A DNA stretch of 64,000 bases, taken from contig CACYPH010000003.1 in the NCBI GenBank assembly GCA_902776185.1, positions 20,263 to 84,262 on the forward strand, given 5' to 3'. Position 1 is the stretch's first letter. Each line of letters begins with the position of its first letter. Origin of the DNA: an uncultured Ruminococcus sp. (lineage in GTDB: Bacteria > Bacillota > Clostridia > Oscillospirales > Acutalibacteraceae). The notes under the pieces are model-generated. The model did no database searches. It worked only from the letters and a program-made list of their open reading frames with translations, and was not told the DNA's origin. Both the position numbers and the translations under genes were made by a program. Of the stretch, positions 1 through 64,000 are shown one piece after another.

Positions 1-19
1 TTGCGAAAAAATTGCTCAT
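1..19 (-). CDS. 5' end of an unidentified leftward gene
   Basis: On the minus strand an AAGGAGAC ribosome site (about 27-34) is followed at proper spacing by ATG and codons for MSNFFA before the window ends. The product cannot be identified. It is divergent from the YfhO-type gene, so the A+T-rich stretch 20-162 should hold both promoters. A TATACT -10-like box at 83-88 could serve the rightward gene, but no good -35 box is paired with it. Confidence 0.5.
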
Positions 20-162
20 GGCTGTCTCCTTAATTTTTACATTATTTTTGAATTTAATAGTGCATTTTTGATTAAAGTATGTTATACTATATTAGTTTCA
101 GTATCTTTATCATAACACATTCGATCGCTGAGGTAAAGTATTTTTGAACGGAGGGAGAGAAG

Positions 163-2658
163 TTGACACTCAGTCGCGCCGCAATCAGGAACAAGAACTA
201 CGGCGTCAGAGCCTTTTTCTGGGGACTGCTTCTCGCCGCCTGCGTTATCGTTCCGGTGATGATCTATGATAACGGCTATTTTCTGTATTACGGCGACTTC
301 AACGTTCAGGAGATCCCTTTCTACCGATTGGCGCACGATACGATCCTCAGCGGCGATATCGGATGGAGTCATCTGACGGATCTGGGATCGAACTTCATCG
401 GCAGCTACAGCTTTTATCTGCTCGGCTCGCCGTTCTTCTACCTGACGCTTTTGCTCCCGTCCGAGCTTGTGGCATATGCGTTCGGACCGCTACTGATATT
501 GAAGCTCGGCTGCTGTTCGCTGACCGCTTACATCTATCTGCGCAGATATGTCAGAGATCCGCGGTTCGCCGTGATCGGCGGTCTGCTGTACGCTTTCTCC
601 GGATTCTCGGTATACAATCTCTTTTATTTCCACTTCCACGAGGCGATGATCGTCTTTCCGCTGCTGCTCGCGGCGCTGGACGAATTTCATGCGACAAAGC
701 GCAGAGGGGTCGTTTCACTGGCGCTATGCTTTGCCGCCGTCATCAACTACTACTTCTTTTTCGGACAGGCGCTGTTTCTGCTGATCTACTATATTGTCAA
801 GCTGATCTCGCGCTCCTATCGCTTTCGCGTCAAAGAATTCTTCCTGCTGGCGGCGGAGGCTGTCATCGGCGTGATGCTGGCGATGTTTTTGCTGCTGCCG
901 TCGGTTGCCGCGATCACCGGCAATTACCGTACCTCTCAATTGATCAGCGGCTGGAATGCGGTCGTTTATCCGGCGTCGCAGCGATATATTCAGATCCTTT
1001 GCGCGATGTTCTTCCCCGGCGATCTGCCGGCAAGGGCGAATTTCACCCCGAGTGCCGGCGGAAAATGGTCGTCTGTCGCCGTATATCTGCCGATGTTCTC
1101 AATGACGTTCGTCATCGCGTTCTTCCGCAAATACAAAAAGAGCTTTTTGAACATCCTGCTCGGCATTCTGCTGGTCATGGCTTTTGTCCCGGGGCTCAAC
1201 AGCATGTTCCAGGCGCTCAACAGCGCTTACTACGCAAGATGGTACTATATGCTGACGCTGGTCATGATACTGATGACCGTTTACTCGCTCGACCATATCA
1301 GGGAATGCGACTTCAAAAAGGGCTTTATCCCGACAGCGATCATCACGGGGATCATCTCGGTCGTGATCGGTTTGATGCCGTACGAAGCGTTCAAGAATTC
1401 CACGAAAACCGTTTACAAAATCGGCATCGAAGCGACGCCGAGGCGTTATTGGGCATTTGTCGCGATGACTGTGGTCGGTCTTGCGGCGACATTTGGCTTA
1501 TATATTCTTTTTAAGAAAAATAGCAAATATTTTATACGAATCCTGTCGCTTGCACTGAGCTTCTTTATCATCGGGTATTCGAGCGTCTATCTCTGGGCGG
1601 CGAAGCGTGTGAGCGACCACGACGACGAATTCCTGCAGAAATATGCGCTGAATTACGGCGCGGATATCACGCTGGACGATATGAAAGAGGTGCGATCGGA
1701 TTTCTACCGCACCTATGATAACATGGGAATGTTCTGGCAAACGCCGTCGATCCAGGCGTTCCACAGCGTCGTTCCCGGTGCGCTGATGGAGTTTTACAAC
1801 CAATCCGGCGTCAAAAGAGACGTCGGCTCGCGCCCGGAGACGAAGCTGTACGGATTCAGAGCGCTGCTCTCTGTCAAATACCTGTTTGCACAGGAAGGGC
1901 TTGCCAAAAAAGACAAGCCGAATCTGCCGTACTTTGAATATCTGAGAAATGAAAACGGCTTTGATATCTACGAAAACACGCTTTATCTGCCGATGGGCTT
2001 TACCTATGATCGCTTCATCTGTCAAGAGGAATACCTTGACTTAAGCGACGACGTCAAGCATCTGGCGCTGCTCAAAGCGATGGTGCTGACGCAGGAGCAG
2101 ATGAAAAAGTACGCGGATATCACGGGATATCAGGACGGTCAATACCTCAACCTGAATTTGCAGTTTGACGAGATCCATCCGCAGAATACCCGGCATCCGA
2201 CCTACGTCGGTTATAAAAGTGCTGCCGCTGAATTTGAATATACAAAAGAAGCGTATCAAGAGGACGTCCAAAAGCTGCAGCAGAATGTCTGCTCACGCTT
2301 TGCGTATGTGAAAGGCGGCTTTGATGCAGAGTTCGATAACAAGGGCGGCGATAATCTGCTGTTCTTCAGCGTGCCCTTTGACGAGGGATGGACAGCCTAT
2401 GTCAACGGCGAAGAAGCAGAGATCGAGGTCGTCAATATCGGATTGACGGCGGTCAAGGTAGACGGTCATAAAAAGAGCGTCATCGAATTCCGCTACACCA
2501 CGCCGATGCTAAAAGAAGGGATCATCATCTCCCTGATCGGCGCAGGATTATTTGCAATTTATCTGATAGCGAACAAGGGCTTTTCTGCAAAGAGCCGATT
2601 CAAAAAACGCTATCGTATCAAAAACAGAAGCAAAATCTCCAAGGAGGGAACCGTATGA
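163..2658 (+). CDS. YfhO-family polytopic membrane protein (GT-C-like)
   Basis: An 831-aa integral membrane protein with a dozen or more hydrophobic helices, a large extracytoplasmic segment after about residue 480, and a last helix near 790-810 before a basic tail. Length, layout and C-terminal region match the bacterial YfhO family, GT-C-fold proteins implicated in glycosylating lipoteichoic acid or other envelope polymers. The start is TTG, chosen because a GAGGGAGAG ribosome site lies just before it and no better start follows. It overlaps the next gene by ATGA, and heads a run of envelope-glycan genes with GT2 and LicD. The exact sugar donor and acceptor cannot be read from sequence. Confidence 0.85.
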   Translation: MTLSRAAIRNKNYGVRAFFWGLLLAACVIVPVMIYDNGYFLYYGDFNVQEIPFYRLAHDTILSGDIGWSHLTDLGSNFIGSYSFYLLGSPFFYLTLLLPSELVAYAFGPLLILKLGCCSLTAYIYLRRYVRDPRFAVIGGLLYAFSGFSVYNLFYFHFHEAMIVFPLLLAALDEFHATKRRGVVSLALCFAAVINYYFFFGQALFLLIYYIVKLISRSYRFRVKEFFLLAAEAVIGVMLAMFLLLPSVAAITGNYRTSQLISGWNAVVYPASQRYIQILCAMFFPGDLPARANFTPSAGGKWSSVAVYLPMFSMTFVIAFFRKYKKSFLNILLGILLVMAFVPGLNSMFQALNSAYYARWYYMLTLVMILMTVYSLDHIRECDFKKGFIPTAIITGIISVVIGLMPYEAFKNSTKTVYKIGIEATPRRYWAFVAMTVVGLAATFGLYILFKKNSKYFIRILSLALSFFIIGYSSVYLWAAKRVSDHDDEFLQKYALNYGADITLDDMKEVRSDFYRTYDNMGMFWQTPSIQAFHSVVPGALMEFYNQSGVKRDVGSRPETKLYGFRALLSVKYLFAQEGLAKKDKPNLPYFEYLRNENGFDIYENTLYLPMGFTYDRFICQEEYLDLSDDVKHLALLKAMVLTQEQMKKYADITGYQDGQYLNLNLQFDEIHPQNTRHPTYVGYKSAAAEFEYTKEAYQEDVQKLQQNVCSRFAYVKGGFDAEFDNKGGDNLLFFSVPFDEGWTAYVNGEEAEIEVVNIGLTAVKVDGHKKSVIEFRYTTPMLKEGIIISLIGAGLFAIYLIANKGFSAKSRFKKRYRIKNRSKISKEGTV

Positions 2659-4010
2659 GTTTCGGTGAAAACATCATGAAATACAAAGAGGATATTATCG
2701 CGGATCTGACGGAACTGATCGCGATAAAGTCCATCTCCGGCACAGACGCGTGTCAGGACGCGCTGGACTGGATGATCAAGAAAGCGCAGTCCTTCGGATT
2801 GAAAGCGGAAAAGGTCGGCGACAAAGCCTGTCATGTGGAATTGGGCGAAGGCGGCAAGCTGTGCGGCGTGCTCTCTCACCTTGACGTTGTGCCAGAGGGA
2901 AACAACTGGAACTCTCTCCCCTTTGAGCTTTCTGTCGGCGACGGCTATATGTACGGCAGAGGGATCGCAGACGATAAAGGCGCGGCGCTCGTGAACCTCT
3001 ACTGCCTGAGAGCGCTCAAGGAAATGGGTATTCAGGGTAAAAACACTGTTCGCGCGATCTTCGGCGTCGATGAAGAGCGCGGTATGCACGATATGGACGA
3101 GTATTTCAGCAAGGAGCCGCTGCCCGAGCTTTCGTTTACGCCGGATTCGGAATACGGTATCTGTCAATATGAGAAAGGTCTGCTGCAGCTCGAGCTGTAT
3201 GCCGATACGCACGACGGCACGACATTGACGCAGATGCATTCCGGCAAAGCGGTCAACGCTGTTCCGGATACCGCCTATGCGCTGCTCGACTGTACAGAAA
3301 ATGAGGATCATCAGCTCGCGCGCCTTGCCGATGCGAAAAAAGGTTCTTTTGAATTCTATTACACCATCGACGGATTGATGGTGCTTTCGCGCGGAACGGC
3401 GGCGCACGGCTCTACTCCCGAAAAGGGCTTGAATGCCGCTACGGCGCTGATCGACCTGCTGACGTCGAACTTTGCGCTCCCCACGATGGGCACGATTCCC
3501 GCTTTTATCAGTCATTATGTCGGTACCGACTGTGACGGCGTGATGCTGGGCATTAAAATGAGAGATAAGGAATCCGGTCCGCTGACCGTCAACGTCGGAA
3601 CGGTACATATCGACGAGGGTTACGCGACCTGTACGATGGATATCCGCTATCCCGTTACGGCAGACGGCGAAGAGATTCTCAGAAAAATCACGGAAAATGC
3701 CGAGCGCGAAGGCGTTCATGTCAAGGTGCTCGAGCATACTCCTCCGCTGAACATGGACAAGGATTCGGATATCATCCGACTGCTCAGCGAATCGTATGAG
3801 GCAGTCATGGGCGAAAAACCGCTGCTGTATTCTACCGGCGGGGGCACCTATGCCCGTAAGCTCGGCGGCAAGGGCGTTGCATTCGGTCCGGTATTTCCCG
3901 GCGAGGAAAGCAATATGCACAACGCCAACGAGTGTCTGAGCGTGGATAAGTACTTCAAGCACGCGCAGATCTGTCTGGAATCCATCTATCATCTTTATAC
4001 AAAGGAATGA
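2655..4010 (+). CDS. M20 family dipeptidase (PepV/Sapep-like)
   Basis: A 451-aa cytoplasmic zinc dipeptidase of the M20 family, PepV/Sapep type, expected to cleave short peptides. Metal-binding and catalytic motifs are present: SHLDVVPEG near residue 75, GRGIADDKGA near 109, the catalytic Glu pair in DEERG near 143, TPDSEYG near 168 and the C-terminal His in NMHNANE near 423. The start codon overlaps the YfhO gene stop (ATGA) and its own stop overlaps the next start, so it is translated within the same operon. Its link to the surrounding glycan genes is not obvious; it may simply be co-transcribed. Confidence 0.9.
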   Translation: MSFGENIMKYKEDIIADLTELIAIKSISGTDACQDALDWMIKKAQSFGLKAEKVGDKACHVELGEGGKLCGVLSHLDVVPEGNNWNSLPFELSVGDGYMYGRGIADDKGAALVNLYCLRALKEMGIQGKNTVRAIFGVDEERGMHDMDEYFSKEPLPELSFTPDSEYGICQYEKGLLQLELYADTHDGTTLTQMHSGKAVNAVPDTAYALLDCTENEDHQLARLADAKKGSFEFYYTIDGLMVLSRGTAAHGSTPEKGLNAATALIDLLTSNFALPTMGTIPAFISHYVGTDCDGVMLGIKMRDKESGPLTVNVGTVHIDEGYATCTMDIRYPVTADGEEILRKITENAEREGVHVKVLEHTPPLNMDKDSDIIRLLSESYEAVMGEKPLLYSTGGGTYARKLGGKGVAFGPVFPGEESNMHNANECLSVDKYFKHAQICLESIYHLYTKE

Positions 4011-4777
4011 ATCCATTGTCACCATCCGCAATCGTCAGGTCTCAGGCACGAAAAACGCTTAAGGGCAACTATGTTGCCGCTGTCGCTTCATTTTTCATTC
4101 TGCTGCTGCCGATTTACCTGATCGAAGGTCTCAGCTCTGTTCTCGACACGATTCTGCGTCAATTCACAAACGATGCAGCGATCCTCGGAGGGCTGATCGT
4201 CGTTGTCATCACCCCGATATCGATCCTGCTGTTTGTTCTGCTGTCTCCCCTGTTCAACGGCTTTGTCCGTGTCTTTTATGAGGCGGCTTACACGCGCCGC
4301 ATGAGGATGAGCAATCTGTTCTACTATTTTGCAAAAGACAGATATCAAAGAACGATTCATCTAAATCTGGCAATTGCCATACGCGTTATTCTTCCGGCGC
4401 TGCTCATTTATCTGCCGGTTTTCATCTACTATATTTTCTGCTTCACTTATCTGGAAAACTTTGTCGGCACGGTTCTTTACAAAGACTTCGCCTTTCTGCT
4501 GGCCGTGATGTCCACGATCCTGCTGATCCTGTACACGCTGAAATACTTTTTGGTGTTTACACTGTACTGTTCCGATGATACCGTGTCGCCGCATCAGATC
4601 ATCAGCACCTCAAAGAGCATTATGGCAAATCAGAAAGCCTCGGCAACTAAGCTGATCTTCAGCTTTACACCGTGGATGCTGCTGTGTCTGTTGATTTTGC
4701 CGGCGCTGTACGTCGTCCCCTATATGACGCAATCGCTGTGTATCGGTGCAAAATGGATGACGATGAAAGGAAAATGA
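4007..4777 (+). CDS. DUF975-like integral membrane protein
   Basis: A 256-aa protein with about five to six transmembrane segments. The N-terminus has the pattern RSQARKTLKGNY followed by a hydrophobic helix, as seen in DUF975 membrane proteins of Firmicutes, whose role is unknown. It begins at an ATGA overlap with the dipeptidase gene and ends one base before the GT2 start, so all are probably one transcript. No catalytic motif is visible. Confidence 0.7.
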   Translation: MNPLSPSAIVRSQARKTLKGNYVAAVASFFILLLPIYLIEGLSSVLDTILRQFTNDAAILGGLIVVVITPISILLFVLLSPLFNGFVRVFYEAAYTRRMRMSNLFYYFAKDRYQRTIHLNLAIAIRVILPALLIYLPVFIYYIFCFTYLENFVGTVLYKDFAFLLAVMSTILLILYTLKYFLVFTLYCSDDTVSPHQIISTSKSIMANQKASATKLIFSFTPWMLLCLLILPALYVVPYMTQSLCIGAKWMTMKGK

Positions 4778-4778
4778 T

Positions 4779-5903
4779 ATGAGAGTATCGTTATGTACGA
4801 TCGCGCATAATGAGGAGAGCGTTCTCAACGGTCTTTTGCGCGATATCAGGGATCAGAATTATCCCCACAACAAAATAGAAGTCATCATGATCGATTCCGG
4901 CTCTACCGACCGCACCCATGAGATCATGGAAGAGTTCATGGAAGCGGACAACGGATTTTATGACGTTAAGATCTACACGATTCCGAAAAAGAATCAGGCG
5001 GCTTCGTGGAATGTTGCGATCGAGCATGCGACGGGCGATATCATCATCCGCGTCGACGCACACTCGAAGATCCCGCGTCAGTTTGTCGCACGAAATGTTT
5101 TTAACATCAAAGAGGGCGAGGATATCGTCGGCGGCGGCAGACCGAATATCTGTGCCAACCCGAATCCCTGGACAAAGACCCTGCTCGCCGCAGAGGAATC
5201 GCTGTTCGGTTCATCGGTCGCGGATTACCGCAGACCCGCCGCACAAAAGGAGTATCACGACAGCCTGTTTCACGCCGCGTACCGCCGCGAGGTATTCGCG
5301 AACGTCGGCGGCTTCAATGAAGAGCTGGGACGTACCGAAGATAACGAACTGCACTACCGGATCCGTCAGGCTGGATACAAGCTGTGCTGCTGTCCGGAGA
5401 TCATCTCGTTTCAGCACACGCGCAATACTTTTAAAAGGATGCTGCAGCAAAAATACGGCAACGGTTACTGGATTGGTTTGACGCTGGGCGTATGTCCCGG
5501 ATGTCTGAGCTACTTCCACTTTATCCCCTTTGTCTTTCTGCTGACATTGGCGGCGACTATCGGCGTCTGGATCGGTACCGGTCAGCCGGTTTATCTTGCG
5601 ATTCTGATGGCGATGTACACCATGTTCAACCTGGTCAATACCGTCGGCAGCTTTGTGCTGAAAAAATCGCTCAATCCGATGTTTTTACTGCTCCCGCTGC
5701 TCTTCCCCGTTTTGCATATTACCTACGGCATCGGAACGCTGGTCGGACTTATTCAGCTGCCATTCTGGAAACACAGTCTTGACGGCAGCGCCGAGCGCAG
5801 GATCGAGGAGATCAAAGAAGCCGTGAAAAAGAATACTGTCAGCTATGGCAGAGATGAAAACGATTTGGATATGAAGATCTATGACAAAGATTATAAACGT
5901 TGA
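4779..5903 (+). CDS. Glycosyltransferase family 2, ExoA-like
   Basis: A 374-aa membrane-associated inverting glycosyltransferase. The GT-A domain occupies about residues 1-230: the nucleotide-sugar binding start (SLCTIAHNEESVL), IDSGSTDRT, and the metal-binding motif RVDAHSKIP near residue 92 in place of DxD. An acceptor-side ED motif (GRTEDNELHYR) lies near 185, and three to four membrane helices follow (about 240-330). This layout resembles ExoA-type transferases that build exopolysaccharide or teichoic-acid-like polymers on a lipid carrier. It overlaps the downstream licD gene by 23 bases. Donor sugar unknown. Confidence 0.88.
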   Translation: MRVSLCTIAHNEESVLNGLLRDIRDQNYPHNKIEVIMIDSGSTDRTHEIMEEFMEADNGFYDVKIYTIPKKNQAASWNVAIEHATGDIIIRVDAHSKIPRQFVARNVFNIKEGEDIVGGGRPNICANPNPWTKTLLAAEESLFGSSVADYRRPAAQKEYHDSLFHAAYRREVFANVGGFNEELGRTEDNELHYRIRQAGYKLCCCPEIISFQHTRNTFKRMLQQKYGNGYWIGLTLGVCPGCLSYFHFIPFVFLLTLAATIGVWIGTGQPVYLAILMAMYTMFNLVNTVGSFVLKKSLNPMFLLLPLLFPVLHITYGIGTLVGLIQLPFWKHSLDGSAERRIEEIKEAVKKNTVSYGRDENDLDMKIYDKDYKR

Positions 5904-6732
5904 CAGAGATACTCTGAGAAAGCTACAATTAAAAGAGCTGGATTCTCTCATATACTTTGATGAATTCTGTAAAAAGAATCAGCTCAGGTATTATCTGCTG
6001 GGCGGCTGTGTGATCGGTGCGATCCGCCACGGCGGGTTCATCCCGTGGGATGACGATATCGACCTGATCATGCCGCGCAGAGATTATCAGGAAATGCTGA
6101 GGCTGTGGGCTGAGCAGGAGAAGGATAACGATCGATACCTGATGCTGACGACCGACGGTGAGGAAGTTTTCACCGGCAACTGCTTTGCGACGATGGTCGA
6201 TACCTCGGCGACAATGATCAAGGAGAATCAGAAGGATATCGACGTTCCGCATGGGATCGTTACGGATATTTTCCCCATGGACGGCTGTCCCGACGGCAAG
6301 CTCAGGCGGTATTTGCAGTACTATCACGCGATGATGTACTCCTTGTATATCACCGAGGTCGTGCCGAGCAATCACGGCGGGCTGGTCAGATTTGTCGGCG
6401 GACTGCTGTTAAAGCTTGTGCCGTCAAGAAAGCGCCGCACGAAGATCTGGAAAAAGCATGAGCGGAAAATGTCGCAGTATGATTTTGAAACGCATATCAA
6501 CTGCACGGAGCTTTGCGCCGGTCCACATTATATGCAGAACAAATATCCGCGCGATGCTTTTATGAAGGCGGAATATCACGACTTTGAGGGGCTGTCGATG
6601 CCTCTGCCGGTCGGATATGACGTTTATCTCAGGACGGCGTTCGGCGATTATATGGCGCTGCCGCCCGAGGATAAACAGGTACCGCATCACGACTTGGTGG
6701 GGCTGGATCTGGAGAAAGGGTGTAATTCTTAA
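5881..6732 (+). CDS. licD: LicD family phosphotransferase
   Basis: A 283-aa LicD-family (nucleotidyltransferase-fold) protein; family members transfer phosphocholine or other phospho-substituents onto cell-surface glycans. The hallmark motif GGCVIGAIRHGGFIPWDDD with the acidic metal ligands lies at about residues 41-60. The gene starts inside the end of the GT2 gene, indicating translational coupling and a shared task in decorating a surface polymer. The last codons (VPHHDLVGLDLEK) are nearly duplicated about 150 bp downstream (see 6832-6888), which suggests the 3' end was rearranged. Confidence 0.88.
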   Translation: MTKIINVDRDTLRKLQLKELDSLIYFDEFCKKNQLRYYLLGGCVIGAIRHGGFIPWDDDIDLIMPRRDYQEMLRLWAEQEKDNDRYLMLTTDGEEVFTGNCFATMVDTSATMIKENQKDIDVPHGIVTDIFPMDGCPDGKLRRYLQYYHAMMYSLYITEVVPSNHGGLVRFVGGLLLKLVPSRKRRTKIWKKHERKMSQYDFETHINCTELCAGPHYMQNKYPRDAFMKAEYHDFEGLSMPLPVGYDVYLRTAFGDYMALPPEDKQVPHHDLVGLDLEKGCNS

Positions 6733-6769
6733 TCACATTCATTCATAAGCATAGATATATTTAAAGGAA

Positions 6770-6829
6770 AGCCCCTCATCCGTCACCGGACTTGATTGTC
6801 CGGCGACACCTTCCCCCCGAGGGGAAGGC
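6770..6829. repeat. Dispersed hairpin repeat, family B copy 1
   Basis: Starts with CCCCTCATCCGTC, then a hairpin CCGGAC-loop-GTCCGG, GACACCTT, and a closing hairpin CCCC-GA-GGGG. A second copy lies at 49548-49613. It shares the GTC-stem-GAC core with family A. It sits between licD and the licD-tail remnant. Confidence 0.85.
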
Positions 6830-6831
6830 TT

Positions 6832-6888
6832 ATACCGCACCACGACTTAGTCGGGCTGGATCTTACAAAACCTTGTATTGACAAGTAA
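6832..6888 (+). pseudogene. Remnant of a second licD 3' end
   Basis: The stretch can be read as IPHHDLVGLDLTKPCIDK followed by TAA, which matches the last residues of LicD (PHHDLVGLDLEKGCNS). At DNA level about 28 of the first 31 bases equal positions 6680-6710. No start or upstream coding region remains, because the hairpin repeat abuts it directly. It is either the tail of a lost licD paralogue or the original licD end displaced by a repeat-associated duplication. The -35 box of the folT promoter lies inside it. Confidence 0.65.
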
Positions 6889-6907
6889 AGTCGATAATGT
6901 TATAATT
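6878..6907 (+). promoter_or_regulatory. Sigma-A promoter of the folT riboswitch transcript
   Basis: TTGACA (6878-6883) and TATAAT (6902-6907) are separated by 18 bp. Transcription would begin around 6914, just ahead of the riboswitch. Confidence 0.85.
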
Positions 6908-6919
6908 AGTTCACTATAA

Positions 6920-7024
6920 ACAGAGTAAAGAAACACGCGTAAAGTGCCTGCTGTACGGGGAGTTGACAGCATGACGAAAGGCGGGGTCTCCCCTCCTGCG
7001 GTGTGTTTCTTGCATCCCGCTGTT
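6920..7024 (+). ncRNA. Tetrahydrofolate (THF) riboswitch
   Basis: The region carries conserved THF-aptamer strings in order: GAGTAAAGAAACACGCG, TAAAGTG, ACGAAAGG, TGCGGTGTGTTTCTTGCATCC. P1 can form between AACAG (6920-6924) and CTGTT (7020-7024), and P2 between AAGAAACAC and GTGTTTCTT. THF riboswitches are known upstream of folT in Firmicutes, and folT follows here. The likely output is translational control through the downstream anti-SD helix. Confidence 0.88.
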
Positions 7025-7036
7025 GCATACGGAGAA

Positions 7037-7087
7037 CCTCCTTGTGCGATAGACCGCATGAATGCGGAATCGGAATGCAGAAGGAGG
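7037..7087 (+). promoter_or_regulatory. Anti-SD/SD expression platform of the THF riboswitch
   Basis: CCTCCTT at 7037-7043 is perfectly complementary to the folT ribosome site AAGGAGG at 7081-7087. Pairing would hide the ribosome site. This fits a THF riboswitch that turns off translation when folate is sufficient. Confidence 0.7.
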
Positions 7088-7094
7088 ATTTTTT

Positions 7095-7655
7095 ATGTCA
7101 TTTTTCAGAAAATTTGCAGATTCTTCCAAGGAGTTGACGGACGTAAGGGCGCTCGCCGTCTGTGCGATGATGCTGGCGCTGAGAGTAGTGCTGGGAATAT
7201 TCAGCAACTTTACGCTGGCGATCATGCCGTTTGTCAAAATCGGCTTCACGTTCATTCCGATCGTGATCACCGCCTACCTGTACGGTCCGGTATGCGCGGC
7301 GATCGTCGGCGGTGCGGGCGATATCCTATCGATCATTCTGGCAAATCCAACTGCCTTTTCTATCACGCCGGGCATCACGATCTGCTGTGTGCTCGAGGGG
7401 CTGATCTACGGAGCTGTGCTGTATCACACCGAATTAAAGCTGCCGACGGTGATCATCGCAAAGGTCTCGGTGTTGGTGCTATGTCAGCTTCCGCTGAATA
7501 CATTGGTATTATGTTTTTTGATGAATATGCCGTACCTCACGCTGTTATGGTATCGCATGGCGGTGCTGGTGCCGTTCGCTGTTGTGGAAGTCGCGATCAT
7601 CATGCTTATCAAAAAACCGCTGTTTGCCGTACAAAAACAACTGCACAAGGCATAA
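7095..7655 (+). CDS. folT: Folate ECF transporter S component FolT
   Basis: A 186-aa, six-helix membrane protein, the substrate-binding S component of an energy-coupling-factor transporter for folate. It needs the shared EcfA1/A2/T module, which is not in this window. Start ATG 7095 is chosen over an in-frame ATG at 7062 because AAGGAGG (7081-7087) precedes it. The N-terminus (MSFFRKFADSSKELTDVRAL) leads into the S-component helix-1 pattern, and an ALCAMM-like segment is seen as AVCAMMLALRVVLG. The THF riboswitch upstream strongly supports folate as substrate. A hairpin terminator follows at once. Confidence 0.92.
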   Translation: MSFFRKFADSSKELTDVRALAVCAMMLALRVVLGIFSNFTLAIMPFVKIGFTFIPIVITAYLYGPVCAAIVGGAGDILSIILANPTAFSITPGITICCVLEGLIYGAVLYHTELKLPTVIIAKVSVLVLCQLPLNTLVLCFLMNMPYLTLLWYRMAVLVPFAVVEVAIIMLIKKPLFAVQKQLHKA

Positions 7656-7656
7656 G

Positions 7657-7689
7657 AAAAGCCCTCGGTTCACACGAACCGGGGGCTTT
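7657..7689. terminator. Bidirectional intrinsic terminator of folT and thrH
   Basis: AAAGCCCTCGGTTC-ACAC-GAACCGGGGGCTTT forms a long GC stem with A and T tracts on both sides. It can end folT (plus) and thrH (minus, beyond the family A repeat). Confidence 0.85.
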
Positions 7690-7711
7690 GATCAATTAAA
7701 AACAGTATGGA

Positions 7712-7798
7712 TACTCACGAGAAACAAGTTTCTCGCTCGAACAATAATGCAATTCCTCAGTCAGCTTTGCTGACAGCTCCTTTTACCAAAAGGAGCCT
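7712..7798. repeat. Dispersed three-hairpin repeat, family A copy 1
   Basis: Hairpin 1 CGAGAAAC-AA-GTTTCTCG, the conserved box GCAATTCCTCAGTC, hairpin 2 GTCAGC-TTT-GCTGAC, then hairpin 3 CTCCTTTT-ACC-AAAAGGAG. It ends directly at the thrH stop codon and lies between that stop and the terminator, that is, in the thrH 3' UTR. Confidence 0.9.
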
Positions 7799-8398
7799 TT
7801 AAAGAGCGGATTTGATGAGGCTGAGCAGCTCGTCGTAGGTGTCGCAGGCGGGAATGTCGGGATAGTCCGCCTTGATGCTGTCGGGAGCGCGGAACAGGAA
7901 GCCTGCTTTGCTCGCCTTTATCATCGCAAGATCGTTAAAGCTGTCGCCGGAGGCGATGGTCTCGAACCCGCAGGACTGGAGTGCGCGGACAGTGGTGAGC
8001 TTGGTCTTTTCACAGCGCAGGTGATAATCGGTGATCTTGCCGTCATCGGCGACAACAAGCTCGTTGCAGAAGATCGCAGGCCAGCCGAGCTTTTCCATCA
8101 GGGGCTTTGCGAACTGGCTGAACGTATCGCTGAGGATGACCGCCTGAGTGATGGAGCGCAGCTCGTCGAGGAATTCCTTTGCGCCGGGCATGGGATCGAT
8201 CTTCGCGATCGTTTCCTGGATCTCTTTGAGCCCCAGACCGTGCTGATCGAGGATATCCAGACGATATTTCATCAGCTTATCGTAGTCCGGCTCGTCGCGG
8301 GTAGTGCGCTTGAGCTCCGGGATGCCCGATGCTTCAGCAAACGCGATCCAAATCTCGGGAACTAAGACACCTTCTAAATCAAGACAAACAATATTCAT
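7799..8398 (-). CDS. thrH: ThrH-type phosphoserine phosphatase/homoserine phosphotransferase
   Basis: A 199-aa HAD-superfamily enzyme. The sequence begins MNIVCLDLEGVLVPEIW, in which the HAD nucleophile motif is DxE (D7, E9), typical of ThrH rather than SerB (DxD). The other HAD motifs are ILSDTF and GDSFNDLAMI near 150. ThrH proteins dephosphorylate phosphoserine and can transfer the phosphate to homoserine. The ORF extends further upstream in frame, but ATG 8398 is preferred because AAGGAAG lies upstream and family alignments begin with this strand. It is monocistronic and converges with folT. Confidence 0.9.
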   Translation of the reverse strand: MNIVCLDLEGVLVPEIWIAFAEASGIPELKRTTRDEPDYDKLMKYRLDILDQHGLGLKEIQETIAKIDPMPGAKEFLDELRSITQAVILSDTFSQFAKPLMEKLGWPAIFCNELVVADDGKITDYHLRCEKTKLTTVRALQSCGFETIASGDSFNDLAMIKASKAGFLFRAPDSIKADYPDIPACDTYDELLSLIKSAL

Positions 8399-8490
8399 AC
8401 AAGTACTTCCTTTGCTAAGATTTACACTACTATTAAACAACAGACAATGGAATTTGTCAAGAAAGAAAGCGTGCTTTGCGCGCATTTCGT

Positions 8491-8542
8491 ATAGCCATCG
8501 CCCGTTTCTGCGCAGCAGAAAACTGGGCGGGCACTATAAATC
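8491..8542. repeat. Dispersed hairpin repeat, family C copy 1
   Basis: AGCCATCGCCCG-TTTCTGC-GCA-GCAGAAA-CTGGGCGGGC. The outer arms (CGCCCG with CGGGCG) and the inner stem both pair. Copy 2 is at 42612-42665 with a different but still paired inner stem (TTGTC with GACAA). Confidence 0.85.
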
Positions 8543-8597
8543 TTTTTTATTCGATAAAATGAAGCCTAATCTGTTTCAGGATAATTTCCTATTGAAT

Positions 8598-8629
8598 AAA
8601 AAAGCGCCCATCCGCGAAGGATGGGCGCT
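8598..8629 (-). terminator. Terminator of the dockerin pullulanase gene
   Basis: Read on the minus strand: AGCGCCCATCC-TTCG-CGGATGGGCGCT-like perfect stem followed by a T6 run (A-run 8598-8602 on plus). Confidence 0.92.
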
Positions 8630-8644
8630 GTGTGTTGTAATCGA

Positions 8645-11600
8645 TCAGTTGGCGAGATCGGGATTGTAGTTATAATAGCTGATCCATGTGCCGGTAGTGC
8701 TGTCGGCAGTGAACGCAGCGTCATTGATAACGACCCAAATCTCGGGATAATCGTCGCAGGAGATCGGACCGTAGTCCTTGGTCTGCGGCATACCGGAGCC
8801 CTGGTTGATGATGAAGTAGTAGTCAAGACCGCCGGGAACCTTGATCTGAGTGGTGTACCAACCGTTTTCATCCTTAGTGGTCTGCTTCTGACCCGGCCAG
8901 CTCTCGAAGGAGTTGATCGGAGTCGAGCCGTTGTAAGCCCACGCCCAGAGATACGGATCCCATGTGAGGTCGCCGCTGTGCTTGATGTGGATATCAACGG
9001 CATCCATCGAATAGGTGTAGTGGTAGGTCACCTTGACGTCGCCGGAAGCGATGCCGGTCGCGTTCGCGGGAGTTTCGTCGAGCTTATAATAAGCGACGGA
9101 TGCGGGAGAAGTCTCATACTTGCTGCCCAGACGAACCTTAACGGTGCTGGACTGCTTGATGCTCTTCTCGTTGCCGTCACGAACACCGATGTACTCGGTG
9201 GTGATGGTGCAAACATTGACCGGAAGGTCAGCAAGGTAGCGCTGCAGCTTTGTCGCATCAAGAATATTGGTAGTACCCGAGTAGTCATAGTCGCCATGCT
9301 TGATGTGCTCTTCGTCAAGCTGATCCAGATCAGCTAACCAGCGCTGGATCTTGGTAGCGTCGAGAATGGAAACAAAACCGTCACCATCAACGTCGCCCTT
9401 AGCTACAGTGAACGAATCGGGAACGAAATCTTCGTACTCGTAGCTGATGGTCTTGTCTTCGGCGCCGAATTTGCCTGCCTCGTCGCCGTCTATGCCCTTG
9501 AGCTCGTACTCGATCGGGATGGAAGCGTCGGGTTCGACAGAATAGCCGCTGCCGGGTGTACCGAGCAGAACGTTGGAAGCGAGGACTTCGCCGGTCTTCT
9601 CGTATACGCTGTTGACAGTCAGTCTGGTAAAATCGGACTTGATCGCGCACTTCTCGAAGGATTCCTTCTCGACAGCAATCAGCACGGAGGTAGCGGGGAT
9701 ATCAAAGAGAGTACCCTTGCACTCGCCGAGTTTGGTGACGCCTGCGGAGGAACCGTCGGCTACGATAACCCACTCGGTATCGTCGTTGATATCGGTATCA
9801 GCGGTCATTCTGAACTTGACGTCTTCGTCCTTACCGTTATAAATAACGGCAACCTTGCTCCACTCGCCCTCGGTCTTGTTCTCAACAGTGTAACCGACGG
9901 TGAAGGCGGTAGCGCTGACGGAGGTGCTTCTGATGATCTTATAGCTGTCATCGTCGGCGTCGATGGTTGCAGCAGTGAACGGAGAGAACGCCTTTCTCAG
10001 CTCGAACATGCCCTTATAATAGGATACAAGGTCGGCGTTGGTCTTGATCTGTGACCAATCGATCATGTTCAGAGTTGCGGCAGACTTGTAGGAGTTCTCG
10101 TCGCCGTCCTTGGAACGACCCATCTCTTCGCCCGCAAGGATGAAATCGATACCCTGGCAGGAACTGATGATCGCCGCGGTGAGCTTGTTCTCCTTGATGC
10201 AGTCAGCATAACGTGCGCGATAGTCGGCAGATGTGCCGTGGTCGCACGCGACGAGCTTATCGTACAGTGTCATATTATCGTGGCAGGATGCGTAGGTAAC
10301 GCACTGCTCGGGGCTGTAGGCAGTCCAGCCGCCGTGACCGAAGGTCTGAGCCGCTACGCCGTAGGAGATATTCTTGCCGTACTTCATCTCGCTGTTGACA
10401 AAGCCCTTGGCGGTAGCGCCGTCAAATACGCCGCCCTTGACGCCGTCACGGATCTGGTCATTGAAGAAGCCGATACGGGTAGAGATATCCTTGGTGGTCT
10501 GCTGAGTGGTCATGAAGGTCTTTGTGCCGGCGCAGGTGGTGGGATCATAAGCGGTATTGCCGCCCCAGCCTTCGCCGTACATGATGATGCGGGAGTCGAT
10601 TGCATCCATATCGTCACGGATCATGTTCATGGTCTCGCCGTCATGGACGCCCATCAGGTCGAAACGATAACCGTCGATATGATACTCGTTGGTCCAGTAC
10701 TGGAGCATTTCGCGCATATACTTACGATACATCGCGCGCTCGGAGGCGGTGTCGTTGCCGCAGCCGGACTGGTTCGAATAAGCGCCCTTGGAATCTAAAC
10801 GATAATAGTACTCGGGAACAGAATAGGTGAACGAACCGTCGATGGAATAGGTATGGTTATAAACAACGTCCATGATAACGCCGATGCCAGCGTCATGGAG
10901 CGCCTTGATCATCTGCTTGCATTCGTTGATACGAACGTTGCCGTCGTAGGGGTTGGTGGAATAAGAGCCCTCGGGAACGCCGTAGTTCTTCGGATCATAG
11001 CCCCAGTTGAACTGAGAGGGATCGCCCGCCTCGTTGATGGTGGCGAAATCATAGAAGGGGTTGATCTGAACATGGGTGATGCCCAGCTCTTTGAGGTAAT
11101 CGATACCGGTTGCAAGCTCGCCCTCGTTGTTGAGGGTAGTGCCGGTCTCGGTGAACGCGAGGAACTTGCCGCGGTTCGCTTCGGAAACGCCGGAGTTCTC
11201 GTTCCAGGAGAAGTCCTTGACCTGAACTTCCCAAACGATCGCGTCGGTCTGATGGTCGACATAGACATGAGCGTCGTTATCCCAACCCTCAGGATCGGTG
11301 CTGTCAAGATCGACAACCATGGAACGATTGCCGTTGACGCCGACAGCCTTGGAATAGACGTCCTGTGTCTCGTGAGCGACATAGGTGTCGCTGTCAACGA
11401 TGTGCTGGGGATTGTTGATGGTGTAGGTGTAGTAGATGTTCTTCTGATCGCCGGACGCTGTGTAGGTCCAGACGCCTGTCCACTTCTCACCGTCCATCAG
11501 CTTCTCCATGGGATAGCTGCCCAGATCCTTTGCACCGGCTTCCGAATCGGAACCGGTGGCGTAGAGGTTCAGGGTAACGTCCTTAGCCAGAGGAGCCCAG

Positions 11601-11803
11601 ACCTTGAAGGTGGTAGCTGAGGGCGTATAGATCGCGCCCAGCTCGCCGTCGTAGGCATATTCGTCGTCGAGATCCATCGCGGCGTTAGAGTACTTGTTGT
11701 TCGGATTGTTCTCTGCGGATGCGGGAACAATGCACATAGTAAGCATCGTAACAACCAGCGCTAAGGTCAGGACAACGGATACGAACCTTGATGTTTGTTT
11801 CAT
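8645..11803 (-). CDS. pulA: Secreted dockerin-bearing type I pullulanase
   Basis: A 1052-aa secreted GH13 enzyme that hydrolyses alpha-1,6 branch points of pullulan and starch dextrins. A signal peptide (1-30, cut after PASA) is followed by an N-terminal beta-sandwich (about 45-180), then the catalytic barrel with the pullulanase motif YNHTY (315-319), nucleophile Asp382 (GYRFDLMG), acid/base Glu411 (MYGEGWG) and stabiliser Asp509 (ASCHDN). A dockerin with two intact calcium loops spans 803-860 (DVDGDG..., DYDYSG...). A starch-binding, CBM26-like module with many aromatics (about 935-1052) follows. An internal dockerin before the binding module is unusual but clear. In R. bromii such enzymes assemble on scaffoldins into amylosomes. 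RBS AAGGAGG; a promoter-like TTGATA-17-TACATA lies in the 70-bp gap to the upstream paralogue. Confidence 0.93.
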   Translation of the reverse strand: MKQTSRFVSVVLTLALVVTMLTMCIVPASAENNPNNKYSNAAMDLDDEYAYDGELGAIYTPSATTFKVWAPLAKDVTLNLYATGSDSEAGAKDLGSYPMEKLMDGEKWTGVWTYTASGDQKNIYYTYTINNPQHIVDSDTYVAHETQDVYSKAVGVNGNRSMVVDLDSTDPEGWDNDAHVYVDHQTDAIVWEVQVKDFSWNENSGVSEANRGKFLAFTETGTTLNNEGELATGIDYLKELGITHVQINPFYDFATINEAGDPSQFNWGYDPKNYGVPEGSYSTNPYDGNVRINECKQMIKALHDAGIGVIMDVVYNHTYSIDGSFTYSVPEYYYRLDSKGAYSNQSGCGNDTASERAMYRKYMREMLQYWTNEYHIDGYRFDLMGVHDGETMNMIRDDMDAIDSRIIMYGEGWGGNTAYDPTTCAGTKTFMTTQQTTKDISTRIGFFNDQIRDGVKGGVFDGATAKGFVNSEMKYGKNISYGVAAQTFGHGGWTAYSPEQCVTYASCHDNMTLYDKLVACDHGTSADYRARYADCIKENKLTAAIISSCQGIDFILAGEEMGRSKDGDENSYKSAATLNMIDWSQIKTNADLVSYYKGMFELRKAFSPFTAATIDADDDSYKIIRSTSVSATAFTVGYTVENKTEGEWSKVAVIYNGKDEDVKFRMTADTDINDDTEWVIVADGSSAGVTKLGECKGTLFDIPATSVLIAVEKESFEKCAIKSDFTRLTVNSVYEKTGEVLASNVLLGTPGSGYSVEPDASIPIEYELKGIDGDEAGKFGAEDKTISYEYEDFVPDSFTVAKGDVDGDGFVSILDATKIQRWLADLDQLDEEHIKHGDYDYSGTTNILDATKLQRYLADLPVNVCTITTEYIGVRDGNEKSIKQSSTVKVRLGSKYETSPASVAYYKLDETPANATGIASGDVKVTYHYTYSMDAVDIHIKHSGDLTWDPYLWAWAYNGSTPINSFESWPGQKQTTKDENGWYTTQIKVPGGLDYYFIINQGSGMPQTKDYGPISCDDYPEIWVVINDAAFTADSTTGTWISYYNYNPDLAN

Positions 11804-11873
11804 TGATTTTCCTCCTTATTATGTATTCAAATGAAAACACTATATCAACCGGCAATGCCGGTAATGTCTGAGA

Positions 11874-14771
11874 TCACTCGTCAATTTCGATCGATTCGAT
11901 TTTTTTGCGTTTTCCTCTGCCGCTAAAGTAAAAGACGATCGCGCCGATCAGAAGCAGGGATACGCCGCCGATGATAAAGAACGGAATCAGGTTGACAACC
12001 TTTTTCTCGTAATTGACGATGATATTCGCCTCAACCGCCGAGAAAGCGGCGTAGTTATCGGATTTTCCGCGGAAATCATACCCGTCGAATTTCAGCTCTT
12101 CGACCTCGATCAGATCACCGTCGACGCCGAGGTAGGTTTTTGTATCAAGGATCGTGCCGTCGTCCGCCATGTAGATCACATTCGCACGGCAGTTGTACTT
12201 ATCATCCACATCGGACGCGACGATCGTATCGGCAGGCTTGTAATAATACGTTACGATGATCGGCTCGTCCGTGTATTTACCGGCGCCGTTATCGGGAAGC
12301 CGATCGAGATCCAGCACATAGTCGGGGATGAGCGGCAAGGGCTGGGAGTAGTATTGCTGGTCGACGCGGTTGGATATGACGATCGCATTGGAAACAGGCT
12401 CGTCGAACTCATTGAGATAGCGGAAGGTGACCGAGGAATAGTTGCCCTCGTATTTTTCACATTCGATCGTGACGACATCGAAATCTTTTTCAAATTTGCC
12501 GCTGAGCAGCTTTTCATCGCTTGTCAGATTGTAACGGAACAGGACTTCATCCGGGATCGTGATCGAATAGCTGTCCCCCACCTTGCCGGTATACTTCTGC
12601 TCAAAGATTGTATCGTTGTGGAGCGTATCGACAACGCGAGCATAGACAGCGGCGGTATCGGACGGCTCTCCGATGACCTTATAGCCGGGGCGGTTGACCA
12701 GTACGACCGCAGAGGTGTGAGGGACTTCGACCGTGCCGGAGAATTCGCCGAGCGAAGTCAGACCGGCTCGCTCGCCGTCAGCAAGCATGACCCAATCGCC
12801 CTCGGGCAGGGTCACGGTGGACGCTTCGGAATCGCTGCCGTTGAATGCGACGATCACGATCGGCATCCGCTGCATCAATGCCTGATATGCAACGCATTCG
12901 CCGCCGGAGGTATCAAGGTATGTGATCTCGGTGCTGCCGTCGGTATCCTTGAGCGCGGTCATCTTGGATCGCAGCTGGATCAAGCCCTTGTAATACTCAA
13001 CAAGAGAAGGGTATTTTTTGAGGCGGCTCCAGTCGAGCTGATTGATCTCAACAGAGGATTTGTAGGAATTGTCGTCGCCCTCCTTGGTGCGAGCGAATTC
13101 TTCGCCGGCTAGGATAAACGGCATACCGCGCGACATGGTGACGATCGCGGCGGAGAGCTTGTTCATCGCGACCAGATCTTCGTGGCGCGAGGTATAATCG
13201 CCGTCATGATAGACGGATGCGATCAATTTATCATAGAGTGTCAGGTTATCGTGGCAGGAAGCGTAGTTGACGACCTGATTCGGCACACTCGCCCATCCGG
13301 TCGCGTCGCCGTCGATCATCCCGCGGATTCCGTTCTTGGATGATCCGTCCTGAACAAAACCCGTTTCGCGCTCGCTGAATACAGAGCCTTTGATCGCATC
13401 GCGTCCGGAATCGTTGAACGCGCCGATTCGATCGGACAGCAGGCTCATATTATCCTGATTCGCAAGGGTAACGTCAGCGCCGGCGGAGGTGGACATATTC
13501 CACGCCTCGCCGTACATCAGGATCTTATCGCCGTCGGGAAGCGTATCAAGGGAGGCACGGACAGCGTTCATGGTATCGGTGTCCATCAGCCCCATCAGAT
13601 CAAAGCGGAAACCGTCGATGTGGTATTCCTTCGCCCAGTAGGTGACCGAATCGCGGATATAGCGGCTGACCATATAGCGTTCGGTCGCGATATCGTTGCC
13701 GCAGCCCGAGCCATTCGACCATGAGCCGCTTTCATCAAAGCGGTGATAATAGTACGGAGCGATCTGGTGGAAGAATGAATTCTCCGATTCGTATGTATGG
13801 TTGTAGACGACGTCCATGATAACGCCGATACCGGCGCTGTGGAGCGCCTGGATCATCTGCTTGCACTCGGTGATGCGGACGCGTCCGTCGTAGGGGTTCG
13901 AGGAATAAGAGCCCTCGGGAACATTGTAGTTTTTCGGATCATAGCCCCAGTTGTACTGCTCGGACTCGGTATCCGCCTCGTCGGTGGAGGCAAAATCATA
14001 GAACGGATTGATCTGGACATAATTGACGCCCATCTGCTTTAGGTAATTGACGCAGGTAGCGATCTCGCCCTTTTCACCGTTGAGGGTCGTTTGATTTTCG
14101 GTAAAAGCGAGGAATTTTCCGCGGTTCGCTTCGCTGACGCCGGAGGACGCCGATGCGGAGAAATCGCGGACGGATACCTCCCATACAACGGCTCTGGTGT
14201 TAGAGCCGACGCGGGCAAAGCTGTCTTTCGCCCAGCCCTTGGGATCGGTATCGTTCAGATCAACGATCATGCCGCGGTTGCCGTTGACGCCGACTGCCTT
14301 TGCATAAGGATCGACGACCTCGTGTGTCTCGCCGTTCACCGTGACAAGATAGGTATAGTACATATTTTTGTAGTCGCCCTTGACGGTCAGATACCATGCG
14401 CCGTTCTTTTTGGCGAATTTCATGGGATAGCTATAGAGCGTTTTTGCGCCCTTTTCGCCGTCGGAACCGGTTTTATAGATACAGACCTTGACGTCGGATG
14501 CGACCGGCGACCAAAGGCGGAAGGTCGTATAGTTCGGGGTGTAAAGCGCGCCGAGATCGCCGTTATATACGGTTTTATCCAGCTGCTTTGCGTACCCTTC
14601 ATAGCCGTAGGAGTCCGGCGAGAGCGGAGGTTCGGTCGGAGCGGCGGTCGGTTTCACGGCAGGCTTCGTCTCCTTTGTGTTATTATTGCTTGCGGCGAGT
14701 GCAGGTGTCAGCGAGACCGCAGTCAGAATCAGCAACGTCAATGTTAATGAAATCAATCGTTTCAGAATCAA
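11874..14771 (-). CDS. Cell-surface-anchored type I pullulanase
   Basis: A 965-aa paralogue of the dockerin pullulanase. A signal peptide (about 1-27) and a Pro/Thr linker precede the GH13 domain, with YNHTY 323-327, nucleophile Asp391 (GFRFDLMG), acid/base Glu422 (MYGEAW) and Asp508 (ASCHDN). Three MucBP-like beta modules follow (about 670-925). The C-terminus has a membrane helix (about 928-949) and a basic tail (GRGKRKK), so the enzyme should stay on the outside of the membrane, without dockerin. The start is taken as TTG, with GAGG nine bases upstream; an ATG seven bases earlier is out of frame. It lies 70 bp upstream of the dockerin pullulanase, probably partly co-transcribed. Confidence 0.9.
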   Translation of the reverse strand: MILKRLISLTLTLLILTAVSLTPALAASNNNTKETKPAVKPTAAPTEPPLSPDSYGYEGYAKQLDKTVYNGDLGALYTPNYTTFRLWSPVASDVKVCIYKTGSDGEKGAKTLYSYPMKFAKKNGAWYLTVKGDYKNMYYTYLVTVNGETHEVVDPYAKAVGVNGNRGMIVDLNDTDPKGWAKDSFARVGSNTRAVVWEVSVRDFSASASSGVSEANRGKFLAFTENQTTLNGEKGEIATCVNYLKQMGVNYVQINPFYDFASTDEADTESEQYNWGYDPKNYNVPEGSYSSNPYDGRVRITECKQMIQALHSAGIGVIMDVVYNHTYESENSFFHQIAPYYYHRFDESGSWSNGSGCGNDIATERYMVSRYIRDSVTYWAKEYHIDGFRFDLMGLMDTDTMNAVRASLDTLPDGDKILMYGEAWNMSTSAGADVTLANQDNMSLLSDRIGAFNDSGRDAIKGSVFSERETGFVQDGSSKNGIRGMIDGDATGWASVPNQVVNYASCHDNLTLYDKLIASVYHDGDYTSRHEDLVAMNKLSAAIVTMSRGMPFILAGEEFARTKEGDDNSYKSSVEINQLDWSRLKKYPSLVEYYKGLIQLRSKMTALKDTDGSTEITYLDTSGGECVAYQALMQRMPIVIVAFNGSDSEASTVTLPEGDWVMLADGERAGLTSLGEFSGTVEVPHTSAVVLVNRPGYKVIGEPSDTAAVYARVVDTLHNDTIFEQKYTGKVGDSYSITIPDEVLFRYNLTSDEKLLSGKFEKDFDVVTIECEKYEGNYSSVTFRYLNEFDEPVSNAIVISNRVDQQYYSQPLPLIPDYVLDLDRLPDNGAGKYTDEPIIVTYYYKPADTIVASDVDDKYNCRANVIYMADDGTILDTKTYLGVDGDLIEVEELKFDGYDFRGKSDNYAAFSAVEANIIVNYEKKVVNLIPFFIIGGVSLLLIGAIVFYFSGRGKRKKIESIEIDE

Positions 14772-14979
14772 TTTTCATACCTCATAATTTTACATAATAC
14801 TCTTTATGTATCATACCATACTTAGGGGTTATATTTAATTCTAAAAAAGAATTATAGATAAAGTTCACAATATAAATTTTGGCAGTCCGAGCAGCGCTTT
14901 CGATTTGGCACAGAAATGACGGCACCTATCCGCTGACGACGCATATAATGTAGTACCGAACGAATGAAAGGAGTTTCGT

Positions 14980-15291
14980 ATGGAAACGATTACTTATACC
15001 GTACGACCCGGCAACACGCTGTATGCCATTGCGCAGTTTTTCGGCACAAGCGTCAGAGCGATCGCACAGGCAAACGGGCTGAGACCCCCCTACACCATCT
15101 ATCCCGGTCAGGAGCTGCTGATCCCGACAAAAGAGCTCGGCTCGCCGCGGTATTATGTGGTGCGTCCCGGCGATACGCTGGTTTCGATTGCCGACCGCTA
15201 CGGTCTGGAGCTGGAGGATCTGCTGAATCTGAACAGCTTTGAGAATCCCAACATCATCTATCCGGGTCAGATCATACGCCTGACCAGATAA
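14980..15291 (+). CDS. Double-LysM protein
   Basis: A 103-aa protein made almost only of two LysM domains (about 4-50 and 56-101). Each starts with a YTVRPGNTLYAIA or YVVRPGDTLVSIA pattern and ends with YPGQ. LysM binds N-acetylglucosamine glycans such as peptidoglycan. There is no signal peptide, as in spore-associated LysM proteins (SafA/YkvP style), so a role on forespore or spore surfaces, or non-classical export, is possible; this is inference. GAAAGGAG precedes the ATG, and a terminator follows closely. Confidence 0.9.
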   Translation: METITYTVRPGNTLYAIAQFFGTSVRAIAQANGLRPPYTIYPGQELLIPTKELGSPRYYVVRPGDTLVSIADRYGLELEDLLNLNSFENPNIIYPGQIIRLTR

Positions 15292-15297
15292 CAGATG

Positions 15298-15326
15298 AAA
15301 GCCCTGAGCATTTCGGGGCTTTTTTC
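15298..15326 (+). terminator. Terminator of the LysM gene
   Basis: AAAGCCCTGA-GCAT-TTCGGGGCTTTTTT: GC stem plus T run, 7 bases after the stop codon. Confidence 0.85.
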
Positions 15327-15341
15327 ATACGTTCATACAGC

Positions 15342-15373
15342 AAAAAGGCGACGGGGCTGTCCCATCGCCTTTA
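15342..15373 (-). terminator. Terminator downstream of the spoVM-like gene
   Basis: On the minus strand: AAAGGCGATGGGACAGCC-CCGTCGCCTTTTT pairs AAGGCGA with TCGCCTT and ends in T5. Confidence 0.8.
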
Positions 15374-15388
15374 TGTATTTCGACTTCC

Positions 15389-15484
15389 TCAGCCGGTATT
15401 CTTGTCTTTGACCTTCTTGATGCCGTATATCCTTCTGAGAAAGAATGACAGGATCTTCGGTCTGTCTAACACAATTACCTTCAT
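15389..15484 (-). CDS. spoVM: SpoVM-like sporulation micropeptide
   Basis: A 31-aa ORF with sequence MKVIVLDRPKILSFFLRRIY and then GIKKVKDKNTG. It has the SpoVM pattern: MK, short beta-like start, a Pro-Lys (PK) turn, then an amphipathic, Arg/Lys-flanked helix. SpoVM of Bacillus (26 aa) sits on the convex forespore membrane, recruits SpoIVA to start coat assembly, and inhibits FtsH. A GAGGGGG ribosome site precedes the ATG, and a terminator follows. It is the second gene after a 45-aa ORF. dpaAB elsewhere in the window also shows that this organism sporulates. Assignment rests on pattern and size, so it is good but not certain. Confidence 0.75.
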   Translation of the reverse strand: MKVIVLDRPKILSFFLRRIYGIKKVKDKNTG

Positions 15485-15488
15485 GCTT

Positions 15489-15626
15489 TTACCCCCTCAT
15501 GGTAAGACAGGTGATGATGAGAACCAGCGCCGCTATCACACAGACAGCCTTTGTCGGCAGACACGCCGCTACGATCAGTCCCGCGCCGAATGCGATCGGC
15601 CCGATACAGGATTTACATTTTCTCAT
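15489..15626 (-). CDS. 45-aa Cys-containing membrane micropeptide upstream of spoVM
   Basis: A small ORF starting MRKCKSCIGPIAFGAG, with a CxxC pair at the N-terminus and one long or two short hydrophobic segments (about residues 10-42). It ends at MRG, and its last codons contain the ribosome site of the spoVM-like ORF (GAGGGGG overlapping the stop). AGGGTGAT precedes its own ATG. I do not recognise the family. The tight coupling suggests a forespore-membrane role in the same pathway; this is inference. Confidence 0.6.
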   Translation of the reverse strand: MRKCKSCIGPIAFGAGLIVAACLPTKAVCVIAALVLIITCLTMRG

Positions 15627-15678
15627 ATTGATCACCCTGTATATACTACGCCGGATTTGAACGGTTGTGACAGAGATA

Positions 15679-15707
15679 TTGAAAAAGCGGCGAATTACTG
15701 ATATAAT
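15679..15707 (+). promoter_or_regulatory. Sigma-A promoter of the pseudouridine synthase gene
   Basis: TTGAAA (15679-15684), 17 bp, TATAAT (15702-15707). The start codon is only 16 bases past the -10 box, so the leader is very short, just enough for a GGTGAT site. Confidence 0.88.
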
Positions 15708-15722
15708 AACAGCGGTGATAAC

Positions 15723-16682
15723 ATGAGAACGCTCACGATCGGCAAAAACGACGCCGGTCAGCGGCTGGACAAGTATCTGAGCAAACGGTTCAAAACCATG
15801 CCCAAGTCGCTGATGTACAAATATCTCAGAACAAAATATATCAAGGTGAACGGTAAAAAAGCGCAGCCCGACGTCTTTCTCAACGAGGGCGACGTGCTGA
15901 CGCTGTATATTCGCGACGAGTTCTTTGAGGAAAAGAAAAGCTACGATTTTCTCAAGGCTGGCAAGGATTTATCCATCATTTACGAGGATGAAAACATCCT
16001 GCTTCTCGATAAAAAGGTCGGCGTGATCGCCCATCAGGACAGCCGCTACGACAGCGATACGCTGAATCTGAGGGTACTGCGGTACTTATACGAAAAGGGA
16101 GAATATGACCCCGAGAAGGAGAATTCGTTTACTCCCGCCCTATGTAACCGCATCGACCGCAACACCGGCGGGATCGTGATCGCCGCAAAAAATGCCGAAG
16201 CGCTCAGGATCATCAACGAGAAGATCCGCGGCCGTGAGATCAAAAAAACCTATCTCTGCGCTGTCAAAGGCAAGCCGTCAAAGGATCACGCGATCATGAC
16301 CGCTTACCTGAGTAAAAATGAAAGCACCAACACGGTCAGCGTCTTTGACAAACCCCGCGAAGATACGAAGGAGATCATCACCGAGTATACGGTACTCGAC
16401 TCCTCTCCTGCCCTCTCTCTGTGCGAGGTACTGCTCCACACCGGACGCACCCACCAGATACGCGCTCATATGGCGCATATCGGGCATCCGCTGCTCGGTG
16501 ACGAGAAATACGGCGACAGAAAACTCAACGCCCGTTATCAAATGAAGCGGCAGGCGCTGTATTCCTACAAGCTGAAATTCGCATTCACAACGCCGTCAGG
16601 TTCACTGGAGTATCTGAACGGCAGGACATATGCGGTCGACCGCGTGTGGTTCGCCGAGAATAAGCATCTGAATATTCGATAA
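15723..16682 (+). CDS. RluA-family 23S rRNA pseudouridine synthase
   Basis: A 319-aa RNA-modifying enzyme that isomerises uridine to pseudouridine. An S4-like RNA-binding domain (about 1-75: RLDKYLSKRF, KVNGKK) is followed by the catalytic domain. The catalytic Asp is in NRIDRNTGGIVIA near residue 143 (family HRLDxxTSG, with His and Ser replaced by Asn and Gly). The later family motifs LLHTGRTHQIRAHM (about 239) and GHPLLGDEKYG are intact. The RluC/RluD subclass is most likely; target positions cannot be read. Monocistronic, with its own promoter and a terminator shared with pgeF. Confidence 0.9.
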   Translation: MRTLTIGKNDAGQRLDKYLSKRFKTMPKSLMYKYLRTKYIKVNGKKAQPDVFLNEGDVLTLYIRDEFFEEKKSYDFLKAGKDLSIIYEDENILLLDKKVGVIAHQDSRYDSDTLNLRVLRYLYEKGEYDPEKENSFTPALCNRIDRNTGGIVIAAKNAEALRIINEKIRGREIKKTYLCAVKGKPSKDHAIMTAYLSKNESTNTVSVFDKPREDTKEIITEYTVLDSSPALSLCEVLLHTGRTHQIRAHMAHIGHPLLGDEKYGDRKLNARYQMKRQALYSYKLKFAFTTPSGSLEYLNGRTYAVDRVWFAENKHLNIR

Positions 16683-16684
16683 AA

Positions 16685-16715
16685 GAAAAAAGCCTCTGAT
16701 CCGTTCAGAGGCTTT
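16685..16715. terminator. Bidirectional terminator between rluA-type gene and pgeF
   Basis: AAGCCTCTGA-TCCGT-TCAGAGGCTT stem with an A6 run on the left, which serves the minus strand, and a T-rich right flank, which serves the plus strand. Confidence 0.9.
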
Positions 16716-16719
16716 GCTG

Positions 16720-17550
16720 TTATTTTTGAGAATTGATACGGAGCATGGCGCACATCGTACCGCGGTCGCCCTTCGTGGCGCGATGGCTCCAGAGCAGATC
16801 GCTGCTGCACTGTGTGCACAGATCGCCGACAGCGATGTTCTCGGGCTTCACGCCGCAATCAACAAGTATTTGGCGGTTGCACTCGCGCATATCGACCATG
16901 AATTTTCCGCCGTCTTTCGGGAATACAAAGCGGTCGCTGTTAAGCCCCAGATCGTAAAAATGCTGTGCGCAGGGCTGATCGACCTCATAGCAGCACACGC
17001 CGATATTCGGGCCGATCGCGCAGACAAGATCGGCGGGGTCTGTCCCGAAGCTCTCGCGCATGGTTTCGACCACCTTTGCGGCGATCCTGCCGACAGTGCC
17101 GCGCCATCCGCCGTGAGCCAATCCGACAGCGTGCGTGCCGGTATCGACAAAATACAGCGGTGTGCAGTCGGCATAATAGGTGCATAAGGTCAAGCCCGGC
17201 TCAATCGTCACTAGCCCGTCGACGCTTTGGATATCCTTTTCACGGTAGACGCCGATCCCCTTTTCCGCAGAGGTACAGACGCGAACAAAGGTATGATGAT
17301 CCTGAGAGGATGCGACCAGCATCGGGTAATCAAAGCCCGCCGCCGCACAGAAGCGCTTGTAGTTCTCCGTGACAGCCTCGCGGTCATCATGGTCAAAGCT
17401 CATATCCATCGGATGGATGGTACGGGTACCTTCGCCGATCTTCGTCGAAAAAGCGTGACGAATAAACGGGATCTCGGACAATGCGTTGAAGGTCAGATAG
17501 GCAACGCCGTCTTTTTCGTTCAGTTGAAAAACATTAGAATCAATTTTCAA
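16720..17550 (-). CDS. pgeF: Peptidoglycan editing factor PgeF (laccase-fold)
   Basis: A 276-aa cytoplasmic protein of the YfiH/PgeF (Cu-oxidase_4) family. PgeF removes wrongly added L-Ser from UDP-MurNAc intermediates; relatives act as purine nucleosidases. Zinc-site residues are present: HHTFVR, CTYYADCTPLYFVD, VGLAHGGWRGTVGRIA and the Cys-His tail region (IGPNIGVCCYEV). The longest ORF starts at 17607, but the sigma-A promoter for this gene (17567-17595) lies inside that extension. TTG 17550, preceded by ACGGTGAT, is therefore the likely start. Divergent from the Cys-rich protein gene. Confidence 0.88.
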   Translation of the reverse strand: MKIDSNVFQLNEKDGVAYLTFNALSEIPFIRHAFSTKIGEGTRTIHPMDMSFDHDDREAVTENYKRFCAAAGFDYPMLVASSQDHHTFVRVCTSAEKGIGVYREKDIQSVDGLVTIEPGLTLCTYYADCTPLYFVDTGTHAVGLAHGGWRGTVGRIAAKVVETMRESFGTDPADLVCAIGPNIGVCCYEVDQPCAQHFYDLGLNSDRFVFPKDGGKFMVDMRECNRQILVDCGVKPENIAVGDLCTQCSSDLLWSHRATKGDRGTMCAMLRINSQK

Positions 17551-17566
17551 AAAAATCACCGTTTCT

Positions 17567-17618
17567 ATTATACTACCGATTGATATGACTTGCAATAGCG
17601 AAAACATGATGTTATAAT
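17567..17618. promoter_or_regulatory. Divergent sigma-A promoters sharing one palindromic -35 box
   Basis: TTGCAA at 17590-17595 is its own reverse complement. Seventeen bp to the right is TATAAT (17613-17618) for the rightward gene; seventeen bp to the left on the minus strand is TATAAT (17567-17572) for pgeF. Both directions therefore use the same -35 hexamer, so RNA polymerase can occupy only one promoter at a time. Confidence 0.85.
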
Positions 17619-17698
17619 GTTAATTGGTATATTATGCGGGACGGTCGGATCGAAGCCGCTGTCCCCGACACATTCAGACTCTATATGACGGTGATACT

Positions 17699-17905
17699 AT
17701 GAAGAAACAGCTCTTCGGCAAGAATATCGTGCCCGCCTGCACCTACTGCGTCCACTCAAAAAAAGAGGGCAATACGCAGTTTTGTGACGCGAGAAAGGTA
17801 CTGAAAAACGGCAAATGCAGAAAATTTGTCTATAACCCCATCATGCGGGTCCCCAGAGGCGCCGCTAAGCTGCCTACCTATAAAAACGACGATTTTTCTA
17901 TCTGA
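17699..17905 (+). CDS. Small Cys-rich protein (putative zinc binder)
   Basis: A 68-aa basic protein with Cys residues in CTYCVHS, FCDARK and KCRKF, that is C-x2-C then two more Cys. The four thiolates could bind one zinc ion. ATG 17699 is preferred over an upstream in-frame start because GACGGTGAT precedes it and the +1 of the promoter is near 17625. I cannot name the function. It lies 15 bp ahead of the membrane protein gene, probably in the same transcript. Confidence 0.75.
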   Translation: MKKQLFGKNIVPACTYCVHSKKEGNTQFCDARKVLKNGKCRKFVYNPIMRVPRGAAKLPTYKNDDFSI

Positions 17906-17920
17906 CAGAGGTAAACAAAC

Positions 17921-19600
17921 GTGAAAAATAATACATTGATTATCAGACAAAAAACCGTTCAGATCTGTACGGCGATCGCAGTCGTACTGGTCGGACTGTT
18001 GTTCGCGATGATTTCCGTCTACAGCATTTTGCAGACCTGCCGTTTTGATGCAGCCAATCCCGCTGCGGAAAATATCCTGTTTGACAACGACAGCGTGATC
18101 ACCAATATCGGGCTGATCGTCCTGACGATCCTCGGACTGCTTGTGCTGATCCGCAAGAACGTTCATCTGAGCAAGGTCAACACGAAACTGGTCGTCGGCA
18201 TTATGCTGGTGATCGTGACGACGCTGTCTGTGATCTGGGTCACGACCGTCAAATCGCTTGCAAGCGGTGAAACCCAGACGATGCTGACCACTGCGCGCGA
18301 GGCGGCAGAAGGCAAATATGACCGCTTTACCGCCCCCTACTCCGGCGATTACAGCTATTATCAATTCTATCCGTTCCAGCTCGGATATGTCTTTTTCGCC
18401 CAGATCCTCTACTCGATCTTCGGCACGCAGAGCACGGAACAGCTGTTCCAGATCATCAATGTCATCGCGCTTGATTTTGCCTACGTTGCGCTTGTGATGA
18501 TTACCAATCGACTGTTCAAGCGCAAGGCTGTGACCAACATGACCGCCGTCACACTGGTGTGCTGTTTCCAGCCGATGTTCATCACGACCCTGACGAACGG
18601 CGTGCTGATCGGTTTAGCGCTTGCGCTATGGGCGGTATTCTTCACGCTGAGATTTATGCAGGATGACAAGCTGCTGTTCGCGGGACTTTCTGTTCTGCTG
18701 ATCACGCTCTCTGTACTGATCAAGTATACTTATATGGTTGTTCTGATCGCGCTGGTCATCGCGCTGATCCTGCATATCATCGATAAAGTCAAGCTGATCT
18801 CACTCGCGATCGCCGCATTGATGATCCTCTGCCCGATCGGTCTGCAAATGGTACTCGAGCAATCCTACGGCGCAAAAAGCGGCGCCGCGATCAATACCAG
18901 AGTGACCAACACGCTGTACGCCTATATGGGTGTGACCGAGGAGGACTCCTCCTCCCGCTACGGCGGATGGTTCTCTTTTATCAGCGTCAATACGCTGACA
19001 AATCATCAGCTGGATGAATCCGCTGCCGATAAGGAAGCGGACGCGGCGATCAAGGAGCGTCGCGATCAGCTGAAAAAGGAAGGCAGATTAGTGGAATTCT
19101 ACTCTTCTAAGCTGCTCAGCGAGATCAATGAACCGTCATTCCAGTCGATCTGGGTCAGTCAGGTACACGAGCATGACTTCCCCGAGGCGTCCATCGAAAA
19201 CCCCGACCCGTTCCCGAAATTCGCAAAATCCGTCTACACGGGCGGACTTTCCAGGGTGTTTGATCGGTGGTTTAACTACTATAACATGATCATCTTCATC
19301 GGCTTTACGGCAGGAATGGTGTGGCTGATCGTCCGCAAAAAGCTCAATGCAGGAATGGTGATCCTACCGTCGGCGGTATTCGGCGGACTGCTGTATCACA
19401 CGATCTGCGAGGCAAAAAGCCAGTTTATGCTGCCGTTCTTCGTGATGCTGATTCCGTTCGCGGTTTACGGTATTCTGGAAAGTATCCAAGCGCTGAGAAA
19501 GAAAACCGACTTCCTGTTCCATCAAAATCGTGCCGTTGACGCCGATGACAGCGGCGATGCCGGTACTGAAATTGATGACAATCAAGAAACTGCAATCTGA
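17921..19600 (+). CDS. Polytopic membrane protein, GT-C/GT39-like
   Basis: A 559-aa protein with about 11-12 membrane helices. A region after helix 3 (SGDYSYYQFYPFQLGYVFFAQ) and a large loop (about 330-430) resemble GT-C glycosyltransferases of the Dol-P-Man/GT39 type, although the usual acidic motif in the first loop is not clear. Such enzymes move sugars from lipid carriers to surface acceptors. The start is GTG with GAGGT upstream. The C-terminal tail is acidic. Function beyond a membrane glycosyltransferase-like fold is inference. Confidence 0.7.
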   Translation: MKNNTLIIRQKTVQICTAIAVVLVGLLFAMISVYSILQTCRFDAANPAAENILFDNDSVITNIGLIVLTILGLLVLIRKNVHLSKVNTKLVVGIMLVIVTTLSVIWVTTVKSLASGETQTMLTTAREAAEGKYDRFTAPYSGDYSYYQFYPFQLGYVFFAQILYSIFGTQSTEQLFQIINVIALDFAYVALVMITNRLFKRKAVTNMTAVTLVCCFQPMFITTLTNGVLIGLALALWAVFFTLRFMQDDKLLFAGLSVLLITLSVLIKYTYMVVLIALVIALILHIIDKVKLISLAIAALMILCPIGLQMVLEQSYGAKSGAAINTRVTNTLYAYMGVTEEDSSSRYGGWFSFISVNTLTNHQLDESAADKEADAAIKERRDQLKKEGRLVEFYSSKLLSEINEPSFQSIWVSQVHEHDFPEASIENPDPFPKFAKSVYTGGLSRVFDRWFNYYNMIIFIGFTAGMVWLIVRKKLNAGMVILPSAVFGGLLYHTICEAKSQFMLPFFVMLIPFAVYGILESIQALRKKTDFLFHQNRAVDADDSGDAGTEIDDNQETAI

Positions 19601-19626
19601 ATAATTACATGAATTGATACAAGATT

Positions 19627-19660
19627 GAGAGCGCCTCCCATGCGGAAAGCGCTCTTCTTT
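19627..19660 (+). terminator. Terminator after the GT-C-like gene
   Basis: GAGAGCGC-CTCCCATGCGGAAA-GCGCTCTTC followed by T-rich bases. It lies between convergent genes. Confidence 0.75.
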
Positions 19661-19695
19661 ATGTTGTGATTCGGTTGTAATCAGGTAATAAGGGA

Positions 19696-22254
19696 TCAAT
19701 AAGCGTTGATCTCGCCGATACCGTGGGCGTCCGCATAGCCTGCAACGTACATTTGAACAGCTGTCGCGTCTATGATATTGAGTTCTGCGCCGGTGATCGT
19801 GCCGCGCGTTCTCATCTTATCGGAATTCTCATACTCGTAACCGGCGACCAGCATCTGAACCTTTGTGGCGTCCATGATAGTGATCTCTTCGTCATCATCG
19901 ACGTCGCCGAGCTTGTAGGATACGCTGTGATCGTATTCTGTGGGTTTGACGGTCTCGGGTTCGGTAGGAGCTGCTGTCGGCGCGGCTATCGGAGCTTCGG
20001 TAGGCGCCTGAGTGGGGGCGGCAGTCGGGGCTTCGGTCGCGGGAGCAGTCGTCGTCTTATAATAGATGACCTTCTTGGAGGAATCGTTGCCGCTTACGAT
20101 CCAGTCTGAGTTGCCGTCGCCGTTGGGACGCAGGTAGAATCGGTACCATCCGGCTGTGGTGATGGAAATATCGTTGCCGGTTCCGTCGGGATACCATGCA
20201 GAGCAGGTGCTTCCGTCGGTGGATTTCACCGCCTTGCAGGTCACGCCTGCATTCAGATATACCGTCAGCTTATACTGCTCGATACTGCCCTCGTTATCCT
20301 GGTAGAAATTATAGGATGCGTTCGGCTTCCAGCTTGTCATCGAGCCGACCAGATAATAATTGGTTGCAGCAGGCGCGGAGGTCGGGGTAACGGTAGGCGC
20401 TGCGGTTGAAGCAGCAGTCGCCTGCGTCGCAGTCGTAGCGGTTGTCGGCGATGCGGTCGGTGCAGCGGTTGGATCGATCGTCCATGAGCCGGGACATACT
20501 CCCGTACCGTCGCTGTCCCATCCGGAGATCGTATAGGTCGCGTTGGAGGAAGGGATGGTCAGGTCTGCCGTCTGATTCCATTTGTTCGTCCAGTCAAGGG
20601 TATATGTGTCGTCCTTGCTCATACGGACGAAGATAACGTTTGTAAAGCCGTCGGGTACATCTACGGTATAGGTGCTGCCGGAGCCGGACATCTTCTTCCA
20701 TGTTTCACCGTTTCCAAAGAAATATGCCGCGAACCATGCACTGTCATTCGTCCAAACGCCGGGTTTGAGCGTCAGGGTCTTGCCGGTAGAGGCATAGGTC
20801 GCCTCGGTCATCGAGGTATTGGAGGGATTGTAGACGACCGCAACACCGGTGGAGCCGACAGTACCGGTGATCTTGCCGCCGGATACGGTGAAGGTATTGC
20901 CGGCGATCTGATCTTTGTAGGTGCCGGAAGCCATCTTGTTCGCAGTGAGAGATACGCTGCCCGCGCCGTCGAGCTTACTGATGACCACGCCGGAGGTGCC
21001 GCGCTCGTTATAGGCGACTTTGCCGGAGGTAGCGAGATACTCGCTTTGACCGCGGAAATAGTTCTTGAACTTGTTGACCTCGGCAACAGCCGTTGACTTC
21101 CATGTGGTGTCATTTGTCGCGGCGGTCACATACTCGGAACCGGGGCGGGCAAAATAGAGCGCAGTCGCGTTCTTTCTGGAGCCGATGATCGCCCATGCGC
21201 GGACAACACTTGTGTTGCTGACGCTGTCAGTATGGGTACCGCCGTAGCCGGTACCGTTGTAGTAGGAATCATGTGATTCTACCCAAAGAACATTGTTTTT
21301 AGCCGATCTGTTATTCTTAAAGTTGACAGCCGCAACTCTGGAAGGATCCTGACCTTGTACGCCGCCTAAAGCCTCCATGCCGATATTCGGCTCGGTCACA
21401 TGACCGATGTACCAGATATAGTCATCCAGAACGTTGTCGCCGCCCCAAGCGTCGTAGTATACTTCGCCGTAGCTGAACAGCGATTTTCCCTGAGAACTCG
21501 CATAAGAATTCGCTTCTCCGATGGTGTTCGCCCAGAACATCGACTTATAGGAATCATTATCTCTCGGTGTTTCAATGTTCTGAGCCGCGTCAAAACGGAA
21601 ACCGTCTACACCGCAGTCGATCGCTTCTTTGAGCATACTGAGCACCATACTCTGCACCTTGCTGTTGGATGTGTTCAGATCAGGTAGGCTCGAATTATCA
21701 TGCATGACCATATCGTACCGATCGGAACCGCTCAAAGATGTACCGGTATTATGCCAGCAGGATTCATCTTTGAGGAGCGTTTCGTTGATCTCTGCGGATC
21801 TGCCGTTGTAGCTGCCGTGAGAGCCGGGATTTGCCATATGGTTTGCTACTACGTCGGCGATGATTTTAATACCCTTCTCATGTGCAGTTTCACAGAGTGA
21901 TTTCAACTCAGCCTTTGTGCCGAGCCAGTTATTGCCGTCGGCTACTTTAAAATCAACCGGCTGATAAAAATGCCACCAGACGTTGCCTTTTGTAGAATCG
22001 TAGGTGTTATAATCCTTCGGCGGCTGAATACAGGACGTTTGTACAGCGCTGTAACCTGCCGCTTTGATGTCGTCAAGGTTTGCTTTGATGGTGTTATAGG
22101 ACCAGCACATACAGTGCAGTATATTACCGCCCTCGACAGGTGTTGAGGGTTGAGAATACTGGGACGCGCCGGACGCAGGAGTATTGATCGCCGTGATCGC
22201 AAAGACAGAAATGATCAGCGTCAATGCGAGCAGCAGGCTGAGCAGCTTTTTCAT
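19696..22254 (-). CDS. Secreted dockerin-bearing alpha-amylase
   Basis: An 852-aa secreted endo-acting GH13 amylase. ATG 22254 (MKKLLSLLL) is chosen because GGAGG lies 9 bases upstream; the frame is open 19 codons further. Signal peptide about 1-28. Catalytic domain: ADVVANH near 133, nucleophile Asp222 (GFRFDAAQ), acid/base Glu264 (SYGEVYYD), Asp329 (VESHDS). A beta module with aromatics (about 498-592, GVWTNDSAWFAAYFF) follows. After a Thr/Ala/Pro linker comes a second module (about 632-722, YYLVGSMTSW), likely starch-binding. A second PTA linker leads to a C-terminal dockerin (783-841). Its first calcium loop (DVDDDEEITIMD) is intact, but the second lost ligands at positions 1, 3 and 5. 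It belongs with the dockerin pullulanase to an amylosome-type system. Confidence 0.92.
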   Translation of the reverse strand: MKKLLSLLLALTLIISVFAITAINTPASGASQYSQPSTPVEGGNILHCMCWSYNTIKANLDDIKAAGYSAVQTSCIQPPKDYNTYDSTKGNVWWHFYQPVDFKVADGNNWLGTKAELKSLCETAHEKGIKIIADVVANHMANPGSHGSYNGRSAEINETLLKDESCWHNTGTSLSGSDRYDMVMHDNSSLPDLNTSNSKVQSMVLSMLKEAIDCGVDGFRFDAAQNIETPRDNDSYKSMFWANTIGEANSYASSQGKSLFSYGEVYYDAWGGDNVLDDYIWYIGHVTEPNIGMEALGGVQGQDPSRVAAVNFKNNRSAKNNVLWVESHDSYYNGTGYGGTHTDSVSNTSVVRAWAIIGSRKNATALYFARPGSEYVTAATNDTTWKSTAVAEVNKFKNYFRGQSEYLATSGKVAYNERGTSGVVISKLDGAGSVSLTANKMASGTYKDQIAGNTFTVSGGKITGTVGSTGVAVVYNPSNTSMTEATYASTGKTLTLKPGVWTNDSAWFAAYFFGNGETWKKMSGSGSTYTVDVPDGFTNVIFVRMSKDDTYTLDWTNKWNQTADLTIPSSNATYTISGWDSDGTGVCPGSWTIDPTAAPTASPTTATTATQATAASTAAPTVTPTSAPAATNYYLVGSMTSWKPNASYNFYQDNEGSIEQYKLTVYLNAGVTCKAVKSTDGSTCSAWYPDGTGNDISITTAGWYRFYLRPNGDGNSDWIVSGNDSSKKVIYYKTTTAPATEAPTAAPTQAPTEAPIAAPTAAPTEPETVKPTEYDHSVSYKLGDVDDDEEITIMDATKVQMLVAGYEYENSDKMRTRGTITGAELNIIDATAVQMYVAGYADAHGIGEINAY

Positions 22255-22284
22255 GAAAAGGCCTCCTAAAAATATGTCACTACT

Positions 22285-22313
22285 ATTGTACAGAATCAGG
22301 AAATCAATCACAA
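22285..22313 (-). promoter_or_regulatory. Probable promoter of the alpha-amylase gene
   Basis: On the minus strand TTGTGA (22308-22313), 17 bp, TACAAT (22285-22290), about 25 bp before the start codon region. The -35 box is weak, which would suit regulated expression. Nothing else recognisable lies between here and 22515. Confidence 0.55.
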
Positions 22314-22514
22314 GAATCCGCGGAAATTATTAATGCACAAAGTTTCAGTGACGGAAATAGACAAGATGAACAAATGCCGGTGCAAAAAAGAAGAATCGAG
22401 TGACAAATAAAGGAACGAATAAAGTAGAATAAAGTCTAGAATATATTTAGACTTGATTTTATGAAAGTCAATATTATTACTGTTTAATCAGCAGACTAAT
22501 ACTGATACAAACAA

Positions 22515-22545
22515 AAGCGCCGCATAAAGCGACGCTCCGTTTTCG
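22515..22545 (-). terminator. Terminator of the sigma-region-4-like gene
   Basis: On the minus strand AGCGTCGC-TTTA-TGCGGCGCTTTTGTTTG, stem with one G-T pair and a T-rich tail. Confidence 0.75.
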
Positions 22546-22836
22546 CTATTCAGTTGTACGCTCATAGTAGGAAGCGATTCTTCTGAGCTTGCGCGTTGCG
22601 GCGGCGATATGTCTTGAGACCGTTGATTTTGACAGATCCAGCGAGCGGGCTATTTCTGTCATCTGCATACCTTCCAAATAGTAACGGGTCAGACAGTCGC
22701 GCTGACGGTCGGTCAACTCGTGCCGGATCGCGCGCGCCAGAATGCGCTTCATCCGAGCGCGGTCGGGGCGGTTATCCGCGCCCCGATTGTACAGATAATA
22801 GGAGATAAGAGGTTCGTTCTTATCATCCATGAACAT
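22546..22836 (-). CDS. Sigma-70 region 4-like HTH protein
   Basis: A roughly 96-aa protein whose C-terminal half (LTDRQRDCLTRYYLEGMQMT and the following EIARSLDLSKSTVSRHI) is a helix-turn-helix of sigma-70 region 4 type. There is no region 2, so it is not a full sigma factor. Such short proteins occur in mobile elements and phages as late-gene activators. It could also be an anti-sigma partner or autonomous regulator. ATG 22836 is taken because the upstream gene ends at 22841; the longer ORF would overlap that gene. Two-gene operon with the 74-aa protein. Confidence 0.65.
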   Translation of the reverse strand: MFMDDKNEPLISYYLYNRGADNRPDRARMKRILARAIRHELTDRQRDCLTRYYLEGMQMTEIARSLDLSKSTVSRHIAAATRKLRRIASYYERTTE

Positions 22837-22840
22837 TCGC

Positions 22841-23065
22841 TCACGCCTCACGTACAGCAACTCCTGCCCGCGAGGTGAGCAAATCGCCGATATCAAGCAG
22901 CTCATGGTAGATACGGCGGTACTGCTTGATATCGTCCGTGAGACGTTTGCGCTGATCGGCAGTCAGCGACTTTGTCCCTTTCAATCGAAGCTTCTTTTTC
23001 TCGATCACAGCTTGCACGCGGTGAGCATTAGTATAATACTCATCCGCCCATTCAATATAATCCAT
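22841..23065 (-). CDS. 74-aa coiled-coil-like small protein
   Basis: A basic, helical protein (MDYIEWADEYYTNAHRVQ...), rich in Lys/Arg and Leu between residues 15 and 60, likely a coiled coil. ATG 23065 is chosen since AAAGGA precedes it. I do not recognise the family. Its stop lies four bases before the HTH gene start, indicating translational coupling, so it may bind or control that regulator. The pair looks like a fragment of a mobile element module; no integrase is nearby. Confidence 0.6.
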   Translation of the reverse strand: MDYIEWADEYYTNAHRVQAVIEKKKLRLKGTKSLTADQRKRLTDDIKQYRRIYHELLDIGDLLTSRAGVAVREA

Positions 23066-23200
23066 GCTTTTATTGTCCTTTCGCTTGTCTTCATCTTGCC
23101 GCCGAAGCGGGTTCAAAATATGGCTTATTCACGGGCTTTGGGGCTGTACCCTAGCGAATCGCTCCGGTTAAGCATCATTCCGAAGTGTTTCGTTACTTCT
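23066..23200 (-). promoter_or_regulatory. Long GC-rich leader of the regulator pair
   Basis: The transcript from the promoter at 23201-23229 would carry about 130 nt before the first start codon. It contains possible stems such as GGAGCGATTCGCT and CCCGCTTCGGCGG. I match it to no known riboswitch. Confidence 0.35.
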
Positions 23201-23229
23201 ATTTTACACGATTTTGACTGATATTTCAA
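23201..23229 (-). promoter_or_regulatory. Sigma-A promoter of the regulator pair
   Basis: On the minus strand TTGAAA (23224-23229), 17 bp, TAAAAT (23201-23206). Confidence 0.8.
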
Positions 23230-23262
23230 GTGTTTTTCGAATATTTGTTCTATTTTATTTAT

Positions 23263-23301
23263 AAAAAATGCCGACAGTCAGCATTATTCGTTAACTGTCG
23301 G
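23263..23301 (-). terminator. Terminator overlapping the exonuclease stop codon
   Basis: On the minus strand CCGACAGT (23301-23294) pairs with ACTGTCGG (23278-23271) and a T6 run follows. The left arm encodes the last residues PTV of the exonuclease, and the stop codon lies in the loop. Confidence 0.8.
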
Positions 23302-24195
23302 TTGTGTGGATTCATTTTCAGTTGACCGAGATCTTGCTTTATCCTTATGCTTTGGGTCGGGAATTTCGGCGATGCGCTTGATCATCTTTACGCTGTCAAA
23401 GCATTTTTTGACGGTGATGCGTCCCTCAAACTCGCGTCTGCATCTGAAACAGCGAAATTTCGCGCGGAAAGTTTTGTTTTTGACGCGCCATTTAGAACGG
23501 CGAAATGCCTTTCTGCCGCATTGATCACAGAGAAAGAACATTTCTTTTTTATTGACGTTCGGATCACGCAGATCGTAGATGTTGTAGTTCTTGAAGGTGA
23601 TCTTCTGATAAAAGCGCTCGTCACAGACGTCGACATACTTTTCGAACAGCTCGGGACGATAGAGCTTTTGGAAACACAGCGAAGTCAGCTCGGCATCTGT
23701 CAGCGCCCGATGGAGCGTGTCGTCCTCAAAGCCGATCCCGAGCAGCTCCGCACAGGTGGAAAGTCCCATCTGACGGGAGCGGTCGTGGTAATCGAGCGCC
23801 GCCTCGCAGTATGACTGGAGGTTGCAGTACGCCTTTAGGAAGGGCAAGGTTTCCTCGCCGTAAAAATAGCGGCAATTCTCCATCAACACTAAAACGTCAC
23901 TGTTGCCCCAGCTGAGCAGCATGCCGTCGCCGAGGAACTTTTTGAACTTCGAGAGGACATGAGTGAAGGTATTGTTGCTCTCCTTGAGGTCGTTCATTTT
24001 GATATGGGTGAGCTGTGACACGTGGCTGTTGAGCTTTTTGGAGATCTGCGGGCTGACAAGCTCGGAAAACGTATCGATCATATTCAGGTTTTCATCCAGC
24101 TTAACCGCGCCGAACTCGATGATTTCGTTAAAAAAACGATGGTGGCGCTTGGAAAATGCGCCGTTGAATTCAAAGTCTATTACAATATAATTCAT
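23284..24195 (-). CDS. DEDDh 3'-5' exonuclease with C-terminal zinc ribbon
   Basis: A 303-aa protein of the RNase T/DnaQ-like exonuclease superfamily (KapD/inhibitor-of-KinA-like group). Exo I is MNYIVIDFEFNGAF with Asp7 and Glu9. Exo III is LHRALTDAELTSLCF near 160 with His and Asp (DEDDh type). A C-terminal extension after residue 215 has FLCDQCGRKAF and FRCFRCRREF, a four-Cys zinc-ribbon-like element flanked by many Arg/Lys, suggesting nucleic-acid binding. The substrate is unknown; RNA or short oligonucleotides are likely. The ribosome site is weak. Confidence 0.82.
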   Translation of the reverse strand: MNYIVIDFEFNGAFSKRHHRFFNEIIEFGAVKLDENLNMIDTFSELVSPQISKKLNSHVSQLTHIKMNDLKESNNTFTHVLSKFKKFLGDGMLLSWGNSDVLVLMENCRYFYGEETLPFLKAYCNLQSYCEAALDYHDRSRQMGLSTCAELLGIGFEDDTLHRALTDAELTSLCFQKLYRPELFEKYVDVCDERFYQKITFKNYNIYDLRDPNVNKKEMFFLCDQCGRKAFRRSKWRVKNKTFRAKFRCFRCRREFEGRITVKKCFDSVKMIKRIAEIPDPKHKDKARSRSTENESTQPTVNE

Positions 24196-24205
24196 GGCAT
24201 CCCGA

Positions 24206-24231
24206 AAGAGGCGACGATGACAGCCTCTTCC
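24206..24231 (-). promoter_or_regulatory. Hairpin upstream of the exonuclease gene
   Basis: GAAGAGGC and GCCTCTTTC arms pair on the minus strand with a 10-base loop. It follows typA and sits 10 bases before the exonuclease start, so it may act as a weak terminator of typA or an attenuator. The T run is short. Confidence 0.45.
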
Positions 24232-24303
24232 CTGCTTCCTGTTTATTAATCTTTAAGTATGCGTTATGGGGCTTTGCTGAGATTGCCGATATTGGCAATT
24301 GAA

Positions 24304-26124
24304 TTATTTGTTGCGGAACATCTGCTTCATGCGCTGCTCCTTGCTGAGGATCTGCTTGCGCATACGGATATTCTCCGGGGTGATCTCCACCAGCTCGTCA
24401 TCGGCGATGAACTCGAGGCACTGTTCGAGCGACAATACGCTTGGCGGCGTGAGCTTCAATGCGTCGTCAGAGCCGGAAGCACGAGTATTGGTGATGTGCT
24501 TCTTCTTACAGACGTTGACGGTGATGTCCTCGTTCTTCGGACAAGCGCCGACGATCATACCTTCGTAAACCGGAACACCGGGTCCGACAAAGAGTCTGCC
24601 GCGTTCCTGAGCGGCATAGAGGCCGTAGGTGACGGTCTCGCCGGTCTCAAAGGCGATCAGCGATCCCTGGTGACGGGTGACGATATCGCCCTTGTACGGC
24701 TCGTAGGAATCGAAAACGCTGTTCATGATGCCGTTGCCGTTGGTATCGGTGAGGAATTCGGGACGATAGCCCATCAATCCGCGCGACGGGATGCGGAATT
24801 CAATATGCGTTGCGCCGCCATCGCGTGCGCCCATATTGATCAGCTCTGCTTTGCGGGAACCGAGCTTCTCCATGACGGCGCCGACGTAATTCTCAGGCAC
24901 CTCGACAATCAGCATTTCGATCGGCTCGCACAGTACGCCGTCGATGGTCTTGGTGATGACCTGAGGACGGCTGACCTGGAATTCATAACCCTCGCGGCGC
25001 ATGGTTTCGATCAGGATGGAAAGATGCAGCTCACCGCGTCCGGATACCTTGAAGGTATCGGCGGAATCGGTCTCCTCAACGCGCAGGGCGACATTGGTCT
25101 CGACCTCTTTGAAAAGGCGGTCACGAATATTGCGCGAGGTGACATACTTGCCCTCACGTCCCGCGAACGGGGAGTTGTTGACGATGAAATTCATCGAAAC
25201 GGTCGGCTCGTCGATCTTGACGAACGGCAGCGGGTCGATATGGTCGACGTCGCAGATGGTCTCGCCGATGTTGATATCGGCAATACCGGACAGGCAAACC
25301 AGATCGCCCATCTCAGCCTCGCTGCACTCGACGCGCTTCAAGCCTTCGAATTCGTAGAGCTTTGAGATGCGGACGTTAGTGGTCGTGCCGTCCTGATGAC
25401 ACAGCACCGCGGACTGACCGGTTTTGATGCGGCCGCGCTCGACGCGTCCGATGCCGATACGACCGACATACTCGTCATATTCGATGTTGGATACCAACAG
25501 CTGCAAAGGCTCGTCGATCTCGCCCTCGGGAGCGGGGATCTCGCGGATGATCGCCTCAAACAGCGGTTTCATATCCGGTTCCATATTTTTGTAATCCAAT
25601 GAAGAGACGCCCTCGCGTGCGGAAGCGTAGACCACCGGGAATTCGAGCTGATCTTCGTCAGCGCCGAGCTCAATGAACAGATCGAGCACCTCGTCGATGA
25701 CTTCCTCGGGACGCGCACCGTCACGGTCGATCTTGTTGACGACGACCAGCGGCTTTTTGCCCAGTCCCAGCGCCTTTTTCAGGACAAATCGGGTCTGAGG
25801 CATACAGCCCTCGAAAGCGTCGACGAGCAGCAGCACGCCGTCGACCATCATCAGAATACGCTCTACCTCGCCGCCGAAATCGGCATGACCGGGGGTGTCG
25901 ACGATATTGATCTTGACATCGTCATACACGACGGAGGTATTCTTTGAAAGGATCGTGATACCACGCTCACGCTCGAGGTCGTTTGAATCCATCACGCGCT
26001 CGTTGACAACTTCGTTCGAACGGAAAATGCCCGACTGACGCAGCAGCTGATCGACCAGAGTCGTCTTGCCGTGGTCAACATGGGCGATGATCGCGATATT
26101 ACGCAAATTTTCTCTTTTTGCCAT
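24304..26124 (-). CDS. typA: Translational GTPase TypA/BipA
   Basis: A 606-aa ribosome-associated GTPase related to EF-G/LepA that aids 50S assembly and stress growth. G1 AHVDHGKTT near residue 16, G3 DTPGHADFGGEVER, G4 NKIDRDGARP, G5 YASAREG; then domains II, III, V and the BipA-specific C-terminal domain. Length is typical (about 605-610). ATG 26124 (MAKRENLRNIAI) is chosen over the longer frame because AGGTG precedes it and the family begins here. Upstream on the minus strand, GGTATAAT near 26165-26175 is a likely -10 box. Confidence 0.96.
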   Translation of the reverse strand: MAKRENLRNIAIIAHVDHGKTTLVDQLLRQSGIFRSNEVVNERVMDSNDLERERGITILSKNTSVVYDDVKINIVDTPGHADFGGEVERILMMVDGVLLLVDAFEGCMPQTRFVLKKALGLGKKPLVVVNKIDRDGARPEEVIDEVLDLFIELGADEDQLEFPVVYASAREGVSSLDYKNMEPDMKPLFEAIIREIPAPEGEIDEPLQLLVSNIEYDEYVGRIGIGRVERGRIKTGQSAVLCHQDGTTTNVRISKLYEFEGLKRVECSEAEMGDLVCLSGIADINIGETICDVDHIDPLPFVKIDEPTVSMNFIVNNSPFAGREGKYVTSRNIRDRLFKEVETNVALRVEETDSADTFKVSGRGELHLSILIETMRREGYEFQVSRPQVITKTIDGVLCEPIEMLIVEVPENYVGAVMEKLGSRKAELINMGARDGGATHIEFRIPSRGLMGYRPEFLTDTNGNGIMNSVFDSYEPYKGDIVTRHQGSLIAFETGETVTYGLYAAQERGRLFVGPGVPVYEGMIVGACPKNEDITVNVCKKKHITNTRASGSDDALKLTPPSVLSLEQCLEFIADDELVEITPENIRMRKQILSKEQRMKQMFRNK

Positions 26125-26272
26125 AAGTTTCACCTGTGTTTTTTCATAATATATACCATCAGAAATTATACCACATCTGTTACCCATAATACTATGTTTA
26201 TTTTCACCGAAAATCCTATCAGAATTACCGATTTTTTGAAAAATTAGAGTGAATCATAATTCTAATAATATA

Positions 26273-26301
26273 TTTACTTTATGGCGTTAAAGTAGTATAA
26301 T
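26273..26301 (+). promoter_or_regulatory. Sigma-A promoter of the acn-icd-rex operon
   Basis: TTTACT (26273-26278), 17 bp, TATAAT (26296-26301). The transcript would have a leader of about 210 nt that contains a family A repeat. Confidence 0.8.
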
Positions 26302-26340
26302 ATCTTTGTATATTAATTAACAAAGTTTTATCGTATTTTG

Positions 26341-26427
26341 ATCGTATGGTTACTCGCTATGCTCGAACAATCATGCAATCCCTCAGTCAGCCTTTGCTGA
26401 CAGCTCCCTTTACCAAAAGGAGCCTGG
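26341..26427. repeat. Dispersed three-hairpin repeat, family A copy 2
   Basis: The conserved box GCAATCCCTCAGTC, hairpin GTCAGC-CTTT-GCTGAC, and CTCCCTTT-ACC-AAAAGGAG. It is in the 5' leader of acn. A second GC-rich segment (26429-26485) separates it from the ribosome site. Confidence 0.85.
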
Positions 26428-26519
26428 AGAGATTTCGGCGGAGCACGGGTCGCTACCCTTGCGTCGCCTTTCCCGATAGATAGAAGGCAATACTGCACAA
26501 TTTTCAGGAGGTATATTTT

Positions 26520-28448
26520 ATGGGACTTTCAATTGCAGAAAAAATCATCAAAAATCATCTGGTCACCGGTGAGATGGTAAAGGGTACGGATATCGGTATC
26601 CGCATTGACCAGACACTGACACAGGACGCTACCGGTACGATGGCGTATCTGGAATTTGAAACAATGGGTATCGACCGCGTTCGCACCGAGCGTTCGGTCG
26701 CTTACATCGACCACAACACACTGCAGACAGGCTTTGAGAATGCGGATGATCACCGCTTTATCCAGACGGTCTGTAAGAAGCACGGCATCTACTTCTCCCG
26801 CCCGGGCAACGGCATCTGTCATCAGGTACATCTGGAGCGCTTCGGCATTCCCGGCAAGACGCTGATCGGCTCTGACTCGCACACTCCCACCGGCGGCGGT
26901 ATCGGCATGCTCGCGATCGGCGCGGGCGGTCTTGACGTTGCGGTCGCGATGGGCGGCGGCGAGTACTACATCACCATGCCGAAGATCGTCAAGGTCGAAC
27001 TGACCGGCGAGCTGAAAGAGAATGTCAGTGCGAAGGATATCATCCTTGAGGTGCTTCGCAGAATGTCCGTCAAGGGCGGCGTCGGCAAGATCATCGAGTA
27101 TGCAGGCGAAGGCATTAAGACACTCAGCGTCCCGCAGAGAGCGACCATCACCAACATGGGTGCGGAGCTCGGCGCGACGACATCCGTCTTCCCGTCCGAT
27201 GAAAACACGCTGGAATTTCTCAAGGCGCAGGGCCGTGAGCAGGATTATACCGAGCTCAAGGCTGACGACGATGCGGTATACGACGAGCATATCGTCATCG
27301 ATTTAAGCACATTAGAGCCTCTGGCGGCTTGTCCCCACTCTCCCGACGCGGTCAAACCGATCGCAGAGCTCGAGGGCATGGTCATCAATCAGGTTTGCAT
27401 CGGCTCCTGCACCAACTCAAGCTACACCGATCTCATGAAGGTCGCGCATATCTTAAAAGGCAAGACGGTAGCAGACGGCGTATCGCTCGCGATCGCGCCC
27501 GGCTCAAAGCAGGTACTGAATATGCTTGCGCAGAACGGCGCGCTGGCGGATATCATCGCGTCCGGCGCGAGAATTCTGGAATCCGCCTGCGGTCCGTGCA
27601 TCGGCATGGGACAGTCGCCGAATTCTAAGGGCGTATCCCTGAGAACCTTCAACCGCAACTTCTTAGGCAGAAGCGGAACCAAAGACGCTGACATCTATCT
27701 GGTATCGCCCGAGGTAGCGGCGGTATCGGCGCTGACCGGCGTCATCACCGACCCGAGAAAATATGCCGACGGCTACAAGGTCGAGATGCCCGAGCATTTC
27801 CTCATCAACGACAACATGATCATCGAGCCTGCTTCTGTTGAAGAGATGGACAAGATCGAGGTCCTCAGAGGTCCGAACATCAAGGAATTCCCCAAGACGA
27901 CCGCGATGGCCGAAAGCATCGAGGCGACCTGTTCCTTAAAGGTCGAGGACAACATCACAACCGACCACATCATGCCCGCAGGCGCAAAGATCCTGCCCCT
28001 GCGTTCCAATATTCCCGCGATCTCCGAATACTGCTTCACCGTTTGCGATACCGAGTTCCCGAAGCGTGCAAAGATGCTCGGCTCGTCCGTGATCGTCGGC
28101 GGCTCTAACTACGGTCAGGGCTCGTCCCGTGAGCACGCGGCGCTCGCTCCCCTGTATCTGGGCGTTAAGGCGGTACTGGTCAAGAGCTTTGCGCGTATCC
28201 ACCGCGCGAACCTGATCAATGCCGGTATCCTGCCGCTGGAATTCGAGAACGAAAATGACTATGCCAACATCGCGCTGGGCGATAATCTCGCGATCGAAAA
28301 GGTTCGCGAACAGATCGAAGCCGGCGATACTATCGAGATCCATAACCGCACAAAGAACACCGTCATCACAGCGAAATGCGTCCTGACCGAGCGTCAGAAG
28401 GCGATCATCCTCGCGGGCGGTCTCTTGAACTACACGATTTCGAAATAA
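26520..28448 (+). CDS. acn: Aconitate hydratase
   Basis: A 642-aa iron-sulfur enzyme that converts citrate to isocitrate. It is of the shorter, about 640-residue class found in Clostridia rather than the 890-aa AcnA. Cluster Cys residues are in [12 protein letters not shown] (about 303) and ACGPCIGMG (about 360). Substrate motifs [20 protein letters not shown] (about 120) and the swivelling domain ([15 protein letters not shown], about 530) are intact. AGGAGG precedes the ATG. It is followed after 10 bp by icd. No citrate synthase lies in the window. Confidence 0.95.
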
Positions 28449-28458
28449 GGAGGACACT

Positions 28459-29670
28459 ATGGCTAAAATTCAAATGACAACGCCGCTGGTCGAAATGGAC
28501 GGCGACGAAATGACCAGAGTTATCTGGAAGATGCTCAAGGATAAGCTGATCCTCCCCTTTGTCGACCTCAAAACCGAATACTATGATCTGGGGCTTGAGA
28601 AGCGCAACGCGACCGACGATCAGATCACCGTAGATTCTGCTGAAGCGACCAAAAAATTCGGCGTAGCGGTCAAATGTGCGACCATTACGCCCAACGCCGC
28701 GCGCATGGACGAATATAACCTCAAAGAGATGTGGAAATCTCCGAACGGCACGATCCGCGCGATCCTCGACGGTACGGTCTTCCGCGCGCCGATCCTCGTC
28801 AAGGGCATCACCCCCTATCTGCCGACATGGACAAAGCCCATCTGCATCGCGCGTCACGCATACGGCGACGTCTACAAAAACACCGAGATGAAGGTGCAAC
28901 AGGGTTCTAAGGCGGAGCTGTGCGTCACCGACAAGGACGGCAACGAAAAGCGTCAGACCATCTTTGATTTTGAAAAGAGCGGCGGCGTGATCCAGGGTAT
29001 GCACAACCTCGAATCCAGTATCTCGTCCTTTGCGAGAGCGTGCTTCAACTATGCGCTGGATCAGAAGCTCGACCTGTGGTTCGCGACCAAGGATACCATC
29101 AGCAAAACCTATGACCACACCTTCAAGGATATTTTCCAGGAAATCTTTGATAATGAATATAAGGCAAAATTTGAAGAGACGGGCATCACCTACTTCTACA
29201 CCCTGATCGACGATGCTGTCGCGCGCGTCATTCGTTCAAACGGCGGCTATATCTGGGCGTGCAAGAACTATGACGGCGACGTCATGAGCGATATGATCGC
29301 GACCGCATTCGGTTCGCTCGCGATGATGACCTCTGTTCTGGTATCTCCCGACGGCGTCTATGAATATGAAGCGGCTCACGGTACCGTTCAGCGTCACTAT
29401 TACAAGCATTTAAAGGGTGAGGAAACCTCGACCAACTCTGTCGCGACCATCTTCGCATGGTCCGGCGCGCTCAGAAAGCGCGGCGAACTGGACGGTAATC
29501 AGGCGCTCGCCGACTTTGCCGACAAGCTTGAAAAAGCGACCATCGACACCATCGAGAGCGGTATCATGACGGGCGACCTCTACCTGCTCAGCACGCTCGA
29601 AAACAAGCAGAAGGTCAACACGGAAGCGTTCCTCGACGCGGTTCATGACAGACTGGCTGCCGCGATGTAA
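28459..29670 (+). CDS. icd: NADP-dependent isocitrate dehydrogenase
   Basis: A 403-aa enzyme making 2-oxoglutarate and NADPH from isocitrate. Length and sequence ([59 protein letters not shown]) fit the type II, eukaryote-like NADP-IDH also found in some Clostridia and Bacteroides. Isocitrate-binding residues (Ser in SPNGT, Arg in the following segments) are present. AAGGAGG ends the intergenic gap. With acn it forms the oxidative half-branch that supplies glutamate precursors. Confidence 0.95.
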
Positions 29671-29688
29671 GAAATCAGGTAATTTACC

Positions 29689-30321
29689 ATGACAAAAGAT
29701 ATTTCGATTCAGGTCATCAAGCGCCTGCCCCGATACTACCGCTTTTTAACGGAGCTTGAAAATAACGGCGTGGATAAGGTATCCTCTACAAAGCTGGCGG
29801 AAGTCATGAGCTCGACTGCATCGCAGGTCAGGCAGGATCTCAACTGCTTCGGCGGCTTCGGTCAGCAGGGATACGGTTATCCGGTCGCAATGCTCCGCAA
29901 GGAAATCGGCAGGATCCTCGGACTGGACAAAACGCACCGCGCGGTATTGCTCGGCGCGGGAAATCTGGGACGGGCGATCGCAACACACCTGAATTTTGAT
30001 TCGCTGGGCTTTCAGCTGACGGCGATCTTTGAAAAGGATAAAAAACTCATCGGCACAATGCTCAGAGGCATCACGGTCATGCCGGACAGCGATATTGAGG
30101 ATTACATCCGCAGCAATCATGTTAACACCGCGTTTCTGACACTGCCAAAGGATTCGGTCGAACCGCTCATCGACAAGCTCTACGCGCTGGGAATTCGGAA
30201 CTACTGGAATTTCAGCCACTTTGATATCGCGCGCAAATACAGCGACACAATCGTAGAGAACGTCCACCTAGGTGACAGTCTGATGACCCTTTGTTATCGG
30301 ATCAACGAAAAGAATCACTGA
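29689..30321 (+). CDS. rex: Redox-sensing transcriptional repressor Rex
   Basis: A 210-aa DNA-binding repressor that senses the NADH/NAD+ ratio. The N-terminal winged helix (about 1-80: IKRLPRYYRFL, SSTKLAEVMSSTASQVRQDL, FGGFGQQGYGY) recognises operators near TTGTGAAATTTTTCACAA-like sites. The Rossmann domain begins LLGAGNLGRAIATH near 87. It lies 18 bp behind icd before a strong terminator, so it is probably co-transcribed with acn-icd, linking TCA-branch expression to redox state. No perfect Rex operator was seen at the operon promoter. Confidence 0.95.
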   Translation: MTKDISIQVIKRLPRYYRFLTELENNGVDKVSSTKLAEVMSSTASQVRQDLNCFGGFGQQGYGYPVAMLRKEIGRILGLDKTHRAVLLGAGNLGRAIATHLNFDSLGFQLTAIFEKDKKLIGTMLRGITVMPDSDIEDYIRSNHVNTAFLTLPKDSVEPLIDKLYALGIRNYWNFSHFDIARKYSDTIVENVHLGDSLMTLCYRINEKNH

Positions 30322-30327
30322 TTAAAC

Positions 30328-30361
30328 GCCATAGCGGAGCGATTCGCTATGGCTGTTTTTT
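30328..30361 (+). terminator. Terminator of acn-icd-rex
   Basis: GCCATAGCG-GAGCGATT-CGCTATGGC followed by TGTTTTTTAT. Confidence 0.92.
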
Positions 30362-30400
30362 ATTCAATTTTTCCTTTTTTTACAAGATACGTGATTATTC

Positions 30401-30429
30401 TTGCAATTATGTGCCGAATTCGTTATAAT
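30401..30429 (+). promoter_or_regulatory. Sigma-A promoter of degV
   Basis: TTGCAA (30401-30406), 17 bp, TATAAT (30424-30429); GAGGTGAG ribosome site and ATG follow. Confidence 0.88.
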
Positions 30430-30456
30430 GTATCCATTGTAATATGAGGTGAGAAT

Positions 30457-31323
30457 ATGAAAAAAGTTGCGATTATCACGGATTCCAACAGCGGTATGAC
30501 GTTGGAAGAGGCGCAGAAAGTCGGCGTCAAACTCGTTCCTATGCCGTTTTACATTGATGAACAGCTCTACTTTGAGGGCGTTTCGCTCTCTCAGGATGAA
30601 TTCTACGAGAAGCTCGAGAGCGATCATGAGATCCAGACCTCTCAGCCCTCCCCCGCCGATCTGCTGTTTCTCTGGGACGAAACCTTGAAGGAAGCGGAAT
30701 CGGTCGTCTATATCCCGATGTCGAGCGGACTGAGCAGTTCTTGTGAGACTGCGACGATGCTCGCGCTCGATTATGACGGCAAGGTGCAAGTTGTCAACAA
30801 TCAGCGCGTATCCGTCACACAGCGTCAGTCGGTTCTCGACGCGCTGGAGCTTGCCGAAGAGGGCAAAACTGCCGCTGAGATCAAGGAGATTCTGGAAGAC
30901 GAGAAATTCCAGAGCAGCATCTATATCACGCTCGATACACTGAAATATCTGAAAAAGGGCGGTCGTATCACCCCTGCCGCCGCCGCGATCGGCACGGTGC
31001 TTGGATTGAAGCCGGTACTGCAGATCAACGGCGAAAAGCTGGATGCGTACGCCAAGGTGCGCGGTAAAAAGGCCGCGAAGGAAACGATGCTCGAAGCGAT
31101 GAAAAAGGACTTTGAGGAAAAGTTCAAGGATGTCGACGCAAAGGATATTCACCTCGCCGCCGCGTATTCCGGCAATCTGGAGGAGGCTCAAGGCTGGGTC
31201 GAAGAGATCAAAGAGGCATTCCCCGGCATGGAGATCTACCTTGCTCCCTTGTCGCTGAGCGTTTCGTGCCATATCGGCAAGGGCGCGCTGGCGATCGCTT
31301 GCTCAAAGAAAATCGAAAAATAA
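30457..31323 (+). CDS. DegV family fatty-acid-binding protein
   Basis: A 288-aa cytoplasmic DegV/FakB-type protein. It opens with KKVAIITDSNSGMTLEEA, the TDS signature for carboxylate binding, and has SQPSPADLLFLW and IPMSSGLSSSCETA where lipid-binding loops occur in the family. DegV/FakB proteins present fatty acids to the kinase FakA for incorporation into phospholipid. FakA is not in the window. Monocistronic with promoter and terminator. Confidence 0.92.
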   Translation: MKKVAIITDSNSGMTLEEAQKVGVKLVPMPFYIDEQLYFEGVSLSQDEFYEKLESDHEIQTSQPSPADLLFLWDETLKEAESVVYIPMSSGLSSSCETATMLALDYDGKVQVVNNQRVSVTQRQSVLDALELAEEGKTAAEIKEILEDEKFQSSIYITLDTLKYLKKGGRITPAAAAIGTVLGLKPVLQINGEKLDAYAKVRGKKAAKETMLEAMKKDFEEKFKDVDAKDIHLAAAYSGNLEEAQGWVEEIKEAFPGMEIYLAPLSLSVSCHIGKGALAIACSKKIEK

Positions 31324-31359
31324 AAAAGATGACTTTAAAAGTCGCCAAATATAAAGATT

Positions 31360-31395
31360 CAGGCTGTCGCTGATATGTAGCGGCAGCCTGTTTTT
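31360..31395. terminator. Terminator after degV (bidirectional)
   Basis: CAGGCTG(T)CGCTG-ATATGTA-GCGGCAGCCTG followed by TTTTT on plus. On minus an A/T-rich tail can serve the secreted protein gene that ends at 31399. Confidence 0.88.
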
Positions 31396-31398
31396 CTA

Positions 31399-33273
31399 TT
31401 ATTGATTGTCGGTCGGCTGTGAGGAAACCGGTTCGGTTTCGGCAGGAGCAGTCGACGCATCAGTCGGTGCGGCTGTGGGCGCGTCGGTAGGAGCTTCTGT
31501 CGGCCGAGCAGTTTGATCCTCAGTCTCTTCGCCGGTCGTCGCGAGCGTTGTCGGCTCGGCGGTCTCAGGCTGAGTTACCTCGTAGGTGATACTCACGCCG
31601 GCGTCGCTGTAGGAGCTGAGATTCCTCAGCTGTTTATCACAAACACGTACCGTGAAGTCGTATTTGACGCCGTCCTCAGCGCCTGTAAAGGTCGTCGATG
31701 TACCCAATATCGCATTCGTATTCAGACGTTTCCACGCCTTGTCATACTGCGATTTATAGAATACCGCATAGGCAGGCGCATTCTTGATGCCTGTCCAGCT
31801 CACGATGATCTTTCCGTTATCGTCCGCCTTTGTCGCCTTGAGCTTTGTCGGATAATCGAAGTAGTAAAGCATATTGCCGGGCTTGAAGCCGGAGATAAAC
31901 TTGTTCTTCGTATCGACGCAGCGCACGGTGTAGCGATACTTAGTCTGATTCTTGCAGCCGGTCACATAGAAGTAGGTTTTTGTGGTCGTACCGATCTTTT
32001 TCCAACCGGAGGTCGCGCCGTTCTTGCTGGCGAAAACCATGTATTTCTTTGCCCCGGGAACAGCATCCCATGAGATCTGGAGCTTGCCGATCGTCTTAGT
32101 CGCGGCAGGAGTGATATTGGTCGGGATCTCGAGCTGTGTATCGTAGGTCATAAAGCGTGCGGACAGATTCTTTGCAGACGCCGCGCTGATGACCTGCTTG
32201 CTGTTATTCAGGCAGACCGCGGTAAAGCGATATGTCGTGTAGACCTTGCCTTTTGTGAAATTATAGGAAGTGCCTTTGACGTCGGTCAGTGTGCGCCAAT
32301 GGGTATCGTCAGGCGTTCTGTAGTACAGGCGATAGTAGCTGACGCCCTTCGACGCCGCCCACTTGACGTTGATATTACCGACGGTCGACTTGATGGATTT
32401 CATCTCGGGAGGCGCTACACGAAACTCGGTAGAAATACCGGTTTTGTTGTAATCGCTGATCAGCGTTCCGTAGGAATCCAGCGCACGCACGGTAAAGGTA
32501 TAATTCTTGCCGTAAACCAGATCGGTATTGAACACATATGAAGTCGTTGTTGATTTTCCGGCGGTCTTCCATGATGTATCGTCGCCCGCCTTATAATAGA
32601 CGCGGTATGCCGCAGCATCCTTGACGACATTCCAGGTGACCTCGATACCGTTGCCTGTCGGAACAGCGCCGGTCAGCTCGGGTACCTGAGCATACAAACC
32701 GACCTGCGCCGTAGCGGTGCCGGTGAGGGTGCTGCCCGGGACATGGATCTTATAGGTAAAGGTCGCCGCCATCTCTGCTTTCGTAAAGAAAGCATCCCAG
32801 CGAACGCCGTTGTTATAATCCCAGTTAGCGTCGCAGAAATAGTAGCCCTTAGAGGTGACCTTGGTGATGAAAATGCTGTGTGTGTTGCCGCGGATACGGA
32901 CGATATCGCCCGCATAGAGCGTGCCCATGGTGTAATTCGCTTTGTTGACAAAGCCGTCGGCATAGTATTTGATACCGAAAACTTCTTTTAGCATCTGGCA
33001 GGCAAAGCCGTAGCACTGCCACGCCATCGCGTATCCATCCTCATAATAAGCGCCCGAATAGCCGCTGGGGTAGTATTTCTTTTTCAGCTGAGCCAGTCGA
33101 TTGACAAAGGTAGTTTCGGAAGGGATCGACCAGCCGGTTTCTGCAAGCTCGGCAGAAGCGCCGGTATCGGCAAGATCGTCGGTCGACTTTGCGCTGACGG
33201 TCGCCGGTACAACGGTGAAAACGCTGAGCAGCATAATGACAGATAATAAGAATGCGATGTTTTTCCTTAGCAT
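31399..33273 (-). CDS. Secreted papain-like (CHAP/NlpC-type) protein with FnIII repeats
   Basis: A 624-aa exported protein. ATG 33273 follows AAGGGGAC; the longer frame has no ribosome site. Signal peptide about 1-28 (ends TVSA). A conserved-looking segment LADTGASAELAETG (33-47) is also found in the next secreted protein. A small Cys-peptidase-like domain (about 50-165) has Cys87 (WQCYGFAC), His132 (GNTHSIF) and Asp/Asn near 148-150 (CDANWDYNNGV), the papain-like order of CHAP/NlpC or transglutaminase-like enzymes. Four fibronectin-III-like modules follow (about 180-555), then a Thr/Pro/Glu tail without dockerin, sortase motif or TM. It could act on the cell wall or on host proteins. Confidence 0.75.
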   Translation of the reverse strand: MLRKNIAFLLSVIMLLSVFTVVPATVSAKSTDDLADTGASAELAETGWSIPSETTFVNRLAQLKKKYYPSGYSGAYYEDGYAMAWQCYGFACQMLKEVFGIKYYADGFVNKANYTMGTLYAGDIVRIRGNTHSIFITKVTSKGYYFCDANWDYNNGVRWDAFFTKAEMAATFTYKIHVPGSTLTGTATAQVGLYAQVPELTGAVPTGNGIEVTWNVVKDAAAYRVYYKAGDDTSWKTAGKSTTTSYVFNTDLVYGKNYTFTVRALDSYGTLISDYNKTGISTEFRVAPPEMKSIKSTVGNINVKWAASKGVSYYRLYYRTPDDTHWRTLTDVKGTSYNFTKGKVYTTYRFTAVCLNNSKQVISAASAKNLSARFMTYDTQLEIPTNITPAATKTIGKLQISWDAVPGAKKYMVFASKNGATSGWKKIGTTTKTYFYVTGCKNQTKYRYTVRCVDTKNKFISGFKPGNMLYYFDYPTKLKATKADDNGKIIVSWTGIKNAPAYAVFYKSQYDKAWKRLNTNAILGTSTTFTGAEDGVKYDFTVRVCDKQLRNLSSYSDAGVSITYEVTQPETAEPTTLATTGEETEDQTARPTEAPTDAPTAAPTDASTAPAETEPVSSQPTDNQ

Positions 33274-33522
33274 AAATGTCCCCTTAGTTGCCATAAATCA
33301 GTTTTTCGTGTTAATCTATCGGAAAGTTACAAATTTGTTATTTTTACATTCCATATTATAGCAAAAATCGGGTATTTATTGCAATAGGAAAAATGTATAA
33401 AGATAAAGTGACATTCTGCAGGAATTGGTTAGGTTGACACAAGCTTTTTGAACAGTTTGTAAATAATCAGGAAGAAGGCAAAAATCAGCCATATTCAGTA
33501 GCTGTAAGGATAAAGGCACATC

Positions 33523-33547
33523 AAAAAGCCGCCCCCGAAGGAGCGGC
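33523..33547 (-). terminator. Terminator of the FnIII protein gene
   Basis: On minus GCCGCTCC-TTCG-GGGGCGGC then TTTTT. The rest of 33274-33522 is A/T-rich leader and spacer, with nothing else recognised. Confidence 0.85.
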
Positions 33548-33561
33548 CGGAAGATACGGTA

Positions 33562-35850
33562 TCAATCCTCTGTCGAGGTGGTATAACGTAAGCCGTTATA
33601 AGTATAGTAAGAATGGATGACTCTCAATTTACTCAAAGCATTTCCGGCAGAATCCACTGCACGAATACCGAAATCATAGGTATATGTCGGGCTGGCGTAA
33701 TACTTAAACGAATTCGCATATGTAGTACCTAATTTTACCCATTTACCGTTGATCTTGCGGTAGTAGATATACCTATCCGCTCCCTGTGAATAATACCATG
33801 TATAGCTTATATAATCGGGCGCGTTCGGGCAGATCAAATACTGCCAGCTTTTAACGGAGGGTGTAACAGCAAAACGAACTGCCTTAGTATATGTAATCGG
33901 GCTTAGCGCCGATCCGGCGGAATTAACGCATCTGATACGGTACTGGTAATACAAACCACCCTGCGACTGATATGTATAAAAAGTAGGACGTGCAGAACCG
34001 TCATAAATACTATATGTTTTCCAAGCAGACCATGAAGATTTTCCGGTTGTCGCTTTAGTACGATACTCGATTCTGTAATTTTTTGCGCCTGAGACAGGTT
34101 TCCATGTAAGTGTAAACCCACCTGACTCTTTTATGAAGGACTGCATTTTCGGAGCTGCCAAAGATGTAAAGACTTTCCCTTTTGTATCATAGGCGGAAAC
34201 AGCCTTTTTGTTTTTATTGACACAGCGCAGAGAATAGGTATACTTAACGCCTGCTTTTGCTTTTTTATAGGTATAGGTGGTACCGGCAGTATATGCCAGC
34301 GTTTTCCACTTTCCGCCGGATTTGATCAACACGCAATACATCGGAGCGCCGGCGATCTTCTTCCACTTCAAGACATGACCGGAAGCGCTGTAGCTGATGG
34401 ATTTAAACTGAGGCATCGCGACGAACGTGATCGCCCAACCCTTGGTGTTATAGGCGCTGACGCCGTGCGAGCCGTCCGATGTGATACAGCAGACAGTATA
34501 GGTATACTTGACGCCGGATTTCGCCGCCTTATGGACATAAGATGCTGAGGTCGTATCACCGAGCTTTTTGACGCCGCCCGAGGTGATCAAAAACACGCGA
34601 TACTTGACAGCTTTCGGTATTTTATTCCAAGTGAGCTTTACACCGTTTGCGGCATTTGTGAGGCTTTTGATCTTAGGCGTTGCAAAATATGTGATTGCCC
34701 AACCGGTTTGATTCATATCGCTTGTGAATTTTTTTGCATCTGCAGACAGACAGCGAACAGAGAAAGTATACTTTGTACCGGATTGTACCGCAGTGTAGGT
34801 ATAAGTCAATTTTGCGGTATCGCACAGCTTTTTCCAGCCTGCGGAGGTCTTGAGATAGACACGGTATTTCGCCGCGCCGGATACCTTTTTCCAAGTGATG
34901 CTGACGCCTGCTGTCGTGCTTTTCAGCTTGGTGATCACAGGCGTTGCCAGTGAATAGGCTGAGGCGGTAATGGTGAAATTCTTTGAAATAGAACCGTTAT
35001 AATCGCCGATACCGCTGATCACAACCGTTGCTGTACCGACACGGATGTTGTTTTGATAGGTAACAGTATAATCTGTACCCTTTTTCAGTACCGTTGAACC
35101 GTATTTGACAGTGACGTCGGGCGTTTTTGCGGCGCCGTCATAGGTATAGGAGCTCTGCGCTAAGGTGACGACACATCTGGAAATCGGCGTGTAGACCCTG
35201 TCGCGGTAGCGGTACTGGGTTTCGTAGTTCGTCCCGACAATGAAATAAGGAATACAATTATTAGGTTCAATATATGCTGTCCCCGGTCCAATGATATAAC
35301 CATTAACATTGGCAGCATAAGTGTAATATGAGCCCTGCGGCCATTGTGCCCATGTATCGACCTGAGATTTTGGGTATGTGGTTCTTTCATAATGCAATCG
35401 CAGGGTATAACCATCTTGCATATATTTCAGATAGCAGCGCTGATCTGAGGAATTGCCGCAACAGTTCCCTTCCATATCATAACTGACAACAACGCGGCGC
35501 GTTTCAACCTGTCTCGTAGAGGAAGCATAAGCCGGCGTCGTGTTCCATGAAGACCATGCACTGTACTGTACACCTTGTTCAGAGAGGTCATTATTTGCGC
35601 CTTCTTCGGCGATATCCGCAGAAACGCCGACATCTGCAAGCTCACCCTCTGGATCATCTGCTGAAATGCTTTCAACGTGTTCGACATCTATCGCTTTGAC
35701 ATCTGATTCAACATCGTTTTCAGTTAAATCCGTCGTCTCTTCGATATCGACCACATCATTTTCCTCCGCATTCACGGTCAGCGGCATAACTGCCATTGCG
35801 CCGATACAGATAAGCAGGGAAAGAATGAGTGACAAACCTTTTTTTAACAT
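33562..35850 (-). CDS. Secreted multi-FnIII protein without catalytic domain
   Basis: A 762-aa exported protein: signal peptide (about 1-28, VNA-EE), an acidic stretch (about 30-75), the segment GELADVGVSADIAEEG, and a unique region with Trp/Tyr and a Cys-Cys (MEGNCCGNSSDQRCYL). An Ig-like module (about 228-293, SYTYDGAAKTPDVTVKYGST) is followed by five to six FnIII-like repeats with the recurring pattern KYRVYL-(S/T)SGG-WKKL and (Y)TY(S/T)(V/L)RC. No enzyme domain, dockerin or anchor is visible. Codon usage is more A/T-rich than neighbours. A role in adhesion or polysaccharide binding is inference. AGGAGGTAG precedes the ATG. Confidence 0.72.
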   Translation of the reverse strand: MLKKGLSLILSLLICIGAMAVMPLTVNAEENDVVDIEETTDLTENDVESDVKAIDVEHVESISADDPEGELADVGVSADIAEEGANNDLSEQGVQYSAWSSWNTTPAYASSTRQVETRRVVVSYDMEGNCCGNSSDQRCYLKYMQDGYTLRLHYERTTYPKSQVDTWAQWPQGSYYTYAANVNGYIIGPGTAYIEPNNCIPYFIVGTNYETQYRYRDRVYTPISRCVVTLAQSSYTYDGAAKTPDVTVKYGSTVLKKGTDYTVTYQNNIRVGTATVVISGIGDYNGSISKNFTITASAYSLATPVITKLKSTTAGVSITWKKVSGAAKYRVYLKTSAGWKKLCDTAKLTYTYTAVQSGTKYTFSVRCLSADAKKFTSDMNQTGWAITYFATPKIKSLTNAANGVKLTWNKIPKAVKYRVFLITSGGVKKLGDTTSASYVHKAAKSGVKYTYTVCCITSDGSHGVSAYNTKGWAITFVAMPQFKSISYSASGHVLKWKKIAGAPMYCVLIKSGGKWKTLAYTAGTTYTYKKAKAGVKYTYSLRCVNKNKKAVSAYDTKGKVFTSLAAPKMQSFIKESGGFTLTWKPVSGAKNYRIEYRTKATTGKSSWSAWKTYSIYDGSARPTFYTYQSQGGLYYQYRIRCVNSAGSALSPITYTKAVRFAVTPSVKSWQYLICPNAPDYISYTWYYSQGADRYIYYRKINGKWVKLGTTYANSFKYYASPTYTYDFGIRAVDSAGNALSKLRVIHSYYTYNGLRYTTSTED

Positions 35851-35951
35851 AACGCTACCTCCTGTGATAATAACATAAGGGTCGAAATACTAAAAAATGC
35901 GCAACCCTTTGATCAAGAGCTACGCACGAAAAAAACATAGCTCAATCTTGC

Positions 35952-36055
35952 TGCGACGCAAAACTATTTCTTGTGAAAATGTGAAATAGAGCCTGTATTT
36001 TTACTGAAATAAAAATACACATTTTCACATAAGAAATATTGAGTTTTACGTCGCA
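35952..36055. repeat. About 104-bp imperfect inverted repeat
   Basis: Arms TGCGACGCAAAAC...TTTCTTGTGAAAATGTG and CACATTTTCACATAAGAAA...GTTTTACGTCGCA are near-complementary over about 32-36 bases. An inner pair TGTATTTTT/AAAAATACA closes the loop. It lies between the FnIII gene and the P-loop gene, a 317-bp gap with no ORF. The size fits a MITE or a very long RNA hairpin. No transposase is nearby. Confidence 0.75.
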
Positions 36056-36123
36056 TTTATATTTTATCATATCAATATATAAAACACAAGTAAAATTTGT
36101 CAAAATACATGAATTACTCACGG

Positions 36124-36149
36124 AAAAAGCCGCCCGTAGAGGGCGGCTT
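36124..36149 (-). terminator. Terminator of the P-loop gene
   Basis: On minus AAGCCGCCC-TCTA-CGGGCGGCTTTTT. Confidence 0.92.
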
Positions 36150-36167
36150 CAAAGATGGTTATCAATG

Positions 36168-36584
36168 TTAGATTTCTTCGCAGACTGCGGACAGACCGGA
36201 GGGAAGCGCCTCCTCGCCGGCGGATACCAGCAGGGTGATGTTCGCTTCGGTCTCTTTCTCGAGCTCGTTGAGCTTGGTAACAAAGGCTTCGATACCGGCA
36301 ACGCCTTCGGTAGCGATCTTGAACGTGGAGTCGACAAAGATATCGGTGACGTCGTAGTTGCCTGCACAGATACCGCTGATAAAGCCGTAGAGCATATCGT
36401 AGCCCTTGACGCCGTACGCGTCGGTATCGATCAGACGCGCCTTGTGGGTGACGTCATAGGTGAGTTTGGCGCCCTTGTCGATGACAACAACGTTGCCGCT
36501 GGAGCGTGCGACAGCTTCATTCGCACGCTGGATGAGCTTCTTTGTCTTGCCGGAGCCTTTTTTACCGATAATTAATGTAACCAT
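36168..36584 (-). CDS. Small P-loop ATPase-like protein
   Basis: A 138-aa protein with Walker A LIIGKKGSGKTKKLI near the N-terminus and a possible Walker B DIFVDSTF near residue 82. It ends after about 138 residues, so it is a minimal P-loop domain without helicase or transporter partners. I do not know its function. The second ATG (36584) is preferred because AGGAGG is 9 bases upstream; the first ATG is too close. It lies downstream of pgi on the same strand with its own gap and terminator. Confidence 0.75.
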   Translation of the reverse strand: MVTLIIGKKGSGKTKKLIQRANEAVARSSGNVVVIDKGAKLTYDVTHKARLIDTDAYGVKGYDMLYGFISGICAGNYDVTDIFVDSTFKIATEGVAGIEAFVTKLNELEKETEANITLLVSAGEEALPSGLSAVCEEI

Positions 36585-36659
36585 TTTCATATTCCTCCTG
36601 TGAATATTGACAGTTTTATTCGAATAAAGAATTATATTCTTACTATGTGCTATTGCGGA

Positions 36660-37997
36660 TTACTTTAAACGAGCCTCCAAAGCGGCTTTCTGATCCTCAT
36701 AGCCGGGTTTGCCGAGAAGCGCAAACATATTCTTCTTGTAGCTCTCAACGCCGGGCTGGTTGAAGGGGTTGACGCCGAGCAGGTAACCGGAGATCGCGCA
36801 GGCTTTCTCAAAAAAGTAGATCAGGTAACCGAGGTTATACTCGTCCATCGCGTCGACATTGAGGACGATATTCGGCACACCGCCGTCGTTATGGGCAAGA
36901 ACGGTTCCCTCGAACGCCTTGCGGTTGACGAACTGCATAGTCTTGCCGGAGAGGAAGTTCAGACCGTCGAGGTTCTCGGGATCGGTACCGATCTCGATCT
37001 CGCGCTGGACCTTATCAAAGAGAACGACGGTCTCGAAGAGATTGCGGCTGCCGTCCTGGATGAACTGACCCATGGAGTGCAGGTCGGTCGAGAAGATGAC
37101 CGACGCCGGGAAAATACCCTTCTGATCCTTGCCCTCGGACTCGCCGTAGAGCTGCTTGAACCACTCGTTCATCAGGGTGAACGCCGGCTCGTAGCTGACG
37201 AGGATCTCGGTGGATTTACCCTTGCGATACAGCAGGTTGCGGATCGCAGCGTATCTATAGCAATCGTTGGTCTCAAAATCAGGGTTGGCAAACTCGTCCT
37301 GAGCAGCCTTAGCGCCGTTCATCAGCGCGTCGATATCAGCACCCGATACGGCGATCGGAAGCAGACCGACGGCGGTGAGGACTGAGTAGCGGCCGCCGAC
37401 GTCATCCGGAACGACAAAGGTCTCGTAGCCTTCGCGGTCGGCAAGAGATTTCAGAGTGCCGCGCGCCTTATCGGTGGTGCAGAAGATACGCTCCTTAGCG
37501 CCTTCCTTGCCGTACTTCTTCTCGAGCAGCTCGCGGAATACGCGGAACGCGATCGCAGGCTCGGTGGTCGTACCGGACTTAGAGATCATGTTGATGGAAA
37601 TATCCTTGCCTTCGCAGATCTCAAGCAGCTCGGCGAGTGCGTTGGAGCTGATGGAATTACCGGTGTAATAGATCTGAGGGGTGTCCTTGCAGAGAGCGTT
37701 ATAGTTCGGGGACTTGATGAACTCGATCGCCGCGCGGGCGCCGAGGTACGAGCCGCCGATACCGATAACGACAAATATATCGGAATTGGACTGGATCTTC
37801 TTCGCCGCCGCTTTGATGCGGGCGAATTCCTCTTTGTCATAATTGGTAGGCAGGTCAAGCCAGCCGATGAAGTCGTTGCCCAGTCCGGTGCCGGAATGGA
37901 GCGCGTCATGAGCCGCCTTTACCGCGGGCGCGATACCGACATATTCGTCAGCGCCCAGAAAGCCCTGTAAATGCTTATCACTAAGTTTAGTAGGCAT
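36660..37997 (-). CDS. pgi: Glucose-6-phosphate isomerase
   Basis: A 445-aa glycolytic enzyme converting glucose-6-P to fructose-6-P, the short (about 450-residue) Firmicutes type. Motifs: [18 protein letters not shown] (about 80), [16 protein letters not shown] (about 137), the phosphate loop [14 protein letters not shown] (about 201), catalytic Glu in MGQFIQDG (about 290) and Lys in [13 protein letters not shown] near the C-terminus. The ribosome site TAAGGAGG overlaps the stop codon of an 8-codon leader ORF. It serves starch-derived glucose phosphate. Confidence 0.96.
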
Positions 37998-38007
37998 ATA
38001 ATCCTCC

Positions 38008-38034
38008 TTATAATTCCAGAAAAGAAGTAAGCAT
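38008..38034 (-). CDS. Putative leader peptide MLTSFLEL upstream of pgi
   Basis: ATG-CTT-ACT-TCT-TTT-CTG-GAA-TTA-TAA on minus, preceded by its own strong GAGGAGGAG ribosome site. Its stop codon TAA is the first part of TAAGGAGG, the ribosome site of pgi, and pgi starts 11 bases later. Translation of the leader would place terminating ribosomes on the pgi ribosome site. Coding is inferred from the two ribosome sites only. Confidence 0.5.
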
Positions 38035-38058
38035 ACTCCTCCTCATAATAGTAATAGC

Positions 38059-38087
38059 ATTATACTATATTTTTGGCTTCTTTGCAA
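38059..38087 (-). promoter_or_regulatory. Sigma-A promoter of pgi
   Basis: On minus TTGCAA (38082-38087), 17 bp, TATAAT (38059-38064), leaving a leader of about 55 nt. Confidence 0.88.
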
Positions 38088-38186
38088 CAGCATTTGTCAG
38101 ATTTTTGTTAACAAAATCAAAATTTTGTTACCGATGAGGGTGAACAGCACAAGATATAGACGTTTAAAAATAGGAATTTGAAATCA

Positions 38187-39338
38187 TCAAGGTTGGATCA
38201 GCGCTTGCCACAGTAAGGAAAAAATGGATGAAAATGATTTTTTCTCGACATCGTCGGCAGCGAGGATATCAAAGGACGCGATCTCTTCGTCATTGAGCGT
38301 AAAGGAGATCGTTCCGACCTTATCGCCTTTTTTGACCGGTGCGGGGATGCTTTCCTCAATGGTGACAGAGCGTTTTACCTTCTCCTTCTCCCCCTTCGGC
38401 AAGGTCAGCGCTGCACTCTCGTCACAGGTAACGTCGACCTCGGCTTCCATGCCGTCCTCGACCTTGACAGGATACAGATCATCGGTCAGGCTCAGATTGG
38501 CGGTCTCGAAATTGGCAAAGCCGTAGTCGAGCAGGGCTGCGGCGTCTTTGAAGCGCGCCGTGCCGCTGTCTGCACCGAGGATAACACCGATCAGGCTGAC
38601 GCCGTTTCTCTCGGCAGTCGCGGTGATACATGAGCCTGCGTCGCCGGTAGTACCGGTCTTTAAGCCGGTGATGCCGTCATAGGTACGCAGGAGCTTATTG
38701 GTATTGACGATCTGGGTCTCGCCGCCGCGCAGACTGTCGAGCCAGATGGAGGTGTAGTCGAAGATCTTCTTGTGCTTGATCAGCTCACGTGACATGAGGG
38801 CGACGTCATAGGCAGAGGTGAGGTGACCTTCCTCGTCGAGACCGTTGCAGTTTTTGAAAACGGTATCTTTCATCCCGAGCGCCTTTGCCTTTTCGTTCAT
38901 CGCGGCGACAAAGTCATCCTCTGTTCCGCTGATAAACTCAGCGAGAGCGACTGCCGCATCGTTGGCAGAGGCGACGGCGGTCGCCTTGATCATCTCGTCG
39001 ACCGTCATCTGTTCGCCCTCCTCGAGCCAGATATCCGATCCGCCCATGGATGCCGCGTGCGCCGATGCGGTCACAACGTCGTCTAGGTGGATCTTCTCGC
39101 TGTCGAGGGCTTCCATCACCAGCAGAAGCGTCATGACCTTGGTGATGGAGGCACAGGGGCGCTGTTCATGTGCATTTTTCTCGAAAAGAATTTTGCCGGA
39201 TTGTGCGTCCATCAATACCGCCGCCGGCGAGGTAATGTCGTCCTCACCCAAAGCATTTGCAGATAGACAAGGCATGATCAGACAGATAACAGACAGGAAT
39301 ATCGCGGTGAAGCGTTTACAGAAAACGTGTTTTGTCAT
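38187..39338 (-). CDS. dacF: D-alanyl-D-alanine carboxypeptidase (S11, DacF-like)
   Basis: A 383-aa exported penicillin-binding protein that trims the terminal D-Ala of peptidoglycan pentapeptides. Signal peptide about 1-30 (ends ANA). SxxK is ASITKVMTLL near 66, SxN is VASANDAAV near 122, KTG is GLKTGTTG near 229. A C-terminal beta domain (PBP5_C-like) and a hydrophobic/amphipathic end (SIFSLLWQALIQP) anchor it at the membrane surface. The ribosome site AAAGAGGTG lies inside a terminator-like hairpin just before the ATG. Confidence 0.92.
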   Translation of the reverse strand: MTKHVFCKRFTAIFLSVICLIMPCLSANALGEDDITSPAAVLMDAQSGKILFEKNAHEQRPCASITKVMTLLLVMEALDSEKIHLDDVVTASAHAASMGGSDIWLEEGEQMTVDEMIKATAVASANDAAVALAEFISGTEDDFVAAMNEKAKALGMKDTVFKNCNGLDEEGHLTSAYDVALMSRELIKHKKIFDYTSIWLDSLRGGETQIVNTNKLLRTYDGITGLKTGTTGDAGSCITATAERNGVSLIGVILGADSGTARFKDAAALLDYGFANFETANLSLTDDLYPVKVEDGMEAEVDVTCDESAALTLPKGEKEKVKRSVTIEESIPAPVKKGDKVGTISFTLNDEEIASFDILAADDVEKKSFSSIFSLLWQALIQP

Positions 39339-39378
39339 AAAAAAGCACCTCTTTCAATCATAGATATGAAAGAGGCGC
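39339..39378 (-). terminator. Terminator-like hairpin containing the dacF ribosome site
   Basis: On minus GCGCCTCTTTCA (39378-39367) pairs with TGAAAGAGGTGC (39356-39345) and is followed by TTTTTT and directly by the dacF ATG. It can end the upstream ispF operon, and it also masks the dacF ribosome site. Confidence 0.8.
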
Positions 39379-39440
39379 AGGGTTTATGATTTTTAAGGAG
39401 CTTTCAATGAACGCAGTTCCAATTGCTCTAATTGATTTGT

Positions 39441-39587
39441 CGCAAGACATACTTGTCTTGTTCAATACTGCAATTCCTCAGTCACAGCCCATTAAGGTCT
39501 GTGACAGCTCTCTTAGCAGAGACGGCAGACCCCTCTGGGCTTTGCCCATCTCCCCTAGCAGGGGAGTCTCCTTTACCAAAGGGAGCC
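39441..39587. repeat. Dispersed repeat, family A copy 3 (compound)
   Basis: Hairpin CAAGACA-TACT-TGTCTTG, the box GCAATTCCTCAGTC, a longer hairpin GTCACAG...CTGTGAC, then an extra inserted hairpin set (CTCTTAGCAGAG, CTCCCCTAGCAGGGGAG) before the usual CTCCTTT-ACC-AAAGGGAG. It ends 6 bases before the ispF stop codon, that is, in the 3' UTR. Confidence 0.82.
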
Positions 39588-39593
39588 AAAAAA

Positions 39594-40061
39594 TCAGTCG
39601 ATCAGGCAGACTGCGGTTGCGGAGATGCCCTCGAGCCTGCCGGTGAAGCCGAGTTTTTCCTCGGTGGTCGCCTTGACGCTGACGGCGTTCATTTTCAGAC
39701 CGCAGGCGACGGCGATATTCTCGCGCATTTCGTCAATATACGGCGCGAGCTTCGGCTCCTGGGCGCAGATGGTCGCGTCGATATTGACGATCTTGTAGCC
39801 CTCAGCCTTGAGCATACCGACAACGTCCCAGAGGAGCTTGGTGCTCTCGGCGTCCTTGTACTTTTTATCCGTATCGGGAAAATGCTTGCCGATGTCGCCG
39901 AGCGCCGCCGCGCCCAGCAGGGCGTCCATGACGGCATGGAGCAGAACATCCGCGTCAGAATGGCCGAGGAGACCCTTTGTGTAAGGGATCTCAACGCCGC
40001 CGAGGACGAGATCTCTGCCGTCGGCAAATTGATGTACGTCATAACCGTAACCGATTCTCAT
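39594..40061 (-). CDS. ispF: 2-C-methyl-D-erythritol 2,4-cyclodiphosphate synthase
   Basis: A 155-aa MEP-pathway enzyme that cyclises CDP-ME 2-phosphate. Zinc-site motif GYDVHQF near 6 and [23 protein letters not shown] near 31-53; C-terminal [11 protein letters not shown] motif present. Normal length. It starts three bases after the ispD stop, so the two are co-translated; IspF and IspD are consecutive MEP enzymes for isoprenoid precursors. Confidence 0.96.
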
Positions 40062-40064
40062 AGC

Positions 40065-40751
40065 TTACTTCCTTTTCAAGAGCGCCTCCGCGATCACGAT
40101 ATCGGAGGGAGTGGTGAGTTTGATGTTGGTATATTCTCCGCGGACGATCTTGACCGGTACGCCGAGCGCTTCGACCATCGCGCAGTCGTCGGTGACGGAC
40201 AATCCGTTGGCAACAGCGTTATCGATCGCGCGCAGGTAGAGATCATGCTCGAACACCTGAGGCGTCTGGACCGCCCAGAGAGTACTGCGGTCGGGGGTGG
40301 AGAGGATGTTGCCGTCCTCCCCCGCTACCTTGATGGTATCGGTGACGGGTGTGCCGAGGGTCGCGGCGCCGGTCTCGATCGCGGTATTCAGCACGCGGCA
40401 GATCTCGTCAGGGGTGATCATCACTCGCGCGCCGTCGTGGATGACAAAATGCGTCGTGCGCTTTGAGGTATTGCGGATACCCTTGCGGACACTTTCCGCT
40501 CGATCTGCGCCGCCGGAGATGATGCCCATGACCTTTTTGAATTGAAAGGCGATCTGGGCGACGTCATTGATATCCTGCGGGCGGGTGACGATATCGATCT
40601 CGTCGATCATATCACAATTCTGAAATGCTCGCAGGGTGTATTCGATCGCAGGTCTGCCGCACAGCGGGATCAGCTGTTTTGACATTTTGTAGCCCATACG
40701 GGTGCTGTCACCCGCGGCTACGATGATGGCTGTCGTATAGATGTCGCTCAT
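40065..40751 (-). CDS. ispD: 2-C-methyl-D-erythritol 4-phosphate cytidylyltransferase
   Basis: A 228-aa nucleotidyltransferase that makes CDP-ME from MEP and CTP. The N-terminal nucleotide-binding signature is AIIVAAGDSTRMGYKMSKQLIPL (quoted in part: AAGDSTRMG, then K). VIHDGARVMIT near 102 and KLTTPSDIVIAEALL near the C-terminus are typical. Its ATG overlaps the metY stop (ATGA). Confidence 0.95.
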   Translation of the reverse strand: MSDIYTTAIIVAAGDSTRMGYKMSKQLIPLCGRPAIEYTLRAFQNCDMIDEIDIVTRPQDINDVAQIAFQFKKVMGIISGGADRAESVRKGIRNTSKRTTHFVIHDGARVMITPDEICRVLNTAIETGAATLGTPVTDTIKVAGEDGNILSTPDRSTLWAVQTPQVFEHDLYLRAIDNAVANGLSVTDDCAMVEALGVPVKIVRGEYTNIKLTTPSDIVIAEALLKRK

Positions 40752-42013
40752 ACCTGCTCCAGTGCCTGCTTGAGATCGGCGATGATATCCTCAGCGTCCT
40801 CGATGCCGACGGAAAGGCGGATCATATTGGGCGCGATACCGGCGTCGATCAGCTGTTGATCGGAAAGCTGACGGTGGGTAGTCGTCGCGGGATGCAGCAC
40901 GCACGTGCGTGCATCGGCAACATGGATGACGATCTTCGCGAGCTTCAAGGCTTCCATAAAGCGCGCCGCGCCTTCCTTGCCGCCCTTGACGCCGACAGAG
41001 ATAACGCCGCAGGTGCCCTTGGGCATATATTTCTTAGCGATCTCGTAGTACTTGTTGGAGGGCAGTCCGGGATAGTTGACCCACTCGACGTTCGGGTTCT
41101 GCTCGAGGAACTCGGCGACCGCCTGAGCGTTGGCACAATGGCGCGCCATACGCAGGTGGAGCGTTTCCAATCCAAGATTCAGCAGGAACGCGTTCTGAGG
41201 CGACTGCTGAGAACCGAAGTCGCGCATCAGATGGGTGCGGCATTTGACGATATACGCCGCCTTGCCGAACTGTTCGGTATAGACGATGCCGTGATAGGTC
41301 TCGTCGGGCGTGGTGAGCATCGGGAAATCGCCCTTTGTCCAATCAAAGTTGCCGGAATCGACGACACAGCCGCCAAGGGCAACCGCGTGACCGTCCATGT
41401 ACTTAGAGGTGGAATGGACGACGATATCTGCGCCCCATTCGAAGGGACGGCAATTGACAGGGGTCGCAAAGGTATTATCGACGATCAGCGGGACATTATG
41501 CGCGTGAGCGACATTTGCAAAAAGCTCGATATCAACAACATCCAGCGAGGGATTGGTGACGGTCTCGATAAAGACCGCTTTGGTATTGGGCTTGAACTGC
41601 TTATCGAGATCCTCGGCGGAGATCGTCGGGCTGACGAAATCGAAATCGATGCCGAGGTCGCGGAGCGTTTTATTAAAGAGATTGAACGTACCGCCGTAGA
41701 TCGCCGCGGACGCGATGATATGATCGCCCGCTTTGGCGATATTGGTGACGCTGATCAGGGATGCTGCCTGACCCGCAGAGGTCAGCATCGCGCCGACGCC
41801 GCCCTCAAGCGCCGCGATCTTCTTTTCGACCGCGTCAAGAGTCGGGTTGCCGAGGCGGGTATAGAAAAAGCCGTCCTCTTTTAAATCAAACAGATTGCCC
41901 ATCGTCTCGGCGCTGTCGTAAACAAAGGTCGTGCTCTGGGCGATCGGGACAACGCGGGGATCGCCGTTCTTCGGCTCATAGCCGGCTTGTACGCATAAAG
42001 TATCCAGTTTCAT
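40748..42013 (-). CDS. metY: O-acetylhomoserine aminocarboxypropyltransferase (MetY)
   Basis: A 421-aa PLP enzyme of the Cys/Met metabolism family that combines O-acetyl-homoserine with sulfide to give homocysteine. The PLP lysine lies in VHSTSKYMDGHAVALGG near 206. The N-terminal TLCVQAGYEP and the pattern FSP/PNTKAVFIETVTNP support MetY rather than cystathionine gamma-synthase, and the length (about 420-430) agrees. Its operon position with ispDF is not metabolically obvious. Confidence 0.93.
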   Translation of the reverse strand: MKLDTLCVQAGYEPKNGDPRVVPIAQSTTFVYDSAETMGNLFDLKEDGFFYTRLGNPTLDAVEKKIAALEGGVGAMLTSAGQAASLISVTNIAKAGDHIIASAAIYGGTFNLFNKTLRDLGIDFDFVSPTISAEDLDKQFKPNTKAVFIETVTNPSLDVVDIELFANVAHAHNVPLIVDNTFATPVNCRPFEWGADIVVHSTSKYMDGHAVALGGCVVDSGNFDWTKGDFPMLTTPDETYHGIVYTEQFGKAAYIVKCRTHLMRDFGSQQSPQNAFLLNLGLETLHLRMARHCANAQAVAEFLEQNPNVEWVNYPGLPSNKYYEIAKKYMPKGTCGVISVGVKGGKEGAARFMEALKLAKIVIHVADARTCVLHPATTTHRQLSDQQLIDAGIAPNMIRLSVGIEDAEDIIADLKQALEQV

Positions 42014-42019
42014 GATTCA

Positions 42020-42550
42020 TTAACCTCCAAATAAACCTTTGATGATTTCCATGATTTTGTCCGTTCCGACCACCACAAATGCGACCAGCAAGAGAAAGAG
42101 GATCGCTGTGATGACCTTGATGGTTGTCCGAAGCGCAGGGCTCATGGACTTTTCTTCCTCTTTGACCTCTCCCCCCTGGAGCTTTTCGATATGGGCTTTG
42201 ATATCGTCCATCATCGGCTCGACAGGATTGTTGAGCGTTTCGACAGAGCTGAGCAATTCGCTCGCCTTGGGTAATGCCGAGAACGGTACTGTCAGGTTGA
42301 TATTCGACAGTTTGACGTCATAGCCGGTCACGATCTCGTTGGCAAGCCCTTGGGGATAGGTATTGTTCTCGAGATACGGGATCTCTGCATCATCGAGCAA
42401 GCCGCAGAGCAGTGCGCGCTCGGTACCGCCGACAATACAAAGGCGGACAGGCTCGTTGATATCGGTGATCGGAACGAGCTTTTTGCCGCATTCCGAGCAG
42501 CGTTCGTCGCTGTCTTTGAAGATGGATTTGCAGACCTTGCAGTATTTCAT
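42020..42550 (-). CDS. Zinc-ribbon protein with C-terminal membrane helix
   Basis: A 176-aa protein: N-terminal zinc ribbon (YCKVCKSIFKDSDERCSECG, Cys pairs at about 4/7 and 17/20), a DUF2007-like alpha-beta region (about 30-105: LCIVGGTERALLCGLLDDAEIPY), and a hydrophobic helix near 150-170. DUF2007-type domains may bind ligands or proteins; function is unknown. It is the first gene of the operon with metY-ispD-ispF. Confidence 0.75.
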   Translation of the reverse strand: MKYCKVCKSIFKDSDERCSECGKKLVPITDINEPVRLCIVGGTERALLCGLLDDAEIPYLENNTYPQGLANEIVTGYDVKLSNINLTVPFSALPKASELLSSVETLNNPVEPMMDDIKAHIEKLQGGEVKEEEKSMSPALRTTIKVITAILFLLLVAFVVVGTDKIMEIIKGLFGG

Positions 42551-42576
42551 GGACTCATCTCCTTTTCGGTGAAATT

Positions 42577-42585
42577 ATTATACCA
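42577..42585 (-). promoter_or_regulatory. Extended -10 promoter of the zinc-ribbon-metY-ispDF operon
   Basis: On minus TGGTATAAT (TG at 42584-42585, TATAAT 42577-42582) stands about 26 bases before the start codon. No clear -35 is seen, which suits an extended -10 promoter. Confidence 0.65.
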
Positions 42586-42611
42586 TAATCCTAAAAGGAT
42601 ATATGGTATAA

Positions 42612-42665
42612 TCAGCCATCGCCCGTTGTCGCGAAGTGACAAACTGGGCGGGCGATATAAATCAG
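42612..42665. repeat. Dispersed hairpin repeat, family C copy 2
   Basis: AGCCATCGCCCG-TTGTC-GCGAAGT-GACAA-CTGGGCGGGCG. The outer arms equal copy 1 (8491-8542); the inner stem differs but pairs. Confidence 0.85.
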
Positions 42666-42696
42666 TATAATAATCGCATGCATGCGGTTATTATAC
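42665..42696. repeat. 32-bp near-perfect palindrome
   Basis: GTATAATAATCGCATG / CATGCGGTTATTATAC, 15 of 16 positions complementary. It is directly attached to the family C repeat and lies beyond the dpaB terminator-like hairpin. It could be a protein-binding site or part of a mobile repeat. Confidence 0.7.
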
Positions 42697-42739
42697 CATA
42701 TTAAAGAGATGATTTCAATAGATATTCCCGAAAAGTAAC

Positions 42740-42758
42740 GGGCGAGCAATGCTCGCCC
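42740..42758. repeat. GGGCGAGC-AAT-GCTCGCCC hairpin downstream of dpaB
   Basis: A perfect 8-bp stem with a 3-base loop, 14 bases past the dpaB stop. It lacks a T run on the minus strand, so it is more likely a repeat-type hairpin than a classic terminator. Confidence 0.6.
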
Positions 42759-42772
42759 CTACGTTTATATGA

Positions 42773-43345
42773 TTATTGAAAAACCGGCTGCGATTGGATA
42801 TGATCGAGCGCCTTTTTGACGCTGTCGGGGATTGCTGTGAAATCCGCGACCAGAGAATTCGGCTTTTCGGCGGGAGCATCCTGCCGCATCGGGACAAAAT
42901 AGATGTTCTTACGGTTGAGGAGCTTCGCAATATTCTCCGCCGATGCGCCGAGGGCGTCATTCGATGCGACTGCCAGGAGTACCGGCGCGCCGATACGCAG
43001 TTGAGATTTGACCGCCATGGTGACGGGGGTATCGGTAATGCCGAGGGCGATCTTTGAGAGGGTGTTGCCGGTACAGGGCGCGACCACCAAAAGATCACAC
43101 ATCGATTTCGGGCCGATCGGCTCAGCGCCGGGGATGGTATGGATCACACTTTTTCCGCAGATATTCTCGACCCGCGTGACGATATCGCGCGCTTTTCCGA
43201 AGCGGGTCGAGGTGGAATAGGCGTTCTCGCTCATGATGGGCAGCAGGTCATAGTCCATCTCGCGCAGACGCGCCATCTCGGCGATGGTTTTTTCAAAGGT
43301 GCAAAAGGAGCCGGTCAGGGCATAACCCAGAGTTTTCTTTTCCAC
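42773..43345 (-). CDS. dpaB: Dipicolinate synthase subunit B
   Basis: A 190-aa flavoprotein-like subunit (SpoVFB) of dipicolinate synthase, active in the mother cell. It opens KKTLGYALTGSFCTFEKTI, the FMN-binding flavoprotein fold typical of SpoVFB, and has LLVVAPCTGNTLSKIALGI (about 70) and VLLAVASNDALGASAENI. GTG start with AGGAGG 6 bases ahead. It begins 53 bases inside the end of dpaA, a marked overlap implying coupling. Dipicolinic acid is loaded into the spore core. Confidence 0.95.
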   Translation of the reverse strand: MEKKTLGYALTGSFCTFEKTIAEMARLREMDYDLLPIMSENAYSTSTRFGKARDIVTRVENICGKSVIHTIPGAEPIGPKSMCDLLVVAPCTGNTLSKIALGITDTPVTMAVKSQLRIGAPVLLAVASNDALGASAENIAKLLNRKNIYFVPMRQDAPAEKPNSLVADFTAIPDSVKKALDHIQSQPVFQ

Positions 43346-44177
43346 CGTTTTCCTCCTTTATGATTTGGATAATGGTCTCTTTGATGATTCTTCCGGCGGC
43401 TTTGGGAGCGGTTTTTCCGGGTAAGGCAAGCGCGTGGATACAGGTTAGATCGCGCTCGTGCGCCCGTTTAAAATCCACTCCGCCGGGCATTGAGGCGAGG
43501 TCGATGAGAAAGACGTCGTCGCGTAATGTATCGATGATTTCGGCGGTCAGGATCGGTGCGGGGACGGTATTGATGATGATCGGATAGTCTTTTAATTCTT
43601 TGAAAGAATAATCTATCGTATGATACCCCATCGATCGAATCCATGCTCTGTCGCTTGCTTTGCGTGCGGCGACCGTGACCTCTGCGCCGAGTGCGCTGAG
43701 ATACCGCGACAGGACTTTTCCGATCCTGCCGTAACCGAGAACGAGAATCTTTGAGTTGAAGGTCGAATCCTCGTAGTGCCTGAGTAATAGCTCTATCGCG
43801 CCCTCGGCAGTCAGGACAGCGTTCTTGACGGCAAAATCCTCGCGCGCGGCATAATCGAATATCGGTGCGCGGAGGTATTCGCCGAGGCTGTCGGAATTTC
43901 CGCAGAATACGGGTTTGTCACCGTTCATCTCAGCGAATACTTTTGCGTTCAGCTTCTCTTTCGCATAAGGACAGTTCAAAACTCCGTCGGTCAGCGGTCG
44001 TATCGGGAGAACGGAAAAGTCCGCCCAATCGACCGCTTCCCCGATCGGCATAATCTGCATTTCGCACTGACTGTGCAGATCATCAAAGCCCGCGATCGCG
44101 ACCTCTGCACCGCTGTCGAAAAAGGCCTTTGCCGCGTACATCATTCGTTTGTCGCCGCCGATGATGGCTGCTTTCAT
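43293..44177 (-). CDS. dpaA: Dipicolinate synthase subunit A
   Basis: A 294-aa NAD(P)-binding subunit (SpoVFA) that with DpaB converts 4-hydroxy-tetrahydrodipicolinate to dipicolinic acid. N-terminal IGGDKRMMYAAKAF and the central Rossmann motif LVLGYGRIGKVLSRYL near 147 are characteristic, as is LIDLASMPGGVDF near 225. GAGGTGAG precedes the ATG. A sigma-K-type promoter upstream matches the known late mother-cell control of spoVF. Confidence 0.95.
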   Translation of the reverse strand: MKAAIIGGDKRMMYAAKAFFDSGAEVAIAGFDDLHSQCEMQIMPIGEAVDWADFSVLPIRPLTDGVLNCPYAKEKLNAKVFAEMNGDKPVFCGNSDSLGEYLRAPIFDYAAREDFAVKNAVLTAEGAIELLLRHYEDSTFNSKILVLGYGRIGKVLSRYLSALGAEVTVAARKASDRAWIRSMGYHTIDYSFKELKDYPIIINTVPAPILTAEIIDTLRDDVFLIDLASMPGGVDFKRAHERDLTCIHALALPGKTAPKAAGRIIKETIIQIIKEENGGKENSGLCPDRLLLHL

Positions 44178-44203
44178 ACGCTCACCTCAGTTCATTCACA
44201 TTT

Positions 44204-44232
44204 TATATTATGTAGAACGACAGGGATTGGTG
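44204..44232 (-). promoter_or_regulatory. Probable sigma-K promoter of dpaAB
   Basis: On minus CACC (44232-44229), 16 bp, CATAATATA (44212-44204). This matches the Bacillus sigma-K pattern (AC near -35, CATAnnnTA at -10), and it lies 27 bases before the start codon. spoVF is sigma-K dependent in Bacillus subtilis. Confidence 0.7.
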
Positions 44233-44256
44233 CAGACTGCGTTTTAGGCATAAAGA

Positions 44257-44278
44257 AAAGCCCCTGTAATGGGGCTTT
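44257..44278 (-). terminator. Terminator downstream of the DUF1540 gene
   Basis: AAAGCCCC-TGTAAT-GGGGCTTT with TTTCTTT on the minus strand. The family A repeat lies between it and the stop codon. Confidence 0.85.
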
Positions 44279-44287
44279 AGGAATTCG

Positions 44288-44358
44288 GTATAGCTTCGCT
44301 TGATACTGCAATTCCTCAGTCAGCTGCGCTGACAGCTCCCTTTACCAAAGGGAGCCTT
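44288..44358. repeat. Dispersed three-hairpin repeat, family A copy 4
   Basis: GTATAGC-TTCGCTT-GATAC, the box GCAATTCCTCAGTC, hairpin GTCAGC-TGC-GCTGAC, CTCCCTTT-ACC-AAAGGGAG. It ends at the DUF1540 stop codon, in its 3' UTR. Confidence 0.9.
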
Positions 44359-44359
44359 A

Positions 44360-44548
44360 TCAGCCCATCATGCCGCGGTTCTTGCACTCGAAGCTGTTGC
44401 AGTCGACGCATTTGACGTCGGTCGGATTGCTCTCGTGTGTCGCGACGTTGATGGTTTCGAGCGAGCAGTAATTTTCGTCGCCCTTGTGATACTTGCAGTC
44501 CTTGACGGTGCAGTGGATATGGTAATTTGCAGGTCCTTCGTTATACAT
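44360..44548 (-). CDS. DUF1540 Cys-rich small protein
   Basis: A 62-aa protein with eight-fold spaced metal-type residues: HCTVKDCKYHKGDENYC near 12-28 and KCVDCNSFEC near 46-55. This pattern defines DUF1540, small metal-binding proteins common in spore-forming Clostridia and often spore-associated. GAGGTG ribosome site. Its role is unknown; metal (zinc) binding is inferred from the Cys/His arrangement. Confidence 0.85.
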   Translation of the reverse strand: MYNEGPANYHIHCTVKDCKYHKGDENYCSLETINVATHESNPTDVKCVDCNSFECKNRGMMG

Positions 44549-44663
44549 TTGTTTTCACCTCAATCGATTTTTGACGGAGTTCCGTCATGAGTAGTATCGG
44601 TGAATCAAGGCGTTTTATGCACGGATCGCGACTTTGATAATAATATAAGATGAGGTGAAAATC

Positions 44664-44975
44664 ATGTACATAGCGGGAATTTTTATATTGGTATTTTTTG
44701 CCGTGATCGGACTTGCGTCATTTGTCGGCGGACTGGTCAAAGCACATCTAAGCAGCGATACGGACGGATTTATCCTGATGATTCCGCACGTCGACGCAGA
44801 TAACGCCGAGGCGCGGATCAGAAGCGCGGCGATGATGACGGATTCAACCAAAGGATGCAGGATCATCTGCGTTTGCAGCGGAGACGATCCGGCACATGAG
44901 ATCTGCGAAAAATTGCTGCGGCAATATCCGCAGGTGGAGATCGTTGAAGCGATCGATTCGATCAGCGGCACATAA
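44664..44975 (+). CDS. Small membrane-anchored protein
   Basis: A 103-aa protein with one N-terminal helix (about 1-24, IAGIFILVFFAVIGLASFVGG) and a soluble alpha-beta part (about 30-100) containing GFILMIPHVDADNAEARIRSA and CRIICVCSGDDPAHEICEKLL. The pattern recurs in clostridial proteins of unknown function. ATG 44664 follows GATGAGG; a GTG three codons earlier lies inside the ribosome site. Single gene. Confidence 0.65.
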   Translation: MYIAGIFILVFFAVIGLASFVGGLVKAHLSSDTDGFILMIPHVDADNAEARIRSAAMMTDSTKGCRIICVCSGDDPAHEICEKLLRQYPQVEIVEAIDSISGT

Positions 44976-45006
44976 AAAGGGCGAGTATCGACACTCGCCT
45001 TTTTTG
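44974..45006. terminator. Bidirectional terminator
   Basis: AAAAAGGGCGAGT-ATCGAC-ACTCGCCTTTTTT between convergent genes. Confidence 0.92.
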
Positions 45007-45007
45007 A

Positions 45008-46036
45008 TCATAATTTGATATGGTTGAATTCGTCGCCGAGAACGTCGGCGATCTCTTTGAAATGACCGGTGCGCTTATCCTTGAGTTTGAAGTGCTGGAC
45101 AAGTCCGTAGCCGGGATACTCGTTGCCCTCGACCAGAACCGGTCCGTTGACGGAGAACGCAACATCCCATCCGATATAGCGCACCTGCGGGATGCGCTTG
45201 TGGGCTTCGACACACATATCGAAGGCTTCTTTGACGCCGTGGATATAGACGTCCTTGAACTTCATGCCGGTCATCGGATGGGTATCGTAAACGTCGCCGT
45301 AGTCGTCGACGACGTTGCTGTCGATCCTGCCGTCAGCGCCGATGCTGAAATACAGGTCGTTGGTACAGCCGATAACCTCGGCGTCGTCCTGATTGATCCT
45401 GAGGGCGTTAGCGATCATGGTCGCCTTGCCGTCCTTCATCAGGGTGATGATGCGGAAGGAATTGACGACGTAGGGATTGATCGCGTTGAGATCCTCATGC
45501 TGGATGATCGCGTCTTCGACAAGGAGCTGGTCCTTTTCGACAAGCTCTTTGTACAGCGCATCGACGTCCTTGATATCGGCGACCTTTAATTTGCTGATAC
45601 CGTGACCGCCCTCGCCGTGGGTTTCCTTGGCAAATACGGTGGTCTTACCGGCGAGAAACTTTTTGAGATCTTCGGCGGTGGACACGCGCAGGTTGATGAA
45701 ATCACGCTTTAAGTACTGCTTGAACAGCTCGTTGAAAATCAGCTTGTCGTTGAGGACGACGAGATATTCTTCATTATTGAGATACGCGAGCAGTTTATAG
45801 AACTTCTTCGCGGTGGCAAAGGTGTCCTTCTCTTTATTGCTTAGCTCGATAAAATTGCAGCGGAAATAATCCGTGTAACCCGTGCCGCGGGTGAGAAAAT
45901 TCCACATCATATCCCAGCGGATCGCGAATCGGCTTTTACCGGAATTCTTTTGGATGATATCGATGTGCTTGTTCAGGCGGTCGTGGTTGATATCCTTGAA
46001 TTTGTTCAGCAGCCATCTGCCGGCGGACATTGCCAT
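45008..46036 (-). CDS. Sugar-transfer associated ATP-grasp protein
   Basis: A 342-aa ATP-grasp family protein. An N-terminal helical part (about 1-95) is followed by ATP-grasp elements: TVFAKETHGEGGHGISKL near 132, the adenine loop LLVEDAIIQHEDL near 170, RIITLMKDGKATMIANALR and the metal-site region VRYIGWDVAFSVNGPVLVEGNEYPG near 290-315. This fits the sugar-transfer associated ATP-grasp family (PF14397-like), thought to link amino acids or similar groups in envelope glycan pathways. ATG 46036 has GGAG upstream. It is third in the operon with murT and the gatD-like gene, pointing to a cell-wall role (inference). Confidence 0.8.
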   Translation of the reverse strand: MAMSAGRWLLNKFKDINHDRLNKHIDIIQKNSGKSRFAIRWDMMWNFLTRGTGYTDYFRCNFIELSNKEKDTFATAKKFYKLLAYLNNEEYLVVLNDKLIFNELFKQYLKRDFINLRVSTAEDLKKFLAGKTTVFAKETHGEGGHGISKLKVADIKDVDALYKELVEKDQLLVEDAIIQHEDLNAINPYVVNSFRIITLMKDGKATMIANALRINQDDAEVIGCTNDLYFSIGADGRIDSNVVDDYGDVYDTHPMTGMKFKDVYIHGVKEAFDMCVEAHKRIPQVRYIGWDVAFSVNGPVLVEGNEYPGYGLVQHFKLKDKRTGHFKEIADVLGDEFNHIKL

Positions 46037-46057
46037 AATGGTCACTCCGTTTCTGTT

Positions 46058-46765
46058 TTATTTGATGCGTTCCGATAGCTTTTTCAGTGTATTTTCGTAG
46101 CCCTTCTTTTCGTAGGTCAGGTGATCTTCAAAGGGCTTTTTGCCGAGCATCAGCTCAGCGATATAAACGAGAAAATGCGGGTTCTTCTGTAATACGGGAC
46201 CGGTGATATGGGTGCCGTAGAAATGCTTGTCAGTGACGCCCTCGGTCATTTCGTCGCTGTTGTTGCCGATACCGAAAGTTACGGTGTTCATCGGATTTTT
46301 CACGCCGTAGATCATGCTCGACTTGTTGATAAAGCCAACGATCGGTTGATCGGAGATACAGGGCGTCGCGATGATATCGTTCGTGTATCGCTTGCCGCGT
46401 TCCTCGGTAACGGTAAAGTCGTAGAGGGATAAACCGTCATACACTTTCCCATCGCCGTCGGTAATGGTTTTGCCGAGCATCTCAAAGGAATTGCCGGTCA
46501 TCAGCAGGGGCTTTCCCGATGCAATAAAATCGGCGAGCTGATCCTTATACTTGACAAAATCCGCGAGAACGACCTTTTGATTCTTCTCTGTTCCCGAGCC
46601 GATGAAGATGAAATCATAATCGTCGAGGGACGCAGAATCGTTCAGACTGAGGCGATCGATGGTGACCTCTTCCCCACTCTTTTCGAGAATCCTCTGCAGG
46701 GCAAGGATATTGGCATAGTCGCCGTAGAGGTTCATGATATCGTGGTACAAATGCAGCAGTTTCAT
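46058..46765 (-). CDS. GatD-like class I amidotransferase, catalytic Cys and His missing
   Basis: A 235-aa protein homologous to GatD, the glutaminase half of lipid II isoglutaminyl synthase. N-terminal LYHDIMNLYGDYANILAL, FIFIGSGTE and C-terminal FGIGNN...GTHITGPVL match GatD. In GatD the nucleophile sits in CGGYQ; here the aligned stretch is MTGNSFEMLG, so Thr90 replaces Cys. The usual His (GTYLHGP) is also changed, to Thr188, with a His two residues earlier. The glutaminase is therefore probably inactive or altered. It lies one base after murT, so the pair should still form a complex. Possible alternatives are use of free ammonia or another acceptor. Confidence 0.85.
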   Translation of the reverse strand: MKLLHLYHDIMNLYGDYANILALQRILEKSGEEVTIDRLSLNDSASLDDYDFIFIGSGTEKNQKVVLADFVKYKDQLADFIASGKPLLMTGNSFEMLGKTITDGDGKVYDGLSLYDFTVTEERGKRYTNDIIATPCISDQPIVGFINKSSMIYGVKNPMNTVTFGIGNNSDEMTEGVTDKHFYGTHITGPVLQKNPHFLVYIAELMLGKKPFEDHLTYEKKGYENTLKKLSERIK

Positions 46766-46766
46766 A

Positions 46767-48092
46767 TCATACCTCCTCGACCTTAGACAGGAATTTTTCT
46801 TTATCGGAGAAGCAGGTGATGCCGTAGATATACTCTTTACGGTCGGATTTCAGGTAATCCGCGGCTTCTGCGATATCTTCGAACAATTTAATTTTTTCCT
46901 GAGGAATATTCGTGTAGCTGAAACGCGAGGCGAGGTCGTTGACATACGCTCCCGCGAGGACGATCTCGTGGATATTATCGTGATTGAGCATCTCAAAGTC
47001 GATATCCCAGAGCCAACTTACGTCGCTGGTGAAATATTTACGGCTGACCGCATCGACGATGATCAGGACATCTGCGCCGCTGTCGCACGCGCAGGCAACA
47101 CGGAGAGAATGGTCGTAGGAAATGCTGTTCTCGTGCTTCGACGTCAGGAGTGTACCCGATCGATCGCCGAGCTTGAAGTTGATGACACGACCGTTTTTCA
47201 GCACATAGTCGTTCATGTCGTCGGCGATCGCCTGTCCGTCGATACCGACCAGACGCGCAACGGTATAAGCCGCGAGGATGTTGTAGATATTGTAGAGGGA
47301 TTTCAGCGCGAGAGATACACGGTACTTGCCGTCAAGCTCCAGCCAGCCTTCTTTGAGATCGACTGCGGTAACGGCATAATCGGTATCGTGACGATGATAG
47401 CCGCAAGCAGTGCAGGCATAGTGACCGATGTGGTTGTAGTGATGGGTGGTGTAGGCCATCGGCGCTTTGCAGATCGGGCAGTATGCGCCGTCGTTGTAGA
47501 CGCTGTGAAGCTCTTTTTCATCGCTTGACAGCTCGTCCGCACCGAACCAGACGACATTTTCCCTGCCGTTGCCGAATACCGATACCAGCGGATCGTCGGC
47601 ATTGAGGATCAGGCGGGTATTATCATGGATACTCTCGGCGATCGCGTCGAATACAAACTCGGGATGACCGTTGCGGGTGAGCTGGTCGCGGTAGAGGTTG
47701 GTAATGACGTAATCGGTCGCGTCGATATAGCTGAACGTCTTTTTGGCATAGCGCTCATCACTCTCAATTAAGAGGATATCCGCCTTGACCTTGCCGCCAA
47801 GTGTCGCATTGGACAGTACCATCGTGGTGACGCCCTCGATCTGATTGGAGCCTTCGCGGTTCCATGCGACGGTCTTGCCATTCTTTGTGAGGATATGGGC
47901 GATCATCTCGACAGTGGAGGTCTTGCCGTTGCTGCCGGTGATCGCGATGATATGCTTCGGGAGCGTAACGCGCTTCAAGATATCGGGACAGAGTTTCAGC
48001 GCGATCTGCCCGGGCATACTGCTGCCCTTGCCGATCAGCTTGCCGACAAAGCGCAGGAGCTTGCAAATGAGAATAGTTAAAAACTTTTTCAT
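46767..48092 (-). CDS. murT: MurT-type Mur ligase (lipid II isoglutaminyl synthase subunit)
   Basis: A 441-aa ATP-dependent Mur-ligase-family protein. In MurT/GatD it activates the D-Glu alpha-carboxyl of lipid II for amidation. P-loop ITGSNGKTSTVEMIAHIL near 50, a MurT-specific four-Cys zinc ribbon (CPICKAPM... YACTACGY, about 198-226) and the C-terminal DUF1727-like domain (LIIVDAVSRKYFTSDVSWLWDIDFE). Length and zinc insert fit MurT rather than MurE/F. First gene of a three-gene operon with the gatD-like and ATP-grasp genes. Confidence 0.92.
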   Translation of the reverse strand: MKKFLTILICKLLRFVGKLIGKGSSMPGQIALKLCPDILKRVTLPKHIIAITGSNGKTSTVEMIAHILTKNGKTVAWNREGSNQIEGVTTMVLSNATLGGKVKADILLIESDERYAKKTFSYIDATDYVITNLYRDQLTRNGHPEFVFDAIAESIHDNTRLILNADDPLVSVFGNGRENVVWFGADELSSDEKELHSVYNDGAYCPICKAPMAYTTHHYNHIGHYACTACGYHRHDTDYAVTAVDLKEGWLELDGKYRVSLALKSLYNIYNILAAYTVARLVGIDGQAIADDMNDYVLKNGRVINFKLGDRSGTLLTSKHENSISYDHSLRVACACDSGADVLIIVDAVSRKYFTSDVSWLWDIDFEMLNHDNIHEIVLAGAYVNDLASRFSYTNIPQEKIKLFEDIAEAADYLKSDRKEYIYGITCFSDKEKFLSKVEEV

Positions 48093-48110
48093 ATACTTTT
48101 CCTTGTCTTA

Positions 48111-48200
48111 TGGTGGGCTCTGCCCACACCTGATACTGCAATTCCTCAGTCGCCTTGACACGCGTGTCCGGCGACAGCTCCTTTTACCAAAAGGAGCCTT
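48111..48200. repeat. Dispersed three-hairpin repeat, family A copy 5
   Basis: GTGGGC-TCT-GCCCAC, the box GCAATTCCTCAGTC, hairpin GTCGCC...GGCGAC with inner GACACGCGTGTC, CTCCTTTT-ACC-AAAAGGAG. It lies in the 256-bp gap between divergent murT and alr. The rest of the gap is A/T-rich with no ORF. Confidence 0.9.
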
Positions 48201-48351
48201 AAGTATTATACATGATTTGATAGAATAATTCAATAGCAGGGAGAAAATCACGATGAATTATCGAAAATTTCTTATACGGCAGAAAGGATGGCGGGAATGA
48301 TGGTATGATAAGATTGATTAAATATGAGCTTGGATTGTGTAGGAGGATATG

Positions 48352-49512
48352 ATGACTGACACCTATGTTGAAATCGACCTGAAACGTATGGAGCAAAATG
48401 CGAAAAATATCGTTGCGAAATATCCCGAATACGGCACGTTTATCGGCATCGTCAAGGGCGATGCTTACGGTCACGGTTACGGGATCGTCAACGCGCTGTA
48501 CAAGGGCGGCATCGGATACTTTGCGGTATCCTCGATGGAGGAAGCGGCGGCGTTCCGCAAGGAGAACACCGAAGCGCCGTTATTATGTCTGGAGCCTGTT
48601 GCGATTGACAGGCTCGATGAAGCGGCTGATCTGGAATTAACGCTTGCAATTCCAGATATGGAATATCTGAAAGCATTACTTAACAACAAATGCGATCATC
48701 CGTTCAAGCTGCATCTACAGATTGACTCAGGTTTTAACCGACTGGGCTTTAAGGACAAGCAGGAGGTCAAGGACGCGGCTGATCTGATCGAACAATCGCC
48801 GCATACGCTCGAGGGCGTTTATCAGCACTATGCGACGGCGGGCATCTTTGATCCGTATTATGACGCGCAGCAGAATCGATTCCGCGAGCTGACCTCGCTG
48901 CTCGATCTGTCAAAAATCCCGCTGGTACACCTCGGCAGCGGTATTGCGCTGATGGCGCATCATAAGCCCGATATCGCCACCGCGACCCGCATGGGGCTGA
49001 TGATGTACGGCTACAACATCTCGCCCGACAGCTACGGCAATTCACCCAAGGACAGGCTGAGAGCCGCACGCGATAAATATTTTCAGAAAAAGTACAACAT
49101 CAGCGAAGTCATCCGCGACGTTGAACTGGAGCTCAAGCCTGCGATGACGATGAAATGCCGCATCTTACAACTCAAAGACGTCAAAAAGGGCGAGCATATC
49201 GGCTACGGCGCGGCATATACCGCAGAGGAAGATATCCGCATCGCGGTCCTGCCGGTCGGCTATAACAACGGTATCGGTCATCATGACAACGGCAGGGTCG
49301 TCGAGATCTGCGGCAAGCTCTTCCCCATCGTCGGCGAGATCGGCATGAACATGATGTGCGTCAAGGTAGATCATGACGTTACCTTGAACGACGAGGTAAT
49401 CCTCTTAGGCGGCAAGATCACGCTCGGGATGTTCTCGCGCTTCTCCGGTATGGGACTGGCAGAGATCATGCTCGGCGTCGGCAAAAACAATCCGAGGATT
49501 TACATTGATTGA
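48352..49512 (+). CDS. alr: Alanine racemase
   Basis: A 386-aa PLP enzyme interconverting L- and D-alanine for peptidoglycan. PLP lysine in GIVKGDAYGHGYGIVNAL near 35 (family VxKANAYGHG), FAVSSMEEA, the substrate Tyr region GYGAAYTAEED near 285 and the C-terminal active-site pattern GEIGMNMMCV near 330. The second of two adjacent ATGs (48352) is preferred for spacing from AGGAGG. The active-site loop has Gly-Asp where most family members have Ala-Asn, a mild deviation, so a related amino-acid racemase is possible. Confidence 0.88.
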   Translation: MTDTYVEIDLKRMEQNAKNIVAKYPEYGTFIGIVKGDAYGHGYGIVNALYKGGIGYFAVSSMEEAAAFRKENTEAPLLCLEPVAIDRLDEAADLELTLAIPDMEYLKALLNNKCDHPFKLHLQIDSGFNRLGFKDKQEVKDAADLIEQSPHTLEGVYQHYATAGIFDPYYDAQQNRFRELTSLLDLSKIPLVHLGSGIALMAHHKPDIATATRMGLMMYGYNISPDSYGNSPKDRLRAARDKYFQKKYNISEVIRDVELELKPAMTMKCRILQLKDVKKGEHIGYGAAYTAEEDIRIAVLPVGYNNGIGHHDNGRVVEICGKLFPIVGEIGMNMMCVKVDHDVTLNDEVILLGGKITLGMFSRFSGMGLAEIMLGVGKNNPRIYID

Positions 49513-49547
49513 TACTTTTTATCCAACAGAACACGTGGCAAAGCAGG

Positions 49548-49613
49548 AAACGCTTGCCCCTCATCCGTCGCCTGACACACGTGTCCGGCGACACCTTTCC
49601 CCGAGGGGAAGGC
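49548..49613. repeat. Dispersed hairpin repeat, family B copy 2
   Basis: CCCCTCATCCGTC, hairpin GTCGCC...GGCGAC with inner GACACACGTGTC, then ACACCTTTCCCC-GA-GGGGAAGG. It lies 16 bases before recD2, in its 5' leader region. The central hairpin is close to that of family A copy 5. Confidence 0.85.
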
Positions 49614-49629
49614 TCAATAAAGGAACACT

Positions 49630-51828
49630 ATGAGCGATAATGAACAGCTTTACGAACTGACCGGCTCGGTCGAGACAATTATATATCGCAACGACGAGAA
49701 CGGTTACACCGTCATGGAGCTTGCCGGCGAGGAAAGCATGATCACCGCGACGGGCGTCATGCCGCTTGTCAATGTCGGCGAGACCGTCAAGCTGTTCGGC
49801 GTTTTCAAGAACCATCCGTCCTACGGCGAACAGTTTGCGGTGTCGGCGTTTGAGCGCGCGTTGCCTGAGAATATGGACGGGATCCTGAAATACCTATCGA
49901 GCGGCGCGGTCAAGGGGATCGGCCCTGCAACAGCGCGTCGACTGGTATTGGAATTCGGCAGCGATACGCTGTCGGTATTGGAAAATGAGCCGGACAGGGT
50001 TGCGAAGCTCAAGGGCATCTCTGAGAAAAAGGCGATGGAGATCAGCGAACAGCTCAAAAGGATGATCGGTATTCGCGAGCTGATGATCTATCTCGCGAAC
50101 TACTCCGTCTCGCCGAACGCGGCAGTCAGGATCTGGAAGCGGCTGGGCAACAATGCGATCCCGATGATCGAGGAGAATCCGTATATCCTCTGTGAAGAGG
50201 GCTTAGGGATCTCCTTTGATACCGCTGATATGATCGCGCTCTCCCATGAACAGCCGAAGGACGCTCGCGTCAGGGTGCGCGCGGCATTGGCGCACGTACT
50301 CAGCCACAATCGGCTCAACGGTCACACCTGTCTGCCGATGGACAAGCTGCTGCCGACGACGGCGCAGCTCTTAGAGGTAGAGCCCGAGGTGTGCGAATCC
50401 GCGCTCAAAGAAATGATCGACGATAATTCGCTGATCGCGGATACGATCGACGAAAAAGAATATATCTTTTTACCGTCTTTATACGACAGCGAGAACTATA
50501 TCGCCGCACGCATCAAAATGCTCATGCGCTATCCGGCGATGGTGATCGACGGCGCTGATGACAAAATCAAGCAAATCGAAAAGAACGACAAAATCGAATA
50601 TGCCGAGCTGCAAAAGAAAGCGATCCGCGATGCGCTGACGACGGGACTTTTGATTCTCACCGGCGGACCGGGAACAGGTAAAACGACCACACTGAACGCG
50701 ATCATCCGACTGCTCAAGGAAAGCGGTCAGAAGGTCGCATTGTGCGCGCCTACCGGTCGCGCCGCTCAGCGGATGACGGCGGTCACGGGCGAAGAAGCGA
50801 AGACCATCCATCGACTTCTCGAGGTCAGCTATGATATCGAGGACAAGCCTGCTTTCAAGCGCAACGAACGCAATCTCTTAAGCTGTGACGCGCTGATTAT
50901 CGACGAGGTCAGTATGGTGGATTCTCAGCTGCTCGAGTCAGTGATGCGGGCGTTACCTCTCTCCTGCCGTCTGATACTGGTCGGCGACTCGAACCAGCTT
51001 CCGTCAGTCGGCGCGGGCAACGTACTGCACGATCTGATCGCGTCCGGCATCATCCCGGTCGTGACGCTGACGGAGATCTTCCGTCAGTCCATGCAAAGTC
51101 TGATTGTCATGAACGCGCACAGGATCATCAGCGGTCAGATGCCCGATATCCGGACGCGCGACAACGATTTCTTTTTCATGCACTCCCCGACCTTCGAGGA
51201 TATCGCCTACACGATCGGCGATCTGTGCAACCGTCGGCTGAAAAACACCTACGGCTACAATATGCTCGACAATATCCAAGTCCTGTCCCCCACCAAGAAA
51301 ACCATGCTCGGGACGTATGAGCTGAATAACCGCCTGCAAAGTTTGGTCAACCCGAATCCTGCACGGACGGTCAAGGTTGGCTACTACACCATCGGCGAGG
51401 GCGACAAGGTCATGCAGAGCAAAAACAATTACAACATTCTTTGGTCAAAGGATGACGGCGAGCTTGGGGAAGGAATCTTCAACGGAGATATCGGCGTGAT
51501 GGTAGAGATCAATGCGGCGGCAAAGCTCTATAAAGTGCGCTTTGACGACAAGGTCGCAACCTACGACAGCGACAGCATCTCCGAATTAGAGCTTGCCTAC
51601 GCCTGTACCGTCCACAAAAGCCAGGGCAACGAATTTGACTGTGTCGTGATGCCGATGTTCCGCGGCGCGCCGCAGTTGATGTACCGCAATCTGCTGTACA
51701 CCGCCGTGACGCGTGCGAAAAAGATGCTGATCCTCGTAGGCGATCCGAACGCCTTGAAATACATGGTAGATAATAATCGCCGTCAGCTGAGATTCAGCGG
51801 GCTGAGAGCCTTTTTGATAAGAGAATGA
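49630..51828 (+). CDS. recD2: RecD2-type ATP-dependent DNA helicase
   Basis: A 732-aa superfamily 1B 5'-3' helicase not tied to RecBC. N-terminal OB-like domain (LTGSVETIIYRNDENGYTVM), helix-hairpin-helix region (SSGAVKGIGPATARRLV, about 90), Walker A LTGGPGTGKTTT near 345, Walker B IIDEVSMVD near 424, GDSNQLPSVG, and the UvrD_C_2 end YACTVHKSQGNEFDCVVM near 660. It helps in DNA repair and recombination. It overlaps comF by ATGA. Confidence 0.95.
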   Translation: MSDNEQLYELTGSVETIIYRNDENGYTVMELAGEESMITATGVMPLVNVGETVKLFGVFKNHPSYGEQFAVSAFERALPENMDGILKYLSSGAVKGIGPATARRLVLEFGSDTLSVLENEPDRVAKLKGISEKKAMEISEQLKRMIGIRELMIYLANYSVSPNAAVRIWKRLGNNAIPMIEENPYILCEEGLGISFDTADMIALSHEQPKDARVRVRAALAHVLSHNRLNGHTCLPMDKLLPTTAQLLEVEPEVCESALKEMIDDNSLIADTIDEKEYIFLPSLYDSENYIAARIKMLMRYPAMVIDGADDKIKQIEKNDKIEYAELQKKAIRDALTTGLLILTGGPGTGKTTTLNAIIRLLKESGQKVALCAPTGRAAQRMTAVTGEEAKTIHRLLEVSYDIEDKPAFKRNERNLLSCDALIIDEVSMVDSQLLESVMRALPLSCRLILVGDSNQLPSVGAGNVLHDLIASGIIPVVTLTEIFRQSMQSLIVMNAHRIISGQMPDIRTRDNDFFFMHSPTFEDIAYTIGDLCNRRLKNTYGYNMLDNIQVLSPTKKTMLGTYELNNRLQSLVNPNPARTVKVGYYTIGEGDKVMQSKNNYNILWSKDDGELGEGIFNGDIGVMVEINAAAKLYKVRFDDKVATYDSDSISELELAYACTVHKSQGNEFDCVVMPMFRGAPQLMYRNLLYTAVTRAKKMLILVGDPNALKYMVDNNRRQLRFSGLRAFLIRE

Positions 51829-52499
51829 TAAAACCGATCTACAAATTACTCTGCTTGGTCTATCCCGAAAAATGTCCCTACTGCGGCGATATCGTCAAAA
51901 GTGAAGCGATCGCCTGTGACAAGTGCATAGAAAAGATCAATGAGTTGCAAAAACCGATCTTCCGCGGTGCGGGCGGTTATCGATGCGTATCGTCGTTCCT
52001 ATACGGCGGCTCGGTTCGGCGAATGATACTTAGCGTCAAGTATTGTGACACGATCCAGTATCTCGCACAGGTCGCAAAGATCATGGCGAAGGATATCCGC
52101 ACGGCATACGGCGATGAACCGTTCAACATGATCACCTATGTACCGATGTACAGAGAAGATCGCAAGGAACGCGGGTATAATCAGGCGAAGCTACTGGCAA
52201 AGCAATTGTCTAAGCTGTTAGATATTCCGTGCGAGGACACCCTTATCAAAGTCAAAAAGACAAAGAAACAACAAAGGCTGAAATATGCGCAGAGAAAGAC
52301 AAATCTGATCGGTGCGTTCAAGGTCAGGGATAAAGAGATCATCAAAGGCAAACGAATCCTGATCGTCGACGACATCGTCACATCAGGTATCACGCTCGGC
52401 ACCTGCTGTAAAACGCTCAGCCGCGCAAAACCGCGTATGCTCTGCTGTGCGACGATCGCTAACGCACAGCATCATTTGCCGGACACAGCCATAATATAA
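51825..52499 (+). CDS. comF: ComF family phosphoribosyltransferase-like protein
   Basis: A 224-aa protein: four-Cys zinc ribbon (KCPYCGDIV...ACDKC, about 17-36) and a type I phosphoribosyltransferase fold ending ILIVDDIVTSGITLGTCCKTL near 184. ComF supports uptake of transforming DNA together with ComFA. In the Clostridia it is often next to recD2, as here (start overlaps its stop). No comFA is present in the window. Confidence 0.92.
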   Translation: MIKPIYKLLCLVYPEKCPYCGDIVKSEAIACDKCIEKINELQKPIFRGAGGYRCVSSFLYGGSVRRMILSVKYCDTIQYLAQVAKIMAKDIRTAYGDEPFNMITYVPMYREDRKERGYNQAKLLAKQLSKLLDIPCEDTLIKVKKTKKQQRLKYAQRKTNLIGAFKVRDKEIIKGKRILIVDDIVTSGITLGTCCKTLSRAKPRMLCCATIANAQHHLPDTAII

Positions 52500-52502
52500 C
52501 AC

Positions 52503-52531
52503 TTGAAAAGACAGTTTTGCGACTGTATAAT
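52503..52531 (+). promoter_or_regulatory. Sigma-A promoter of the mreB-like gene
   Basis: TTGAAA (52503-52508), 17 bp, TATAAT (52526-52531), starting 3 bases after the comF stop. The leader consists almost wholly of a family A repeat. Confidence 0.88.
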
Positions 52532-52545
52532 AATTAAAGAGAATT

Positions 52546-52634
52546 GTTTCTCGCAAGGCGATAATGCCTTGCTCAGTCAATTGAACAATTCCTCAGTCGG
52601 CTAAGCCGCCAGCTCCCTTTACCAAAGGGAGCCT
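52546..52634. repeat. Dispersed three-hairpin repeat, family A copy 6
   Basis: GCAAGGC-GATAAT-GCCTTGC, a duplicated CTCAGTC box, hairpin GTCGGC-TAA-GCCGCC, CTCCCTTT-ACC-AAAGGGAG. It lies in the 5' UTR of the mreB-like gene, with GAAAGGAG directly after it. Confidence 0.9.
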
Positions 52635-52649
52635 GAAAGGAGAACGGAT

Positions 52650-53663
52650 ATGGATATAGCGCTGGACTTAGGCACTGCGAACTCGCGGGTCAGAATCAGC
52701 CCCGAAGAAAATGCGATCGACGAACCGTCTGTCATCGCCTATAACACCGAGGATAACGAGATCCTCGCCTACGGACACGACGCCTATCAAATGCTGGGCA
52801 GAACCTCGGCGAAGATCAAGGTCGTCTTTCCGCTGGAGGGCGGCGTGATCGCCGAATCGGGTCTGGTTGAAGAAATGGTCAATATCTTTTTGGGCGAGGT
52901 CTGTACCAGCCGCGTGGTCATGCCGCGCGTCGTCGCCTGCATCCCCGGCGAGATCACCGAGGTAGAGAAGCGCGCCGTTGTCGGTGCGATTTCGAGCTTC
53001 GGCGTCAGGCGCGTACTGCTGATCGAGGCGGCTAAGGCGGCGGCTTTCGGAACAGGTCTCGACATCATGGGACCTCACGGCGTGATGGTCGCCGATCTGG
53101 GCGCGGGTACGATCGACGTCGCCGTGATGAGCTTAGGCGGCGTGTCGGTGTCGAAAACGCTCAAGCAGGCGGGCAACGCGATGGATGATGAGATCATTAA
53201 ATACATCCGCAAAAATCACAATCTGATCATCGGCAAGGCGATGGCGAAAGCATGTAAGGAAGCAATCGCCTGTGTCATTCAGTTCCCTGAGGAACGCACC
53301 TTCCGCGTCAAGGGGCGAGACGCTGTTCGCGGACTGCCGCGTGCGATCGAGGTCACCTCGACCGAGATCATGCAGGCGATCAGAGACGTCGGCATCAATA
53401 TTATCGATACGATCACCGATGCGCTGGAGGATACCCCGCCCGAGCTGCTCGCGGATATCCACAGCGACGGCATCACCCTGACCGGCGGGCTGAGCAAGCT
53501 CTACGGCATGAAAGAACTGCTCGAAAAGCAAACGGGGATCAAGATCCATGTCGCGAAAGATCCGCAGGACAGCGTTGTCAAAGGATGCTTCCGTGCAACC
53601 AAATATATCGAGGAAGCCGAGGCGCAGAGAACCAGCCTAAATCCCTTGATGACAGTCTACTAA
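52650..53663 (+). CDS. MreB/Mbl-like actin-family protein
   Basis: A 337-aa bacterial actin. Phosphate 1 loop IALDLGTANSRVRIS near 3, connect-1 LIEAAKAAAFGTGLDI, phosphate 2 VADLGAGTIDVAVMSLGG near 150, adenosine motif ITLTGGLSKLYGMKELL near 276. It directs elongation-mode wall synthesis along the membrane in rod or ovococcal cells. It stands alone without mreC/mreD, as with Mbl or MreBH paralogues, so the exact paralogue is uncertain. GAAAGGAG ribosome site at the edge of the repeat. Confidence 0.9.
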   Translation: MDIALDLGTANSRVRISPEENAIDEPSVIAYNTEDNEILAYGHDAYQMLGRTSAKIKVVFPLEGGVIAESGLVEEMVNIFLGEVCTSRVVMPRVVACIPGEITEVEKRAVVGAISSFGVRRVLLIEAAKAAAFGTGLDIMGPHGVMVADLGAGTIDVAVMSLGGVSVSKTLKQAGNAMDDEIIKYIRKNHNLIIGKAMAKACKEAIACVIQFPEERTFRVKGRDAVRGLPRAIEVTSTEIMQAIRDVGINIIDTITDALEDTPPELLADIHSDGITLTGGLSKLYGMKELLEKQTGIKIHVAKDPQDSVVKGCFRATKYIEEAEAQRTSLNPLMTVY

Positions 53664-53666
53664 AAG

Positions 53667-53697
53667 CAAAACCGCTGTGACGTCACAGCGGTTTTTA
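53667..53697. terminator. Bidirectional terminator after the mreB-like gene
   Basis: AAAACCGCTGTGA-CGTCACAGCGGTTTTT, a near-perfect palindrome with A and T tracts. Confidence 0.92.
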
Positions 53698-53703
53698 TAA
53701 TGA

Positions 53704-54465
53704 TTATTTCGGTTCATTTTTTCTGCGTTGGAAATTGTAGGCGAGCTTTAGCAAGAATTTTTCCGATGCAAAGCGGCGGAAAAACAGCCCGATCTTGATC
53801 GATGCGGACGGGATGATGATCAGCTTTCCTTTCAGCGCTTTGTCAACGGCGATGCGCGCGCAATCCTCGGAGGAGATTCCCTTCATCGCGAACTTGACTT
53901 TTGCGACCTTGTTGAACTCGGTATCGACCGGTCCGGGACAGAGCGCCGATACTGTAACACGGCTCCCCTTGCGGCGCAACTCCTCAGAGATCGCCTCGGT
54001 CAGGCGCAGTACGTAATTCTTGCTGGCATAGTAAGTCGAGAGAAGCGGTCCGGGCATGAAGCCTGCCGACGACGCGACGTTGAGGATCACGCCGCTGTCA
54101 CGCGCGGTGAAGTCGCGCAGGAACAATTTGCAGAGGATATGCAGGGCGCGGATATTGACGTCGATCATATTCAGCTCGGTATCGAGATCGGTCGCAGTAA
54201 ATTCACCGGCAAGTCCGAAGCCGGCATTATTGATCAAAAAATCCACGCCGTCATCACGCGTCATCTCGTACAGCTCGCGACAGCAATCCGCTTGACCGAC
54301 GTCGGTCGTGATGATACGGACATTGACATTATTTAACTCCGTTTTCAATTCTTTCAGGCGATCCTCGCGGCGGGCGACCAGAATCAGATCCCAGCCCTTT
54401 GAAGCGAGATACCGCGCCATATCGCGCCCGATTCCCGAGGACGCGCCGGTAATCAATGCTTTCAT
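53704..54465 (-). CDS. Short-chain dehydrogenase/reductase
   Basis: A 253-aa classical SDR. TGASSGIGRDMARYL near 6 binds NAD(P); NNAGFG near 79; catalytic Ser in VASSAGFMPG near 131, YYASKNYVLRL with Tyr and Lys near 145-149. The Arg pair after the Gly motif (ARREDRL) suggests NADPH preference. Substrate unknown. It overlaps the upstream flavodoxin-fold gene by ATGA, so they act in one operon. Confidence 0.92.
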   Translation of the reverse strand: MKALITGASSGIGRDMARYLASKGWDLILVARREDRLKELKTELNNVNVRIITTDVGQADCCRELYEMTRDDGVDFLINNAGFGLAGEFTATDLDTELNMIDVNIRALHILCKLFLRDFTARDSGVILNVASSAGFMPGPLLSTYYASKNYVLRLTEAISEELRRKGSRVTVSALCPGPVDTEFNKVAKVKFAMKGISSEDCARIAVDKALKGKLIIIPSASIKIGLFFRRFASEKFLLKLAYNFQRRKNEPK

Positions 54466-55040
54466 GCGTTTACCTCCTGCAGTTTGTCGATCTCTGCTTT
54501 TGCGCCATCAAGGATCGCATTGATATCTGCGCCGACGATATCCAGCCCCTCCGCCTTGATATAGGTAAAGTCGCTGATGCCGAAAAAGGTCTCGCAGAGC
54601 TTTTTCACATAGCCCCAGCCGTATTCATCGGAATAGATGTATCCGCCGGCTGTCGTGATAAAATACAGCTTTTTCGCACGGCAAAGCGGCGTCGGGATGC
54701 CCTCGTCGGAATAATCGAAGGTCAGCCCGATATTGCACAGCGATTCGAGGTAGGCTTTTAGGATAGCGGGGATCGACAGGTCCCAGTAGGGCGCGGCGAT
54801 CACGATGATATCCGCCTCTTTGAACTGCTTAGCGTTATCAAAGATCGGATGATCAAAATCGCCCTGGTCCGTCCATTTCATGCGGTCGTTGAGCGTATCG
54901 CCGTACAGCGGTTCAGCGCTGCTGCGGTCGAGCTTTCGCTCGGTCACCGCGCCGCTGAGCTTCGAGAGCAGATAGTCGGCGAGTGCTTTAGTGCGGGAGT
55001 CCTCCCGCACACAGGCGTTGATAAATAAAATACGATCCAT
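54462..55040 (-). CDS. Flavodoxin-fold NAD(P)H oxidoreductase (AzoR/MdaB-like)
   Basis: A 192-aa FMN-dependent reductase with FINACVREDSRTKALADYL at the phosphate loop, IVIAAPYWDLSIPAILKAYL near 80 and FITTAGGYIY near 115, as in quinone or azo reductases. ATG 55040 is chosen with AAGGAAG upstream. It is placed between another flavodoxin-fold gene and the SDR gene; the three could detoxify quinones or similar electrophiles. Confidence 0.85.
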   Translation of the reverse strand: MDRILFINACVREDSRTKALADYLLSKLSGAVTERKLDRSSAEPLYGDTLNDRMKWTDQGDFDHPIFDNAKQFKEADIIVIAAPYWDLSIPAILKAYLESLCNIGLTFDYSDEGIPTPLCRAKKLYFITTAGGYIYSDEYGWGYVKKLCETFFGISDFTYIKAEGLDIVGADINAILDGAKAEIDKLQEVNA

Positions 55041-55050
55041 TTCGGCTTCC

Positions 55051-55668
55051 TTATCTGACAAAATTCGTATAGATACGCTCCTCGCGCTCGGGCAGTCCGA
55101 ACTGTTCTTTTCCCAGCGCGATGCTCTTCATCAAGAAGGTCATGTTGTGCGCGAGGTAACGCATCATCTGCATTCCCTCGCCGTCCTCGTTGACCTCGCC
55201 TTTCGCGCCGCCGTGGACGCCGTTCCAGTAGTACCCTGAGGCGACGGGCATTCCGCTGATGGTGAAATACTTGTTCAGCTCGTCAAAGGTCGCGGTCAAT
55301 CCGCCTCTGCGAGCTACTGCGATCGATGCGCCGACCTTCATCGTCTTGTCGCAGGCACAGCTGTAGAACAGTCTGTCGAGGAACGAGATCAGCGTTCCGT
55401 TCGCGGACGCATAGTAGACCGGAGTTGCAAAAACGACGCCGTCTGCTTTCTCGAGCTTCGGGGCGGTCTCATTGACCAGATCGTCAAACACGCATTTGCC
55501 CTTTTTGCGGCAGGTGCCGCAGGCGATGCATCCGTGGATATCGGCGGTACCGATATTGACGACCTCAACCTCGATCCCTTCTGCTTCAAAAATCTTTTTC
55601 ATTTCATCCACCGCAATCGCAGTATTACCGTTCTTGTGCGGACTTCCGTTGATCATTAATACGTTCAT
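55051..55668 (-). CDS. Iron-sulfur flavodoxin-family NAD(P)H reductase
   Basis: A 205-aa NADPH-dependent FMN reductase-like protein. LMINGSPHKNGNTAIAVDEM forms the FMN phosphate loop, and IHGCIACGTCRKKGKCVFDD near 47-65 is a four-Cys motif as in iron-sulfur flavoproteins. FATPVYYASANGTLISFLDR near 84 follows the family. The second ATG is preferred for spacing from AGAGGTG. First gene of the three-gene redox operon; divergent from mscS. Confidence 0.88.
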   Translation of the reverse strand: MNVLMINGSPHKNGNTAIAVDEMKKIFEAEGIEVEVVNIGTADIHGCIACGTCRKKGKCVFDDLVNETAPKLEKADGVVFATPVYYASANGTLISFLDRLFYSCACDKTMKVGASIAVARRGGLTATFDELNKYFTISGMPVASGYYWNGVHGGAKGEVNEDGEGMQMMRYLAHNMTFLMKSIALGKEQFGLPEREERIYTNFVR

Positions 55669-55740
55669 CATATCACCTCTTGTGTAGTATGATTCTATTA
55701 TACGCTTTGTGAAAAATCTGTCAACATTCGTTTGAGGGTA

Positions 55741-55769
55741 TTTACAAAGTCAAAAACATTTTCTATAAT
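55741..55769 (+). promoter_or_regulatory. Sigma-A promoter of mscS
   Basis: TTTACA (55741-55746), 17 bp, TATAAT (55764-55769). The start codon at 55789 lies 19 bases further, consistent with the shorter protein start. Confidence 0.82.
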
Positions 55770-55788
55770 GATGACAGGAGTTGAGATC

Positions 55789-56589
55789 ATGGATGACTTT
55801 TTGAAAAAACTGTATGACTTTTTACCGACCTTAGGGATCGCGCTGGTGATCCTGGTCGCCGGGATCCTCGTGACGATATTGATTGTACACTTAGCGAGAA
55901 AGGCGATGAATAGATCCCATATCGATCCGTCGCTCGCGAACTTCTTTATCCGGCTGATCCGGATCGTCTGCTATGTGATGATCGGTATCGCAGTACTGAC
56001 CCGGCTCGGGGTATCCACCACCGGACTGATCGCGTGCTTCTCCGCGGCATTGGCGGCGGTCGCGATCGCCCTCAAGGACAATATTGCCGATATTGCAAGC
56101 GGTATCGTGATCTTGTTCACGCGCCCCTTTGTCACCGGCGACTTCATCGCATTCGGCAATTACAAGGGTTTCGTCGAGAAGATCGACATGATCCATACCA
56201 AGATCCGCACCTATGACCTGACCGAGGTCATCATCCCGAATTCCAAGGTCACGACCGCTGAGGTGAACAACTATTCCTCCAGCCCCGAGATTCGCGTCGA
56301 GATCGACGTACCGGTCAGCTATACGGCGGATATCGCGCAAACAAAGGATGTTTTGTACCATGCCGCAAGATCGGTCGATAAAACGCTGACGGACGATAAA
56401 TATGACCCGCAGATCCGCTTGGAGCGATACGGCGACAGCGCGCTGGAATTCAAGGTTCGGTGCTGGTGTCACTTTGAGGATTACTGGCCGGTCTATTACG
56501 GGCTGATGGAAAAGCTGAAAAATGCACTGGACGAAAACAATATCCCTATCCCCTACAATCAGCTGGACGTACATATCATCGATCAATAA
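55789..56589 (+). CDS. mscS: Small-conductance mechanosensitive channel MscS
   Basis: A 266-aa MscS channel that opens under membrane tension to release osmolytes. Two N-terminal helices (about 10-35, 50-75) precede the pore helix (GLIACFSAALAAVAIALKDN near 83-102) and the beta domain (PFVTGDFIAFGNYKGFVEKI), ending in the alpha-beta cytoplasmic cage. ATG 55789 is chosen since the promoter lies within the longer frame and AGGAG precedes it. Confidence 0.93.
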   Translation: MDDFLKKLYDFLPTLGIALVILVAGILVTILIVHLARKAMNRSHIDPSLANFFIRLIRIVCYVMIGIAVLTRLGVSTTGLIACFSAALAAVAIALKDNIADIASGIVILFTRPFVTGDFIAFGNYKGFVEKIDMIHTKIRTYDLTEVIIPNSKVTTAEVNNYSSSPEIRVEIDVPVSYTADIAQTKDVLYHAARSVDKTLTDDKYDPQIRLERYGDSALEFKVRCWCHFEDYWPVYYGLMEKLKNALDENNIPIPYNQLDVHIIDQ

Positions 56590-56595
56590 AATTTT

Positions 56596-56629
56596 CAGGT
56601 TGCCTGAGAGATCAGACAACCTGTTTTTC
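56596..56629. terminator. Terminator after mscS
   Basis: CAGGTTG-CCTGAGAGATCAGA-CAACCTG followed by TTTTT; the stem also has an A-rich left flank for the minus strand. Confidence 0.85.
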
Positions 56630-57123
56630 TATGCTGTGATTTTATTTTCATCCTGCACGCTTCGATAAAATGCAAGCAAGATCAAGACATAGCAGATCGT
56701 TTTCGGCAGCATGAACATCCCGAGAATCTCAAGATACGATGCGCCGAGGACGACCACCAGATAAAAGGCGAACGATAATGTGATATACAGCCAAATCAAA
56801 CGCATATGCGGAATCTCGCGCTTCGTAAAATACAGCACGATGATCAGGATTCCGAGGATCAGGAACGGGATATTGCGGAGAATCCCCCAGAGATACGGGC
56901 TGTCGTTCTCGATCCATCGATTCTGCGGAAAGCAGCAGAGAATGATGCGGACCGAGCTGAGCAGATAGACGGCGGCGGTGATCACGCGCTTCTCCTCTAC
57001 CCCATCAAAATGCAGATACACATGATAGATCAGCACATAAAAGACGGTCATGGTGATGGAGGTCACCAGCTTGCCGACGCCGATGGCAGTATTGAAATCG
57101 CCGTCGACAAAATAGTTCAGCAT
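56629..57123 (-). CDS. Five-helix membrane protein of unknown function
   Basis: A 164-aa hydrophobic protein with about five membrane helices (for example IPFLILGILIIVLYF and FAFYLVVVLGASYL). No family motif recognised. The frame is open only 11 codons upstream of the ATG and there is no good ribosome site, so the true start or integrity is uncertain. It is about 220 bp downstream of the radical SAM cassette, with hairpin repeats between, so co-transcription is unclear. Confidence 0.55.
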   Translation of the reverse strand: MLNYFVDGDFNTAIGVGKLVTSITMTVFYVLIYHVYLHFDGVEEKRVITAAVYLLSSVRIILCCFPQNRWIENDSPYLWGILRNIPFLILGILIIVLYFTKREIPHMRLIWLYITLSFAFYLVVVLGASYLEILGMFMLPKTICYVLILLAFYRSVQDENKITA

Positions 57124-57233
57124 TCGCGGGACAAGGTGGAACGCGTCGCCTCATCCGAGTACCAGACTAGCTATGCCCATTAAACGCTGTTTATAATTCT
57201 TTGATCGAAATGAACATCCCCGGTGCAAGCACT

Positions 57234-57345
57234 AAAGTGTCCACCGGACACTTTACCCGCGCACAGCGCGGGCGGGGTATCACTTCGCTTCGCTCTACGG
57301 ATTACGTGACTCTTTCGCTGCAAGCAGCGGGGAATTATACCCTAA
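57234..57345. repeat. Hairpin-repeat region (family E)
   Basis: AAAGTGTCC-ACC-GGACACTTT (57234-57254) and CCCGCGC-ACA-GCGCGGG (57256-57272) are perfect stems; CGCTG-CAAG-CAGCG follows. The rest of the 222-bp gap between the membrane protein and the 27-aa ORF shows no gene. No T run makes it a standard terminator. Confidence 0.75.
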
Positions 57346-57429
57346 CTATGTTATTAAAATCAAAATACCGATCGTAATAGCAAATATCAGATACAAGATA
57401 TCAAATGTGCTTTCTCCGTATTCTTTCAT
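57346..57429 (-). CDS. 27-aa hydrophobic peptide coupled to the radical SAM gene
   Basis: The sequence begins MKEYGESTFDILYLIFAI and ends in TIGILILIT, so a polar N-terminus is followed by one membrane-length helix. Its ribosome site AGGAAGGTGA lies in the last codons and stop of the radical SAM gene; its ATG is 4 bases past that stop. The strong ribosome site and spacing support real translation. It could be a membrane anchor, a toxin-like or leaderless peptide, or a substrate. No family recognised. Confidence 0.6.
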   Translation of the reverse strand: MKEYGESTFDILYLIFAITIGILILIT

Positions 57430-57433
57430 CTAA

Positions 57434-58462
57434 TCACCTTCCTGTATTTTTGGCGCAGTTGGGATATTCGTATAGCTTCTGATGGGTGAAATAGTTATAG
57501 GAACGACATCCGCCCGCGCAGTAAGCGCCCATCTCACAAGAGGAGCATTTACCGGTCAGCATAGACGGCGTAAAACGGCGGTTATACGCGAAGGCGTCGG
57601 GACTTTCCCAGATCTCTCGCAGTGTAGTACTGCGCAGATTGCCCTCGTTGAACCGCTCGTCATACATCGACTCGCAACCCTTGACGTTGCCGACGCTGTC
57701 GATACCGATGACCGACAGTCCCGCGCCGCACCCGGGAAAGACTCTTTGTCCGCGTCTGTCACCGCGAATCAGCGATTCATCCGCTGTAAAATAGCCGATA
57801 TTATCGGCGATCCCGATCGCAAAGGCAGATTCTTCACGATGCCGCACGACAAAGTCGATCACCGTGTGCGGATCAAAGCGATAATCGATCCCCATGACGG
57901 CGGCGTTGCCCATCGGTGAACACGCCTGCAGCTGCCACGCCGCGATCGGATATTGCATGAGTATTTGATAGAACGGTTCGAGCGTCATGATGTTTTCTGC
58001 ATTCAGGGTGGTAAGCACCGTGGTGATGATCCCTGCACTTATCAGCGTTTCGATCGCCTTGATCGCGCGGGCATAACTGCCCTGCTGGCGGTATTTATCA
58101 TGCACCGGCTCGATCCCGTCGAGCGATACCGCGACGGATTCGATATTGACGTCCTTGAGATCGCGGATGATGGCGTCGGTGAACAGAAAGCCGTTGGTGA
58201 TGATCGTGACACGGATACCGTCGTCTGTCAGCCGTTCAACGATCGTTTTCCAGTCACAGCGTATAAAGACCTCGCCGCCGATCAGGTTGACGCGTCGACA
58301 GCCCAGCTCCTTCAACTGGCTACAGACGTCGAGACATTCGTCGGTCGATAATTCATCGGGGCGCGCTTTGCCCGCCTTGGAGCCGCAGTACTTGCACAAA
58401 AAGCAGCACGCTAGGGTGATCTCCCAGACACAGGAAGTCAGGCGGTACGGACAATCACTCAT
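57434..58462 (-). CDS. Radical SAM/SPASM domain protein
   Basis: A 342-aa radical SAM enzyme. The SAM cluster motif CCFLCKYC (Cys19, Cys23, Cys26) follows SCVWEITLA. LIGGEVFIR is the GGE motif, ITNGFLF and SVAVSLDGIEPVHDKYR are typical barrel strands. The C-terminal SPASM domain has CGAG, GCESM, KCSSCEMGAYCAGGC and YPNC, for two auxiliary 4Fe-4S clusters. Such enzymes modify peptides or proteins (anSME, PqqE, sactisynthases). ATG 58462 is preferred: it overlaps the upstream gene by 8 bases and gives a normal N-terminus, whereas the longer frame is only antisense-like read-through. Peptide substrate probably encoded next door. Confidence 0.88.
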   Translation of the reverse strand: MSDCPYRLTSCVWEITLACCFLCKYCGSKAGKARPDELSTDECLDVCSQLKELGCRRVNLIGGEVFIRCDWKTIVERLTDDGIRVTIITNGFLFTDAIIRDLKDVNIESVAVSLDGIEPVHDKYRQQGSYARAIKAIETLISAGIITTVLTTLNAENIMTLEPFYQILMQYPIAAWQLQACSPMGNAAVMGIDYRFDPHTVIDFVVRHREESAFAIGIADNIGYFTADESLIRGDRRGQRVFPGCGAGLSVIGIDSVGNVKGCESMYDERFNEGNLRSTTLREIWESPDAFAYNRRFTPSMLTGKCSSCEMGAYCAGGCRSYNYFTHQKLYEYPNCAKNTGR

Positions 58463-58856
58463 CGCAAGGCTCGTCATCGATCGGAGGACCGGCATAAACA
58501 TCGCCGGGGTCTTCATCTTTTTCCTGATAATTCTGCGGATACGGGGGCTGTGCGAAGCCCATGCCCACAAAGCCCATTCCGCCGGTATTCGGTTGGCTGG
58601 ACGGGATCTGAGGTCCGGCATAGACCGCCATCGGCATCTGCGGCGCCGGTGCGGGATGATCTGCCGACTTTAAGGGCATACCGCATTCACAGCAAAATTT
58701 CGCATCAACCGGCTGGCGCTTGCCGCACTTCGGGCAAACGATCGACGGCGCTTCCATGCCATCGCCGTCGACAGGCGGGTCGGGCATCCTGATTCGGTTG
58801 TTCATCATCTCTGGACCTGCATAAACACATTCCATGATGAAATCTTTTTTACTCAT
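58455..58856 (-). CDS. VYAGP-repeat zinc-ribbon protein, candidate radical SAM substrate
   Basis: A 133-aa protein with three copies of VYAGP (residues 11-15, 78-82, 120-124), each followed by a different short tail (EMMNN, QIPSS, PIDDE). Between copies 1 and 2 is a zinc ribbon, CPKC (41-44) and CCEC (55-58). Pro/Gly/Gln-rich linkers join them, and the end is acidic. No signal peptide. ATG 58856 follows a weak AAGTGAT site. The overlapping radical SAM/SPASM gene suggests that the VYAGP units, or residues near them, are modified. I do not recognise a named family; function is inference. Confidence 0.7.
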   Translation of the reverse strand: MSKKDFIMECVYAGPEMMNNRIRMPDPPVDGDGMEAPSIVCPKCGKRQPVDAKFCCECGMPLKSADHPAPAPQMPMAVYAGPQIPSSQPNTGGMGFVGMGFAQPPYPQNYQEKDEDPGDVYAGPPIDDEPCDE

Positions 58857-58884
58857 CGATATCACTTTTTCGTATAACGATAAA

Positions 58885-58910
58885 TGCCATCCGGCGTGTG
58901 CGGGATGGCA
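58885..58910 (-). terminator. Hairpin between the ABC operon and the VYAGP gene
   Basis: TGCCATCC-GGCGTGTGCG-GGATGGCA, perfect 8-bp stem with short T-rich flanks on both sides (ATTTA on minus). It probably ends the ABC transporter transcript, at least partly. Confidence 0.65.
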
Positions 58911-58944
58911 TTTTCGGGTGAGGAAGTCACCCGTTGATGGAAGA

Positions 58945-59811
58945 TTAACCCTTGACCGCTCCGGCAGCAACACCCTTGATGATATACTTCTGGCAGACAA
59001 GGTAGAAGATGATGATCGGGATGATAGACACAAAGATCAGCGCCATCATCGCACCCAGATTCATCTGTCCGTAACTGCCCGTGGTGGTCAATTGGATATG
59101 TACCGGAATCGTACGGTAACCGTTTTTCAGATCCAGTACAAGCGACGGCAGGAGATAGTCGTTCCAAACCCACATGATCTCCAAAATCGCGACCGAAATC
59201 AAGGTCGGCTTGAGCATCGGGAAAACGACCATAAAGTAGGTGCGCAGCGGACCGCAGCCGTCGATCGACGCCGCCTCTTCGATCTCGATCGGGATACTCT
59301 TGGTAAAGCCCACGAACATGAAGATCGCCAGTCCGGCGCCAAAGCCCAGATATACAATCGGGATCGTCCACGGAGTGTTCAGCTTGAGGGAGTCGGCTGT
59401 TTTTGACAGTGGGAACTGCACCATCTGGAACGGAACAACCATGGAGAAAATGCAGAGGAAATAGAAGATCTTGCAGAAAACGCTGTTGACACGCGCCACA
59501 TACCACGCCGCCATCGAGCAAAAGATCAGAATCAGAGCGGCGGAAAGAATGGTGATAATGGTGCTGAACAGGATCGCTTTCCAGAACGGATACGAGCCGG
59601 CGGTCATACCGGTTTCATAGTTGTCGAAGCCGACAAAGGTCTCGCTGTTCGGCAGCGAGAAAAGGGATGATTTAACTGCTGAGGCTTCCTTAAAGGTGTT
59701 GATAAGGATGGTGAGGATCGGCAGCATATAGATCAGGCAGATCACGGCCAGCACAACAGACATCACCGTCTTGCGGGTTCTTTCCTGTTTTAAGCTCTGT
59801 TGTTTACCCAT
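58945..59811 (-). CDS. Sugar ABC transporter permease, MalG type
   Basis: A 288-aa inner permease of a CUT1 carbohydrate importer with six helices. The EAA loop IPIEIEEAASIDGCGPLRTYFMVVFPMLKP (about 180-210) contacts the ATPase. Its ATG overlaps the stop of the MalF-type gene (TAATG). Together with the binding protein it should import maltodextrins, given the nearby amylases; the sugar is inferred from context. No ATPase gene is here, so a shared MsmX-type ATPase is likely. Confidence 0.92.
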   Translation of the reverse strand: MGKQQSLKQERTRKTVMSVVLAVICLIYMLPILTILINTFKEASAVKSSLFSLPNSETFVGFDNYETGMTAGSYPFWKAILFSTIITILSAALILIFCSMAAWYVARVNSVFCKIFYFLCIFSMVVPFQMVQFPLSKTADSLKLNTPWTIPIVYLGFGAGLAIFMFVGFTKSIPIEIEEAASIDGCGPLRTYFMVVFPMLKPTLISVAILEIMWVWNDYLLPSLVLDLKNGYRTIPVHIQLTTTGSYGQMNLGAMMALIFVSIIPIIIFYLVCQKYIIKGVAAGAVKG

Positions 59812-60878
59812 TATTGCTGCACCTCCCTCTTTCGCGTCGTGACAAGCTGGGCGATACCCAGTACCGCGACAAGGACAAAGAAGATGACCGCCTTTGCTTG
59901 TGCCATACCACGGGTAGCGGAGTTAGCAAAGCCGTTGGAAATATTCAGCGCGAGCATTTCGGTCAGTCGGCCGGGCTTGCCGTTGGTCAGCGCAAGGTTC
60001 TGATCATACAGCTTGAAGCTGTTGGTCAGTGTCAAGAATGTACAGATCGTGATCGAGGGCATGACATTCGGGATGATAACGCGGAATAATGTCTGGCGCT
60101 TGGTCGCACCGTCGATCTTCGCCGCCTCGAGCATATCCTCGGGAACCGACTGTAAGCCGGCGATATAAATGATCATCATGTAGCCGATCTGCTGCCACAA
60201 CAGCAGGATGATCAAGCCCCAGAAGCCGTAGGTCGCATCGTCAACAAGGTTTGTGGTTGTGTAAAGATCCAACAGTCCGTCAAAAATCATCGACCAGAGA
60301 TAGCCCAGAACGATACCGCCGATCAGGTTCGGCATAAAGAAGATCGTTCTGAACAGATTGGAGCCCTTGACGCCCTGTGTCAGCGCATAAGCGGCGGCAA
60401 ACGCCAGAATGTTGATCAATACGACGCTGACAATCGCAAAGAGCGCAGTAAACCAGAACGCATGGAAAAACGATTCATCGGCAAACGCCTTTTCGTAGCT
60501 TTGCAAACCGGTGAGCTTTGCCTTGGCGATCGTGGTGATTCTGCCGCTGCAGAACGAGAGATAGATACCTTGCAAAAAAGGCCAGAGGAAGCCGATGATA
60601 AAGGACACAAATACCGGTCCGATAAAGAGCCACGACCACTTGCGCATCGAGCGGCGCGTCATCGAGCTGTGACCGGCTCTGACTTTTACCTTTTTCGGTT
60701 TTACGGGAGCCGCCTGCTCCTGTTCCCCATCGACAGCCGCCGACTCGCTCTCGAGAACTGCGGCTTCGTCTTCAGCGTTAGTTTCTGCTTCGAGAACAGC
60801 CTCTGCGACAGTTTCTTCTACAGCTTCGACAGGAGAATTCGCTTTTTGTTTCTCTTTCAATGTTAGCCTCCTGTTCAC
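59811..60878 (-). CDS. Sugar ABC transporter permease, MalF type
   Basis: A 355-aa CUT1 permease. A long charged, Ala/Glu-rich N-terminus (about 1-75, cytoplasmic, unusual length) precedes six to seven helices. The EAA loop is VPEDMLEAAKIDGATKRQTLFRVIIPNVMP (about 252-281). It heads the permease pair, overlapping malG by one base. A GC-rich hairpin separates it from the binding-protein gene, typical for lowering permease expression relative to the binding protein. Confidence 0.92.
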   Translation of the reverse strand: MNRRLTLKEKQKANSPVEAVEETVAEAVLEAETNAEDEAAVLESESAAVDGEQEQAAPVKPKKVKVRAGHSSMTRRSMRKWSWLFIGPVFVSFIIGFLWPFLQGIYLSFCSGRITTIAKAKLTGLQSYEKAFADESFFHAFWFTALFAIVSVVLINILAFAAAYALTQGVKGSNLFRTIFFMPNLIGGIVLGYLWSMIFDGLLDLYTTTNLVDDATYGFWGLIILLLWQQIGYMMIIYIAGLQSVPEDMLEAAKIDGATKRQTLFRVIIPNVMPSITICTFLTLTNSFKLYDQNLALTNGKPGRLTEMLALNISNGFANSATRGMAQAKAVIFFVLVAVLGIAQLVTTRKREVQQ

Positions 60879-60920
60879 GGCAGAAGCCGTGCGGATAATT
60901 CAAATAATTGCAAAAAGAAT

Positions 60921-60949
60921 GCAGGGCAGGCGAACACCGCCCGCCCCGC
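60921..60949 (-). terminator. Intercistronic hairpin between binding protein and permease genes
   Basis: On minus GCGGGGCGGGCG-GTGTT-CGCCTGCCCTGC, strong stem, followed by TTCTTTTT after a short gap. It could partly terminate the transcript or protect the binding-protein mRNA. Confidence 0.7.
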
Positions 60950-60972
60950 AAATGATGTGCAGAAATAATTAA

Positions 60973-62256
60973 TTATTCAGCGATCGCTTTGTACTGCTTA
61001 GCCCAACCGTCAACAAAGGCTTCCTTAACCTTTGCCCAATTGTCGTCGGTCTGGTCAGCGTTGTAAGCGTTCAGTGCAGATACGAGATCCTTACGATACT
61101 CGTCAACGTTGGGTTGATAGTTGGTAGCCCAATCCATAACGTAGCAGCCGTCCTCGTCGTATTTAGCAGCGTTGTTCAGGAAACCGTTGGTGGAAGCAGC
61201 GGCGTTCTTGTAAGGCATGATGCCGAGCTGCTCGACCATCGTGGCGGAAGCATCCTTGTCGGATACGAGCCATACCATAAAGTCGATAGTTGCCTGCTGA
61301 TCAGCCTCGGAAACCTCGGAGTTGACAGCCCAGCGGTTCTCAGTACCGCAGTTCAAGCCGGCTTTTTCTTCGCCTTCAACACCACAGTAGTAGGGGATCA
61401 TAACAGCGTTCGGAACAGCCTCGGATACAGCAGCGTACTCCCAGGAACCGTTGACAAAGAACGCAGCCTTGCCTTCTTTGAACTCAGCTTCTGCATCGTG
61501 GCCGCCTGCGGACAGGTCGGTCGGAGCGGTCAGAGAGTTGTTGATGATCAGATCATACAGCTTCTTGTAGTTGGGCAGATAGTCGCCGGTGATGGTCGCG
61601 GGGCACTCTTTCCAAGTAGCGCCGGCAGCCTTTTCCTCATAGAAATACTCGAGGTTGGCAAGGTGACCGGTAAATCTCCAAGAGGAGCTGTCGTCCATGT
61701 CAGAGGAAGAGAAAGCGTCGAAGCCGAGGTCTTTAGCGCGAGCGTGGATATCCTCAACAACGGTCTTGAGTGTATCAAAGTTCTTGATATCCTCAACCTT
61801 GTGACCGGCTTTTTCAACCAGATCGGGGTTAACAATGATGCCGTAGCACTCATAGCAGTAACCGATAGAAACGAGCTTGCCGCTGTCATCATAGAGGTTG
61901 TAAGCATCGGTGTTCAGCTCTTTTGCGATAGCGGTATCGGTCAGATCAAGAGCAAAATCGCTCCAGTCCTTGACGCCCTGCTGGTTACCGATAACGAACA
62001 GTGTAGGCGGCTCAGACTTGTCCATCTCTGCGGTGAGAGTGGTGCTGTAAGTACCGGAAGCAGCGGTTACGACTGTGACCTCTACGCCGGTTTCGTCAGT
62101 GTACTTTTTAGCGAGATCCTGAAGGGTTTCGTCGATCTCGGGCTTAAAGTTAAGCCAGTAAACGTGACCTTTTTCATCTTTCTTGTCAGAGCCGCCGCAA
62201 GCTGCCAAAGCAACTACCATCAAAACAGCCAGGACAAGTGCCAATACTTTTTTCAT
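60973..62256 (-). CDS. Extracellular sugar-binding lipoprotein (maltodextrin type)
   Basis: A 427-aa solute-binding protein of the CUT1 family (SBP_bac_1). Signal peptide with lipobox LAACGG (lipidated Cys near residue 20), then the binding-protein fold: YWLNFKPEIDETLQDLAKKY, LFVIGNQQGVKDW, KAAFFVNGSWEYAAV near 275 and WAVNSEVSEADQQATIDFMVWL. ATG 62256 (third codon of the longer frame) has AGGAG eight bases ahead. It is the first gene after a strong promoter, so it is probably the most abundant product of the operon. Confidence 0.93.
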   Translation of the reverse strand: MKKVLALVLAVLMVVALAACGGSDKKDEKGHVYWLNFKPEIDETLQDLAKKYTDETGVEVTVVTAASGTYSTTLTAEMDKSEPPTLFVIGNQQGVKDWSDFALDLTDTAIAKELNTDAYNLYDDSGKLVSIGYCYECYGIIVNPDLVEKAGHKVEDIKNFDTLKTVVEDIHARAKDLGFDAFSSSDMDDSSSWRFTGHLANLEYFYEEKAAGATWKECPATITGDYLPNYKKLYDLIINNSLTAPTDLSAGGHDAEAEFKEGKAAFFVNGSWEYAAVSEAVPNAVMIPYYCGVEGEEKAGLNCGTENRWAVNSEVSEADQQATIDFMVWLVSDKDASATMVEQLGIMPYKNAAASTNGFLNNAAKYDEDGCYVMDWATNYQPNVDEYRKDLVSALNAYNADQTDDNWAKVKEAFVDGWAKQYKAIAE

Positions 62257-62358
62257 GTTCATTTCTCCTTTTTAGATATTTATTACCTTTTACCGCATGA
62301 CGCGGTACTGTTGACAAAGCAAAAAACAAAGCTGAATTCGCTCTTGTTTTCAAGTATA

Positions 62359-62387
62359 ATTATACATAATCCGGGTGATTTTGTCAA
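62359..62387 (-). promoter_or_regulatory. Strong sigma-A promoter of the ABC importer operon
   Basis: On minus TTGACA (62382-62387), 17 bp, TATAAT (62359-62364), both perfect. The leader of about 95 nt contains a TACCGCGTCATGCGGTA inverted repeat near 62285-62305, possibly an operator or hairpin. Confidence 0.92.
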
Positions 62388-62523
62388 TAGAAATTCGTAA
62401 TTATCCACAAGCATTTGGCGGGCTTTACAGAAGGTTACATGCGCCTTTTTGCAGGATTCTTTCGCTGCAAATTCAAAATCAACACATAGCAAAAAGAAAA
62501 TATCCGCAATTCTGAAATAGTTA

Positions 62524-62552
62524 TTTACAATTTTTGCATATCCGTGTAAAAT
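62524..62552 (+). promoter_or_regulatory. Sigma-A promoter of the cytoplasmic GH13 gene
   Basis: TTTACA (62524-62529), 17 bp, TAAAAT (62547-62552), then AGGAG and ATG 62585. Confidence 0.8.
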
Positions 62553-62584
62553 GAATGCAGAAATTAATTTTTTAGGAGATCGTC

Positions 62585-63871
62585 ATGGCTGAAAATACTG
62601 TTAAAAATTATAGAAATATGGTCATGTACCAAGTGTTTGTCCGTAATTTTTCCGACAGCGGAAGTTTTAGCGCCGTTCGAGATCGGCTGGAGGAAATCCG
62701 GGAACTCGGCACGGACATCATCTGGTTCATGCCGATCCATCCAATCGGCGAGCAAAAGCGCAAGGGATCGCTCGGCTCGCCCTACGCGATATCCGATTAT
62801 CGCGCCGTCAATCCGGAATTCGGCACGCTGCGGGATTTTCGCGAGCTGGTCGACGCCATCCATGAGCATGGCATGAAATGCATCATCGACGTTGTTTATA
62901 ATCACACCTCTCCCGACTCTGTCCTCAGCAAACTGCATCCCGGTTGGTTTTATCACCGCGAGGACGGCAGCTTCGGCAATCGTGTCGGTGACTGGAGCGA
63001 TATCGTCGATCTTGACTATGACAGCCGTGAGCTGAGAAGATATCAGATCGATACCCTGAAAATGTGGGCGACAATCGTCGACGGCTTTCGCTGTGACGTC
63101 GCACCGCTGATTCCGCTTGACTTCTGGATGCAGGCGCGGCGTGAGGTCGAAGCCGTCAGACCGGGATGCCTCTGGCTGAGCGAATCCATCGAACCGGAGT
63201 TTATTACCTATATGCGCGGCAGAGGTTTGACTGCATTGTCGGACGGCGAGATCTACCGAGCGTTTGATCTGTGTTATGACTACGATGTGTACGGCATATG
63301 GCGTGACTGCCTGTCAGGCAAAGCTTCTCTGGCTGAATACTGTGACGCGGTGAATCGACAGGAATACATCTATCCGGATAATTTCGTCAAGCTGAGGTTT
63401 CTTGAAAATCACGATCAGCCGCGCGCCGCATTTTTGATTCCTGATGACAAGGCGCGGCGCAATTGGACCGCTTTCACCTATTTTCAAAAGGGCATGGTCC
63501 TGATCTATGCCGGACAGGAATACGGTATCGATCATCTGCCGAGCCTTTTTGATAAAGATCCCGTTCCGTTTGCTTCTGCCGTAAAGGATGAGCGCGCTTT
63601 TCTTAAAAGATTAGCTGATATCAAGCGGCATGAGGTTTTTACCGACAGTGTTTACCGCGTTGAAGCGGTCGATAACAGCTGGCTTGTCGCAAAACACACC
63701 TCTAAAACATCACAGGCTCTGGGTGTGTTCGCTGTCAAGGACAGCACCGGATGGGTACCGGTCGATTTTGAGGACGGCGTTTATACCAACCTAATCGACG
63801 GCACACAGGTCAACGTATTCCGTGGCGGTATTCAATCCTTCGGCGAGTCGATCATCATTATCAAACAGTAA
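62585..63871 (+). CDS. Cytoplasmic GH13 alpha-glucanase/maltodextrin-acting enzyme
   Basis: A 428-aa GH13 enzyme without signal peptide, so cytoplasmic. Barrel motifs: DVVYNHTSPDSVL near 100, nucleophile Asp in VDGFRCDVAPLIP near 162, acid/base Glu in CLWLSESIEP near 200, stabiliser Asp in RFLENHDQPRA near 279. The short length and absence of N-terminal or starch-binding modules suggest a small maltodextrin or oligosaccharide hydrolase or transferase rather than an endo-amylase. It is divergent from the importer operon, so it probably uses the imported dextrins. No terminator is seen before the intron edge. Confidence 0.9.
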   Translation: MAENTVKNYRNMVMYQVFVRNFSDSGSFSAVRDRLEEIRELGTDIIWFMPIHPIGEQKRKGSLGSPYAISDYRAVNPEFGTLRDFRELVDAIHEHGMKCIIDVVYNHTSPDSVLSKLHPGWFYHREDGSFGNRVGDWSDIVDLDYDSRELRRYQIDTLKMWATIVDGFRCDVAPLIPLDFWMQARREVEAVRPGCLWLSESIEPEFITYMRGRGLTALSDGEIYRAFDLCYDYDVYGIWRDCLSGKASLAEYCDAVNRQEYIYPDNFVKLRFLENHDQPRAAFLIPDDKARRNWTAFTYFQKGMVLIYAGQEYGIDHLPSLFDKDPVPFASAVKDERAFLKRLADIKRHEVFTDSVYRVEAVDNSWLVAKHTSKTSQALGVFAVKDSTGWVPVDFEDGVYTNLIDGTQVNVFRGGIQSFGESIIIIKQ

Positions 63872-63900
63872 ATATTACAGTTATATCCATAATGAATACA

Positions 63901-64000
63901 GTCGAGTAGGGCGGAATCACTCCGCCCTCTCACACCACCGTACGTGCCGTTCGGCATACGGCGGTTCAACTCAATTTCAAAGTATGCTGTCTAAGATAGT
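63901..64000 (-). mobile_element. Group II intron 3' end (domains V and VI), truncated by window edge
   Basis: On minus, domain V is ACCGCCGTATGCC-GAAC-GGCACGTACGGTGGT (63967-63934, shown in parts), followed by GTGAGAGG and a domain VI hairpin AGGGCGGA-GTGAT-TCCGCCCT. The 3' boundary is near CCTACTCGAC (63910-63901). These strings are typical of bacterial group II introns with an LtrA-type reverse transcriptase, which would lie beyond the right edge. The RNA end points toward the GH13 gene 30 bases away. Confidence 0.88.

Follow-up and report, generated by a model that had tools for sequence, protein, structure and literature searches.

A radical SAM/SPASM enzyme paired with a VYAGP-repeat protein in gut and rumen clostridia, a candidate splicease-like system

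Introduction

Does a radical SAM/SPASM enzyme encoded directly beside a small protein with repeated VYAGP units act on that protein and, if so, by what chemistry? The question is raised by a locus in a 64,000-nucleotide stretch of DNA from an uncultured Ruminococcus sp.; this whole stretch is called the window here. A sequence-only reading of the window had grouped three minus-strand ORFs, for the repeat protein, the enzyme and a hydrophobic 27-aa peptide, into a candidate three-part modification cassette, for which it knew no named family.

One SPASM radical SAM enzyme with a tyrosine-containing target is PlpX (IPR026482). In four papers (PMC10533398, PMC10373908, PMC11002830, PMC11117315), PlpXY is described as excising tyramine at XYG, with several excisions possible per precursor and a dispensable leader, and the spliceotide products are described as protease inhibitors.

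Results

A VYAGP-repeat protein gene overlaps a radical SAM/SPASM enzyme gene

Translation and Pfam matches confirmed that the first ORF (P0001) carries three VYAGP units and a zinc ribbon within 133 aa (Table 1). The ribbon, which lies between units 1 and 2, matched the Pfam DZR model slightly below its cut-off (3.9e-5; 24.1 bits, cut-off 27.3). As the earlier reading had it, the second ORF encodes a radical SAM/SPASM enzyme (Pfam Radical_SAM, 8.8e-25; SPASM, 1.1e-6); it has the CxxxCxxC motif of radical SAM proteins, and seven Cys are invariant in its SPASM region. The enzyme ATG lies inside the last P0001 codons, and this 8-base overlap is consistent with translational coupling of the two genes. 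With 18 radical SAM matches in the genome that the window comes from, the enzyme is one of many.

Table 1. Positions of the features of the locus in the window
Feature	Position	Strand	Basis
P0001, VYAGP-repeat zinc-ribbon protein, candidate substrate, 133 aa	58455..58856	-	translation
VYAGP unit 1, residues 11-15, Tyr12, candidate modification site	58812..58826	-	translation and motif statistics
VYAGP unit 2, residues 78-82, Tyr79, candidate modification site	58611..58625	-	translation
VYAGP unit 3, residues 120-124, Tyr121, candidate modification site	58485..58499	-	translation
Zinc ribbon of P0001, residues 41-62, CxxC...CxxC	58671..58736	-	Pfam, below cut-off
PYPQNYQ segment of P0001 (YP motif), candidate recognition element	58524..58544	-	YP enrichment; kept in nearest relative L010
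Radical SAM/SPASM enzyme, splicease-like, 342 aa	57434..58462	-	profiles, trees, signature residues, structure model
27-aa ORF, N-terminal stub of decayed membrane-protein gene	57346..57429	-	alignment to L010
Dispersed repeat copy, inserted in decayed membrane-protein gene	57209..57345	-	17 matches in own genome
Rest of decayed membrane-protein gene, ORF of 164 aa	56629..57123	-	72% identity over 159 aa to L010 gene

The enzyme and the VYAGP protein are a conserved two-gene unit

Searches of genome contigs yielded 42 enzyme relatives with 57-67% identity, from Lachnospiraceae, Oscillospiraceae and other Clostridia; goat, sheep, water buffalo or reindeer is mentioned in 17 of the record titles. 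A further search of 98 genomes of relatives gave orthologs of at least 55% identity in seven, the window's own genome counted, one of them (in G043) split over two frames. At 48 of the 49 loci (42 contig relatives and seven genomes), the enzyme is immediately preceded by an ORF that contains [VL]Y[AG][GAP]P. The exception is L047, where the 2.2 kb ahead of the enzyme contain no repeat ORF, and two of the loci (L011 and L070) are not independent because their enzymes are identical.

We also searched for the repeat protein without reference to the enzyme. A DNA pattern for MxxVYAGP gave seven matches in 5 of the 98 genomes (G000, G021, G024, G043 and G052), all on enzyme-bearing contigs; it was thus found in five of the seven enzyme-bearing genomes, missing G053 and G058, and in none of the 91 others. 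The hypergeometric chance of five matched genomes all falling among these seven of 98 is ~3e-7 (calculated by hand), and the reversed control pattern matched once, in G074. In the order, five of 394 genomes had VYAGP with an [ED-like]-[YF]-F tail (reversed control, none); the enzyme lies downstream in four, and the fifth precursor is at a contig end. The sequence-only reading had held that a wide occurrence of VYAGP proteins without a radical SAM neighbour would speak against a dedicated pair; in the genomes searched, the patterns were found only beside the enzyme and, once, at a contig end. No ORF with at least two copies of.Y[GA].P was present at 37 control loci, which comprise 30 radical SAM loci and 7 plasmid loci, the latter including relatives of the clade.

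Clustering of flanking ORFs of at least 50 aa at the 42 loci revealed no third conserved ORF, including any PlpY-like or RRE protein, transporter, peptidase or exporter, though a small partner gene could be missed, since the clustering recovered the enzyme at 33 and the precursor at 26 of the 42 loci and some flanks end at contig ends. Besides enzyme and precursor, the clusters held a minus-strand ORF over the cassette at 10 loci and a KsgA-like protein (named by eye) at 7 loci, which fits local synteny; all other clusters occurred at five loci or fewer. The two patterns used found no relatives in viral contigs, and ten phage records had a match, with the best 8 of the 10 at 22.8-31.1% identity. 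The enzyme and the VYAGP protein are a conserved two-gene unit of gut and rumen clostridia.

The 27-aa ORF is the remnant of a broken gene

The sequence AGGAAGG stands ahead of the 27-aa ORF, within the final codons of the enzyme gene. In the nearest relative of the locus (L010, genome G058), the enzyme is 78% identical to that of the window, the DNA 3' of the enzyme can be aligned with the window and the ORF continues to a membrane protein of 214 aa, for which we found no Pfam match at E 0.01. The 27-aa ORF is identical to the start of this intact protein at 19 of 26 positions, and the 164-aa ORF in the window matches the remainder at 114 of 159. The repeat between the two gene remnants has 17 whole or partial matches in its own genome, a count that includes the copy used as query. 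Since the 27-aa ORF is the start of a decayed gene that is intact in L010, it falls outside the cassette, and we rejected the peptide as a component: it is what remains of the start of a membrane-protein gene that a dispersed repeat has interrupted. What survives of the proposed three-part cassette is the conserved pair of enzyme and VYAGP protein.

VYAGP units and a YP segment stand out in the repeat proteins

The motif [VLAI]YA[GA]P occurs 198 times in 49 related precursors (a set without the unrelated first ORF of L052), against a mean of 0.16 and a maximum of 2 in 300 shuffles, so repeats of the VYAGP type are not due to chance. We examined residue preferences at 240 distinct xYxxP sites, a count that takes in the unrelated L052 ORF and ORFs untrimmed to a start codon, and for which Pro at +3 is built into the search pattern. 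Val precedes Tyr at 199 sites, Ala follows it at 207 and Gly at 8, and Gly is found at +2 in 200. Glu (94) and Asp (29) are frequent at +4, and Tyr, Met or Phe are common at +5 and +6. Two residues before Tyr, the commonest residue is Cys (39 sites, as in ECVYAGP). The ORFs carry between 1 and 11 sites each; the precursors of two loci (L051 and L060) are atypical and hold few units, and one locus (L040) has two precursors in tandem. In the alignment of the 49 precursors, V11, Y12, A13 and P15 of a VYAGP unit are nearly invariant. Outside the units the precursors can hardly be aligned (mean column identity 11%).

A regular expression detected the zinc ribbon at 43 of 48 loci (absent in L010, L060, L064, L065 and L068), and Pfam DZR matched 34 of the 49 precursors at E 0.001. 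Nearly all Pfam matches of the 49 precursors were to zinc-ribbon families, and no Nif11 or NHLP leader family and no DUF1843 was among them; nor did a precursor-specific family turn up in the profile searches, for which NCBIfam, Pfam and PADLOC were among the libraries used. We considered whether the ribbon is essential for modification and rejected this, because the precursor of the nearest relative, L010, is without it and still has three YAGP units (VYAGP, TYAGP, VYAGP) and PYPQNYQ.

The dipeptide YP is present outside xYxxP in all 49 precursors, compared with a mean of 15.4 and a maximum of 25 in 1000 shuffles, in contexts that include KYPWIK and PYPxNY. We propose that the YP segment may be the recognition element of the enzyme.

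The enzyme groups with nif11-class and GDL peptide maturases

An AlphaFold model of the enzyme (pLDDT 82.4, pTM 0.85) resembled SkfB, PqqE and SuiB best among solved structures, with SkfB at the top by both sequence and fold. In the NCBIfam ranking, TIGR04103 (nif11-class maturase 3) scored 229.8 bits (cut-off 725), TIGR03913 (GDL peptide maturase) 210.3 (cut-off 591.75) and the mycofactocin model 143.9; no cut-off was reached among the best 25 of 80 matching models. The anSME model scored 65.6 bits (cut-off 349.45), and the PapB and SkfB models 63.6 and 71.2 bits versus 230 for TIGR04103. On these scores, again from the best 25 of 80 models, we rejected membership in the anSME, sactipeptide and mycofactocin families. 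The enzyme is thus not an anSME, the example that the earlier reading had given of a known clade that would speak against it. The impression that nothing known lies nearby was not upheld: nif11-class maturase 3 and the GDL-peptide maturase are the nearest curated families, and in the examples examined their substrates also carry X-Tyr motifs. PADLOC viperin models also matched the enzyme (3.1e-18), which we took as distant radical SAM kinship.

Among plasmid records, relatives were found in Agathobacter rectalis (WP_015515522, 41% identity), Aureibacter (36%), Azospirillum (33-35%) and Nostoc (nif11_3, 34%) and, lower, in Tropicibacter (32%) and MftC records (29-32%). We placed these enzymes in a quick tree of 69 rows and a careful tree of 65, the latter without four long rows; both were built without the split enzyme of L015 and without ten intended outgroups, the radical SAM loci L016-L021 (in part), L023, L026, L034 and L036. 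The PlpX family, which we take to be NCBIfam TIGR04103, was represented by a Nostoc TIGR04103 protein (853 bits, above the cut-off). In the careful tree, the VYAGP enzymes fall into a single clade (50 rows, 100/99) and group with the nif11_3 and GDL enzymes and the A. rectalis relatives (KYGxP clade, below) at 99/97, apart from two rSAM_w_lipo-like and two MftC rows. The grouping of VYAGP and KYGxP enzymes alone is weak (86/55), with long branches flagged.

Sixteen signature positions mark the larger group: V12, G54, W71, Q177, Q179, M184, N186, Y224, E229, R233, G244, G253, G262, S265, I284 and L302. Each is conserved in at least 90% of VYAGP rows, at least 5 of 6 KYGxP rows and at least 4 of 5 nif11_3/GDL rows, and no more than one of the four MftC and rSAM_w_lipo rows has it, in a comparison made without the outgroup rows L111 and L112. 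Fifteen of the 16 are absent from both MftC rows. The least telling are G54, Y224 and L302, which the TIGR04053 and PqqE rows both share, together with I284, which one of these two rows has.

Related enzymes adjoin peptides with an X-Y motif

Near the Nostoc nif11_3 enzyme, a Nif11 peptide ends in LYGLPPELF, and the Aureibacter and Azospirillum enzymes have DUF1843 peptides with LYA, MYA, PYG, LYG and MYM. An ORF ending in MYGTGVRM lies upstream of the A. rectalis enzyme; the plasmid collection's gene table, which is incomplete, does not list it. When the A. rectalis enzyme was used to search the class, 10 of 245 genomes had a match at 1e-40: five close relatives (51-54%), the genome that the window comes from, two VYAGP members and two rSAM_w_lipo-like enzymes. 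All five close relatives have X-Y-G repeat ORFs within ~2.4 kb of the enzyme. In one of them (G643), a single precursor combines nine KYGVP-like units with a chagasin protease-inhibitor domain (PF09394, 5.3e-12); the other four (G560, G625, G508 and G475) have leader-GG peptides with LYGIEP, KYGVEP and similar motifs. Lipoprotein-like ORFs with VYGPP or LYGVP adjoin the rSAM_w_lipo-like enzymes. Collectively, these sequences suggest that each branch of the enzyme clade other than that of Tropicibacter has X-Y-(G/A/M) partners, in the examples examined.

Discussion

Pairing and motif conservation bear out the idea of a dedicated radical SAM modification pair with the VYAGP units as the likely modification sites, and the enzyme very probably acts on the Tyr of these units. 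By analogy with PlpXY, we consider it probable that the reaction is tyramine excision at VYAGP by a splicease-like enzyme. The SPASM enzyme would need no leader-binding RRE protein from a neighbouring gene to recognise its partner, and would act on the conserved Tyr of each X-Y-A-G-P unit. Tyramine would be cut from the chain to give an alpha-keto-beta-amino acid, a reactive ketoamide, with a predicted change of -135.08 Da per VYAGP; the window protein would have up to three such sites. The product would be an intracellular, presumably cytosolic, protein with several electrophilic ketoamides. Such a protein is plausibly a covalent protease trap or inhibitor, a role that we suggest because other spliceotides inhibit proteases in the literature and because a chagasin domain is fused to the precursor in a related clade. 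The pairing, the repeats, the enzyme clade and the shared residues are the observed part of this proposal.

The likeness to PlpXY lies in the enzyme clade shared with the TIGR04103 member, in the WQ[LI]Q....MGN and GY positions, in a Tyr that mostly follows a hydrophobic and precedes a small residue, and in several sites per precursor. Unlike PlpXY, the VYAGP pair has Ala after Tyr, Pro at +3 and a zinc-ribbon substrate, with Gly after Tyr in none of the window's three units; it is without a Nif11 or NHLP leader, and no PlpY-type RRE gene was found at the 42 loci by clustering of flanking ORFs. Because we looked for a strict X-Y-G, a leader and an RRE partner and found none of the three, we do not file the pair as a spliceotide system, and describe the enzyme only as one that may work like a splicease. 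Counting against tyramine excision itself are the departure from the X-Y-G rule of PlpXY across the family as a whole (Ala follows Tyr at 207 of 240 sites, Gly at 8), the flanks in which no PlpY-like gene was found, and scores short of the TIGR04103 and TIGR03913 cut-offs. Nor does an XYGxP motif alone prove tyramine excision, because it also occurs beside rSAM_w_lipo-like enzymes, which lie outside the clade and are without the QxQ....MxN residues.

Other relatives show which features vary. The GDL maturases (TIGR03913) share the clade and the X-Y peptides and have a zinc ribbon on the enzyme C-terminus (P0009; Pfam zf-ChsH2, 4.4e-4, below cut-off); their partners differ in being small DUF1843 peptides, each with a single such site, and the loci read encode two or three of these peptides. 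The KYGxP clade, for which the libraries searched hold no family of its own, is likewise clostridial and has precursors with repeated X-Y-G-x-P or X-Y-G-x-x-P, but four of five are short and have a leader-like stretch ending in GG, the fifth has the chagasin domain, and the five enzymes have longer open frames (511-545 aa). The likeness to rSAM_w_lipo (TIGR04133) is in the adjoining lipoprotein-like ORFs; one such enzyme, when scanned, gave 280.5 bits against a cut-off of 425.

The Tyr of VYAGP could also be the target of a different radical reaction, such as a crosslink (for example to Val or Pro), oxidation or epimerisation. SPASM enzymes have many chemistries, and the Pro three residues after Tyr that is typical of VYAGP units is unexplained by the X-Y-G rule. 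MftC, the mycofactocin maturase, acts on a Val-Tyr pair and is described as decarboxylating the Tyr and linking it to the neighbouring Val (PMC8326336). The mycofactocin maturase is the third-best NCBIfam match, and a V-Y pair dominates the VYAGP sites (199 of 240). However, the enzyme has 16 positions in common with the XYG clade, of which 15 are absent from both MftC rows, and the grouping is at 99/97; MftC falls in a separate clade, with an MftB chaperone gene adjoining. MftC chemistry also requires a C-terminal Tyr, whereas the VYAGP Tyr is internal. We regard a different reaction at this Tyr as unlikely.

Two further readings fare worse. A multi-core system of the sactipeptide or ranthipeptide type, in which Cys near the VYAGP units would form thioethers, could draw on the frequency of Cys two before Tyr and on SkfB, the solved structure that matches best in both sequence and fold, but Cys is missing from that position at 201 of the 240 sites, the other Cys of P0001 are mostly in the CxxC pairs of the zinc ribbon, and the PapB and SkfB models score well below TIGR04103; we give this hardly any credence. 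That the VYAGP protein is instead a co-transcribed regulator or scaffold and the enzyme acts on something else would suit a zinc ribbon, which is a generic binding module, and an N-terminus that is not leader-like. This reading is very improbable given a pairing that is almost absolute, an alignment of the 49 precursors in which, besides YP, only the VYAGP unit stands out, and related enzymes that adjoin short peptides with the X-Y motif in common.

Tyramine excision at VYAGP thus remains the reading that we prefer. Its widest form is possible yet on balance doubtful: leaderless, RRE-less cytosolic proteins with up to about ten ketoamide warheads, many of them zinc-ribbon-anchored, would be multivalent traps with which clostridia of the rumen and gut capture proteases covalently, with the chagasin fusion as a functional clue and the YP segment replacing leader and RRE. 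We found no description of VYAGP repeats in the open literature searched, a search that did not extend to Scott et al. 2022. According to reviews, that study reportedly describes a wide distribution of splicease systems, and part of the VYAGP system may already be covered there.

If the proposed chemistry is true, gut and rumen proteins that are without annotation would each hold several electrophilic residues made by backbone editing, the work of one enzyme that needs neither a leader nor a neighbouring RRE. The substrate rule would be widened from X-Y-G to X-Y-A-G-P, the units could offer compact splice tags for protein labelling, and the chagasin fusion seen in the related clade would connect arrays of ketoamides with the inhibition of proteases.

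A dispersed repeat interrupts the gene downstream of the VYAGP enzyme

The 27-aa ORF, taken in the sequence-only reading for a membrane peptide of the cassette, corresponds to the initial codons of a membrane-protein gene that is disrupted by a dispersed repeat in the window but intact in the nearest relative. The repeat has 17 whole or partial matches in its own genome, several of which sit at contig ends.

Irregular VYAGP loci and related cassettes

The VYAGP enzyme of genome G043 (locus L015, G043:C162) is split across two overlapping frames, whether by a frameshift or through an error in the assembly. At L047, alone among loci with VYAGP-clade enzymes, no repeat ORF was found upstream of the enzyme, whose substrate may be encoded elsewhere in the same genome.

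Whereas VYAGP systems carry the zinc ribbon on the substrate, in GDL-type systems it is the enzyme C-terminus that is zinc-ribbon-like, as in P0007 and P0009 (L082 and L084). The ribbon is possibly a docking module swapped between enzyme and substrate.

Features of the window and of comparison loci
Feature	Position	Context
Dispersed repeat	window 57209-57345	inserted in membrane-protein gene spanning 56629-57429
Chagasin-type protease-inhibitor domain and nine KYGVP-like repeats, one ORF	L115 5227-6237	
Lipoprotein-like ORFs	L118 4434-4829; L119 6709-6930	beside rSAM_w_lipo-like enzymes
35-aa ORF with MYG motif	L081 5806-5913	Agathobacter rectalis plasmid NZ_CP143948

The chagasin-repeat fusion adjoins a splicease-like enzyme, in a genome that is a member of the class. 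The KYGxP enzymes of L098-L102 have a long C-terminal extension, TPR-like by eye. X-Y-G-x-P partners also occur in a second clade, separate from the splicease-like enzymes: the ORFs neighboring its rSAM_w_lipo-like enzymes carry VYGPP (three times) or LYGVP.

On the plasmid, the MYG ORF, which has no entry in the plasmid collection's incomplete gene table, lies upstream of the radical SAM protein WP_015515522, followed by an MFS transporter. This locus is a splicease-like cassette in a cultured species of the human gut.
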